NCBI GenBank assembly: GCA_029009515.1
Contig: JAQXJZ010000012.1
Location: 1-41,311 of the forward strand
Direction: 5' to 3'
Length of the DNA stretch: 41,311 nt
DNA from: a bacterium
Lineage (GTDB): Bacteria; Bacillota; Clostridia; Christensenellales; Aristaeellaceae
Both the position numbers and the translations under genes were made by a program. The notes under the pieces were generated by a model, which saw nothing but the letters and a program-made list of their open reading frames with translations, ran no database searches and was not told the origin of the DNA. Shown one piece after another: positions 1-41,311 of this stretch; within the stretch, counting starts at the first letter, position 1; the number at the start of each line of letters is the position of its first letter.

Positions 1-1
1 C

Positions 2-265
2 GGTCTGATCGGCCTGACCAAGGCGCTGGCCAAGGAGGTTGCGCCCAGCGGCGTGACGGTCAACTGCGTGTGCCCCGGCGTGATTGCAACGGACATGCTC
101 GCTTCCTTCACCCAGGAGGATCTGGCCGTCTTGTGCGATGAAACGCCCGTGGGCCGTCTGGGCACGCCGGAGGACGTCGCCCGCACGCTGGTGTTCCTGG
201 CTGAGGAAAGCGCCGGGTTCATCACCGGGCAGGTCATCGGCGTGAACGGGGGATTCGGGGAATAA
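2..265 (+). CDS. SDR-family oxidoreductase, C-terminal fragment (FabG-like)
   Basis: The reading frame enters from outside the window in frame 2 and stops at 265, so only the last 87 codons are visible. The fragment starts with the G-L-x-G-L-T-K-A-L-A-x-E helix that follows the catalytic Tyr-x3-Lys of classical short-chain dehydrogenases. It then has the V-N-x-V-x-P-G-x-I-x-T-D-M segment, and ends with the F-L-x-x-E-x-A-x-F-I-T-G-Q and V-x-G-G core typical of the FabG/KduD group. These enzymes reduce or oxidise carbonyls with NAD(P)H in the cytoplasm as tetramers. The active site and cofactor loop lie outside the window, so the substrate cannot be inferred. The gene ends at a clear terminator and looks like the last gene of its transcript. 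Confidence 0.9.
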   Translation, partial: GLIGLTKALAKEVAPSGVTVNCVCPGVIATDMLASFTQEDLAVLCDETPVGRLGTPEDVARTLVFLAEESAGFITGQVIGVNGGFGE

Positions 266-273
266 AGACAACA

Positions 274-302
274 GGAGCTGCGATGTTTTAGCTCCTTTTT
301 TT
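274..302 (+). terminator. Rho-independent terminator after the SDR gene
   Basis: A six-base-pair stem GGAGCT/AGCTCC is followed directly by seven T residues, ten bases downstream of the SDR stop codon. Confidence 0.85.
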
Positions 303-312
303 CGTCTTTCTT

Positions 313-340
313 TTGCCTTATTCAGCATTTTGTGTATAAT
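313..340 (+). promoter_or_regulatory. SigA-type promoter for the frameshifted membrane protein gene
   Basis: TTGCCT (313-318) and a perfect TATAAT (335-340) are separated by 16 bp. A purine-rich Shine-Dalgarno run follows before the ATG at 377. Confidence 0.7.
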
Positions 341-376
341 AAAACTAATATTGGCAGGAAGGGGGGGGAACACGCC

Positions 377-863
377 ATGGACGATCTGCGCAGCCGCCGC
401 TATGTGCTGCACGGCGGCCTCATGCTGATCATGACGGCTGTGCTGATAATTATGCTGCTCAGCTACGAGCGCGGCCATGCGCTGCTGGTGGGGCCTCTGA
501 CCATGGCGGTGAGCGCCGTGGCGGGCGGCGATCATTACATTCAGATGTATGATTCCCGAATGAACGTGGCCGGCCTGACCACCATCTTTGGCCTGGCGTT
601 TCCGTGCGCGTTTTATCTGAAGGATCAGCAGCGCCCCGTGGTGCTTTCCGCCGTGCTGGCGGCGTGCGTCACGTTCTTTGCATCCGTCCTGCGCCCTGCG
701 CATTCTGGTGGTGTTCCAGCTGGTGTTCTGGGTGCAGATGCAGATTGAGCCCTATCTGTTCATCGATTCCAGCCTGTTCAACTTCCTGTTCTTCCTCACA
801 ACCGGCTACATCGTGGAGGAATCCCGCGCGCTTCCTCCGCTGTTTGCCAAAAAACGCTCGTGA
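377..863 (+). pseudogene. Small integral membrane protein, interrupted by a frameshift
   Basis: The start is the ATG at 377, preceded by a G-rich Shine-Dalgarno run (361-370). The first frame encodes a short charged N-terminus, a strong hydrophobic helix (about residues 12-30), and two or three more hydrophobic stretches. It then becomes soluble-looking (after A-S-V-L-R) and stops at 748. The frame one base later carries an equally hydrophobic continuation, with R-I-L-V-V-F-Q-L-V-F-W and then F-N-F-L-F-F-L-T-T-G-Y, and stops at 863 inside the following terminator stem. Dropping one C from the CCC run at 694-696 joins both halves into a protein of about 161 residues with four or five membrane segments. 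Either the gene is inactivated or the assembly has an indel. I do not recognise the family; it is flanked by its own promoter and terminator, so it was a single-gene unit. Confidence 0.65.
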
Positions 864-886
864 AGAAAAAGCTTCACGAGCGTTTT
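851..886. terminator. Bidirectional terminator between convergent genes
   Basis: A perfect 15-bp stem (851-865 with 872-886) has A-runs on its left and T-runs on its right, so it can act in both directions. It serves the frameshifted membrane protein (+) and the flippase (-, ending at 900). The stop codon at 861-863 lies in the stem. Confidence 0.9.
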
Positions 887-899
887 TGCGTTGATTGTT

Positions 900-2456
900 T
901 CACTGCGCAAACCGGTTGATCAGCGCCATCAGCCTTGCAAACAGCGATTTGAGCGCCTCGCGGTCAAACAGCCATGCGGAGGCGAAGGCCACGCCGGTGG
1001 CGTAGATGACCAGCATGAACGCGTACATCACCCAGGTGAAGAAGCGGCGCGGCGCATCGATGAGGATGAGGCAGGGGGCCGCGATGACCGCGATGGTGAG
1101 GAACATGCGGATGATGCGGATGAGGCTGGGCTTCCAGCTGAGCCCCGTGATTTCCTTGGGCACAAAGTGCAGCTGCATGGCCGTGCGCACCAGGTTGCCC
1201 GCGCTCACGCCGATGACGATGCCGCACAGCGACCACGCCGGGCCGTACTGCAGGCCAATCAGGCCCAGCACCGCACCCACCACGACGGTGGTCGCAATCT
1301 GCCACACGCAGTGGGGCTTGACCTCGCGGAACTTGCCGCTGGAGGAGATCATCAGATCCAGCGGAATCTTGCAGTGCATGGTGACCGCCTCAAAGATGAT
1401 CAGCAGTCCCAGCACCGGCACGTTGTAGTTCACGTCCTCAATGCCGTGGGTGTAGAGGTTCACAAACGGCACGATGAGCACCGCGGCCACGCCAAAGAGG
1501 ATGGTGACCGCCATGTGGTAGAAGCACTCAAAGTCGCTGTACGCCTTCTGGAAGGCCCCCTTGTTGCGGCTGACCAGCAGGTTTCCAAAGATGGAGTAGA
1601 TGCCCGTAGTGGCCATCTTGAGCACGCCCCACAGACCCACCGTCACCATGTGGTACACGCCGTACACGCTCAGCACGCCCGGCTCGCGGGTGATGACCGT
1701 GCCCAGAATCACGCCTGCGCCGTTCTGGAACACCTCGGTCAATTCCACATACAGCGCGTCCCAGCGCTTGCTGAGCGCGCCCTTGTTGGGCTTGGCGTGC
1801 ATGTCCACCTGCGCGTAGTGCTTTTTCACGTAGCGGTTCAGGATCATTGCCCTGAGCAGGATGGTGAGAGACGCCGCCAGACGCACCACAATCACGTCCT
1901 GACCCAGGAAGGGCAGCACCACCAGCAGCGTAGTGGACAGAAGCAGCGAGCACATGGACGCCAGCGACACCACGTAGGTGTGCTGATCCGCCGTCAGCAG
2001 CACGCGGAAGCGCGACATGGTGAAGAACTCCAGCGCGCCGCTCACGCCCATGGCCATCACCAGCAGCATCACGCTCAGGTTGCTCATCTGGATGCCGTTG
2101 ATGTCCATGACCGGCACAAAGAACGGATAGCCGATGGAGAACAGCGCCGTGATGGCCAAAAACAGCCAGCCCGCCGTGTTGTAAAACCCGCGCGCCGCGC
2201 TCACCACGCCGCTGATGGCGGGATAATCGCGCTTGGCCAGGGGCTCGTACAGCGCCACGTTGGCGGCGGCAGCCAATCCGGCCTCCACCATTTTGAAATA
2301 GGTCAGAAATTCCGTGACCGAAACGATCAGTCCGTTGACCTCCGAACCATAATACAGGATCATCAGTCTGGGCGTGATGAAGCCCATCACCATGGCCGTC
2401 ATCTGGTAGACAGCGGTGGACAAGGTGTTTTTCACAAAGCGTGCGGTGCGGCTCAA
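900..2456 (-). CDS. Polysaccharide/lipid-linked oligosaccharide flippase (MOP superfamily, Wzx-like)
   Basis: This polytopic protein of about 518 residues has 12 to 14 hydrophobic segments. It has the N-terminal layout of Wzx/SpoVB-type exporters: a short basic tail, then T-A-V-Y-Q and G-F-I-T-P-R-L-M-I-L-Y-Y-G-S-E-V-N-G-L at the first helix-loop. The family moves lipid-linked saccharides or cell-wall precursors across the membrane. No glycosyltransferases lie next to it, so the substrate is open. Start choice: AGGAG lies directly against an ATG at 2465, which is too close to use, but nine bases from the in-frame TTG at 2456, so I prefer TTG. With ATG the protein would be three residues longer. 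It has its own SigA promoter and a terminator downstream, so it looks monocistronic. The family is secure; the start is moderately certain. Confidence 0.85.
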   Translation of the reverse strand: MSRTARFVKNTLSTAVYQMTAMVMGFITPRLMILYYGSEVNGLIVSVTEFLTYFKMVEAGLAAAANVALYEPLAKRDYPAISGVVSAARGFYNTAGWLFLAITALFSIGYPFFVPVMDINGIQMSNLSVMLLVMAMGVSGALEFFTMSRFRVLLTADQHTYVVSLASMCSLLLSTTLLVVLPFLGQDVIVVRLAASLTILLRAMILNRYVKKHYAQVDMHAKPNKGALSKRWDALYVELTEVFQNGAGVILGTVITREPGVLSVYGVYHMVTVGLWGVLKMATTGIYSIFGNLLVSRNKGAFQKAYSDFECFYHMAVTILFGVAAVLIVPFVNLYTHGIEDVNYNVPVLGLLIIFEAVTMHCKIPLDLMISSSGKFREVKPHCVWQIATTVVVGAVLGLIGLQYGPAWSLCGIVIGVSAGNLVRTAMQLHFVPKEITGLSWKPSLIRIIRMFLTIAVIAAPCLILIDAPRRFFTWVMYAFMLVIYATGVAFASAWLFDREALKSLFARLMALINRFAQ

Positions 2457-2498
2457 AAGGGGCATCTCCTATCCCGAAAAATGCAGGTTCAATAAGGA

Positions 2499-2527
2499 AG
2501 AATAGCATCGGGCGCGGGCTTTGTCAA
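2499..2527 (-). promoter_or_regulatory. SigA-type promoter for the flippase gene
   Basis: On the minus strand TTGACA (2522-2527) and TATTCT (2499-2504) are separated by exactly 17 bp, about 40 bp upstream of the start codon. Confidence 0.8.
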
Positions 2528-2554
2528 GGCGGGCGGAAAGTTGTCAAAAGCCCC

Positions 2555-2583
2555 TTGTACGCTGGCAATTCCTGTGCTAAAAT
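2555..2583 (+). promoter_or_regulatory. SigA-type promoter for the DUF362 gene
   Basis: TTGTAC (2555-2560) and TAAAAT (2578-2583) are spaced by 17 bp. The Shine-Dalgarno TTGGAGG follows at 2614-2620. Confidence 0.7.
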
Positions 2584-2629
2584 AACGCGAACACACTTTC
2601 GTATTCATACAAGTTGGAGGAACTCGCTT

Positions 2630-3748
2630 ATGGCTGCATCCAAGGTTTATTTCACCAATTTCCGTGCAACCCCCGATATGCCCCTGCTCAAGAAATTCCG
2701 CCGCCTGCTGATCAAGGCCGGCATCAAGGAGATGGATCTGGAAGGCAAGTTCACCGCCATCAAGATTCACTTTGGCGAGGCTGGCAACCTGGCCTACCTG
2801 CGCCCCCACTATTCCCGCGTGATGGCCGAAGTGCTCAAGGAAATGGGCGCCCGTCCCTTCCTGACGGACTCCAACACCCTCTACGTGGGCAGCCGCCGCA
2901 ATGCGCTGGATCACCTCGAGGCCGCCTATCAGAACGGCTTCAACCCCCTGCAGACCGGCTGCCACGTGATCATCGCCGACGGCCTCAACGGCAACGACGA
3001 CGTGGCCGTGCCCGTGGAAGGCAACATGTACTGCCCCGCGCCCCGCATCGGCCGCGCCATCATGGACGCCGACGCCATCGTGACCATCAACCACTTCAAG
3101 TGCCACGAGGCCACCGGCATCGGCGGCGCGCTGAAGAACCTGGGCATGGGCTGCGGCTCCACCGCCGGCAAGCGCGAAATGCACCACGACGGCAAGCCCT
3201 GCGTGCGCCCCGATGTGTGCATCGGCTGCGGCCGCTGCCTGCGTCAGTGCGCTCATGGCGCCATCAGCTGGGAAGAGTACAACGGCAAGCGCGTTGCCAA
3301 GGTGGACGACGCCAAGTGCACCGGCTGCGGCCGCTGCGTGGGCATCTGCCGTGACCGCGGCGCCATCTCCGGCCCCGACAGCTCCAACGATATGCTCAAC
3401 TGCAAGATTGCCGAGTATGCCAAGGCCGTCATCCAGAACCGCCCCAACTTCCACGTCACCCTCGTGTGCGACGTGTCGCCCTACTGCGACTGCCATGAGG
3501 AAAACGACAGCCCCATCATCGCCGACGTGGGCATGTTTGCCAGCTTCGACCCCGTGGCCCTCGACAAGGCCTGCGCCGACGCCTGCAACAAGATGGAGCC
3601 CCTGCCCGGCACTTTCCTGACCGACAAGAAGGTGCGCACCGGCGATATCTTCAACGACACCCACCCCTACACCAACTGGCGCAGCTCCGTGGAGCACGCC
3701 GAGAAGATCGGCATCGGCACCCAGGAGTACGAGCTGATTGAAATCTAA
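2630..3748 (+). CDS. DUF362 domain protein with two 4Fe-4S clusters
   Basis: The product has 372 residues. The N-terminal 190 residues form a DUF362 domain, with K-I-H-F-G-E near 45-50 and the N-H-F-K-C-H-E motif near 154. A bacterial-type ferredoxin insert follows, with C-x2-C-x2-C-x3-C at Cys197/200/203/207 and again at Cys230/233/236/240. That arrangement binds two [4Fe-4S] clusters. The C-terminal part returns to DUF362. No signal peptide is visible, so it should be a cytoplasmic redox protein; the reaction of this family is not established. The start at 2630 is supported by TTGGAGG ten bases upstream; an in-frame extension to 2441 has no ribosome binding site and would cross the promoter. 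A repeated double hairpin starts right after the stop. The gene appears to be transcribed alone. Confidence 0.9.
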   Translation: MAASKVYFTNFRATPDMPLLKKFRRLLIKAGIKEMDLEGKFTAIKIHFGEAGNLAYLRPHYSRVMAEVLKEMGARPFLTDSNTLYVGSRRNALDHLEAAYQNGFNPLQTGCHVIIADGLNGNDDVAVPVEGNMYCPAPRIGRAIMDADAIVTINHFKCHEATGIGGALKNLGMGCGSTAGKREMHHDGKPCVRPDVCIGCGRCLRQCAHGAISWEEYNGKRVAKVDDAKCTGCGRCVGICRDRGAISGPDSSNDMLNCKIAEYAKAVIQNRPNFHVTLVCDVSPYCDCHEENDSPIIADVGMFASFDPVALDKACADACNKMEPLPGTFLTDKKVRTGDIFNDTHPYTNWRSSVEHAEKIGIGTQEYELIEI

Positions 3749-3814
3749 GGGGTACGCCATGGGCTCGGCCGTTGGATCCCGGCAGGGGGACTGAGTCCCC
3801 CTGCACCCCCGCAC
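3749..3814 (+). repeat. Post-stop double-hairpin repeat, copy 1
   Basis: It begins at the base after the DUF362 TAA with GGGGTACGCCATGGGCTC, continues through TTGGATCCCGG, and carries a 9-bp hairpin GCAGGGGGA/TCCCCCTGC (3782-3804). It aligns with only a few differences to the reverse complement of 35239-35303, which likewise begins directly after a TAA. There is no T-run, so it is not a classical intrinsic terminator. Function is unknown. Confidence 0.8.
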
Positions 3815-3880
3815 ATGGGGACATAACGTTTCACCTTTTCCCCATCGGGGTATCATACAACTGTAAACACAACAACCTTT

Positions 3881-4004
3881 GGCCGCGCTTTCAAAGCGCG
3901 GCCAATATTGGGATTCTTAAGGGTGCTGCGCACGGCACATGTTTTGGTACATGTGCTCACCGCAGGTGACCCTTAAGCGGTGGGGTTGGGAGGCGGAGCC
4001 TCCC
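3881..4004 (+). other. Highly structured spacer upstream of uvrA
   Basis: The spacer between the DUF362 and uvrA genes is 280 bp. Downstream of the repeat it holds four potential helices: an 11-bp inverted repeat at 3881-3903 (GGCCGCGCTTT arms); a 9-bp outer helix CTTAAGGGT/ACCCTTAAG (3916-3924 with 3969-3977) enclosing a GCACATG/CATGTGC hairpin and a CACC/GGTG hairpin; and a GGGAGGC/GCCTCCC hairpin at 3988-4004, just before the Shine-Dalgarno. A weak promoter-like pair, TTTCAC (3829) and TATCAT (3851), lies before it. No LexA-type operator was recognised. It could be a leader RNA or a short MITE-like insertion. Confidence 0.5.
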
Positions 4005-4028
4005 GCATCGCCCCGGAAAGGAAAAACC

Positions 4029-6857
<2,829 letters not shown>

Positions 6858-6865
6858 CGCGTCAA

Positions 6866-6899
6866 AAAAACCGTTCAGCCATCTGACTGAACGGTTTTT
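6866..6899. terminator. Bidirectional terminator between uvrA and the MATE gene
   Basis: A 13-bp stem (6866-6878 with 6887-6899, core CCGTTCAG/CTGAACGG) has A-runs left and T-runs right and lies between convergent stop codons. Confidence 0.9.
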
Positions 6900-6902
6900 G
6901 AA

Positions 6903-8276
6903 TTATGCCATTGCTTCTGACTGGATCTGCCTTGTCAGCTTGCGCTTGGTGAGGATGAACATCACGCAGTGCGCGGCGGCGGTGATGGTCCAGCTGATGG
7001 GGTAGGACAGGTACAGCACCTGCAGCGTGCGGTGCGCCGCAAAGATGGTGTACACCCACACCACGCGGAACACGCACGCGCCCAGGATGGATACAATCAT
7101 CGGCGTCACGGAGTTGCCCATGCCGCGCAGGCCGCCCACCAGCACGTCCATCATGCCGCAGACGAAGTACGTGCTCAGGATGATCCTCATGCGGATGAAG
7201 CCCATCTCGATCACGTGCGCCTCGGTGCAGTAGATGCCCAGCAGCTGCCGCCCGAAGGTGAGCACCAGCATGCCCAGCGCAAAGCCCACGGTCACCACGC
7301 AGGCCTGGCACACCAGCATGATGCGCCCCACGCGCTCCATCTTTTTCGCGCCCACATTCTGGCTGGTGAAGGTGAGCGCCGTCTGGTACAGCGCGTTCAT
7401 GGACACGTACACAAAGCCTTCGATGTTGCTGGACGCGCCGTTGCCGGCCATCACATCCGCGCCGAAGGAGTTGACCGAGGACTGGATGAGCACATTGGAA
7501 ATGGAGAAAATCGCGCCCTGCAGACCGGCGGGCAGGCCCACCTTCACCATGCGGATTGCTTTGTCCTTTGCGATGCGCAGCTTGCGCCAGTTGAAACGGA
7601 TGCAGGTATCGGCGTGCATCAGGCACAGCAGCACCAGCACGGCGCTCAGCGCCTGCGAAATGATGGTGGCCAGCGCCACGCCCGCCACGCTCATGTGGAA
7701 GCCCACCACAAAGATGAGGTTGAACACCACGTTGACCAGGCCGGAGATGATGAGGAAATACATGGGCCTGCGCGTATCGCCCACGGCACGCAGGATGGCC
7801 GCGCCGAAGTTGTACAGCATGTTGAACAGCGATCCGGCGAAGTAGATGGTCACGTACTGCGATGCCAGCTCCAGCACTTCCTCCGGCGTATCCATCAGCC
7901 GCAGCATGGGCTTGGCAAACAGCAGGCCCACAATGCTCACCGCCACGCCGCATACCACCGCCAGCGCGATGGTGGTATGGACGGTTTCGCTCACCTCTTT
8001 GGTGCGGCCTGCGCCGTACTCCTGCGCCACCGCCACGCTCGCTCCCAGCGAAAGACCCATGAACACGTTGATGATCAGGTTGATCAGCGAACCCGTGCTG
8101 CTCACCGCCGCCAGCGCCGTGGAGCCCGCAAAGCGGCCCACCACCACAATATCGGCAGCGTTGTACAAAAGCTGCAAAAGACTGGTCAGAATCAAGGGAA
8201 TGGAAAAACGGATGATCTTTGCAAACAGCGGACCCTCCGTCATGTTCATTTCATAGCGTGCGGCGTTTCCTGGCAT
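6903..8276 (-). CDS. MATE-family multidrug/Na+ (H+) antiporter
   Basis: The protein has about 457 residues and twelve hydrophobic segments. The duplicated MATE signature is visible: near the N-terminus F-A-K-I-I-R-F-S-I-P-L-I-L-T-S-L-L-Q followed by Y-N-A-A-D-I-V-V-V-G-R-F-A-G, and in the second half G-L-P-A-G-L-Q-G-A-I-F and G-L-R-G-M-G-N-S. MATE proteins export cationic drugs and metabolites in exchange for Na+ or H+. The start is the ATG at 8276: GGAGGTGGC lies six bases upstream, while the ATG at 8291 sits on the predicted transcription start of the proximal promoter. Two SigA promoters and an intervening terminator-like hairpin precede it, so expression may be conditional. The substrate cannot be deduced. 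Confidence 0.92.
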   Translation of the reverse strand: MPGNAARYEMNMTEGPLFAKIIRFSIPLILTSLLQLLYNAADIVVVGRFAGSTALAAVSSTGSLINLIINVFMGLSLGASVAVAQEYGAGRTKEVSETVHTTIALAVVCGVAVSIVGLLFAKPMLRLMDTPEEVLELASQYVTIYFAGSLFNMLYNFGAAILRAVGDTRRPMYFLIISGLVNVVFNLIFVVGFHMSVAGVALATIISQALSAVLVLLCLMHADTCIRFNWRKLRIAKDKAIRMVKVGLPAGLQGAIFSISNVLIQSSVNSFGADVMAGNGASSNIEGFVYVSMNALYQTALTFTSQNVGAKKMERVGRIMLVCQACVVTVGFALGMLVLTFGRQLLGIYCTEAHVIEMGFIRMRIILSTYFVCGMMDVLVGGLRGMGNSVTPMIVSILGACVFRVVWVYTIFAAHRTLQVLYLSYPISWTITAAAHCVMFILTKRKLTRQIQSEAMA

Positions 8277-8299
8277 GTGTGCCACCTCCATACCAGTTT

Positions 8300-8328
8300 A
8301 GTGTACGCCTGTGGGGGTGTGGTGTCAA
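8300..8328 (-). promoter_or_regulatory. Proximal SigA promoter (P2) of the MATE gene
   Basis: On the minus strand TTGACA (8323-8328) and TACACT (8300-8305) are spaced by 17 bp. The predicted transcript starts near 8293, leaving a leader of under 20 nt before the ATG at 8276. Confidence 0.75.
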
Positions 8329-8387
8329 GTTTGTTGCGCTTGCTGGTTCAACCATTGCGGCAAAAGATCGCGCTGGACTTTCTCCGC

Positions 8388-8464
8388 AAAATAAACGAAA
8401 GCAGCCATGATGGTCCAGATCATGACTGCTAATCGACAGCAAAGGTAATACAGAAACCCTCTGC
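8388..8464 (-). ncRNA. Candidate small RNA or attenuator upstream of the MATE gene
   Basis: A transcript from the distal promoter P1 would start near 8464 and soon meet a 12-bp hairpin (8419-8430 with 8400-8411, loop CTGGACC). TTTCGTTTATTTT follows on the minus strand, which resembles an intrinsic terminator. The product would be about 75 nt. It could be an independent small RNA or an attenuated leader of the MATE mRNA. No known riboswitch class was recognised. Confidence 0.4.
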
Positions 8465-8470
8465 ACCGTT

Positions 8471-8500
8471 ATTTTACCACAGCCTTCAGAGGAATGTCAA
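8471..8500 (-). promoter_or_regulatory. Distal SigA promoter (P1) upstream of the MATE gene
   Basis: On the minus strand a perfect TTGACA (8495-8500) and TAAAAT (8471-8476) are spaced by 18 bp. It lies about 195 bp upstream of the MATE start and directly upstream of the candidate small RNA. Confidence 0.75.
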
Positions 8501-8540
8501 CGCTCCGCGCTTTGCGGGGCGTTTGTTTACACACCGGCCA

Positions 8541-8570
8541 TTGGAATCCCATACCGTTTTATGGTATACT
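8541..8570 (+). promoter_or_regulatory. SigA promoter of radA
   Basis: TTGGAA (8541-8546) and TATACT (8565-8570) are spaced by 18 bp. The leader of about 120 nt opens with a 10-bp hairpin (GAGTGCAGAA pairing with TTCTGCGCTC, 8577-8606, one G-U pair). With the MATE promoters this accounts for most of the 419-bp gap between 8277 and 8695. Confidence 0.7.
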
Positions 8571-8695
8571 CTGCTTGAGTGCAGAACGATCTTTTTTCTG
8601 CGCTCGACATGATTCCTGCAAATAAGTGCTGGCGCGGGCGTCTGAACGGTTGTATGATGTGCTTGCCTGCAAAAGCGGAACAGGAGATATTCACC

Positions 8696-10069
8696 TTGGC
8701 CAAGGAAAAGACCTCCTATCTCTGCGCATCCTGCGGTTACGAAACCGCACGCTGGCTGGGCTGCTGCCCGGACTGCGGCGCATGGAACACCTTTGAAGAG
8801 CGCAAGGCCGCGCCCATCGCCATCAGCAAAACGGCGGAAAAGGCCGCGCGCTACCAGACCTCGCGCAAAGCCGAGGCCCTGCCCCTTTCCGAAATTGAGG
8901 AAAAGCGCGAGCCGCGTTCCTCCACCGGAAACGACGAGCTGGACCGCGTGCTGGGCGGAGGCCTTGTGCCCGGCAGCGCCATCTTAATCGGCGGCGATCC
9001 CGGCATCGGCAAATCCACGCTGCTTCTGCAGACGGCCTCCAGCCTGTCCGAAACCATGAAGGTGCTCTACGTGAGCGGCGAGGAAAGCGCACAGCAGATC
9101 AAAATGCGCGCGGTTCGTCTGGGCGTGCGTCAGGACAGGCTGTACGTGCTGCCGGAAAACGACGTGGAAACCGTGCTTGAAAAGTGCGAAAAGATGCAGC
9201 CGGACGTGCTCATCATCGACTCCATCCAGACCATGGTATCCGAGGACAGCGGCAGCGCCCCCGGCAGCGTATCGCAGGTGCGGCAGAGCGCCGGCGCCAT
9301 TGTGCGCTATGCCAAGGAAAGCGGCGTGAGCGTGTTCATCGTGGGCCATGTGACCAAGGAAGGCAGCCTTGCAGGTCCCCGCATCCTGGAACACATGGTG
9401 GATGCGGTGCTCTACTTTGAGGGCGACCGTCAGCATGAGTATCGTCTGCTTCGCGCGGTCAAGAACCGCTTCGGCTCCGTCAACGAGCTGGGCGTGTTTG
9501 AAATGCGCACCGAGGGCATGATCGGCGTACCCAATCCCAGCGAGACCCTGCTGTCCCAGCGTGCGCGCGGCGCAAGCGGCAGTGTGGTATTCTGCACGCT
9601 GCAGGGCAGCCGTCCTATCCTGTGCGATCTGCAGGCGCTGGCGGCCAAATCCTTCTACTCCGTGCCCAAGCGCACCGTGGGCGGCATGGATTCCAGCCGC
9701 GTGGCACTTTTGCTTGCGGTGATGGAAAAGCGCGCGGGCAAGAAGCTGTTTGACCAGGACGTATACATCAACGTGGCAGGCGGCATGGCGCTGAGCGATC
9801 CCGCGGCCGATCTGGCCGTGTGCGTGGCGGTGGCCTCCAGCCTGCAGGGTTTTACCTTGTCCGGCTCCTTAAGTGTGATGGGCGAGGTGGGCCTGTGCGG
9901 CGAGGTGCGCCCGGTGGCGCAGGCCGAACGCCGCGTGGCCGAGTGCGTGCGCCTTGGCTTTACGGAGATCATCCTGCCCAAGCAGAACCTCAAAAAGATT
10001 CCTCCCATCGAGGGCGTCACCCTGACCGGTGTGGATACCCTCATGCAGGCGCTGGCTGTCATCAGCTGA
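8696..10069 (+). CDS. radA: DNA repair protein RadA (Sms)
   Basis: RadA is a DnaB-like branch-migration helicase that works with RecA in recombination. The 457-residue product matches the family length. It has the N-terminal C4 zinc finger C-A-S-C-G-Y to C-P-D-C-G (residues about 11-28), Walker A G-G-D-P-G-I-G-K-S-T (near 100), and the diagnostic K-N-R-F-G-S motif (near 255). A Lon-protease-like C-terminal domain follows, with D-V-Y-I-N-V-A-G-G and D-P-A-A-D-L-A-V. The start is TTG 8696, because M-A-K-E-K-T-S-Y-L-C-A-S-C fits the family and AGGAGA is eight bases upstream. The alternative GTG at 8579 falls at the predicted transcription start and would add 39 unrelated residues. The yacL-type gene follows 40 bp later, as in many Firmicutes, but disA and ispD are absent. 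Confidence 0.96.
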   Translation: MAKEKTSYLCASCGYETARWLGCCPDCGAWNTFEERKAAPIAISKTAEKAARYQTSRKAEALPLSEIEEKREPRSSTGNDELDRVLGGGLVPGSAILIGGDPGIGKSTLLLQTASSLSETMKVLYVSGEESAQQIKMRAVRLGVRQDRLYVLPENDVETVLEKCEKMQPDVLIIDSIQTMVSEDSGSAPGSVSQVRQSAGAIVRYAKESGVSVFIVGHVTKEGSLAGPRILEHMVDAVLYFEGDRQHEYRLLRAVKNRFGSVNELGVFEMRTEGMIGVPNPSETLLSQRARGASGSVVFCTLQGSRPILCDLQALAAKSFYSVPKRTVGGMDSSRVALLLAVMEKRAGKKLFDQDVYINVAGGMALSDPAADLAVCVAVASSLQGFTLSGSLSVMGEVGLCGEVRPVAQAERRVAECVRLGFTEIILPKQNLKKIPPIEGVTLTGVDTLMQALAVIS

Positions 10070-10109
10070 GCCCGTCCCCCTATTTCAACCAAGAAAGGCT
10101 ATTTCTGAT

Positions 10110-11228
10110 ATGATCAAAAACCGAACGCTGGAAAGGCTGATGCGGTTTCTGCTCACGCTGCTTGGCGCGGGCATCGGCCTGGGCACTGCGGCGCTGGCCA
10201 TTCCCTTCCTGCGCAGCGCGCATCCTTCCTTTGAACAGAACATCTACAGCGTAACGCTTTTGTATGCAGCCGCCGCGCTGGTGGGCGCGGGCGTGTTCTT
10301 CCTGCTGTCGCGCAGCATCATTGAGCGCACCCTGCGCTTCACCGCTGCGGTGGAATCGCGCATGGAAAGCATGTCCTACCAGCAGGTCATCTTCACCTGC
10401 GCCGGCCTCATCGGCGGCCTTGTGGTGGCGGCGCTGTGCTCCCAGCTCATCCTGTCCGCCGGCCCCAGCCTGATTACCATCAGCTTCAGCGCGCTCACCT
10501 ATGTGGTGCTGGGCTCGCTGGGCATGCGCGTGGGCTACCGCCGCAGCCGCGACGGCAAGGCGTTCCGCCGTCTGCGCTTCCGCCGCAGCGCTGCCGATGC
10601 TGCACAGCCCGTGGAGGAGGCGGCGGAGGAGGCGTCTTCCGCGCTGCCGCGCAAGTATCTGGATACCTCCGTCATCATTGACGGCCGCATTCTGGACATC
10701 GTGAAAACCGGCTTTCTGGAAGGCGAAATCGTGGTGCCGCAGTTTGTGCTGGCGGAATTGCGCCACATTGCCGACAGCGCCGACAGCCTGCGCCGCGCGC
10801 GCGGCAGGCGCGGTCTGGACGTGCTGCAGAAGCTGCAGAAGGAAGCCTCCGTCATCGTGGACGAAACGGACTACGCCGACGTGTCCGAGGTGGACGTGAA
10901 GCTCCTGCGCCTGTGCCGCGAAAAGGGCGGCACGGTGGTGACCAACGACTACAACCTCAACAAGGTGGCCGGGGTAACCGGCATCCGCGTGCTCAACATC
11001 AACGATCTGTCCAACGCCGTCAAGCCCATGCTCATGGCCGGTGAGGAGCTCAGCGTACAGGTGGTGCGCGAGGGCAAGGAGCCCGGGCAGGGCGTGGCCT
11101 ATCTGGACGACGGCACCATGATCGTCATCGAAAACGGCCGCCGCCACATCGGCCAAACCATTCCCGTCACCGTCACCACGGTGCTGCAGACCAGCGCCGG
11201 ACGCATGATCTTTACCAAGGCAGCGTAA
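10110..11228 (+). CDS. YacL-type membrane protein with PIN and TRAM domains
   Basis: The 372-residue product has four N-terminal membrane helices within the first 150 residues. A basic linker leads to a PIN-type nuclease fold starting at K-Y-L-D-T-S-V-I-I-D-G-R. The acidic residues of the fold are visible (D in L-D-T-S, E in L-A-E-L-R-H, D in V-T-N-D-Y-N-L). A C-terminal TRAM-like domain follows, with E-L-S-V-Q-V-V-R-E-G, G-V-A-Y-L-D-D-G-T and V-T-V-T-T-V-L-Q-T. This is the conserved Firmicute YacL architecture, a putative membrane-anchored RNase whose role is unsettled. The start is ATG 10110 with AAAGG upstream; the longer GTG form at 10029 would overlap radA. It is probably co-transcribed with radA and ends at a terminator. 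Confidence 0.92.
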   Translation: MIKNRTLERLMRFLLTLLGAGIGLGTAALAIPFLRSAHPSFEQNIYSVTLLYAAAALVGAGVFFLLSRSIIERTLRFTAAVESRMESMSYQQVIFTCAGLIGGLVVAALCSQLILSAGPSLITISFSALTYVVLGSLGMRVGYRRSRDGKAFRRLRFRRSAADAAQPVEEAAEEASSALPRKYLDTSVIIDGRILDIVKTGFLEGEIVVPQFVLAELRHIADSADSLRRARGRRGLDVLQKLQKEASVIVDETDYADVSEVDVKLLRLCREKGGTVVTNDYNLNKVAGVTGIRVLNINDLSNAVKPMLMAGEELSVQVVREGKEPGQGVAYLDDGTMIVIENGRRHIGQTIPVTVTTVLQTSAGRMIFTKAA

Positions 11229-11241
11229 GTCAGCATTCAGC

Positions 11242-11280
11242 CAGCCGCTTTTCGCATCTGCGATGAGCGGCTGTTTTTTT
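11242..11280 (+). terminator. Rho-independent terminator of the radA operon
   Basis: An 8-bp stem CAGCCGCT/AGCGGCTG (11242-11249 with 11266-11273) is followed by seven T residues. Confidence 0.9.
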
Positions 11281-11323
11281 CCATTTTTCCAAAAAACTTT
11301 GCGAAAGCCTGCAAAAATCCTTA

Positions 11324-11353
11324 TATCACCTGCAATGTCTCCTCGGGTATACT
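11324..11353 (+). promoter_or_regulatory. Probable promoter of the HAD-GH3 operon
   Basis: TATACT at 11348-11353 is a good -10 box. The best -35 match, TATCAC at 11324-11329, is weak at 18-bp spacing, so an activator may be needed. AAAGGAGG follows at 11379-11386. Confidence 0.5.
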
Positions 11354-11393
11354 ACCGTCAGGATATTCTGATCACCCCAAAGGAGGAACCGCC

Positions 11394-12245
11394 ATGGCGA
11401 TGAACCTGACGGATTTTGTGAAAACCAGGGATTTCCTCGTGTGCGTGGACAGCGACGGCTGCGCCATGGACACCATGGATATCAAGCATTTTGAGTGCTT
11501 CGGCCCCTGCATGGTCCGCGAGTGGGGGCTTCAGGCTTGGGCGGAGCCCATCCTCAGGCGCTGGAACGACATCAACCTCTACACCATGACCCGCGGCATC
11601 AACCGCTTCAAGGGTCTGGTGATGGCGCTGGGTGAGATTGACGAAACGTATACGCGCATCGAGGATCTGGACACGCTCACCGCGTGGGCGGAAACCAGCC
11701 CGGAGCTGTCCAACGGCGCGCTGGAAAAGGCCATCGAGGCCAATCCCGAAAGCGTGTCGCTGAAAAAGGCGCTCAGCTGGAGCAAGGCGGTCAACCAGTC
11801 CATCACGCTCCTGCCCGACGAAAAGAAGCTGCCTTTCCCCATGGCCAGGGAAGCGCTGGCCTTTGCGCATGAACGCGCGGATGTGGCCATCGTGTCCAGC
11901 GCCAATCTGGACGCGGTGCTGGAGGAGTGGGAGCATTACGGGCTGCTGGAGCACACGGATATCGTGCTTGCGCAGAACGTGGGCAGCAAGGCGTACTGCA
12001 TTGCCGAGCTGCTCAAGAAGGGCTACGACCTCAGCCACGTGGTGATGTGCGGCGACGCGCCCGGCGACTACGACGCCGCCCGCAAAAACGGCGTGTTCTA
12101 CTATCCCATCCTCGTCAGGGGTGAAAAGGCCAGCTGGGAGCAGTTCATCTCCGAAGGCTTTGACCGTCTTGTAAACGGCCAGTATGCCGGCTCCTACCAG
12201 AAGAACCTCATCAACGCGTTCCTGTCCAACCTTGGCGGAAACTGA
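11394..12245 (+). CDS. HAD-superfamily hydrolase (probable phosphatase)
   Basis: The 283-residue product has HAD motif I V-D-S-D-G-C (Asp19 nucleophile, Asp21 acid/base), a helical cap over roughly residues 30-140, motif II as I-V-S-S-A-N, and motif IV as C-G-D-A-P-G-D-Y-D-A-A. The second aspartate of motif I points to phosphatase rather than haloacid dehalogenase chemistry. The substrate is unknown. It has a very strong Shine-Dalgarno (AAAGGAGG). It is followed 18 bp later by a GH3 glycosidase with its own AAAGGAGAG, so the two form an operon. A sugar phosphate or phosphorylated amino-sugar substrate linked to glycoside turnover would be a reasonable guess, but this is inference. Confidence 0.85.
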   Translation: MAMNLTDFVKTRDFLVCVDSDGCAMDTMDIKHFECFGPCMVREWGLQAWAEPILRRWNDINLYTMTRGINRFKGLVMALGEIDETYTRIEDLDTLTAWAETSPELSNGALEKAIEANPESVSLKKALSWSKAVNQSITLLPDEKKLPFPMAREALAFAHERADVAIVSSANLDAVLEEWEHYGLLEHTDIVLAQNVGSKAYCIAELLKKGYDLSHVVMCGDAPGDYDAARKNGVFYYPILVRGEKASWEQFISEGFDRLVNGQYAGSYQKNLINAFLSNLGGN

Positions 12246-12263
12246 CACAAAGGAGAGAGAAGC

Positions 12264-13970
12264 ATGGTCAACCTCAAAGCCAAGCCCTATTCCCTCAGCG
12301 ACGAGGACATTCAGTGGGTGGAAAACACCATCGCCGGTATGACGGCGGAAGAAAAGGTGGGTCAGCTCTTTTTCCAGCTGACCGCCGGCATGGATGAAAA
12401 GTATCTGCGCGAGCTGATGGAAAAGTATCACCTGGGCGGCTGCCGCTACAACAACATGCCCGGCCAGTACGTGCAGATGCAAAACCGCATCCTGCAGAAG
12501 TACGCCAAGGTGCCCGTCATCATCGCCTGCAACACCGAAAACGGCGGCGCCGGCGCCTGCTCCGACGGCACCTACATCGCCCCCGGCATCAAGATTGGCG
12601 CCACCGGCAATGTGCAGTACGCGCATGACCTGGGCCGCATGGCCAACGAAGAGGCCGCTTCCATCGGCTGCAACATGGCCTTTGCGCCCGTGTGCGATAT
12701 CCACCAGAACTGGGAAAACCACGAAATCATCGCCCGCGCCTTCGGCAGCGATCCCGCCCGCGTGGCTGAGATGAGCAAGGCCTATCTGGACGGCGCGCAC
12801 ACCATTCCCGGCTTTGCCTGCGCGGCCAAGCACTTCCCCGGCAACGGCGAGGACTTCCGCGATGCGCACATGGCCAACAACATCAACTCCATGAACGAGG
12901 AAGAGTGGATGGCCACCTTCGGCCACGTCTACAAGACCCTCATCGACGCCGACCTGGACGCCATCATGGGCGGCCACATCATGATGCCCAACTATATGCG
13001 TCAGGTGAAGCCCGGCATCACCGATGAGGAAATGATGCCCGCCACCCTCTGCCCGGAGATCATGACCGGCCTGCTCCGCGACAAGCTGGGCTTCAACGGC
13101 ATGGTGGTGACCGACGCCAGCCACATGGTGGCCATGACCGACCGCATGCCCCGCAAGGACATGCTGCCCGCCGCCATCAACGCCGGCTGCGACATGTTCC
13201 TGTTCTTCAACGATCCCGAGGAAGACTTTGCCACCATGCTCAGCGCCTACCAGACCGGCGTCATCAGCGAAGAGCGCATGGCGGAAGCCCTCAAGCGCAT
13301 TCTGGGGCTGAAGGCGCACATGGGGCTGAACAAGAAGGCCAAGGACGAGCTGGTGCCCGACGCCGTGACCCTTGTGAAGTACAAGGACGAGGGCGTGCTG
13401 CCCCTGACCCCCGACAAGTACAAGCGCATCATGATCGTGCACGTCAAGGGCGCTGCCGGCCCCATGGATCTGCTCATGAAGCTGGCCATGGGCGGCGCTT
13501 CCGCTCAGAAGACCCCGGCTGAGGATCTGCGCGACCGCCTGATCGAAAAGGGCTTCGACGCTTTCATCTACGAAAGCCCGCTGGAGAAGATCAAGCAGCA
13601 GATCGAACGCGGCGAAAAGCCCAGCCTGAACGTGTACTTCGCCGGCAAGAACGCCATCGAGGATTTCAAGAGCCAGCAGGATCTGGTCATCACCCTCTTT
13701 GACGTGGCCGCGGGCCGTCCCTCCTTCGGCATCGCCAAGGGCGGCGGCGAGATTCCGTGGTACGTGTTCGAGCTGCCCGTCGTTGGCCTGAGCGTCAACC
13801 TGCCCACCATGCTGGCCGACGTGCCCCAGCTGCGCACCTACATCAACGCCTACGACTCCAAGCCCGCCACCATGGAAGCCGTTGTTGAAAAGCTCCTCAC
13901 CGGCCCCGAGGCCTTCACCGCCAGGGACCCCATCGACAGCTTCTGCGGCCTGTGGGATGCGAAGATCTGA
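12264..13970 (+). CDS. Glycoside hydrolase family 3 protein (NagZ-like)
   Basis: The 568-residue product starts with the GH3 (beta/alpha)8 domain. It opens with M-T-A-E-E-K-V-G-Q-L-F-F, carries the substrate and acid/base loop K-H-F-P-G-N-G-E-D-F-R-D-A-H at 189-202, and the nucleophile motif V-V-T-D-A at 281-285 (Asp284). The K-H-F-P-G-x-G with D-x-H arrangement is that of NagZ-type beta-N-acetylhexosaminidases, whose general acid is a His-Asp dyad rather than a glutamate. A C-terminal alpha/beta domain follows, as in two-domain members. No signal peptide is present, so it acts inside the cell, for example on peptidoglycan fragments or imported glycosides. It is the second gene of the operon with the HAD phosphatase and is followed by a strong terminator. 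Confidence 0.88.
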   Translation: MVNLKAKPYSLSDEDIQWVENTIAGMTAEEKVGQLFFQLTAGMDEKYLRELMEKYHLGGCRYNNMPGQYVQMQNRILQKYAKVPVIIACNTENGGAGACSDGTYIAPGIKIGATGNVQYAHDLGRMANEEAASIGCNMAFAPVCDIHQNWENHEIIARAFGSDPARVAEMSKAYLDGAHTIPGFACAAKHFPGNGEDFRDAHMANNINSMNEEEWMATFGHVYKTLIDADLDAIMGGHIMMPNYMRQVKPGITDEEMMPATLCPEIMTGLLRDKLGFNGMVVTDASHMVAMTDRMPRKDMLPAAINAGCDMFLFFNDPEEDFATMLSAYQTGVISEERMAEALKRILGLKAHMGLNKKAKDELVPDAVTLVKYKDEGVLPLTPDKYKRIMIVHVKGAAGPMDLLMKLAMGGASAQKTPAEDLRDRLIEKGFDAFIYESPLEKIKQQIERGEKPSLNVYFAGKNAIEDFKSQQDLVITLFDVAAGRPSFGIAKGGGEIPWYVFELPVVGLSVNLPTMLADVPQLRTYINAYDSKPATMEAVVEKLLTGPEAFTARDPIDSFCGLWDAKI

Positions 13971-13992
13971 TTTTTTTCCACACTTCACACAA

Positions 13993-14022
13993 AACCCCCG
14001 GCACGTTTCCGTGCCGGGGGTT
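13993..14022. terminator. Bidirectional terminator between the GH3 gene and pepF
   Basis: A 13-bp GC-rich stem (13993-14005 with 14010-14022, loop TTTC) lies between convergent genes. The tail is T-rich on both strands. Confidence 0.88.
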
Positions 14023-14039
14023 CTTGCATTGCACTTGCT

Positions 14040-15776
14040 TTACGCGTTCACAAACGCCTCGATGTCCTTGCGGATCACGCTCAGCGCGCTGCGCCAGTAG
14101 TCGGGGTCGCGCACGTCGATGCCCACGCTGGCGGCCACGTTGGGGATGGTGTCCGCGCCGCAGGAGGCCAGAAGGGCGTTGTACCTGGGCAGGAAGGCCG
14201 CGCCTTCTTCCAGATACCTGGCAAACACGCCGAGGCCGAACAGGTGGCCGAAGGCGTAGGGGAAGTTGTAGAAGTGCAGGCCCGTGCTGTAGTAGTGGCT
14301 CTTGCACAGCCACATGCCGGGATGGCGCACATCGGGGTCCAGACCCTCGCCGTAGGACTGCATCTGGGCGTCCAGCATCATCTGGTTGAGCTCGGCGGCG
14401 GTGGGCATGTGGGTCTTGCGGGCCTCAAACACCGCGCTTTCAAACAGGAAGCGGCTGTAGATGTCCACGATGGTCTGGGTGGCGTCCTGCAGGCTGCTTT
14501 CCAGCAGGGTGAAGGCGGTGGCGGCGTCGGCGTGCTTGCGCACCTCGTTCATCAGCAGCGTTTCGTTGAAGATGGACGCGGTCTCGGCCAGCGGCATGGG
14601 CGGATCGGCCAGCAGGAGGGGTTTCTGCTCCATGCAGCGGTTGTGCCAGGCGTGGCCCAGCTCGTGCGCCAGCGTGCACACGTCGGAGAAGCTGCCGGTG
14701 AAGTTGGTCAGGATGCGGCTGATCTTCTTGTCGTGGCTGCCCCAGCAGAACGCGCCGCCGCTCTTGCCCTGACGCGGATACATGTCGATCCAGCGGTTTT
14801 CAAACGCCTGATCGATGAACGCGCCCATATCGGGGCTGATGCGGGTGAAGGTGGAAACCAGCAGCTCGCGGGCTTCCTCGGCGGTGTAGGTGCGGCTGCT
14901 TTCGCCCATGGGCGCAAACAGATCATAGAAGGGCAGGCCGTTCTTGTGGCCCAGCAGCTCGGCCTTCTTGCGCAGGTAGCGGCGGAAGTCCGGCAGCGCC
15001 TCGCGGATGGCGGTCCACATGGCGTCGAGGGTTTCGTGATCCATGCGGCTTTCGTCCAGCGTCTGGGTGAGCGGATCGGGATAATCCTTGAGCTCGCACA
15101 TGGTGTGCGCCTCGCCCTTGATGGCGCCCAGGCAGTAGGCCATGCTGGTTTCCACCTTGGCGTAGGAGGCCAGCTCGGCTTCGTAAGCGTCCTTGCGCAC
15201 GGAGGCGTCCGCGTCGTAGGCCAGGCCGCGCACAGCGGGCAGGGGCAGGCTTTCGCCGCGGTAGTCCACCATGTGGCCGCCCATCAGACGATCGCGCAGC
15301 TTGGAAAACGCATCGCCGCCGTTGAGGCTCATCTTCAGCAGCCACTTTTCCATTTCAGCAGGCAGCATGTGCGCGGCGGCCTTGGCGTCCTCACGCAGGA
15401 CGAAGGCGTTGGCGCTGAGCTTCTCGCTGGAGGCAATCACATCCTCCAGATTGTCCACGCTTCCCACATAGCGGGTCAGGCGGCTGTTCATCAGCTTCAC
15501 GTCCACCATCAGCTGGCTCAGCTCGTCCACCACGCGCAGGGCTTCTTCGTTGGCGTTGTCGGCCTCAAGGGTCAGCTGCGCGTAGGCAAAGGCGCTGCCA
15601 AGCAGCTTGGTGACGGTCTCTTCCAGGTCGATGAACTTTTCCAGCTTGTCCTTGGCGCTTTCTTCCACGGCCAGCATGGCTTCCGCGCCGGACACGGCGG
15701 TTTTGATGGCCTCGATATCCGCGCGCAGGGCGGGGTCGTCAAAGCCGGTGTAGAATACGGACAGATCCCAGGTCAT
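14040..15776 (-). CDS. pepF: Oligoendopeptidase F (M3 family zinc metallopeptidase)
   Basis: The 578-residue product has an N-terminal M3 helical domain and the zinc motif H-E-L-G-H at 371-375, with the third ligand in E-T-A-S (Glu398), the usual M3B layout. PepF-type enzymes cut oligopeptides in the cytoplasm and serve peptide nutrition or signal-peptide turnover. There is no signal peptide. The start is ATG 15776, preceded by GAGGAGA on the minus strand at good spacing; a longer form from 15806 would swallow the ribosome binding site. The pfkA terminator ends only about 30 bp upstream, leaving little room for a separate promoter, so pepF may depend on read-through or on a promoter inside the pfkA 3' end. 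The symbol follows the family; orthology is not proven. Confidence 0.93.
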   Translation of the reverse strand: MTWDLSVFYTGFDDPALRADIEAIKTAVSGAEAMLAVEESAKDKLEKFIDLEETVTKLLGSAFAYAQLTLEADNANEEALRVVDELSQLMVDVKLMNSRLTRYVGSVDNLEDVIASSEKLSANAFVLREDAKAAAHMLPAEMEKWLLKMSLNGGDAFSKLRDRLMGGHMVDYRGESLPLPAVRGLAYDADASVRKDAYEAELASYAKVETSMAYCLGAIKGEAHTMCELKDYPDPLTQTLDESRMDHETLDAMWTAIREALPDFRRYLRKKAELLGHKNGLPFYDLFAPMGESSRTYTAEEARELLVSTFTRISPDMGAFIDQAFENRWIDMYPRQGKSGGAFCWGSHDKKISRILTNFTGSFSDVCTLAHELGHAWHNRCMEQKPLLLADPPMPLAETASIFNETLLMNEVRKHADAATAFTLLESSLQDATQTIVDIYSRFLFESAVFEARKTHMPTAAELNQMMLDAQMQSYGEGLDPDVRHPGMWLCKSHYYSTGLHFYNFPYAFGHLFGLGVFARYLEEGAAFLPRYNALLASCGADTIPNVAASVGIDVRDPDYWRSALSVIRKDIEAFVNA

Positions 15777-15807
15777 GCCTATCTCCTCATTTCTGTTGAT
15801 CTTCAAT

Positions 15808-15840
15808 CAAAAACCCGCAGTCCCGATGGGGGAATGCGGG
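15808..15840 (-). terminator. Terminator after pfkA
   Basis: On the minus strand CCCGCA (15835-15840) pairs with TGCGGG (15814-15819), followed by TTTTTGATT. It lies between the pfkA stop and the pepF Shine-Dalgarno. Confidence 0.75.
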
Positions 15841-15849
15841 CTGTTTGCA

Positions 15850-16902
15850 TTACAGGTGGTTGATGAGCTCGTACATCTCGCGGTCGAAATGCTTCTTCAT
15901 CATCAGCGCATCGCCGATGGGCATGTGGAACACGCGGCCGTGACGGATGCCAATGGCCTGGTTGGTGATGCCGCGGTTGAGCAGCTGCACCGCCAGATGG
16001 CCGGCTTCGAAGGCGAAGGCGCTGTCCTTGGCGGTGGGCAGAGCGCCGCGCTGGGTGTAGCCAACAACGGTGGCGCGGGTTTCGCAGCCGCTCATGTGCT
16101 GGATCATGCTGGCCAGACGCTCAGCGTTGATCTTGCTGTGCTCATGAATGTCGGGATCGTACTGGTGCATGTAGTCGCGCCAGGTGTCAATCTCCTTCAT
16201 GTTGTCCCAGCAGTGCTCGGAAATGATGCAGGTGGCACGGTAGTTGCCCTGCTTGCTCAGCTCCTGGAAGCGGTTGGAGATCTCCTCCACGCTCCACTCC
16301 ATCTCAGGCACGATGACCATTTCAGCGCCGGTAGCCATCGCGGTCTGCATGGCCACGTCGCCGCAGTAGCGGCCCATGACCTGCACCACGCCGCGGCGGT
16401 CGTGGCTGCGGGAGGTAGCGCGGATGGAACGCACGGCGTCCACGCACACGTTGACGCAGGTGTCAAAGCCCAGCGTCATTTCGGTGTAGCCAAGGTCGTT
16501 GTCCACGGTGCCGGGGATGCCCACGCAGGGCATGCCCAGCTCGCACAGGCGCATGGCGCCGGTAAAGCTGCCGTCGCCGCCGATGACAACCAGCGCGTCG
16601 ATGCCCAGCTCACGCAGGTGCTTCACAGCCTCGCGGCGCACGTCGGCCTCCTTGAAGGCGGTGCAGCGCGCGGTGCGCAGGAAGGTACCGCCCATGTCGG
16701 CAATATTGAGGATGGTTTCAATATCCAGAGCGGTGATATCATCCATGGGATTATCGCTCAGGCCAAGCAGGCCGTTATAGCCGCGCTTGATGCCCATGAG
16801 CTGAATGCCGTGGGCCGCCGCGCAGCGCGCAACGCTCACAATTGCTGCGTTCATGCCGGGGGAGTCGCCGCCGCTGGTGAGAATACCAATCTTGCGGATC
16901 AA
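15850..16902 (-). CDS. pfkA: ATP-dependent 6-phosphofructokinase
   Basis: The enzyme phosphorylates fructose 6-phosphate to fructose 1,6-bisphosphate in glycolysis. The 350-residue protein has the nucleotide motif T-S-G-G-D-S-P-G-M-N (9-18), G-G-D-G-S at 108-112, and the catalytic P-G-T-V-D-N-D at 130-136. Gly in both G-G-D-G and P-G-T indicates the ATP form; PPi-dependent enzymes carry Asp and Lys at these points. It is about 30 residues longer than the E. coli enzyme, mainly through an insertion around residues 220-245. The start is TTG 16902, with AGGAG nine bases upstream; no ATG is close. A good promoter precedes it, overlapped by an inverted repeat. It lies next to an AraC-type regulator on the same strand, so local control is possible. 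Confidence 0.95.
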   Translation of the reverse strand: MIRKIGILTSGGDSPGMNAAIVSVARCAAAHGIQLMGIKRGYNGLLGLSDNPMDDITALDIETILNIADMGGTFLRTARCTAFKEADVRREAVKHLRELGIDALVVIGGDGSFTGAMRLCELGMPCVGIPGTVDNDLGYTEMTLGFDTCVNVCVDAVRSIRATSRSHDRRGVVQVMGRYCGDVAMQTAMATGAEMVIVPEMEWSVEEISNRFQELSKQGNYRATCIISEHCWDNMKEIDTWRDYMHQYDPDIHEHSKINAERLASMIQHMSGCETRATVVGYTQRGALPTAKDSAFAFEAGHLAVQLLNRGITNQAIGIRHGRVFHMPIGDALMMKKHFDREMYELINHL

Positions 16903-16954
16903 AGAATATCACTCCTTGCTATGATCAGGCGGGCTCGATATGCCCGCGCACATT

Positions 16955-16982
16955 AGTATACCACAGGTTTTTCACCTTTCAA
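16955..16982 (-). promoter_or_regulatory. SigA promoter of pfkA, overlapped by an inverted repeat
   Basis: On the minus strand TTGAAA (16977-16982) and TATACT (16955-16960) are spaced by 16 bp. The -35 box lies in one arm of an inverted repeat, CTTTCAAG (16976-16983) against CTTGAAAAG (16988-16996), a possible operator. Confidence 0.75.
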
Positions 16983-17005
16983 GAGGGCTTGAAAAGTGTA
17001 AGTAA

Positions 17006-17911
17006 TTACAATTCCGTGGGGTAGAAGGTGTGATCCTCGCGGCCCACGTGCTTGAGGTACGCCGTGGGGCTCATGCCCACAATGCGCTTGAACTGCTTGG
17101 AGAAGTGGTAGGGATCCGGCATGCCGATCTCCACGCCGGTCTGGCGCACGCTCATGCCGTCGCGCAGAAGGGTCTTGGCGCGTTCCATCTTGAGGAACTG
17201 CAGGTAGCCCAGCGGCGGAATGCCAAGCTCCGAGGTAAAGCGCTTGCGGAAGGTTTCCACCGGCATGCGGCTGATGGCGGCCATATCGGCCAGGGAGAAC
17301 GCGTCGCGGTAGCGGCAGGCGCGCAGGGCGTCCACCACGCGGGCGATCTCGTGGCTGAGGGTGGCGCTGGTGGCCACGCTCTGGCCGCTGTGCGCGGCAA
17401 TCAGGCCCCACAGCAGCTGCTGCAGCTGGAAGCTGGCGTCAGAGGTGCCGGTGTGGCGCACCAGCACCTGCACGATCTGGCGGATGAGAATGACCATGCT
17501 GGGCAGCATGCCCTGCTTGGCGGGAACGCGGTTGAAGGCGTTCATCTGGCGCATGAAGCTCTCGGTCAGCGGGCCGTCCACGGTCAGCCACAAAAGGCGG
17601 GTGTCCTTGGCATGCAGCACCATGCAGCCCTCGGTCTGCGCGGGCAAAACGGCGCATTCGCCCTTTTTGAGCGTCACTTCCATATCGCGGTGCTGGAACA
17701 CCACGCCGCCGTCATCCACCACCAGCCACATGGGCGATTCGCAGGTGGACAGGCGGTACGTATCCTGAAGCAGGATGGCGCTGCCGGCGGTTTTGATCCA
17801 CACGCCGCTCTGCTCCGTCAGGGGAGAGGGCACATGCACGCCTTGAACAAAAATACCCGGATCGGCCGTTTCGCCGATGGGATTCTGGGGAACGAAGGTA
17901 ACGTAAGACAT
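17006..17911 (-). CDS. AraC-family transcriptional regulator
   Basis: The 301-residue product has an N-terminal cupin-like sensor region (to about 140) and a C-terminal double helix-turn-helix. The second HTH shows the family consensus G-M-P-D-P-Y-H-F-S-K-Q-F-K-R-I-V-G-M-S-P and ends with A-Y-L-K. The cupin half suggests a small-molecule ligand such as a sugar; the targets are unknown. The start is ATG 17911 with GGGAGGC nine bases upstream, rather than the ATG at 17935, which lies upstream of that site. The promoter carries a TTGTAAGAAA element that recurs at 18130 in the same spacer, compatible with autoregulation. Its neighbours are pfkA (same strand, downstream) and the MBOAT gene (divergent), both plausible targets. 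Confidence 0.92.
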   Translation of the reverse strand: MSYVTFVPQNPIGETADPGIFVQGVHVPSPLTEQSGVWIKTAGSAILLQDTYRLSTCESPMWLVVDDGGVVFQHRDMEVTLKKGECAVLPAQTEGCMVLHAKDTRLLWLTVDGPLTESFMRQMNAFNRVPAKQGMLPSMVILIRQIVQVLVRHTGTSDASFQLQQLLWGLIAAHSGQSVATSATLSHEIARVVDALRACRYRDAFSLADMAAISRMPVETFRKRFTSELGIPPLGYLQFLKMERAKTLLRDGMSVRQTGVEIGMPDPYHFSKQFKRIVGMSPTAYLKHVGREDHTFYPTEL

Positions 17912-17992
17912 CGGGTTTTTGCCTCCCAGTTCCATGGTATCAGAGCGCTGTGAAACGCTCCGTGGAAATCGATTACATGGTTAACCTTATCT

Positions 17993-18021
17993 ATTGTAAG
18001 AAATCCTGGAACTTCTGTCAA
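17993..18021 (-). promoter_or_regulatory. SigA promoter of the AraC-type regulator
   Basis: On the minus strand a perfect TTGACA (18016-18021) and TACAAT (17993-17998) are spaced by 17 bp. The plus strand across the -10 reads TTGTAAGAAA, the first copy of a 10-bp direct repeat whose second copy is at 18130-18139. Confidence 0.85.
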
Positions 18022-18129
18022 GGGGTATTTGGCGTTTGCTGCGTAAAAAACGACCTTTTTTTCCATCGAAACATGGTCATTATGCCCAAAAGCCAAGAAA
18101 AAACAAGGCTTTGCCCATTTGCCACCCCC

Positions 18130-18222
18130 TTGTAAGAAACATCCTTCTTTTCATGCTTGCAGGCACATCTTACATGTAACGAAATGCCTGCCGTGGCCTT
18201 TTGGGTGAATCTGTGATATGAT
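18130..18222 (+). promoter_or_regulatory. Control region upstream of the MBOAT gene
   Basis: The 351-bp divergent spacer 17912-18262 holds no gene. On this side it has the second TTGTAAGAAA copy (18130-18139), an inverted repeat GCAGGCA/TGCCTGC (18159-18165 with 18185-18191), and an extended -10 element TGATATGAT (18214-18222) with only a weak -35. That layout suggests an activated promoter for the MBOAT operon, possibly through the neighbouring AraC-type protein. Confidence 0.45.
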
Positions 18223-18262
18223 GAAACCAGTCTTTTGCCCATGCAACAGGAGGCGTGACACA

Positions 18263-19708
18263 ATGACGTTTATTTCATGGGGATATTACGCGCTGCTCAT
18301 GGCCGCTCTTGCCGCATACTACCTGCTGCCGCGCAGGCTGCGCTGGTGGACGCTTTTGGCGTTCAGCGTGCTTTTCGGCGCGTCGATGGGCGCGGATACG
18401 CTGCTGTGGATGGGCGTATCGGCCGTGGTGAGCTATGCGGGCGCAAGGTTCATCCACCAGAACCGCGGCACGAAGAAGGCCAGAGCCGCTCTGTGGATTT
18501 CGCTGGGCATCTGCTTTGCGCTGCTGATTGTGTTCAAGTACCTGGGCTTTGGCCTGCGCATCCTCACGCGGCTGATGTGGGCGCTGGGGCTGGAGGCCAG
18601 CGCGCCGGCGTTTTCGCTGGCGATGCCGGTGGGCATTTCCTTTTATATCTTTCAGGTCACCGGGTATCTGGCGGATGTATACCGCGGCGAGTGCGAACCC
18701 GTCCGCCACTTTGGCAAATACGCTTTGGCGGTCAGCTTCTTTCCCAAGATGATGCAGGGTCCCATCGAGCCGGTGCAGCATTTCATGCGCGAGCTGGACG
18801 AGGAGAAGCCCTTTGACGAAAAGCAGTTTGTGCTGGGGCTTGTGACCATCCTGCTGGGCATTGCGCAGAAAACCCTGGTTGCCGACCGGCTGGCCGTGGC
18901 GGTGGACAAGGTGTATGCCTCCGCCGCACAGGGCCTGCCCATCACCACAGGCGCGTCCCTCATCGCCATCCTCTTCTACGCCTTCCAGCTCTACGCCGAT
19001 TTTGCCGGGTACACCATGATTGCGCTGGGCAGCGCCAGCCTGTTCGGGCTCAAACTCAGCCCCAACTTCCGCCAGCCGTATCTGGCTGCTTCCATTGCGG
19101 ATTTCTGGCGGCGCTGGCACATGACGCTGTCCGCGTGGCTGCGCAAAAACATCTACTTTCCGCTGGGCGGCAGCCGCGTGAAAACCGCGCGCTGGTGCCT
19201 GAACGTCATCGCCGTGTTCTTCGTAAGCGGCCTCTGGCACGGCGCAGGCCTCAACTTTATCGTATGGGGGCTTCTGCACGGCGTGTATCAGGTGGCGGGC
19301 AAGCTGAGTTCGCCCATCCGCCAGCGGCTGAAAAAGCCTTTGCCTGCAAGGCTTTCGCACGCTGTGTCCGTTGTCTGCACCTTTGCGCTGGTGTGCTTTG
19401 CGTGGGTGTTCTTCCGTGCGCTGAACGTGGCCGAGGCCATGGCGGTGCTCGGCGGATTGTTCACGGGCGGCGCATTCAGCCTTGCGCAGGTGGGGCTGAG
19501 TCTGCCGGAGATGATCTGCTGCGTGCTGGCCATTGCGGCCATGGTGACGCTGGACGGCTGGAACGAGCGCGGAAACGCGGCGCAGTGGATCGCCAGCCGG
19601 GGAATCCTGCTGCGCTGGGGCATCTGCCTTGCGCTGCTCACACTCATCATCCTCTTCGGGCGGTACGGCTCGCTGGCCGCATCGTCGTTCATCTACGTTG
19701 GTTTTTAA
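18263..19708 (+). CDS. MBOAT-family O-acyltransferase (AlgI/DltB-like)
   Basis: The 481-residue polytopic protein has the MBOAT signature D-F-W-R-R-W-H-M-T-L-S-x-W-L-R with I-Y-F-P-L-G-G-S-R (His286 within it), and the catalytic S-G-L-W-H-G-A-G-L-N-F (His326). AlgI-type proteins move acyl groups across the membrane so that an extracytoplasmic SGNH partner can O-acetylate a polysaccharide; DltB does the equivalent with D-alanine. The lack of dltA/dltC neighbours and the length favour AlgI/PatA-like chemistry. The start is ATG 18263 with AGGAGG ten bases upstream; upstream in-frame ATGs lack a ribosome binding site. It forms a two-gene operon with the SGNH-like gene 12 bp downstream. The acceptor polymer is unknown. 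Confidence 0.93.
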   Translation: MTFISWGYYALLMAALAAYYLLPRRLRWWTLLAFSVLFGASMGADTLLWMGVSAVVSYAGARFIHQNRGTKKARAALWISLGICFALLIVFKYLGFGLRILTRLMWALGLEASAPAFSLAMPVGISFYIFQVTGYLADVYRGECEPVRHFGKYALAVSFFPKMMQGPIEPVQHFMRELDEEKPFDEKQFVLGLVTILLGIAQKTLVADRLAVAVDKVYASAAQGLPITTGASLIAILFYAFQLYADFAGYTMIALGSASLFGLKLSPNFRQPYLAASIADFWRRWHMTLSAWLRKNIYFPLGGSRVKTARWCLNVIAVFFVSGLWHGAGLNFIVWGLLHGVYQVAGKLSSPIRQRLKKPLPARLSHAVSVVCTFALVCFAWVFFRALNVAEAMAVLGGLFTGGAFSLAQVGLSLPEMICCVLAIAAMVTLDGWNERGNAAQWIASRGILLRWGICLALLTLIILFGRYGSLAASSFIYVGF

Positions 19709-19720
19709 GGAGGCGCGCTC

Positions 19721-20908
19721 ATGAAAAACAAACTCACCGCACGTCTCCTCTGCTTTGCGCTGATTCTCTGCGCGCTGGTCGCGGCGCTGGACAAGGCGCT
19801 GTTTGACCAAAGCACCGTCGCGCCGTGCTGGCGGGACATCCGCCGTGCGGAAAAGGTGGATGTGCTGTTCACCGGCAACTCGCACACCTACGCCAGCATC
19901 GACACCGATGTGCTGGCGCAGGCGTTTGACAAAAACGTGCAGCTGCTGCGCTGCTCCAGCGCCAACGGTGGCATTGTGGCCGCCATGCTGGAAGCCTATC
20001 TGCACTACCAGGTGCCGGACATTGTGGTGCTGGAGTGCAACCCCTTCATGGTGGACAACTACGCCACCATGCGCGGCGATCTGCGCGGCGTGGTGTACCA
20101 GAGCTTTGACGGCATTCCCGGTTACTGGCAGAAGGCCAAGGCGCTGGCCAAAGTGATGGATCTGGAGCACGTGCCTGCGGGTGTGTTCCAGCTGTTCCGC
20201 CCCACGGCCATGTGGACGCGCTGGCAGCGGGGCGAAAAAGCCCCGGCTCCCGGCTACGAGCCCTATCATCACTTCACCTTCCAGCGCGATTACGTGCCTG
20301 CCGACATGGACGCGTACTACTTGATTCCGGAGGACGAACCCGCACAGGGCGCGCTGCACCCCGAAAATCAGAAGGCGCTGGAGCGCATCATCGCGCTGGC
20401 CGAAGAAAAGGATTTTTCCATCTGGCTCATCGCCGCGCCGGTGGCGCACTATGCCGAGGGGTATCAGCAGGATCTGCGCAGGCTGTACGCCATCAGCCGG
20501 CAATGCGGCCGCATCACCCTGTTTGACAACAGCCTGCAAAAACTTTCCGCCATCTGCCTGACCGCGCAGGACTTTGCCGATGCGGGGCATCTCAACCGCC
20601 GGGGCGCGCAGAAGTACACACAGCATGTGATGGGGCTTCTGGCCGATCATTACGGCGTGCAGCCGGATGCGGCGGATGTGCTGGCCTACCGTAGCGAGAG
20701 CATCTCGGGCGGCGTGCTGCAGATGGACTGCTGGGGCGATGCGCTGTACGCCTTCCAGTACGGGGGCGAACAGACGGCGTTTGCAGAGGAAAACACCTTT
20801 CCGCTGCCGGATGGCGCAAGGCCGGAGGAGGTCACGGTGCACATGAGGCTGCGCAGCGATCCCGACGGTGCGGAAATAGCCTTTGCTTTTATGGAAGAAA
20901 GAGAATAA
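19721..20908 (+). CDS. SGNH-like (AlgJ/DltD-type) acyltransferase partner of the MBOAT protein
   Basis: The 395-residue product has one N-terminal membrane anchor (about residues 7-24) and an outside domain. That domain starts with the SGNH block F-T-G-N-S-H-T-Y (candidate nucleophile Ser54) and carries D-F-A-D-A-G-H near its end (Asp287, His290), giving a full Ser-Asp-His triad. Residues from about 300 to the end form an extra, probably beta-rich, module. With the MBOAT neighbour this is the expected pairing for O-acylation of a cell-surface glycan. It starts at the ATG at 19721, ten bases after an AAGGAGG-like site that follows the MBOAT stop. It is followed by a perfect 34-bp palindrome. 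No homologue name is secure enough for a symbol. Confidence 0.82.
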   Translation: MKNKLTARLLCFALILCALVAALDKALFDQSTVAPCWRDIRRAEKVDVLFTGNSHTYASIDTDVLAQAFDKNVQLLRCSSANGGIVAAMLEAYLHYQVPDIVVLECNPFMVDNYATMRGDLRGVVYQSFDGIPGYWQKAKALAKVMDLEHVPAGVFQLFRPTAMWTRWQRGEKAPAPGYEPYHHFTFQRDYVPADMDAYYLIPEDEPAQGALHPENQKALERIIALAEEKDFSIWLIAAPVAHYAEGYQQDLRRLYAISRQCGRITLFDNSLQKLSAICLTAQDFADAGHLNRRGAQKYTQHVMGLLADHYGVQPDAADVLAYRSESISGGVLQMDCWGDALYAFQYGGEQTAFAEENTFPLPDGARPEEVTVHMRLRSDPDGAEIAFAFMEERE

Positions 20909-20920
20909 CACAGAAAGACG

Positions 20921-20954
20921 CACAAAGCCCATCAGCATGCTGATGGGCTTTGTG
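20921..20954. terminator. Perfect 34-bp palindrome, terminator-like
   Basis: The 34 bases are their own reverse complement (17-bp arms; left arm starts CACAAAGCCC, centre CATG). The position after the MBOAT-SGNH operon suggests transcription termination, but neither side has a long T-run, only the TTTGTG inside the arm. Confidence 0.6.
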
Positions 20955-21011
20955 CTGCCTGAATGAGAAAGTCGGCGTCAAGAAACAAGAAAAAACGAAA
21001 AAGATCGAGCT

Positions 21012-21041
21012 GCATATCCAACCCTCTTTCCGGGCAAACTG
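21012..21041 (+). promoter_or_regulatory. Possible forespore SigG-type promoter of sleB
   Basis: GCATA (21012-21016) matches the SigF/SigG -35 consensus. After 18 bp, CAAACTG (21035-21041) partly matches the -10 consensus CATnnTA. SleB is SigG-dependent in Bacillus subtilis. No SigA pair was seen here. The -10 has two mismatches, so this is tentative. Confidence 0.3.
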
Positions 21042-21075
21042 GAAAGACAATCCACCCAGGGAAGGATGTGCAACC

Positions 21076-21753
21076 ATGCGTACCCGCACATTGGAACGTA
21101 TGCTCCAGCTCCTGCTGGCCCTCATCACCTTTGCGCTGTTTTTCATGTTCGCCCACGCCAGCAGCCAGACCGTCGCGTGGGGCTCCACGGGCGAGGCCGT
21201 GCGGCGCATTCAGCAAAAGCTGATCCAGTACGGCTACATGCAGGGCAGCGCCGACGGCGTGTTCGGCAAGCAGACCTACGACGCCGTGGTGTGGTTTCAG
21301 CGCAAAAACGGCCTGACGGTGGACGGCGTGGTGGGGCCCAGCACCGCCGCCGCGCTGGGCGTGAATCTGGGCAGCGCCAGCGTATCCGCCGCCAGCTCCA
21401 CCGAAAGCGAGGCCTATCTTCTGGGGCGGCTGGTGCACGGCGAGGCGCGCGGCGAGCCGTATGTGGGCAAGGTGGCGGTGGCGGCGGTGGTGCTCAACCG
21501 CGTGCGCAGCCCGTCTTTTCCCAACACCATTGCGGGCGTGATCTATCAGTCCGGCGCGTTTGACGCGGTACTGGACGGGCAGATCAACCTCACCCCGGAC
21601 GAGGACAGCCTGCGCGCCGCGCGCGATGCTTTGGCCGGGTGGGACCCCACCGGCGGCTGCCTGTACTACTACAACCCCGTCACCTCCACCAACAAGTGGA
21701 TCTGGACGCGCGAGGTGCAATTGAGCATCGGCAAGCACAACTTTGCCATCTGA
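21076..21753 (+). CDS. sleB: Spore cortex-lytic enzyme SleB
   Basis: SleB is a lytic transglycosylase that degrades muramic-lactam cortex peptidoglycan during germination. The 225-residue product has an N-terminal signal or anchor (about residues 10-29) and one peptidoglycan-binding repeat (about 37-95, with V-R-R-I-Q-Q-K-L and D-G-V-F-G-K-Q-T). The SleB/CwlJ hydrolase domain follows, with the catalytic H-G-E-A-R-G-E (Glu123) and A-A-V-V-L-N-R-V. This order and size match SleB rather than CwlJ, which lacks the binding repeat. The start is ATG 21076 with AAGGA before it; an upstream open frame has no ribosome binding site. ypeB follows after ten bases, the classic partner that stabilises and localises SleB. 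Confidence 0.95.
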   Translation: MRTRTLERMLQLLLALITFALFFMFAHASSQTVAWGSTGEAVRRIQQKLIQYGYMQGSADGVFGKQTYDAVVWFQRKNGLTVDGVVGPSTAAALGVNLGSASVSAASSTESEAYLLGRLVHGEARGEPYVGKVAVAAVVLNRVRSPSFPNTIAGVIYQSGAFDAVLDGQINLTPDEDSLRAARDALAGWDPTGGCLYYYNPVTSTNKWIWTREVQLSIGKHNFAI

Positions 21754-21763
21754 GGAGGACCGC

Positions 21764-23077
21764 ATGAAAAGAACCATCCCCTTGCTCATTTGCCTTGCGC
21801 TGCTGCTGGGCGCAGGCGCGTGGGCATATGCCGCCCAGCGCGAGGCGGATGACGCGCAACGGGTGCTGTCCTCCGCCGCACAGCAGCGCTGGGCCGAGGC
21901 GCAGGAGCAGCTTGCGTCCATCACGGTCAAGCTCAGCAAGCTGCCCGCCGCCGCATCGCTGAAAACACAGGTGGAGCTGCTCACCGGCGTGAGCCGTCAG
22001 GCCGACGGCGTGGTCATCAGCCTGAGCGCGCTGCCGCTGAGCCATGCCGCTATCGGCGACACGGTCAAGTTCTGCAACCAGCTGGGCGAATACACGCTGG
22101 GGCTTTCGCTCTACGCGGCCAGCGGCGCAAGGCTGGACGACATGACCCTTGCCAAACTCAGCGAGCTGCAGCGCCAGTGCGCGCTGCTTTCCGGCCAGCT
22201 GGCCACGGCAGATGCAGGCGGGCTGACGCTGCTTTCGCACAGCGTGTTCTACGCGCCTGCCGAGGCGGGCGAGCGCCCGCTGGAAGCCGTGGCGGATGCG
22301 GATCACGGCATGGACTACCCCAGCATGATCTATGACGGCGCGTTCTCCGATGCACGCCACGGCGGCACGCCCAAGGCGCTGGGCGTGGGGGAGATCACGC
22401 AGGAGCAAGCCATCGCCAATGCGGTGGCGTTTGTGGGGGAGCACCGCGTGGACGAGGCCGAAGCCAGCGTGCCCAGCGGCGGCGTGATTCCCTGCCACGG
22501 CGTGACGCTGCGTCTGCATGACGGCACGGTGCTCAACGCCGACGTAACCGTGCAGGGCGGGCAGATGCTGTGGATCATGCCGGAGCACGCGTCTTTCTCA
22601 GCCGGGCTCACCCTGGAGGAATGCACCCAGTCCGCGCGCGATTTTCTGGTAAGCCGGGGCTATGGCGACATGCAGTCCACCCATTATCAGGTGTACGGCG
22701 GCATGGCGGTCATCAACTTCGTCTCCGTACAGCACGGCGCGCTGCTCTACCCGGATCTGGTCAAGGTGCAGATCCGCATGGACACCGGCGAGCTGGTGGG
22801 GCTGGAGGCCAACAACTACCTCATGAACCATACCATCCGCCCTAATCTTTCTCCCGTGCTTACGCAAAAAGAGGCGCAGGCAAAGGTCAGCCCGCAGCTG
22901 ACCATCACCCACGCCAGTCTGTGCGTCATTCCCGAGCGCGGCGGCGAGCGCCTGTGCTGGGAATTTGCCGGATGGTGGAAGGAAAACGAGTACCGCGTCT
23001 ACATCGACGCGTTGACGGGCGAAGAGGCCGACGTGCTCATGCTCATCCGCAGCCCTCAGGGCGAAATGGCCGCCTGA
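21764..23077 (+). CDS. ypeB: Germination protein YpeB
   Basis: The 437-residue product has an N-terminal membrane anchor (about residues 4-22) and an alpha-helical region to about residue 160. PepSY-like repeats follow in the second half (around A-I-A-N-A-V-A-F-V-G-E-H and S-A-R-D-F-L-V-S-R-G-Y), ending in R-V-Y-I-D-A-L-T-G-E-E. YpeB is needed for SleB to accumulate in dormant spores, and it is processed when germination begins. It is coupled to sleB (stop 21753, GAGGA overlapping it, ATG 21764). Its 3' end overlaps the convergent ABC-F gene by 22 bases, with no terminator between them. The pairing with sleB makes the call firm despite the low conservation of the family. Confidence 0.93.
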   Translation: MKRTIPLLICLALLLGAGAWAYAAQREADDAQRVLSSAAQQRWAEAQEQLASITVKLSKLPAAASLKTQVELLTGVSRQADGVVISLSALPLSHAAIGDTVKFCNQLGEYTLGLSLYAASGARLDDMTLAKLSELQRQCALLSGQLATADAGGLTLLSHSVFYAPAEAGERPLEAVADADHGMDYPSMIYDGAFSDARHGGTPKALGVGEITQEQAIANAVAFVGEHRVDEAEASVPSGGVIPCHGVTLRLHDGTVLNADVTVQGGQMLWIMPEHASFSAGLTLEECTQSARDFLVSRGYGDMQSTHYQVYGGMAVINFVSVQHGALLYPDLVKVQIRMDTGELVGLEANNYLMNHTIRPNLSPVLTQKEAQAKVSPQLTITHASLCVIPERGGERLCWEFAGWWKENEYRVYIDALTGEEADVLMLIRSPQGEMAA

Positions 23078-24561
23078 CGGTGGATGTGCACCGCATCGCG
23101 CGTTGCCACCTTTTCCAGAAACATACGGTCGTGCTCCACCAGCAGGATGGTGGGCGCGTACTGGAGGATGAGGTTTTCCACCTGCACGCGGGAAAGCACG
23201 TCGATGTAGTTGAGCGGCTCATCCCAGATATACAGGTGCGCAGGCGTGCAGAGGCTTTTGCACAGCAGGATCTTCTTTTTCTGGCCCTGACTGAGCGTTT
23301 CCAGCGGCCGGTCGAAGGCCTCGCGCCCGAAGTCCATGTTGCGAAGGATGCTTTTGAACAGCGTTTCGTCCAGCGCATTGCGCTCGATGTATTCGCGCAT
23401 GCTGCCCATGACGCTTGCGCTGTCCTGCGGCACATAGGAAATGGTGAGCCCGCTGGCCACGCGCACCTGCCCCTGCAGGCAGTCGCTCAGCCCGCACAGG
23501 CATTTCAGGATGCTGCTCTTTCCGCAGCCGTTGGGGCCGGAGAGCGCCACGCGGTCCCCCTGAAGCACTTCAAACGAAATGCCCTCGCACACGGTCTGGC
23601 CGTCGTAGCAGACGGACGCATCCTGCACGCTGACGAGCGTCTTTTTGGGATGGGCGAGGGTGGTGAGCTTCAGTTCGCCCACCTGCTCCACATTGTGCAG
23701 AAGGGCGCTCTTTTCTTCAATGGCGCGCTCCCGGCGCTTGAGGGTGTTCTGGGATCGCTTCATCATCCCGGCAGCACGCGCGCCCACGTATCCGCGGTCC
23801 ACCGCCGCCACCTCGCTGGGCGCTACGTGAAACTTGCCCTTTTCCACACGCTCGCTCCACTGGGCGGTGCGGCGGGCACTTTCCTCCAGACGGGAGATGT
23901 CCTTTTTGAGGATGGCGTTGCGCTCCAGCTCGTAGGCGTTGTGGTCGTCAAGCCTTTTCTGCCATGTATCGTAATTGCCCTGCATGACCCACGCATCGCT
24001 CTTGTTGAGCGAAAACACATGGTCGATGCAGCGGTTGAGAAACGCGCGGTCGTGGCTCACCAGCAGGAAGCCGTCCTTCTGGCGCAGATAATCCGCCACC
24101 AGCTCGCGGCCATGGGCGTCGAGGTGGTTGGTGGGCTCGTCGATCAAGGGATACACATCCTCGCGCGCAAACAGCGCGCACAGAAGCGCCTTGGTCTGCT
24201 CGCCCTTGCTGAGCGTGTCAAACGGGCGGTAGAGGACGTCCTCCGGCAGCTTCAATTTGTTCATCTCGCGCAAAAGCTGCCAGTCCTCGGCCGCGGGCGC
24301 GCAGCGCTGCATCACAAACAGCGCAAGCTCGGTTTCATCCTCCACCTGAAAGGGAAAATACACCGCCTCCATGGGCAGATCAATGGCTCCCTGAAAGGGA
24401 TACCTGCCAAGCAGGAGGCTGAGCAAGGTGGTCTTGCCGCGCCCGTTGCGCCCCACCAGCCCCAGCCGCCAGCGGGTGTCAAGGTTGACATTGAGTTGTT
24501 CAAACACGGGCTCATAACTGCCCTCATACTGAAAAGATACATTGCGGATGGATAACTGCAT
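23056..24561 (-). CDS. ABC-F ribosomal protection protein (Lsa/Vga/CplR type)
   Basis: The 501-residue product has two ABC domains without membrane segments. ABC1 has Walker A G-R-N-G-R-G-K-T-T, signature L-S-K-G-E-Q-T-K and D-E-P-T-N-H-L-D. A charged inter-domain linker follows (about 170-270). ABC2 has G-P-N-G-C-G-K-S-S, signature L-S-Q-G-Q-K-K-K and W-D-E-P-L-N-Y-I-D. The last motif is typical of antibiotic-resistance ABC-Fs (Lsa, Vga, CplR), which displace lincosamides, pleuromutilins and streptogramin A from the ribosome; actual resistance here is inference. The start is ATG 24561 with AGGAG five bases away. A longer in-frame form from 24639 is rejected because it runs through the leader. 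The 220-nt leader with a short upstream ORF suggests ribosome-mediated attenuation. Confidence 0.9.
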   Translation of the reverse strand: MQLSIRNVSFQYEGSYEPVFEQLNVNLDTRWRLGLVGRNGRGKTTLLSLLLGRYPFQGAIDLPMEAVYFPFQVEDETELALFVMQRCAPAAEDWQLLREMNKLKLPEDVLYRPFDTLSKGEQTKALLCALFAREDVYPLIDEPTNHLDAHGRELVADYLRQKDGFLLVSHDRAFLNRCIDHVFSLNKSDAWVMQGNYDTWQKRLDDHNAYELERNAILKKDISRLEESARRTAQWSERVEKGKFHVAPSEVAAVDRGYVGARAAGMMKRSQNTLKRRERAIEEKSALLHNVEQVGELKLTTLAHPKKTLVSVQDASVCYDGQTVCEGISFEVLQGDRVALSGPNGCGKSSILKCLCGLSDCLQGQVRVASGLTISYVPQDSASVMGSMREYIERNALDETLFKSILRNMDFGREAFDRPLETLSQGQKKKILLCKSLCTPAHLYIWDEPLNYIDVLSRVQVENLILQYAPTILLVEHDRMFLEKVATRDAVHIHRQAAISP

Positions 24562-24784
24562 ACAATCTCCTTCGGGGTTCATCCCGACAGGACACGCCAA
24601 AAAGCCTATGAAATTGCACAGAAAAAGAGCCTGACGCATGGATGCTCAAGTCTTCCGCCACAGCAAAGCCAGCCCTCGCACAATTGCGCGGGTTGGTTTT
24701 TCTCTTTGCGCATGTCCTGTTCGCCATTGGTTCACAGGGGGCAGAAGTTCTTAAATCATCCTGTCAGCTCCTAACGTTCTTGAT
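24562..24784 (-). promoter_or_regulatory. Long leader of the ABC-F gene, candidate attenuator
   Basis: From the predicted transcription start near 24784 to the ATG at 24561 there are about 220 nt. The leader holds AGGAG eight bases before a two-codon ORF (ATG ATT TAA), a 35-codon ORF (24713 to 24606), and a 12-bp inverted repeat (24669-24680 with 24685-24696). The inverted repeat is perfect, allowing two G-U pairs, only as a plus-strand RNA, where TTTTTCTCTTT follows it; on the leader strand it has two mismatches. Known resistance ABC-F genes are often controlled by such leaders. Confidence 0.5.
24606..24713 (-). CDS. Candidate leader peptide (uORF) of the ABC-F gene
   Basis: This 35-codon ORF in the ABC-F leader encodes a Cys-rich peptide beginning M-R-K-E-K-N-Q-P-A-Q-L-C-E-G-W. 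It starts after a weak ACAGGAC site. The inverted repeat at 24669-24696 lies within its first half, so a ribosome stalled by an antibiotic would change the fold. Expression is unproven and the ribosome binding site is poor. Confidence 0.3.
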   Translation of the reverse strand: MRKEKNQPAQLCEGWLCCGGRLEHPCVRLFFCAIS

Positions 24785-24790
24785 GGCTGT

Positions 24791-24820
24791 ATTGTAGCAC
24801 GGGGGAGATGGGGAAGTCAA
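24791..24820 (-). promoter_or_regulatory. SigA promoter of the ABC-F gene
   Basis: On the minus strand TTGACT (24815-24820) and TACAAT (24791-24796) are spaced by 18 bp. Confidence 0.8.
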
Positions 24821-24991
24821 GAAGATAACTTTCTCACCACTCTTCCCTTATTTCTCGTTCCCTACGCCACCCATCCACCACTTTTTTACGAAAATCAGCA
24901 AAAACCGTACTTTTATTCTCCACAAAATCTGCATTGTGAACAAAAGATGTCGATTTCATTTGGAAGATATTTCAATCTTTTTGTCGTTCCA

Positions 24992-25020
24992 TTGACACTG
25001 ATCTTTCACCATGCTATACT
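24992..25020 (+). promoter_or_regulatory. SigA promoter of the MBL-VOC operon
   Basis: A perfect TTGACA (24992-24997) and TATACT (25015-25020) are spaced by 17 bp. The 633-bp divergent spacer 24562-25194 therefore consists of two promoters, two long leaders and an AT-rich core with no convincing gene. Confidence 0.85.
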
Positions 25021-25026
25021 ACGCTC

Positions 25027-25194
25027 ATCCGATCAAAGAAGCGAAACGTGCCAAAAACCTGATTATGTAGGGGCTGTGCACGGGCAGACGCATCCAGCAG
25101 GCGATTCATCTTTTTGTAATAGATCCATCCCGGCCTGAGGCTGCGGATGTGGTTTTTACATACAGATATCAAACGTATGGAGGCGTCTTTTGTC
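25027..25194 (+). promoter_or_regulatory. Long leader of the MBL gene with a terminator-like hairpin
   Basis: The leader of about 168 nt ends with a hairpin in which CATCC (25126-25130) pairs with GGATG (25145-25149) and GCC with GGC, followed by TGGTTTTTAC, an intrinsic-terminator shape about 40 nt before the start codon. Upstream, CGCATCCAGC (25089-25098) can pair with GCTGCGGATG (25140-25149), giving an alternative, anti-terminator-like fold. A CGTGC/GCACG helix (25047-25051 with 25078-25082) encloses the 5' part. It matches no riboswitch class I know. Confidence 0.45.
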
Positions 25195-26061
25195 ATGGAA
25201 AAACAGCTCAAGATCATCTACCACTACCACAGTGGCTTTTCGGTGCAGGTAGGTGGCACGCTGCTGGTGTTTGACTACTGGGAGGGCGAGGGCCGCACCC
25301 TTGGCGAGGTGGGGCGCATCAACCGCCAGTTCCTCTCGGCGTTTGAGCACATCTACGTTTTCATCAGCCACGCACACCCGGATCATATGGATCCCATCGT
25401 GTTTCAGTGGAAGATTGAAGGCCTGCCCGTCACCTACATCGTGTCCAGCGACGTGCCGGTGGGTACGCAGGGCAAGCGCATCGCGCCCGGTCAGGAAAAG
25501 GTGCTGAGCGACAACATCAGCGTCAAGGCCTTTGAAAGCACCGATCTGGGCGTGGCTTTCCTGGTGACCGCCTATGGGCTTCATATCTTCCACGCGGGCG
25601 ATCTCAACCTGTGGCACTGGCGGCAGGAAAGCAGCCTGCGCGAGATTGAGGCCGCCGAGGCCGCCTATTACAGCGCCATCGAGCCCATCAAGCAGGAGCA
25701 TATCGACGTGGCCATGTTCCCCGTCGATCCGCGCCAGGGCATGATGTACGACGCAGGCGCCAACCACTTTGTGCTCACCATGAAGCCGCGCGTGTTCATC
25801 CCCATGCACTGGCAGGAGCGCCCCGAGGTAGCCATCGATTTTGCCCGCCGCGCGCGCAACCTGAATACCGAGGTGCTCGCCCTCACCAAGCCCGGCGTGG
25901 TGGCCAATCTCAGCTTCACCGATTCCCTGCTGGATATCCACATCATCGAGCCGCCCAAGGACTTCGACGACCTGCCCATGGCCCAGCGCCGGGTGGAGCC
26001 CGCCCCCGTGAAGGGCGAAGATCCCTTTGCCGATACCGACCTGCCCGTGGACATCACCTGA
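25195..26061 (+). CDS. MBL-fold metallo-hydrolase (UlaG/YycJ-like)
   Basis: The 288-residue product has the beta-lactamase-fold metal motif S-H-A-H-P-D-H-M-D (about residues 58-66), F-H-A-G-D-L-N with the bridging Asp near 145, and a late metal His in F-I-P-M-H-W. It lacks a signal peptide and is cytoplasmic. Sequence alone does not separate phosphodiesterase, lactonase and thiolesterase roles. The start is ATG 25195, with GGAGG 11 bases upstream; in-frame starts at 25147 and 25176 lie within the leader structure or on the ribosome binding site. A VOC-fold gene follows 18 bp later. The pair MBL (glyoxalase II fold) plus VOC (glyoxalase I fold) resembles a detoxification module, which is inference. 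Confidence 0.85.
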   Translation: MEKQLKIIYHYHSGFSVQVGGTLLVFDYWEGEGRTLGEVGRINRQFLSAFEHIYVFISHAHPDHMDPIVFQWKIEGLPVTYIVSSDVPVGTQGKRIAPGQEKVLSDNISVKAFESTDLGVAFLVTAYGLHIFHAGDLNLWHWRQESSLREIEAAEAAYYSAIEPIKQEHIDVAMFPVDPRQGMMYDAGANHFVLTMKPRVFIPMHWQERPEVAIDFARRARNLNTEVLALTKPGVVANLSFTDSLLDIHIIEPPKDFDDLPMAQRRVEPAPVKGEDPFADTDLPVDIT

Positions 26062-26079
26062 TCAAAGGAGGAAGACGAC

Positions 26080-26445
26080 ATGACGTTCAAAATGGTGCAT
26101 CAGAACTTCAACGTGCTGGATCTGGACAAATCCCTGGCCTTCTACAAGGAAGCCCTCGGCCTGCATGAAGTGCGCCGCAACGAAAAGCCGGATTTCACCC
26201 TCGTCTATCTGGCCGACGGCAGCGAAACCTTCCAGCTGGAGCTGACGTGGCTGAAGGACCGCAAGGAGCCCTATAACCTGGGCGATGAGGAATTCCACCT
26301 CGCCTTCGTCACCGACGATCTCAACGCCGCCCACGCTCTGCACGAGAAGATGGGCTGCATCTGCTACGAAAACCCCGGCATGGGCATCTACTTCATCAAA
26401 GACCCAGACGGCTACTGGCTTGAGATCGTTCCCGCGAAGAAGTGA
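26080..26445 (+). CDS. VOC/glyoxalase I-like protein
   Basis: The 121-residue product has a single VOC domain with two beta-alpha-beta-beta-beta modules. Candidate metal ligands fall at the positions used by glyoxalase I: His7 in M-V-H-Q-N-F-N-V, Glu in F-Q-L-E-L, His in E-F-H-L-A-F, and Glu in Y-W-L-E-I-V. That full set of four suits lactoylglutathione-lyase chemistry; Clostridia usually lack glutathione, so the thiol or substrate would differ. AAAGGAGG precedes it. It is the second gene of the operon with the MBL-fold protein and is followed by a terminator. Confidence 0.88.
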   Translation: MTFKMVHQNFNVLDLDKSLAFYKEALGLHEVRRNEKPDFTLVYLADGSETFQLELTWLKDRKEPYNLGDEEFHLAFVTDDLNAAHALHEKMGCICYENPGMGIYFIKDPDGYWLEIVPAKK

Positions 26446-26460
26446 TCTCCAATCATAAAG

Positions 26461-26504
26461 CAACGCCCCTTGATCAGACCGCTCATCTGACCAAGGGGCG
26501 TTTG
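26461..26504 (+). terminator. Terminator after the VOC gene
   Basis: CAACGCCCCTTG (26461-26472) pairs with CAAGGGGCGTTTG (26492-26504). An inner TCAGA/TCTGA helix is also possible. The T-tail is short. Confidence 0.7.
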
Positions 26505-26521
26505 CTGTTTGGATATCTTAC

Positions 26522-26576
26522 TCAAATCTTCCTGCGAAGCAGGCAACTTCACGTGCCGAAGGCACGCTTCACTCCT
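26522..26576 (-). repeat. Short hairpin array after the LPG-synthase-TM gene
   Basis: Read on the minus strand, two small hairpins follow the stop codon: GTGCC-TTC-GGCAC (26553-26565) and CCTGC-TTC-GCAGG (26531-26543), joined by the spacer GTGAAGTTG and preceded by AGTGAAGC. It resembles the TGAAATC-spaced arrays at 34983 and 41201, also post-stop, but is shorter with a variant spacer. Confidence 0.55.
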
Positions 26577-27527
26577 TCACTTCTTCCCTTTTTGCGTATA
26601 CCGTTTCCAAACGGGATACGCAAAACCGCCTCCTGCCACAATATACACCGCCATCAGCGCCACGCTCTGCAGCAGGCTCACCATCACGCCCTGCTGGAAC
26701 ACATCGCCCATCAGGCTGCCGGCCACGCCCATCACGCCCTGCGCAATGCCGATGTTGCCCGGCACGATGGCCACAAGGCTGACCATGCGGCTGACGCTAT
26801 TGTAAAACAGCGCCTGATACAGCGTAACCTCCATGCCGATGCTGCGGAAGCACGCCATGTACAAAAGCAGGTGCAGGATGTTGTTGACAATCAGGCACAG
26901 AAGCAGCTTCACCAGCAGCTGCTTGTTGCGGATCAGCTCGTTAAAGCCCTGCACAATCTTCTGCAGGTACGGGATTTTGGCCAGAAACGCGGGCATCCGG
27001 TCGCCAAACCATCCGGCGATGATCAGAAACGCCGCCGTGCCAACCACGCCCACCAGCAGAATCAGCCACAACAGCCCCGGCCATACGCCCTCGATGAGCC
27101 CCGTGCACACCAGCGCCGCGCCCATCTGCACCAGCGCGAACAGGATGCTGAACACAATGTTGCCTGCCGCCACGCTGGCGCTCTTGGTGTAGGAGAAATT
27201 CTTGGTGCGCTTGTAGTACGTGGCCGTGAAGATCAGATCCGCCCTCATCGGCAGCACATACGCCATGGCATTGGCCACAAACACCACGCCCAGCCAGTCC
27301 ACCGTATCCAGCGGAAGATGGTAGGTGTCCAGAATCAGCTTGTGGTACAGGCCGTTCATCACGCATGCGCCCAGCGCCAGCACCAGCATCCAGCACACGG
27401 TGGATGCGTTCAGCGTGAGCAGCTGCGCCAGATCCGCGCGGTTGGCGTACAGGTACCACACCAGCAGGCCGATGAGCACCACAAACAGAAGCGAGGATAT
27501 CAGACTCTTGCGGTTGATCTTACGCAC
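26577..27527 (-). CDS. LPG-synthase-TM family membrane protein (UPF0104)
   Basis: The 316-residue product has seven to eight hydrophobic segments and the features of the lysylphosphatidylglycerol synthase TM region: N-A-M-A-Y-V-L-P-M-R-A-D, a central T-K-S-A-S-V-A-A-G-N-I-V block, and the late V-A-I-V-P-G-N-I-G-I-A-Q-G motif. It lacks the C-terminal transferase domain of MprF, so it is a stand-alone flippase-like member. The start is GTG 27527 with GGAGG seven bases upstream, overlapping the end of the GtrA gene by eight bases, which implies translational coupling. Such pairs often act in lipid-linked sugar transfer; no glycosyltransferase is present here. A short hairpin array follows the stop. 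Confidence 0.85.
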   Translation of the reverse strand: MRKINRKSLISSLLFVVLIGLLVWYLYANRADLAQLLTLNASTVCWMLVLALGACVMNGLYHKLILDTYHLPLDTVDWLGVVFVANAMAYVLPMRADLIFTATYYKRTKNFSYTKSASVAAGNIVFSILFALVQMGAALVCTGLIEGVWPGLLWLILLVGVVGTAAFLIIAGWFGDRMPAFLAKIPYLQKIVQGFNELIRNKQLLVKLLLCLIVNNILHLLLYMACFRSIGMEVTLYQALFYNSVSRMVSLVAIVPGNIGIAQGVMGVAGSLMGDVFQQGVMVSLLQSVALMAVYIVAGGGFAYPVWKRYTQKGKK

Positions 27528-27957
27528 CCTGCTTCCTCCGTTCGGCACGCCTGGCCACATCGTTGGTGTCAATCCTGCCGCGGTACACCACAAAGCGCTG
27601 GTAGAGAAACTCCAGCACAAAGTTGAGCAGCATGGTGCCAATCTGCACCACGTTGCCGTTGAGGCCGTGGTTCACCAGCCACTGGCCGCCCAGCATGGTC
27701 ACCGGCGTGAACACCACATAGAACAGCGCCACCAGCAGCATGCTGCGCTTCACATCCGCATCGCTGCGGAAGGTGTAGCGGCGGTTGAAGGTGAAATTCC
27801 ACAAAACGCTGGCCACGAGGGAAACCAGATAGCTGAACCAGTAGGACAGCCCCAGGGCGTTGAACAGGACGAGGTACAGCCCCTCCTGAATCACACCGGC
27901 GCTGATGGAGAATAAGGTGAATTTAATCATCTGCCACAGGTTTTTGTTTTCGGACAT
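27520..27957 (-). CDS. GtrA-family membrane protein
   Basis: The 145-residue product has four membrane helices and the GtrA layout: M-I-K-F-T-L-F-S-I-S-A-G-V near the start, the W-N-F-T-F-N-R-R-Y-T-F signature between helices two and three, and a basic tail. GtrA proteins are thought to translocate polyprenyl-linked sugars. The start is ATG 27957 with AAGGAGG upstream at good spacing; the open frame continues upstream through a promoter and the parS sites and is not credible. It is the first gene of a two-gene operon with the LPG-synthase-TM protein, read from a SigA promoter next to parS. Confidence 0.9.
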   Translation of the reverse strand: MSENKNLWQMIKFTLFSISAGVIQEGLYLVLFNALGLSYWFSYLVSLVASVLWNFTFNRRYTFRSDADVKRSMLLVALFYVVFTPVTMLGGQWLVNHGLNGNVVQIGTMLLNFVLEFLYQRFVVYRGRIDTNDVARRAERRKQGA

Positions 27958-27993
27958 AGCAGACGCCTCCTTAAAACGGATTGGGAACGGTTT

Positions 27994-28022
27994 ATGATAG
28001 CATTCTGATGAGTGGATTGCAA
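27994..28022 (-). promoter_or_regulatory. SigA promoter of the GtrA operon
   Basis: On the minus strand TTGCAA (28017-28022) and TATCAT (27994-27999) are spaced by 17 bp. The parS site at 28033 lies only 10 bp upstream of the -35 box. Confidence 0.65.
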
Positions 28023-28032
28023 GAGAGATGTT

Positions 28033-28048
28033 TGTTTCACGTGAAACA
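28033..28048. other. parS site (ParB/Spo0J binding), perfect consensus
   Basis: The 16-bp palindrome TGTTTCACGTGAAACA equals the Firmicute parS consensus exactly. ParB nucleates here and spreads, loading SMC for chromosome segregation. Confidence 0.95.
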
Positions 28049-28070
28049 CTCCATATTCTCCACACCCGCA

Positions 28071-28086
28071 TGTTTCACGTGAAACA
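28071..28086. other. Second perfect parS site
   Basis: This is an identical 16-bp TGTTTCACGTGAAACA, 38 bp centre to centre from the first copy, in the divergent spacer between the GtrA gene and secA (27958-28208). Confidence 0.95.
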
Positions 28087-28112
28087 CCCCATTGTTCGTC
28101 AAACGCCGCACC

Positions 28113-28141
28113 TTGTGAATCCCGCTATTCCATGCTATAAT
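28113..28141 (+). promoter_or_regulatory. SigA promoter of secA
   Basis: TTGTGA (28113-28118) and a perfect TATAAT (28136-28141) are spaced by 17 bp, about 70 bp upstream of the secA start. Confidence 0.8.
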
Positions 28142-28208
28142 AGAAGTTGAGTTCGCATGTCTTTCCTTTACATGCGCTCCATTTTCAACAATAAGGAGAA
28201 CAACCCTT

Positions 28209-30929
<2,721 letters not shown>

Positions 30930-31010
30930 GTGTTTTTCGTGCGCCGGCTTCGCCGCGCATGTTGGGTTCTTAGTCAGCTGAGCTGACGAGGAACAGGAGA
31001 TGCCTCCGGC

Positions 31011-31346
31011 GGCCAGAGGATCCAGGGGAAACATCGAGGTTTCCCCTAGACCCTCTGGACTCCCTGACCCTTTCTCCGACCAGGGGATACCCCTGGACCC
31101 CAGCGACGGGTATTCTTTTTCCTTCAGGTTGCGTGAGCGGCTTGAATATGACCTGTAGCCTCGCTTTGCCCTTGGGCAAAGGTGAGGCGGGTCTAATGGC
31201 GACAGTTACTTGATAAAGCCAGCTCCTTTATACTTACCCTTCCCGCACACGGGGGTCCAGGGGTTTACCCCTGGTCGTGTTTAGGGGGTTAAAGGAGTCC
31301 AGAGGATCTAAGGGGGGAAATCGAAATCCCCCCTGATCCTCTGGCC
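31011..31346. repeat. Inverted duplication of a double-hairpin repeat between secA and prfB
   Basis: The 530-bp spacer 30930-31459 holds a large hairpin CCAGAGG/CCTCTGG (31013-31058) followed by a small one, CCAGGGGATACCCCTGG (31080-31096). The same two, small (31257-31274) then large (31299-31344), recur in opposite orientation. Each arm also shares CTCTGGACTCC and a CCTGGACCCC segment, so the arms are diverged inverted copies of roughly 85-90 bp around about 160 bp of unique sequence. That centre has a further hairpin (31168-31197, core GCTTTGCCC with GGGCAAAGG). A 14-bp-arm hairpin (30966-30994) follows secA without a T-run. Confidence 0.7.
31206..31234 (+). promoter_or_regulatory. Possible promoter of prfB within the repeat interior
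   Basis: TATACT (31229-31234) is preceded at 17 bp by TTACTT (31206-31211), a weak -35. If used, the prfB leader would contain the right-hand hairpin pair. Confidence 0.35.
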
Positions 31347-31459
31347 CTAGCGGAGCGGGCCCCGACGAACTCAACAAACTAAAGACGCAAGGCCAGAATC
31401 GGCCGTCAACCAAACAACATCCATCCCAATCATCCACACATAAAGGAAGTGACCCCACC

Positions 31460-32557
31460 ATGGTCAATCAGGAAATCATCAAGCAGGATCTTGCCAAACT
31501 CCGCGACACCATCGAAAAGGCGTCTGACGCCCTGCATCTGCCCCAGCTGCGCGAGGAGCTGGAAGAGCTCAAGGAGGAAATGAACGCCCCTGAGTTCTGG
31601 AACGACCTCGAACGCTCTACCGCCGTCAACCGTAAGGTGAGCCAGATTGAAAACAAGCTGAGCCATGTGGCCAGCCTGTCCGCCCGCGCCGATGACGTGG
31701 AAGCCATGCTGGAGCTGCTGATGGAAGACGACGACGAATCCATCGCCGAGGAATGCGAAAGCGAGCTGGCCGCCCTCACTGCGGACGCCGACGCGCTGGA
31801 GCTGGAAACCCTCATGCGCGGCGATTACGACCACTGCGACTGCATCCTCAGCCTCCACGCCGGCGCTGGCGGAACCGAGGCCCAGGACTGGACCGGCATG
31901 CTCTACCGCATGTACACCCGCTACTGCGAGCGCCACGGCTACAAGGTGACCGTCAACGACTTCCTCGATGGCGACGAAGCCGGCGTGAAGAGCGTTACCT
32001 TCCAGGTGGAGGGCGAAAACGCCTACGGCTTCCTGCGCTCTGAGCGCGGCGTGCACCGTCTGGTGCGCATCTCTCCCTTCGACGCCAACGCGCGCCGCCA
32101 CACCTCCTTCTCCTCTCTGGACGTTGCGCCCATCATGGATGCGGACGACGATTTTGAGATCAACATGGAAGAAGTGCGCATCGATACCTACCGTGCCGGC
32201 GGCGCTGGCGGCCAGCACGTTAACCGTACCGACTCCGCCGTGCGTATGACCCATATCCCCACCGGTATCGTGGCCCAGTGCCAGAACGAGCGCAGCCAGA
32301 TCCAGAACCGCGAGGTCTGCCTTCGCATCCTGAAGAGCCGCCTGCTGGAGCTGCGCGAGCGCGAGCGTGAAGAGCAGATGGCCGACATCAAGGGCGAGAT
32401 GAAGAAGATCGAGTGGGGCAGCCAGATCCGCTCCTACGTGTTCCAGCCCTACACCATGGTCAAGGACCATCGCACCGGCTATGAAATGGGCAACGTGGAC
32501 GAAGTGATGGACGGCAACATCGACGGCTTCATCACCGCCTTCCTCAAGATGCAGTAA
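31460..32557 (+). CDS. prfB: Peptide chain release factor 2 (RF2)
   Basis: RF2 reads UGA and UAA stop codons and triggers peptide release. The 365-residue product has the tripeptide anticodon region with S-P-F (R-I-S-P-F-D) and the catalytic G-G-Q (A-G-G-A-G-G-Q-H-V-N). The normal N-terminal helical domain is present, with E-F-W-N-D near residue 50. The gene is open in one frame from ATG 31460: the programmed +1 frameshift found near codon 25 in most prfB genes (CUU UGA C) is missing, and continuous coding, A-S-D-A-L-H-L-P-Q-L, runs through that region. AAAGGAAG precedes the start. The following membrane-protein gene overlaps its stop by one base. Confidence 0.97.
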   Translation: MVNQEIIKQDLAKLRDTIEKASDALHLPQLREELEELKEEMNAPEFWNDLERSTAVNRKVSQIENKLSHVASLSARADDVEAMLELLMEDDDESIAEECESELAALTADADALELETLMRGDYDHCDCILSLHAGAGGTEAQDWTGMLYRMYTRYCERHGYKVTVNDFLDGDEAGVKSVTFQVEGENAYGFLRSERGVHRLVRISPFDANARRHTSFSSLDVAPIMDADDDFEINMEEVRIDTYRAGGAGGQHVNRTDSAVRMTHIPTGIVAQCQNERSQIQNREVCLRILKSRLLELREREREEQMADIKGEMKKIEWGSQIRSYVFQPYTMVKDHRTGYEMGNVDEVMDGNIDGFITAFLKMQ

Positions 32558-33171
32558 TGAAAAAGGGCCTGTGCATGCTTGCAGGCGCGCTGATGGCGGC
32601 ATGTGTGCTGCTGATCTCGGTGCTTGCGCCTGCGCTGAGCGTACCGCGCTTTGAACAAGCCCTTGTGAAAACCGTCAACATGCAGGCGCTGGGAATATCG
32701 CAAAGCGATCTCAGCGCCTTTGCGGCGGAAACCATGGGCTATCTGCGCGGCGAGAAGGACGCATGGCAGCCGCACATTCCGCACACGGGCGTGCCGGAGG
32801 CCTTCAGCATCCACATGGCCGAGGTGAAAGCGGCTGTGCAGGCTGCGCCGTGGGTGATTGCGCTGCTGATGGCTGCCGGGGTGGCGCTTCTGTGGCTGGG
32901 CGGCTGGCAGCGGCGGCGTGCGCTTTGGGGCGTGCTTGCGCTGATGGCGCTCCTTGCGCTGGTGCTCGTCTGGGCCATGGCGGATTTCCACTCCTTCTGG
33001 ATGGTGCTGCACAAGGTGTTTATCAGAGGCGGCATCTTCCCGTACGGAGAGCCCATCATGCAGCTGTTCCCGCTGAATTTGTTTTTTCAGTATATTGCGC
33101 CGGTGGGCGCGGTGGCTGCTGTGCTGCTTGCTGCTTTGTGCATTGTTTTGACTGTGGGAAAGAGGAATTGA
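32557..33171 (+). CDS. DUF1461 (TIGR01906) integral membrane protein
   Basis: The 204-residue product has an N-terminal helix (about 7-27), a polar outside segment with F-E-Q-A-L-V-K-T and Y-L-R-G-E, then three more helices. The stretch D-F-H-S-F-W-M-V-L-H-K-V-F-I before the last helix is characteristic of DUF1461 proteins (F-H-x-x-F-H-x-x-L-F type). Function is unknown. Its ATG overlaps the prfB TAA by one base, indicating termination-reinitiation coupling. It lacks a clear Shine-Dalgarno of its own, although AAGATGCAG is nearby. The stop lies 12 bp before the terminal inverted repeat of the element at 33184. Confidence 0.85.
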   Translation: MKKGLCMLAGALMAACVLLISVLAPALSVPRFEQALVKTVNMQALGISQSDLSAFAAETMGYLRGEKDAWQPHIPHTGVPEAFSIHMAEVKAAVQAAPWVIALLMAAGVALLWLGGWQRRRALWGVLALMALLALVLVWAMADFHSFWMVLHKVFIRGGIFPYGEPIMQLFPLNLFFQYIAPVGAVAAVLLAALCIVLTVGKRN

Positions 33172-33183
33172 GCTGACGTCAAC

Positions 33184-33512
33184 GGGCCACCTCATCACCG
33201 CTCCGCGGAGCTTCTCCTCAAGGTGAAGCCAATGAGCAGCGTTCGTTTCCTTCCATTCACGTCAACAAAGCAGAAAAAGTCGAGCAACACGTTGGCTTCT
33301 CCTTGAGGAAAAGCCAATGAGCAGCGTTCGTTTCCTTGCACACAAGTCAACGAAGAAGAAAAAGTCGAGCAACACGTTGACTTCTCCTCAAGGAAAAGCC
33401 AATGAGCAGCGTTCGTTTCCTTGCACTCAAGTCAACGAAGCAGAAAAAGTCGAGCAACACGTTGGCTTCTCCTTGAGGAGAAGCTGGCCCGGAGGGCCTG
33501 ATGAGGTGGCCC
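33184..33512. repeat. MITE-like element with terminal inverted repeats and an 85-bp tandem repeat
   Basis: The ends are a perfect 14-bp inverted repeat, GGGCCACCTCATCA (33184-33197) and TGATGAGGTGGCCC (33499-33512). Inside each end is a hairpin: GCTCCGCGGAGC (33200-33211) and GGCCC-GGA-GGGCC (33486-33498). Between them an 85-bp unit is repeated directly three times (33211-33295, 33296-33380, 33381-33465) plus the first 18 bases of a fourth. Each unit starts with CTTCTCC, a short loop and a GGA(G)AAG-like arm, followed by CCAATGAGCAGCGTTCGTTTCC. There is no transposase inside. It fills the 376-bp gap between the DUF1461 and DUF559 genes. Confidence 0.9.
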
Positions 33513-33547
33513 GTTCCTCGCCGAAGCCTTTCCAAAGGTACATCAGC

Positions 33548-33925
33548 ATGCCAAACACAACATACAACGGCACCCTCACCCCCAACGCCCGCACCCTTCG
33601 TCGCCGTATGACCCCCGAAGAACGCCGCTTGTGGTATGAATTTCTCAAACTTCTGCCTCAAACCGTCCACCGGCAGAAGGTCATCGGCCCATATATCACA
33701 GATTTCTACATTGCCACGGCAAAGCTGGTCATCGAACTGGACGGATCGCAGCACTATGATGCAGTCGGTCTTAGCAAAGATGCCGAACGCGACGCCTATC
33801 TGAGCAGCATTGGAATCACGGTGCTGAGATACACCAATCCGGATATCAAAAAACGTTTCAGCTACGTATGTCAAGATATCCTTCACCACATACAGCAGAT
33901 CCAAAGGAGTTTTCCTACGCCATGA
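33548..33925 (+). CDS. DUF559 endonuclease-domain protein (PD-(D/E)XK/Vsr-like)
   Basis: The 125-residue product has the DUF559 pattern: M-T-P-E-E-R-R-L-W-Y near residue 21, R-Q-K-V-I-G-P-Y-I-T-D-F-Y-I with a candidate catalytic Asp, V-I-E-L-D-G-S-Q-H-Y with Glu and the E-x-D-G-x-Q-H signature, then A-E-R-D-A-Y-L and V-L-R-Y-T-N. The fold is that of very-short-patch-repair and restriction-like nucleases; the biological role of stand-alone members is unknown. The start is ATG 33548, with AAAGG nine bases upstream. The frame continues back to 33317 through the tandem repeat, but 85 bp is not a multiple of three, so each unit would be read in a different frame. It overlaps tsaD by four bases (ATGA). 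It lies 35 bp beyond the repeat element. Confidence 0.85.
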   Translation: MPNTTYNGTLTPNARTLRRRMTPEERRLWYEFLKLLPQTVHRQKVIGPYITDFYIATAKLVIELDGSQHYDAVGLSKDAERDAYLSSIGITVLRYTNPDIKKRFSYVCQDILHHIQQIQRSFPTP

Positions 33926-34980
33926 ACACCCAACAGGAAATGCGAACCAAGCTGGAAGCCCTGCGCCAGAAGGAAAATGTGCGCATCCTTGCCATGGAAT
34001 CCAGCTGCGACGAAACCGCCTGCGCCATCATCGAAAATGGCCGCAAAATCGTGTCCTCAGTCATCTTTTCGCAGGTGGATACCCACGCGCTCTACGGCGG
34101 CGTGGTGCCGGAGATTGCCAGCCGCGCGCATGTGGATGCGTGCGACCGCGTGATTGATCAGGCGCTGAAGGAAGCCTGCATGACGTTTGGCGACATCGAC
34201 GCGCTGGCCTGCACCTACGGCCCCGGCCTTGTGGGCGCGCTGCTGACCGGCGTGAACTGCATGAAGGGCCTCAGCTACACCACGCGCCTGCCACTCATTC
34301 CCGTCAACCACATCGAAGGCCACGTGAGCGCCAACTTCCTCACCACGCAGGATCTGGAGCCTCCGTTCATCTGCCTGGTGGTCAGCGGCGGCCACAGCCA
34401 TCTGGTGCGCGTCAATGATTACGCGGATTATACCCTCCTTGGCCAGACCATGGACGATGCAGCCGGCGAGGCATTCGACAAGGCCGCGCGCGTGCTGGGG
34501 CTGAATTATCCCGGCGGCCCGCTGCTGTCGAAGCTGGCCGAAGGCGGCGACGAGAACTATCTCAAGCTGCCGCGCCCCAACCCGGACGGCAAGTATGACT
34601 TCAGCTTTTCCGGCCTCAAGACGGCATTCCTCAACGCCTGCCACAAGATGGATCAGAAGGGCGAGGAGCTGCCGCGCGCCGATCTGGCGGCTTCCTTTGA
34701 GAAGGCCGTGGTGGATACGCTGTGTGAGCGCGCCATGCTGGCCCTGAAGGACAGCGGACTGAGCACACTGTGCATCGCCGGCGGCGTGAGCGCCAACAAG
34801 CGCCTGCGCACGCAGATGGAGAAGCTGGCGAAGAAGCGTCACTTCCGCCTGTGCATGCCGGAACTGTGGCTGTGCACGGACAATGCGGCCATGATTGGTT
34901 CTGCGGCGTATTACCGGCTGAAGAAAGGCGAGCTGGCGGAGCTGGAGCTGAATGCGGTTCCGGCGCTGAAACTGGTGTGA
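33922..34980 (+). CDS. tsaD: tRNA N6-adenosine threonylcarbamoyltransferase TsaD
   Basis: TsaD transfers the threonylcarbamoyl group to A37 of ANN-decoding tRNAs, together with TsaB and TsaE. The 352-residue product has the family features: M-E-S-S-C-D-E-T-A near residue 23, the metal motif H-I-E-G-H (the H-x3-H of the ASKHA fold), V-V-S-G-G-H-S-H, D-D-A-A-G-E-A-F-D-K, G-G-V-S-A-N, and the final C-T-D-N-A-A-M-I. The start is ATG 33922, sharing ATGA with the DUF559 stop and with AAAGGAG 12 bases upstream inside that gene. The roughly 20-residue N-terminal extension before the first strand is slightly unusual. tsaB and tsaE are not nearby. A hairpin array starts two bases after the stop. Confidence 0.97.
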   Translation: MNTQQEMRTKLEALRQKENVRILAMESSCDETACAIIENGRKIVSSVIFSQVDTHALYGGVVPEIASRAHVDACDRVIDQALKEACMTFGDIDALACTYGPGLVGALLTGVNCMKGLSYTTRLPLIPVNHIEGHVSANFLTTQDLEPPFICLVVSGGHSHLVRVNDYADYTLLGQTMDDAAGEAFDKAARVLGLNYPGGPLLSKLAEGGDENYLKLPRPNPDGKYDFSFSGLKTAFLNACHKMDQKGEELPRADLAASFEKAVVDTLCERAMLALKDSGLSTLCIAGGVSANKRLRTQMEKLAKKRHFRLCMPELWLCTDNAAMIGSAAYYRLKKGELAELELNAVPALKLV

Positions 34981-34982
34981 TG

Positions 34983-35193
34983 CCGCCGGAGGCGGAGTGA
35001 AATCTGCCTTCGGCAGGTGAAATCCGCTGCGGCGGGTGAAATCTGCCTTCGGCAGGTGAAATCCGCTTCGCGGGTGAAATCACCTGCTGAAGCAGGTGGA
35101 TTGAAGTTAGAAGTCAGGAGAGGAAACGAACTGACTTCTTTTTTTTGCGCTCGAGCAAGCCGCGACCCCTTCCGGGGAGCGGCGGTCTTAGAT
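34983..35193 (+). repeat. TGAAATC-spaced hairpin array with composite tail, copy A
   Basis: Directly after the tsaD stop come short hairpins separated by TGAAATC, at 34998, 35018, 35037, 35057 and 35075 (period 18-20). Stems differ but stay paired: TGCC-TTC-GGCA, CGC-TGC-GGCG, CGC-TTC-GCG, ACCTGC-TGAA-GCAGGT. A tail follows: AGAAGTCAG (35109-35117) pairing with CTGACTTCT, then eight T (terminator-like), and a GCCGCGACCCC/GGGGAGCGGC hairpin (35159-35184). The same order of parts recurs reversed at 40957-41201. It accounts for most of the 323-bp gap up to 35303. Confidence 0.85.
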
Positions 35194-35206
35194 TCAACAA
35201 TCAACA

Positions 35207-35242
35207 CACAAAAACACCGCGCACCTTTTAGGTGCGCGGTGT
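35207..35242 (-). terminator. Terminator of the five-repeat lipoprotein gene
   Basis: On the minus strand ACACCGCGCACCT (35242-35230) pairs with AGGTGCGCGGTGT (35226-35214), followed by TTTTGTGTG. This strong intrinsic terminator lies downstream of the post-stop repeat copy 2. Confidence 0.88.
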
Positions 35243-35303
35243 GCGGGATGCAGGGGGCTCAGCCCCCTGCCGGGATCCAAGGGCAGAGCCCTTGGCGTCC
35301 CCC
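35239..35303 (-). repeat. Post-stop double-hairpin repeat, copy 2
   Basis: Read on the minus strand directly after the TAA of the lipoprotein gene: GGGGGACGCC, the hairpin CAAGGGCTCTGCCCTTG, GATCCCGG, then the hairpin GCAGGGGG/CCCCCTGC and CATCCCGCAC. It aligns along its length with 3749-3814, which also follows a TAA. Confidence 0.85.
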
Positions 35304-37025
35304 TTAAATATTAGACGGTTTCGCGTTGGAGCTGAACAGCTTGCGCTGCGTGTCCTGACCGGCAATGCCGTCTATGTAGAGGCCGTTGACCTCCTGGAAG
35401 GCCATCACGGCGTTCTCGGTGGCGGAGTCATACTTGCCGGTGATGTCGCCATCGTAGTACTTGAGCTCGTACAGGGCGTACTGCAGGCGCTTCACGGCGC
35501 TGCCGGAGGAACCGGTCTGCAGCTTGGAGTAGGTACCGCTTTCACTGGTGCCGCCGTACAGCAGGCGCTGGGTGGTGGGGCCGGCCACGCCGGTCACGCG
35601 CAGACCCTTGGCGCGCTGGTATTTTTCAACGGCCTTCTCGGTGCCGCCGCCGTAGCTGCCATCCACAGTGCCGGAGTAGTAGCCGGTGGCGGACAGGGCG
35701 GACTGCAGGGCGGTCACTTCGTTGCGCTTGGAGGAAGAAGAGCTGCTGGACAGGCTGGAGTAGCCGTTGCTGGAAGCGGTGAGACCGTAGTTCTCGGGGC
35801 TGTCCTTGCTGCCGGAAGTGCTGCCGGAAGAGGAGGAGGATCCGCCGCCCAGCGCAGACTGGATGGCGTTCAGGGTCGCCTTGCCGGCCACGCCGTCGGC
35901 GGTGAGGCCGCGGGCACGCTGGAAGGCCATGACAGCTGCGGTGGTGCCGGCGCCGTAGTCGCCGTCCACGCTGCCGGAGTAGTAGCCGAGGGTGCGCAGA
36001 TTCTTCTGCAGGGTGCGCACGCTGTCACCAACGGCGCCTTCCTTCAGCGCGCCCAGGTGACCGGCCACGCTGGTGGCCTTCTTGGCAGAGGAGGAATACA
36101 GCATGCTCAGCGTAGTGGGGCCGGCAACGCCGTCGTTCCAAATGTCGTGGCGCTTCTGGAAGGCCTTCACGGCGGCCTCGGTGGTGGCTTCAAACTCGCC
36201 GTCCGCGGTGCCGGTCAGGTAGCCCAGCACGATGAGGCGGTTTTGCAGGATCTTGACCTGGCTGCCGCTGTTGCCAAGGCGCAGGTAGATATCCGTCTTG
36301 CCGTTGGTGTACATGGTGGCGGTGTTCTGGGTGGGACGGGTGGTGGTGCCGGTGGAGGTGCTGGTGGAAGGCTTGGCGGTCACGGAGGTGGCCGTCTTTT
36401 TCTTGGCATTTTCGCTGTAAAGCACTTCAAGGGTGCGCTTGCCGGCCTTGCCGTCCACGCTCAGTCCGTTGTTGGCCTGGAAATCGCGCACAGCCAACTC
36501 GGTGCCGGCGCCAAAGTCGCCGTCCACGCTGCCGGTGTAATAACCCAGATTTTTCAGACGCTGCTGCATGCGCTTCACGTCCGCGCCTTCAGAACCCACC
36601 TTCAGCGTGGTCACGCCCGTGGTGGTCGTGCTTCCGCTGGTGGAGGTGGTAGGGCGGGGCGTGGCGGTAGCGGTCTGACCCACGGTGGCGGTGATGATGG
36701 AAGGCGCCTGCGTGGGAATAACCACGCTGCCGGAAGTGGGCAGCACCTGGCTGGGCGGGTTGGTAGCGGTATCGGCGCCAAAGTCCCACTCAGACCAGTC
36801 CACCGCGCTGCTGGTGGGCGCGGGGGTAGGCGTGATGGTAACGGTGGGGGTGGGCGTGATGACGGTGTCAAAGTTCTGGGCGTTATCGCCAACCGTCAGG
36901 CCGTTGTCGCCATCCACCACGCGGTCCGGCTCCATATAGCAGGCGGTGAGCAGCAGGCACACCAGCGCCAGCATCACGGCCATGGCCATACGCTTGGAGG
37001 CGGAGGCACTCTTTCTTTCCTTCAT
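35304..37025 (-). CDS. Lipoprotein with five peptidoglycan-binding repeats
   Basis: The 573-residue product has a basic N-terminus, a hydrophobic segment and the lipobox L-L-T-A-C (lipidated Cys29), so it should be anchored outside the cytoplasmic membrane. A Pro/Thr-rich spacer (about 55-140) precedes five PG_binding_1 repeats at roughly 141-204, 247-311, 326-392, 430-491 and 500-566. Each has the G-Y-Y-x-G-x-V-D-G-x-Y/F-G-x-x-T core and a V-x-G-x-A-G-x-x-T end, separated by Ser/Thr linkers. Repeat 5 is the most diverged. No catalytic domain is visible, so it probably tethers membrane and cell wall, or serves as a scaffold. The start is ATG 37025 with ATGGAGTG upstream. It has its own promoter and terminator. 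Confidence 0.88.
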   Translation of the reverse strand: MKERKSASASKRMAMAVMLALVCLLLTACYMEPDRVVDGDNGLTVGDNAQNFDTVITPTPTVTITPTPAPTSSAVDWSEWDFGADTATNPPSQVLPTSGSVVIPTQAPSIITATVGQTATATPRPTTSTSGSTTTTGVTTLKVGSEGADVKRMQQRLKNLGYYTGSVDGDFGAGTELAVRDFQANNGLSVDGKAGKRTLEVLYSENAKKKTATSVTAKPSTSTSTGTTTRPTQNTATMYTNGKTDIYLRLGNSGSQVKILQNRLIVLGYLTGTADGEFEATTEAAVKAFQKRHDIWNDGVAGPTTLSMLYSSSAKKATSVAGHLGALKEGAVGDSVRTLQKNLRTLGYYSGSVDGDYGAGTTAAVMAFQRARGLTADGVAGKATLNAIQSALGGGSSSSSGSTSGSKDSPENYGLTASSNGYSSLSSSSSSSKRNEVTALQSALSATGYYSGTVDGSYGGGTEKAVEKYQRAKGLRVTGVAGPTTQRLLYGGTSESGTYSKLQTGSSGSAVKRLQYALYELKYYDGDITGKYDSATENAVMAFQEVNGLYIDGIAGQDTQRKLFSSNAKPSNI

Positions 37026-37097
37026 ATTGCTTCACTCCATTCACTGGAAAAGTCAGTCGTAAATGTTACAAAGATGCTACGATATTGCATCAAGCAT

Positions 37098-37126
37098 ATT
37101 GTACAGGGAAAACGCTGGAAAATCAA
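37098..37126 (-). promoter_or_regulatory. SigA promoter of the lipoprotein gene
   Basis: On the minus strand TTGATT (37121-37126) and TACAAT (37098-37103) are spaced by 17 bp, about 70 bp upstream of the start. Confidence 0.8.
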
Positions 37127-37214
37127 GCCCGAATATTCATCTTCCCATCATTTTAACGTACAAAATGCATGTTTTTCTTCCCGTGAAATGAAATATTTTT
37201 GTCACAAATTTGTG

Positions 37215-40200
37215 TCACAGGTCATTTTCCGCGAATGATTCTCCCAGCCTGAGGGCAAACAGGTGCACCTCGCTGACGGGATAAGGCGTGCCGGTCATGA
37301 GCGCCTGGCGGTAGAAGGAGAGCTGACGGCGGTAGCGCGGCCAGAGATCGGCGGCGCTTTCAACGCGGTCGGTTTTGAAATCCACCAGCACCCACTGCCC
37401 GTTTTCCATGAAACACAGGTCGATCACGCCCTGCACCATGGTGGCAAAGGGCTCGCGCACGCGCAGGTTGAAGGGCCACTCGCGCATGACGGTGGTGGAT
37501 GCAAGCATGCGCCTGCCCAAATCGCTTTCAAAGAAGCGGCACACCATGCGCCGGTCGATGCAGTCCGCCTGCTCGGGGGTGATGACGCCCGCATCCATCA
37601 GCCGGTCGCACTCGCTGCACACAAAGGCGTAGAGCGCCTTGGGGTGATCCACACGGCTGCGCACGCCGTCCAGCGGAATCAGCCCCAGCATGCGGTGGGT
37701 TTCCACACCCACCATCAGGGCGCGTTCCTCCTTGGGCGGCTCCAGAAAGGCCGGGCGCGCAGGCAGGGAGCTGAGCAGCTTTGGCTGCGCCGAGGTGAGC
37801 GGGAAGCGCTTGGTTTCGGCGCTTTCCTCATCGGCGCTGAGCGCCTCGCCCTCGTCCATGGCGCGGCACAGCGCGGTCACGCCCACCTTGAGCGGATGAT
37901 GCCCGAAGTGCAGCCTGGGCGCGATGGGATCCTCTGCCGAACGGGGCAGAAAGAAGTTTTCCACAGGTTTATCCTCAGTGGCCGCAAGGGACAGGGGGAT
38001 GGGGGTGATGTCACTTCTGGTCGCTTTCGGGATACCGTTTGCGGGATCCATGTGGAAAACGACCTTCCAAGGCCGTGTTTTCTGTGGAAAACTTGTGGAT
38101 TCTGAGGGAAACTCATTTTCCATCTGTGTTTTCCTTGCTTCCTGTGTGGATAACTCGTCATGCGGCTGCACGCACTGCACCACCCAGTCCAGATAGCTGC
38201 GCGCGCTGCGCACCGCGTACACGTCGGACGGATTGCTGCGCAGCTCATCCATCCCATCCGGGTCGAGCGATTTGGGGCTTTCGCAGCCCACCATCACCAG
38301 TCGGCTCTTGGGACGGGTGAGCGCCACATACAAAACCCTCGCGCGCTCGGCGCGTTCGGCGTTCTTTTCGCGCAGGGCAATGGCGCCCTGCAAAAGCGTT
38401 GCGCGCCTGGTGCGGGCCTGCTCGTTCACATAACCCATGCCAAAGCCCACCTCGCCATGCACGCTCACGGCGCGGCTGCTGGCGCGGCCAAACATGCTGC
38501 GGCCCAGGTTCATCACATACACGGTGGGAAACTCCAGACCCTTGGACTTGTGGATGGTCATGATGCGCACCACATTGTCCCAGGGGTTGATGACGGTGGG
38601 GCTGCCCTCATCGGACGGGCCGTCCATGAGCAGCGTTTCCACAAAGCCATGCAGGCCGTCGGTGTGGGTCTTTTCGTAATCAGCGGCGCGGTGGCACAGC
38701 ATGCGCAGGTTGGCCTGACGAAGCTCGCCGCCGGTCTGCGCGCCGTAGTGCGCGTAGAGGCCGCTGCGGCCCAGAAAATCCCACAGGTACTGGGAAAGCG
38801 GCATGCTGCGCAGGTAAAAGCGCTCCTCCTCCATCACCCGCAGCACCTCTTTGCAGCGGGTGCGCAGGGGTTCATCCGCCTCCTCGGCGGCGAAGGAGAG
38901 CGCGGTCAGGTAGCTGGCTTCCTTTTCCGGCTTCATCAGGCGGATCTGCGCCAGCTCGCTTTCGCTCATTTCAAACAGGGGGCTACGCAGGATGCTCAGG
39001 AGCGGCACATCGTTCATCAGGTTGTCCAGCACCGTCAGGTACTGGATGAGCTGCGTGACCTCCTCCGATCCCATGGCGTCGCCGCTGCCTTCGCAGTACA
39101 CGGGAATGCCCGCGCGGGTGAACACCATTTCCACCTTGTCGGCAATGCCCTTGCTCACGGGCAGGAGCACGGCGATATCGCGGTATTCAGCCTTGCCTTC
39201 GCGCACCTGATCCAGAATGTCCTGCGCGATGAACGCCGCCTCGTACATGGCCTGCTTCTGGGCGCGGCTTTCCTCCGTGCTCAGAATGTGCAGCTCGGTC
39301 ACGGGGCCGTCGGGCGCGGGATTGCCGGGGTAGAGCTTGGCGTCGTCGTCGTAATCAATCTCGGTCACGCGACTGTCCATGACGTGCTCAAACACGCGGT
39401 TGACGGCGTCCAGCACAGGCTCGCGGGAACGGAAATTGCGGTTGAGGATGATTTTTCTCTCTTCCGCGTCCGCATCGTGTCGGAAGCGGTTCAGCTTGCC
39501 CAGGAACAGCCCGGGCTCGGCCAGACGGAAGCGGTAGATGGACTGCTTTACGTCGCCCACATAGAACGCGTACTGCGGATGCTTCTCATCCCACGGTCTC
39601 TTGAGGCCATTGAGGATGGCCTCCTGCAGCTCGCTCACGTCCTGATATTCATCCACAAAGATGGCGTCGAACTGCCCCTGCAGCTCCTTTTTGAGCTGCT
39701 CATCCTTGAGGATGGACAGCGTCATATGCTCCAGATCGTTAAAATCGATCACGGCCTGTTCGCGCTTCTTTTCGCCGAAACGCTCGTGGAAAGAGGTCAT
39801 CACCTTGGCCAGCCCGCGGTTGGCGGGCGCCATGGCCTGCAGATCGCTCACGGCTGCGTCCACGTCGGCAGGCAGCAGCTTGGCGATTTCCTCCACCATG
39901 TCCTTCATGCGGCTGCGGCGGTCGGTGAAGCGCTCCTTGAGCCTTGCCTCATCGCCGGTAGCGGGGCGCACCACGGGCAGCCGGCTGAACTTGGCGGATG
40001 CAATCTTCTGCATCAGGGCGGTCAGGCCGGTATCGCAGGCATCGCTGATTTCGCGGATCAATTCGCCGTCATCGCGGATGGTGGAGAGATATTTTTCCGG
40101 AAACGCCGGATCGTGCTTTGCTTCCTCGCTGCTTTCATGCCACAGGCTTCGCATGCCTTCGATGATCATACCCGCCTCGCGGCAGAAGGCCACGGCCATG

Positions 40201-40805
40201 GGCTCCTGATCCAGCGTATCCTTCCGCCATGTTTTCATGGCGTGAACCCTGAGCCACTCCATGGGGTCCGGCCTGGACATCAGAAAACGGTACAGCGAAT
40301 CCAGCATGGCGCTGATCTCGCGCTCGTTGAACTTGGCGCACAGCGCCTTCACGTCCTCGTCCTCATGGGCGCGCACGTACAGCCAGTCCAGCGTTTCCTC
40401 CATGCTTTCGCGGTAGAAAGCCTCGCGGGTGCGTTCATCGCACAGGCCAAACTGCGGGTCGATCTGGCAATGCTGAAAATGCTGCCTCACGGTCTTCTGG
40501 CAGAACGAGTGGATGGTGGAGATCTGCGCCCCGGCCACCAGATCGGCCTGACGTGCAAGGCGCGCGTCGTTTTCGCCAGCCGCAGCCAGCCGGCTTTCCA
40601 GCCTCTCGCGCATCTCGCCGGCCGCCGCTCTTGTGAACGTGACAATCAGCATCCGATCGATGCTCAGCCCGTCCTTCACAATCAGATCGACAATCCTTTC
40701 CACCAGCACAGCAGTCTTGCCGCTGCCCGCCGCCGCCGACACCAGCAGCTCCCGGTTGCGCGCATCAATGGCCTGCTGCTGCGCAGGCGTGAAGGTTACG
40801 GCCAT
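37215..40805 (-). CDS. addA: Helicase-exonuclease AddAB, subunit AddA
   Basis: AddA is the helicase-nuclease subunit that processes double-strand breaks for RecA loading. The 1196-residue protein has the expected length. UvrD-type motifs are visible: Walker A S-A-A-A-G-S-G-K-T (23-31), motif Ia-like V-T-F-T-R-A-A-A-G-E-M, D-E-Y-Q-D-V-S, and V-G-D-V-K-Q-S-I-Y-R-F-R. The late T-I-H-K-S-K-G-L-E-F and V-A-L-T-R-P motifs also appear, and the C-terminal nuclease motif V-L-V-D-F-K-T-D. The start is ATG 40805 with AAAGGAGG nine bases upstream. addB, normally directly upstream, is not here. A weakly conserved linker (around residues 880-950) is encoded by AT-richer DNA carrying DnaA-box sequences. A parS-like site overlaps the start of the Shine-Dalgarno region. 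Confidence 0.97.
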   Translation of the reverse strand: MAVTFTPAQQQAIDARNRELLVSAAAGSGKTAVLVERIVDLIVKDGLSIDRMLIVTFTRAAAGEMRERLESRLAAAGENDARLARQADLVAGAQISTIHSFCQKTVRQHFQHCQIDPQFGLCDERTREAFYRESMEETLDWLYVRAHEDEDVKALCAKFNEREISAMLDSLYRFLMSRPDPMEWLRVHAMKTWRKDTLDQEPMAVAFCREAGMIIEGMRSLWHESSEEAKHDPAFPEKYLSTIRDDGELIREISDACDTGLTALMQKIASAKFSRLPVVRPATGDEARLKERFTDRRSRMKDMVEEIAKLLPADVDAAVSDLQAMAPANRGLAKVMTSFHERFGEKKREQAVIDFNDLEHMTLSILKDEQLKKELQGQFDAIFVDEYQDVSELQEAILNGLKRPWDEKHPQYAFYVGDVKQSIYRFRLAEPGLFLGKLNRFRHDADAEERKIILNRNFRSREPVLDAVNRVFEHVMDSRVTEIDYDDDAKLYPGNPAPDGPVTELHILSTEESRAQKQAMYEAAFIAQDILDQVREGKAEYRDIAVLLPVSKGIADKVEMVFTRAGIPVYCEGSGDAMGSEEVTQLIQYLTVLDNLMNDVPLLSILRSPLFEMSESELAQIRLMKPEKEASYLTALSFAAEEADEPLRTRCKEVLRVMEEERFYLRSMPLSQYLWDFLGRSGLYAHYGAQTGGELRQANLRMLCHRAADYEKTHTDGLHGFVETLLMDGPSDEGSPTVINPWDNVVRIMTIHKSKGLEFPTVYVMNLGRSMFGRASSRAVSVHGEVGFGMGYVNEQARTRRATLLQGAIALREKNAERAERARVLYVALTRPKSRLVMVGCESPKSLDPDGMDELRSNPSDVYAVRSARSYLDWVVQCVQPHDELSTQEARKTQMENEFPSESTSFPQKTRPWKVVFHMDPANGIPKATRSDITPIPLSLAATEDKPVENFFLPRSAEDPIAPRLHFGHHPLKVGVTALCRAMDEGEALSADEESAETKRFPLTSAQPKLLSSLPARPAFLEPPKEERALMVGVETHRMLGLIPLDGVRSRVDHPKALYAFVCSECDRLMDAGVITPEQADCIDRRMVCRFFESDLGRRMLASTTVMREWPFNLRVREPFATMVQGVIDLCFMENGQWVLVDFKTDRVESAADLWPRYRRQLSFYRQALMTGTPYPVSEVHLFALRLGESFAENDL
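37957..38153. other. Cluster of DnaA-box sequences within addA
   Basis: Four 9-mers fit TTWTNCACA within 197 bp: TTTTCCACA (37957-37965, plus), TGTGGAAAA (38051-38059 and 38083-38091, minus) and the strict TGTGGATAA (38145-38153, minus). A weaker TGTGGATTC lies at 38094. The segment encodes a variable linker and is AT-richer than the rest of the gene. Confidence 0.45.
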
Positions 40806-40822
40806 AAGGAAAAACCTCCTTT

Positions 40823-40838
40823 TGTTTCACGTGAAACG
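40823..40838. other. parS-like site in the addA leader
   Basis: TGTTTCACGTGAAACG matches the parS consensus at 15 of 16 positions. It lies immediately upstream of the addA Shine-Dalgarno, 12.7 kb from the perfect pair. Confidence 0.85.
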
Positions 40839-40872
40839 GAGACGGTGGGACGAAACGGGGGGCCTCCGGCGG

Positions 40873-40924
40873 GCAGGGGCAGTGCCCCTGCACCCCAGAC
40901 TGCGCCTTCCTTTGGAAGGCGCAG
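40873..40924. repeat. Two GC-rich hairpins upstream of addA
   Basis: GCAGGGGC/GCCCCTGC (40873-40891, followed by ACCCC) resembles the core of the post-stop double-hairpin repeats. CTGCGCCTTCC/GGAAGGCGCAG (40900-40924) is a second perfect stem. Neither has a T-run. They form part of the 397-bp non-coding stretch 40806-41202. Confidence 0.6.
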
Positions 40925-40956
40925 AGGGGGATTATTGTGTTTAGGGTTGCTGCTAA

Positions 40957-41201
40957 GACCGCCGCTCCCCGGAAGGGGTCGCGGCTCGCTTGACGGTATG
41001 GGGATTCTTGTTTGTTGGATGGGTCAGACCGCCGGTCGGCGGAAGGCCTCCCGGCTCGCTTGAGCGCAGGGGAATAGAAGTCAATTCGCTTCCTCTCCTG
41101 ACCTCTAACTCCAATCCTCCTGCTTCAGCAGGAGATTTCACCCGTCCCCCGGACGGATTTCACCTGCCGTAGGCAGATTTCACCCGCCGCAGCGGATTTC
41201 A
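40957..41201 (-). repeat. TGAAATC-spaced hairpin array with composite tail, copy B
   Basis: On the minus strand, directly after the stop at 41203, TGAAATC spacers occur at 41201, 41182, 41162 and 41140. They separate the hairpins CCGCTGCGGCGG, CTGCCTACGGCAG, CGTCC-GGGGGACG and TCCTGC-TGAA-GCAGGA. The tail then matches copy A: GGATTGGAGTTAGAGGTCAG, a gap, TTGACTTCT and GCGCTCAAGCGAGCC. The last module, CAAGCGAGCC with GGCGGTCT, occurs twice (41026-41066 and 40958-40993). Confidence 0.85.
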
Positions 41202-41202
41202 T

Positions 41203-41311
41203 TCATAGCAATCCTGTGCGGTATGCTTCGAGCAGTTCCTGCAGATCTGCTATGCTCTCTGAAAGTTCCTTGCCTTCGTCGGTGTCATACACAAACTGCC
41301 TGACGGGGTAT
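41203..41311 (-). CDS. C-terminal fragment, possibly class III fructose-1,6-bisphosphatase
   Basis: An open frame enters from the right edge and stops at 41203, giving 35 residues that end Y-D-T-D-E-G-K-E-L-S-E-S-I, then A-D-L-Q-E-L-L-E-A-Y-R-T-G-L-L. The amphipathic D-T-x-x-G-x-E-L followed by I-x-D-L-x-x-L-L-x-A-Y-x-x-G resembles the tail I remember for the Firmicute class III fructose-bisphosphatase, but 35 residues are too few to be sure. That the frame is coding is supported by its clean open reading and by the post-stop hairpin array that follows, as after other genes here. Confidence 0.4.
   Translation of the reverse strand, partial: YPVRQFVYDTDEGKELSESIADLQELLEAYRTGLL

Follow-up and report, generated by a model that had tools for sequence, protein, structure and literature searches.

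The window, a stretch of 41,311 nucleotides from a gut-type bacterium, carries a palindromic element shortly before a small nuclease gene of the DUF559 family, and the two together separate a Lit/DUF1461-like gene from tsaD. This placement had been described in an earlier note, and the Pfam assignments of both neighbours agree with it: the "DUF1461" gene is Lit (PF07314) and the downstream gene encodes TsaD. The features are the following:

32557..33171, plus strand: upstream neighbour, a Lit/DUF1461-like gene (Pfam Lit, PF07314)
33181..33515, no strand: palindromic element, two inverted modules with tags outward, a REPIN-like pair with 17-bp perfect ends
33184..33229, plus strand: left module, with tag GGGCCACCTCATCA at 33184-33197, hairpin 1 at 33198-33208 and hairpin 2 at 33210-33229 (one mismatch)
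33210..33484, no strand: 85-bp tandem repeat, 3.2 copies with 90% matches, each copy holding the hairpin-2 sequence and a spacer
33465..33512, minus strand: right module, with hairpin 2 at 33465-33484, hairpin 1 at 33486-33498 and the tag at 33499-33512, facing the gene
33548..33925, plus strand: stand-alone DUF559 nuclease gene, intact, 125 aa (Pfam PF04480, E 1.8e-26)
33922..34980, plus strand: downstream neighbour tsaD, whose start overlaps the DUF559 stop by 4 bp (ATGA)

The element spans 335 bp and lies 32 bp 5' of the intact DUF559 gene, with its right module at positions -83 to -33 relative to the ATG. It consists of two double-hairpin modules, in each of which a tag (CCACCTCATCA) is followed by hp1, a short GC hairpin, and by hp2, a longer one of the type GCTTCYCCT..AGGRGAAGC. 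The 329-bp element with 14-bp perfect ends given in the earlier note is present at 33184-33512, but the ends turned out to be perfect over 17 bp (33181-33197/33499-33515), and from them an imperfect inverted repeat extends inward with 24-nt arms that are 96% complementary. The internal hairpins and the 85-bp tandem repeat were likewise recovered, and folding of 33181-33515 as single-stranded DNA gave -90 kcal/mol, whereas 100 shuffled versions averaged -47.5 (sd 4.7; z -9.0). With the window's own, the retrieved loci of its genome yielded 19 distinct outward pairs for alignment; the 18 other tag-outward copies have a recognisable common spacer, and the 85-bp tandem repeat is absent from them. 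A search for a right-hand (3') module of the window's DUF559 copy gave none that was recognisable, the modules standing on the upstream side only. As a whole, the initial observation is confirmed, and it understated the case. Elsewhere in the window, two arrays of a 20-bp unit (GGCGGGTGAAATCCGCCTTC and a complement-like form) occupy 34991-35081 and 41134-41201, with 4.7 and 3.3 copies.

DUF559 is absent before tsaD in all 16 other genomes of the same genus (420 bp 5' of tsaD, with the end of the upstream gene present). One of these genomes, G009, has a gene-free module pair at exactly the window's junction, and in the other 15 no module pair was seen by eye at this site. At typA, a second site with 17 loci in all (L224 and L228 were left out of the reading), DUF559 and modules occur in 3 of the 15 genomes read and no DUF559 gene in 12, the window's own among them (330 bp read); G009 has a gene-free module there. 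Judging from the relatives, the last DUF559 codons in the window appear to run through what looks like the tsaD leader (AAAGGA before the ATG). The window copy is probably a derivative, in which an outward module pair is followed by an intact gene that has no right-hand module and whose last codons enter this leader.

Pfam still describes DUF559 as a protein of unknown function. A profile search of the PDB with the window protein returned 3hrl (endonuclease-like, E 2.4e-21) and 3r3p (I-Bth0305I, E 0.0011), and Foldseek with an AlphaFold2 model (pLDDT 87.4, pTM 0.80) returned 3hrl (E 4e-6), 3r3p (E 7e-5) and, weakly, Vsr (1cw0, E 0.012). By sequence and predicted fold, the closest solved relative outside DUF559 itself is thus the homing endonuclease I-Bth0305I, with Vsr weaker, which qualifies the RAYT likeness drawn in the earlier note. 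An alignment of 52 sequences, the window's included, shows no variation at D52, E63, D65, H69, D78 and R81, and the EDxHD letters probably map onto the first five of these. No known transposase domain was found for the window gene in Pfam and further domain searches, and the six matches in PHROGs, all of them partial, include HNH and homing endonuclease families. A defence reading was discarded, PADLOC having given only partial matches (DpdF and mREase_II), and three weak Rfam matches to plant-type miRNAs, all below gathering scores, were taken as chance. Lodging in an intron or intein was not encountered in the window and nine annotated plasmid loci, where DUF559 lies between genes.

Double-hairpin modules at DUF559 genes

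The wider set comprised 104 DUF559 loci: 24 from the window's genome and 59 relatives, with 6 of 30 rows left out as short partial matches (L079-L084), and 80 from named genome contigs. The latter are the best 80 of 572 relatives and lean to close relatives of the window protein. Among the 104 loci, including the best 80 of 572, a double-hairpin module lies within 250 bp of the gene in 99, some of them looking accidental; under a strict sequence filter modules are retained in 86, with 18 loci failing the filter and 5 showing no module. The tags at these modules are of the kinds CCACCTCATC, CAATCCCTC and CCCTCTCA.

The modules are concentrated at the gene. In the best 80 of 572, strict modules reach 4.88/kb up to 100 bp from the gene (80 loci; this bin includes the last 60 bp of the gene) and about 0.06/kb (range 0.03-0.11/kb) at 400 to 10,000 bp, a roughly 77-fold positional enrichment, and hairpins with a stem of at least 8 occur at 8.4/kb within 100 bp versus 0.36-0.54/kb beyond 400 bp. 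A simple hairpin is present within 200 bp at 73 of these best 80 of 572 loci, compared with 231 of 685 control ORFs from the same loci (p 3e-24); DUF559 genes of this kind are thus strongly enriched for such elements, contrary to the first refuting condition of the earlier note. Inverted similarity between the two flanks exceeds the 99th percentile of controls in 44 of 79 loci (from the best 80 of 572).

The modules are also oriented. Upstream of the gene, the tag of the nearest strict module points inward in 52 of 61 loci, and downstream in 51 of 65 (104 loci, including the best 80 of 572). The window copy, with modules on its upstream side only, is not the commonest form: usually the tag faces the gene, and strict inward modules frame it on both sides in 34 of the 104. 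In 25 of 55 cases the end of an upstream inward module falls in the interval from 1 bp before to 3 bp after the start of the ATG, and downstream inward modules start at least 20 bp before the stop in 25 of 66 (both including the best 80 of 572). In the latter the module supplies the last codons, so that annotated DUF559 C-termini include repeat sequence. DUF559 proteins such as those of L097, L102 and L163 end in module-encoded residues (..STSSTA..PPSPQGEG or ..SLSQLR).

To locate the boundaries of the unit, 216 pairs of loci that align over 300-1000 bp spanning the gene were compared, each pair counted once. In 111 of them homology extends beyond the gene start, in 105 it does not. Among the ends with a known module, homology has its limit no more than 10 bp from the outer hp2 edge in 81 of 101 on the left (18 further out, 2 further in) and 94 of 151 on the right (14 further out, 43 further in); the directed counts, in which each pair enters up to twice, are 151 of 192 and 194 of 298, respectively. 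Moreover, the query DUF559 gene is enclosed by 33 of the 38 pairs that face inward across 200-1500 bp, one of the remaining five enclosing a second DUF559 gene and four other sequence (best 80 of 572). Since homology ends at the outer hp2 and inward pairs enclose DUF559, the unit reads hp2-hp1-tag-gene-tag-hp1-hp2. It is about 455-480 bp (~460) long, each module (tag, hairpin 1 and hairpin 2) taking about 50-55 bp, and the gene with its flanking module pair was found at unrelated sites.

Further afield, 16 loci from plasmid and phage records (Alphaproteobacteria, Photobacterium, E. coli, Deinococcus, Cyanobacteria, a Bacilli plasmid and two gut phages) were read by eye without a control. Palindromes lie near the gene in 15, often as a single hairpin with a GTTAGGGTGGGG-like tag; by eye, a Thermoactinomyces locus has none near DUF559. 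Phage records gave three DUF559 matches, and both gut-phage loci read show palindromes near the gene. On a Sphingomonas parapaucimobilis plasmid (L195) the gene and its palindromes sit inside the suf cluster, between sufB and sufC, and in Deinococcus psychrotolerans a DUF559 gene lies between paaD and paaZ.

A Bacillota sample of 299 genomes contained 81 with a match, from which 20 loci with open frames of up to 398 aa were read; nine loci with frames over 1000 aa and rows not retrieved were left out. The full-length loci L264-L266 and L280, 4 of the 20, have palindromes alongside. By eye, the 16 divergent loci show no comparable modules, six having a single hairpin, and the claim is consequently limited to one clade of the Pfam family. 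Small GIY-YIG genes were considered as a further case of the same repeat link and rejected, as one of seven short loci has tandem palindromes and six do not. The exception (L295; G050, C26:44395-44613) is a short GIY-YIG gene bordered by tandem palindromes CGTCATCCTGAG..GAAGGATC, which resemble the CGTC REP super-family. In other GIY-YIG proteins, the C-terminal residues are encoded by repeats of this kind.

Co-presence, co-variation and signs of movement

The window's genome (G000), a 3.02 Mb draft that is 86% complete, has two DUF559 genes, both with modules within 100 bp, and window-type (type A) modules at 64 places. With 64 modules in 3.02 Mb, the chance of a module within 100 bp is about 0.7% per gene and, treating modules as independent, 4e-5 for both genes. 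In the fetched loci, hp1 is fully complementary in 15 of 20 distinct sequences, with 11 different 5' arms: hairpin 1 varies yet tends to stay paired. Dispersed module pairs were seen in G000 and in a relative, G017, which has eight gene-free inward pairs at different places, MITE-like, of near-constant length and with a partly conserved spacer.

Two module types, A (CACCTCATC..CTTCYCCT) and B (CAATCCCTC..CTCCCTT), were searched in 60 genomes, the window's and 59 relatives. Type A occurs in 3 of the 60 (G000 with 64 places, G009 with 85 and G017 with 20) and type B in 12. Of the 17 genomes with a DUF559 match at full length (E below 1e-20), 10 have at least one of the two types, compared with 3 of the 43 without (p 5e-5), six genomes with short partial matches (L079-L084) being counted as without; excluding two genomes whose only modules flank the gene, the figures are 8 of 17 and 3 of 43 (p 9e-4), and neither p value takes in relatedness among the genomes. 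The elements are thus less frequent in genomes lacking DUF559, contrary to the second refuting condition of the earlier note. Matching modules are present in both genomes with a type-A gene and in all six with a type-B gene.

The correspondence has exceptions. Type B occurs without any DUF559 hit in G023 (35 places in a genome 95% complete), G007 (2) and G016 (1). None of the 20 type-A modules of G017 lies beside its two DUF559 genes, and type-B modules are present in G002, G009 and G030, whose DUF559 genes are accompanied by a different type (G002, G009) or by no module (G030). Gene loss or unassembled parts of the drafts could explain these mismatches. In G023 (L189, L190) several modules recur at about 325 bp, in the same orientation, within longer composite repeats.

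The module sequence also varies with the protein. In a Mantel test of protein distance (first 112 residues) against module distance (tag and start of hp2) with 5000 permutations, r was 0.567 across 86 loci, including some from the best 80 of 572, where permutations reach at most 0.138, and 0.537 after leaving out close protein pairs. Within one genus, in which host ancestry is nearly constant, r was 0.846 for 12 loci and 0 of 5000 permutations reach it: the module sequence tracks the protein, not the host. Part of this co-variation could reflect joint inheritance of a linked unit rather than recognition.

Several loci bear signs of movement. Contig SVRT01000006.1 has two copies about 20 kb apart (L127, L134) that share an identical 496-bp block spanning the left tag, gene, right tag and right hp1. 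Beyond the block the flanking sequences are unrelated, the two copies have different left hp1 sequences, and a paired change distinguishes their right hp2; in the contig as assembled, no left hp2 can be recognised in the second copy. A gene-free pair also lies on this contig, with ends matching at 86-95% and a spacer that bears no relation to the gene. In two species that share the element at typA, it is 98-99% identical per 100-bp alignment window and the flanks mostly 87-97%, with one at 69%, and third-codon identity is 0.992 in DUF559 versus 0.800 in typA; in a third species the DUF559 variant is 60-80% identical per alignment window, with flanks mostly at 83-95%. One site in Azospirillum holds two gene forms (56-91% per alignment window, flanks mostly 86-99%), the second of which looks frameshifted. 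As far as sequence comparison can indicate, the identical copies and the typA and Azospirillum patterns fit exchange by recombination inside the modules. No target-site duplication was seen by eye in the G017 and L127/L134 alignments.

An apparent empty site in Sinorhizobium meliloti (L208, pSymB 1030423-1032828) was rejected, as DUF559 is internally deleted there and part of the right palindrome is kept; the gene deleted in L208 is present in three other Sinorhizobium strains. In Azospirillum argentinense (L210, about 1050-2220) a putative IS110-like transposase gene lies at the palindromic module before DUF559, and in Azospirillum ramasamyi the flanks match on one side only. Thirteen pairs were taken for dN/dS, of which two gave no output and two had saturated dS; among the nine computable, overlapping pairs, eight gave 0.05-0.10 and one, with very few differences, 0.83. 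By these estimates, the DUF559 gene is under purifying selection.

Known systems and competing explanations

REP/REPIN-RAYT systems (TnpA-REP, REPtron) share with the DUF559 system a small nuclease gene flanked by tagged palindromes, dispersed inverted pairs and an enzyme-specific repeat type. According to the available text of PMC3733652 and PMC8266576, RAYTs are HUH tyrosine enzymes and their REPs carry GTAG. The DUF559 system, on the other hand, has by Pfam and fold matches an EDxHD/Vsr-like enzyme and no HUH tyrosine transposase, tags such as CCACCTCATC that are not of the GTAG type, a unit with two hairpins, and a gene found together with its modules at unrelated sites. I-Bth0305I, an EDxHD homing endonuclease, is alike in sequence and fold and in the presence or absence of the nuclease gene at the same site among relatives. 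As described in the available text of PMC3943268, it is a multi-domain group I intron endonuclease that dimerises on a target of nearly 60 bp, whereas DUF559 here has one domain, is free-standing and is bordered by palindromes. With EDxHD homing endonucleases in general DUF559 shares a Vsr/EDxHD catalytic domain with conserved acidic residues and a histidine, and a DUF559 protein has already been placed in that family in PMC9403480, the main text of which contains neither 'inverted repeat' nor 'palindrom'.

Insertion sequences and MITEs are comparable in having inverted ends around one gene (34 of 104 loci here, including the best 80 of 572) and short gene-free pairs with similar ends, but DUF559 units have no known transposase domain and their ends are double hairpins. 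Tagged palindromes in inverted dimers are also formed by the CGTC-tagged REPs (Di Nocera et al. 2013); the available text of that survey (PMC3733652) gives them a single 8-9 bp stem with an unpaired CGTC, and says of this super-family that it apparently has no dedicated transposase. DUF559 modules have two hairpins, with GTC, where present, within the hairpin 1 stem, and on this structure the two were rejected as the same thing. In Legionella, a segment with a transposase and DUF559, and also GIY-YIG neighbourhoods, are reported as mutation and recombination hotspots (PMC12308824, available text). The literature searched, mostly outside preprints and subscription journals, yielded in its available texts no report of a DUF559-repeat system and no paper with both 'inverted repeat' and 'DUF559'; the main text of RepRanger (PMC12306157) has no word beginning nuclease, RAYT or transposase. 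Priority of the DUF559-repeat link is unproven on this literature, from which preprints and most subscription journals were absent.

The hairpin-rich repeats beside the genes of relatives suggest a previously unrecognised tiny mobile element, whose enzyme spreads the repeats or lives in them. The best reading is a mobile unit resembling a REPtron, in which a homing-type nuclease takes the part of the RAYT and would act by cleavage and copying. Mechanistically, the DUF559 protein (EDxHD/Vsr-type) would recognise its cognate module as duplex, cruciform or single-strand hairpin, and would cut or nick there; repair of a gene-free pair from a gene-bearing copy would carry the gene in (homing), and module pairs would spread as non-autonomous copies. 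That gene and modules are one selfish mobile system with homing-type copying into the modules is, in our judgement, an even call. More tentatively, and at slightly under an even chance, we propose that a widespread class of bacterial palindromic repeats is the substrate of DUF559, which would be a second enzyme lineage, unrelated to RAYTs, driving REP-like repeats as a homing nuclease; the repeats would serve as its landing pads, with a code particular to each nuclease clade, and gene and repeats would make up a ~460-bp self-spreading unit. Of the earlier note's proposal that a Vsr-like nuclease is paired with repeats in the manner of RAYT and REP, the pairing stands on enrichment and co-presence, and the part in which the protein keeps or moves the repeats keeps its conditional form.

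The anatomy fits RAYT-like transposition and homing alike. Under transposition, DUF559 would excise the unit with its bordering modules, or copy it, into new sites that hold no module, and would do the same with gene-free pairs, in the manner of an insertion sequence and its MITEs; the unit boundary at the outer hairpins, the eight MITE-like pairs at different places in G017 and the absence of the gene at the window site in 16 of 16 relatives, 15 of them with no module pair by eye, all agree with this. Copies with identical genes and different outer hairpins, and different DUF559 variants at the same site, fit copying into resident modules better. PD-(D/E)XK/EDxHD enzymes act by hydrolysis and, in contrast to HUH and DDE enzymes, are not known as strand joiners; for TnsA, joining falls to a separate subunit with which it works. 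We consider transposition rather unlikely. Three points incline us to homing: the homology of the enzyme with a homing endonuclease, the different gene variants held by one site and the different outer hairpins around identical genes. For some of the evidence, homing into modules is as good an explanation as RAYT-style transposition, or a better one.

The nuclease might instead be a passenger or a regulated host gene, with palindromes that are spread by another enzyme or act as terminators or operators of a host-serving nuclease, for example in Vsr-type mismatch repair. The many modules of G023 without DUF559 and the genomes with non-matching module types would agree with this, purifying selection would fit a host function too, and VsrA, a DUF559 protein of Caulobacter, has been proposed for mismatch repair (PMC12907096, available text). 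We find this improbable, given that the module sequence follows the protein within one genus, gene-size module pairs enclose almost only DUF559 genes (34 of 38; best 80 of 572) and the searched module types are rare in genomes without the gene. It is highly improbable that repeats merely gather between genes and happen to adjoin a nuclease: palindromes are indeed common between genes, as seen from the hairpins at 231 of 685 control ORFs, but this stands against 73 of the best 80 of 572 DUF559 loci, the orientation bias and the roughly 77-fold enrichment.

Many bacterial genomes hold palindromic repeats of open origin, and with a short, tractable nuclease whose sequence varies together with its repeats, bench experiments can address what spreads them. 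Part of the DUF559 family would thereby also gain a function. Should homing into palindromes prove right, the fields of REP elements and homing endonucleases would be joined.
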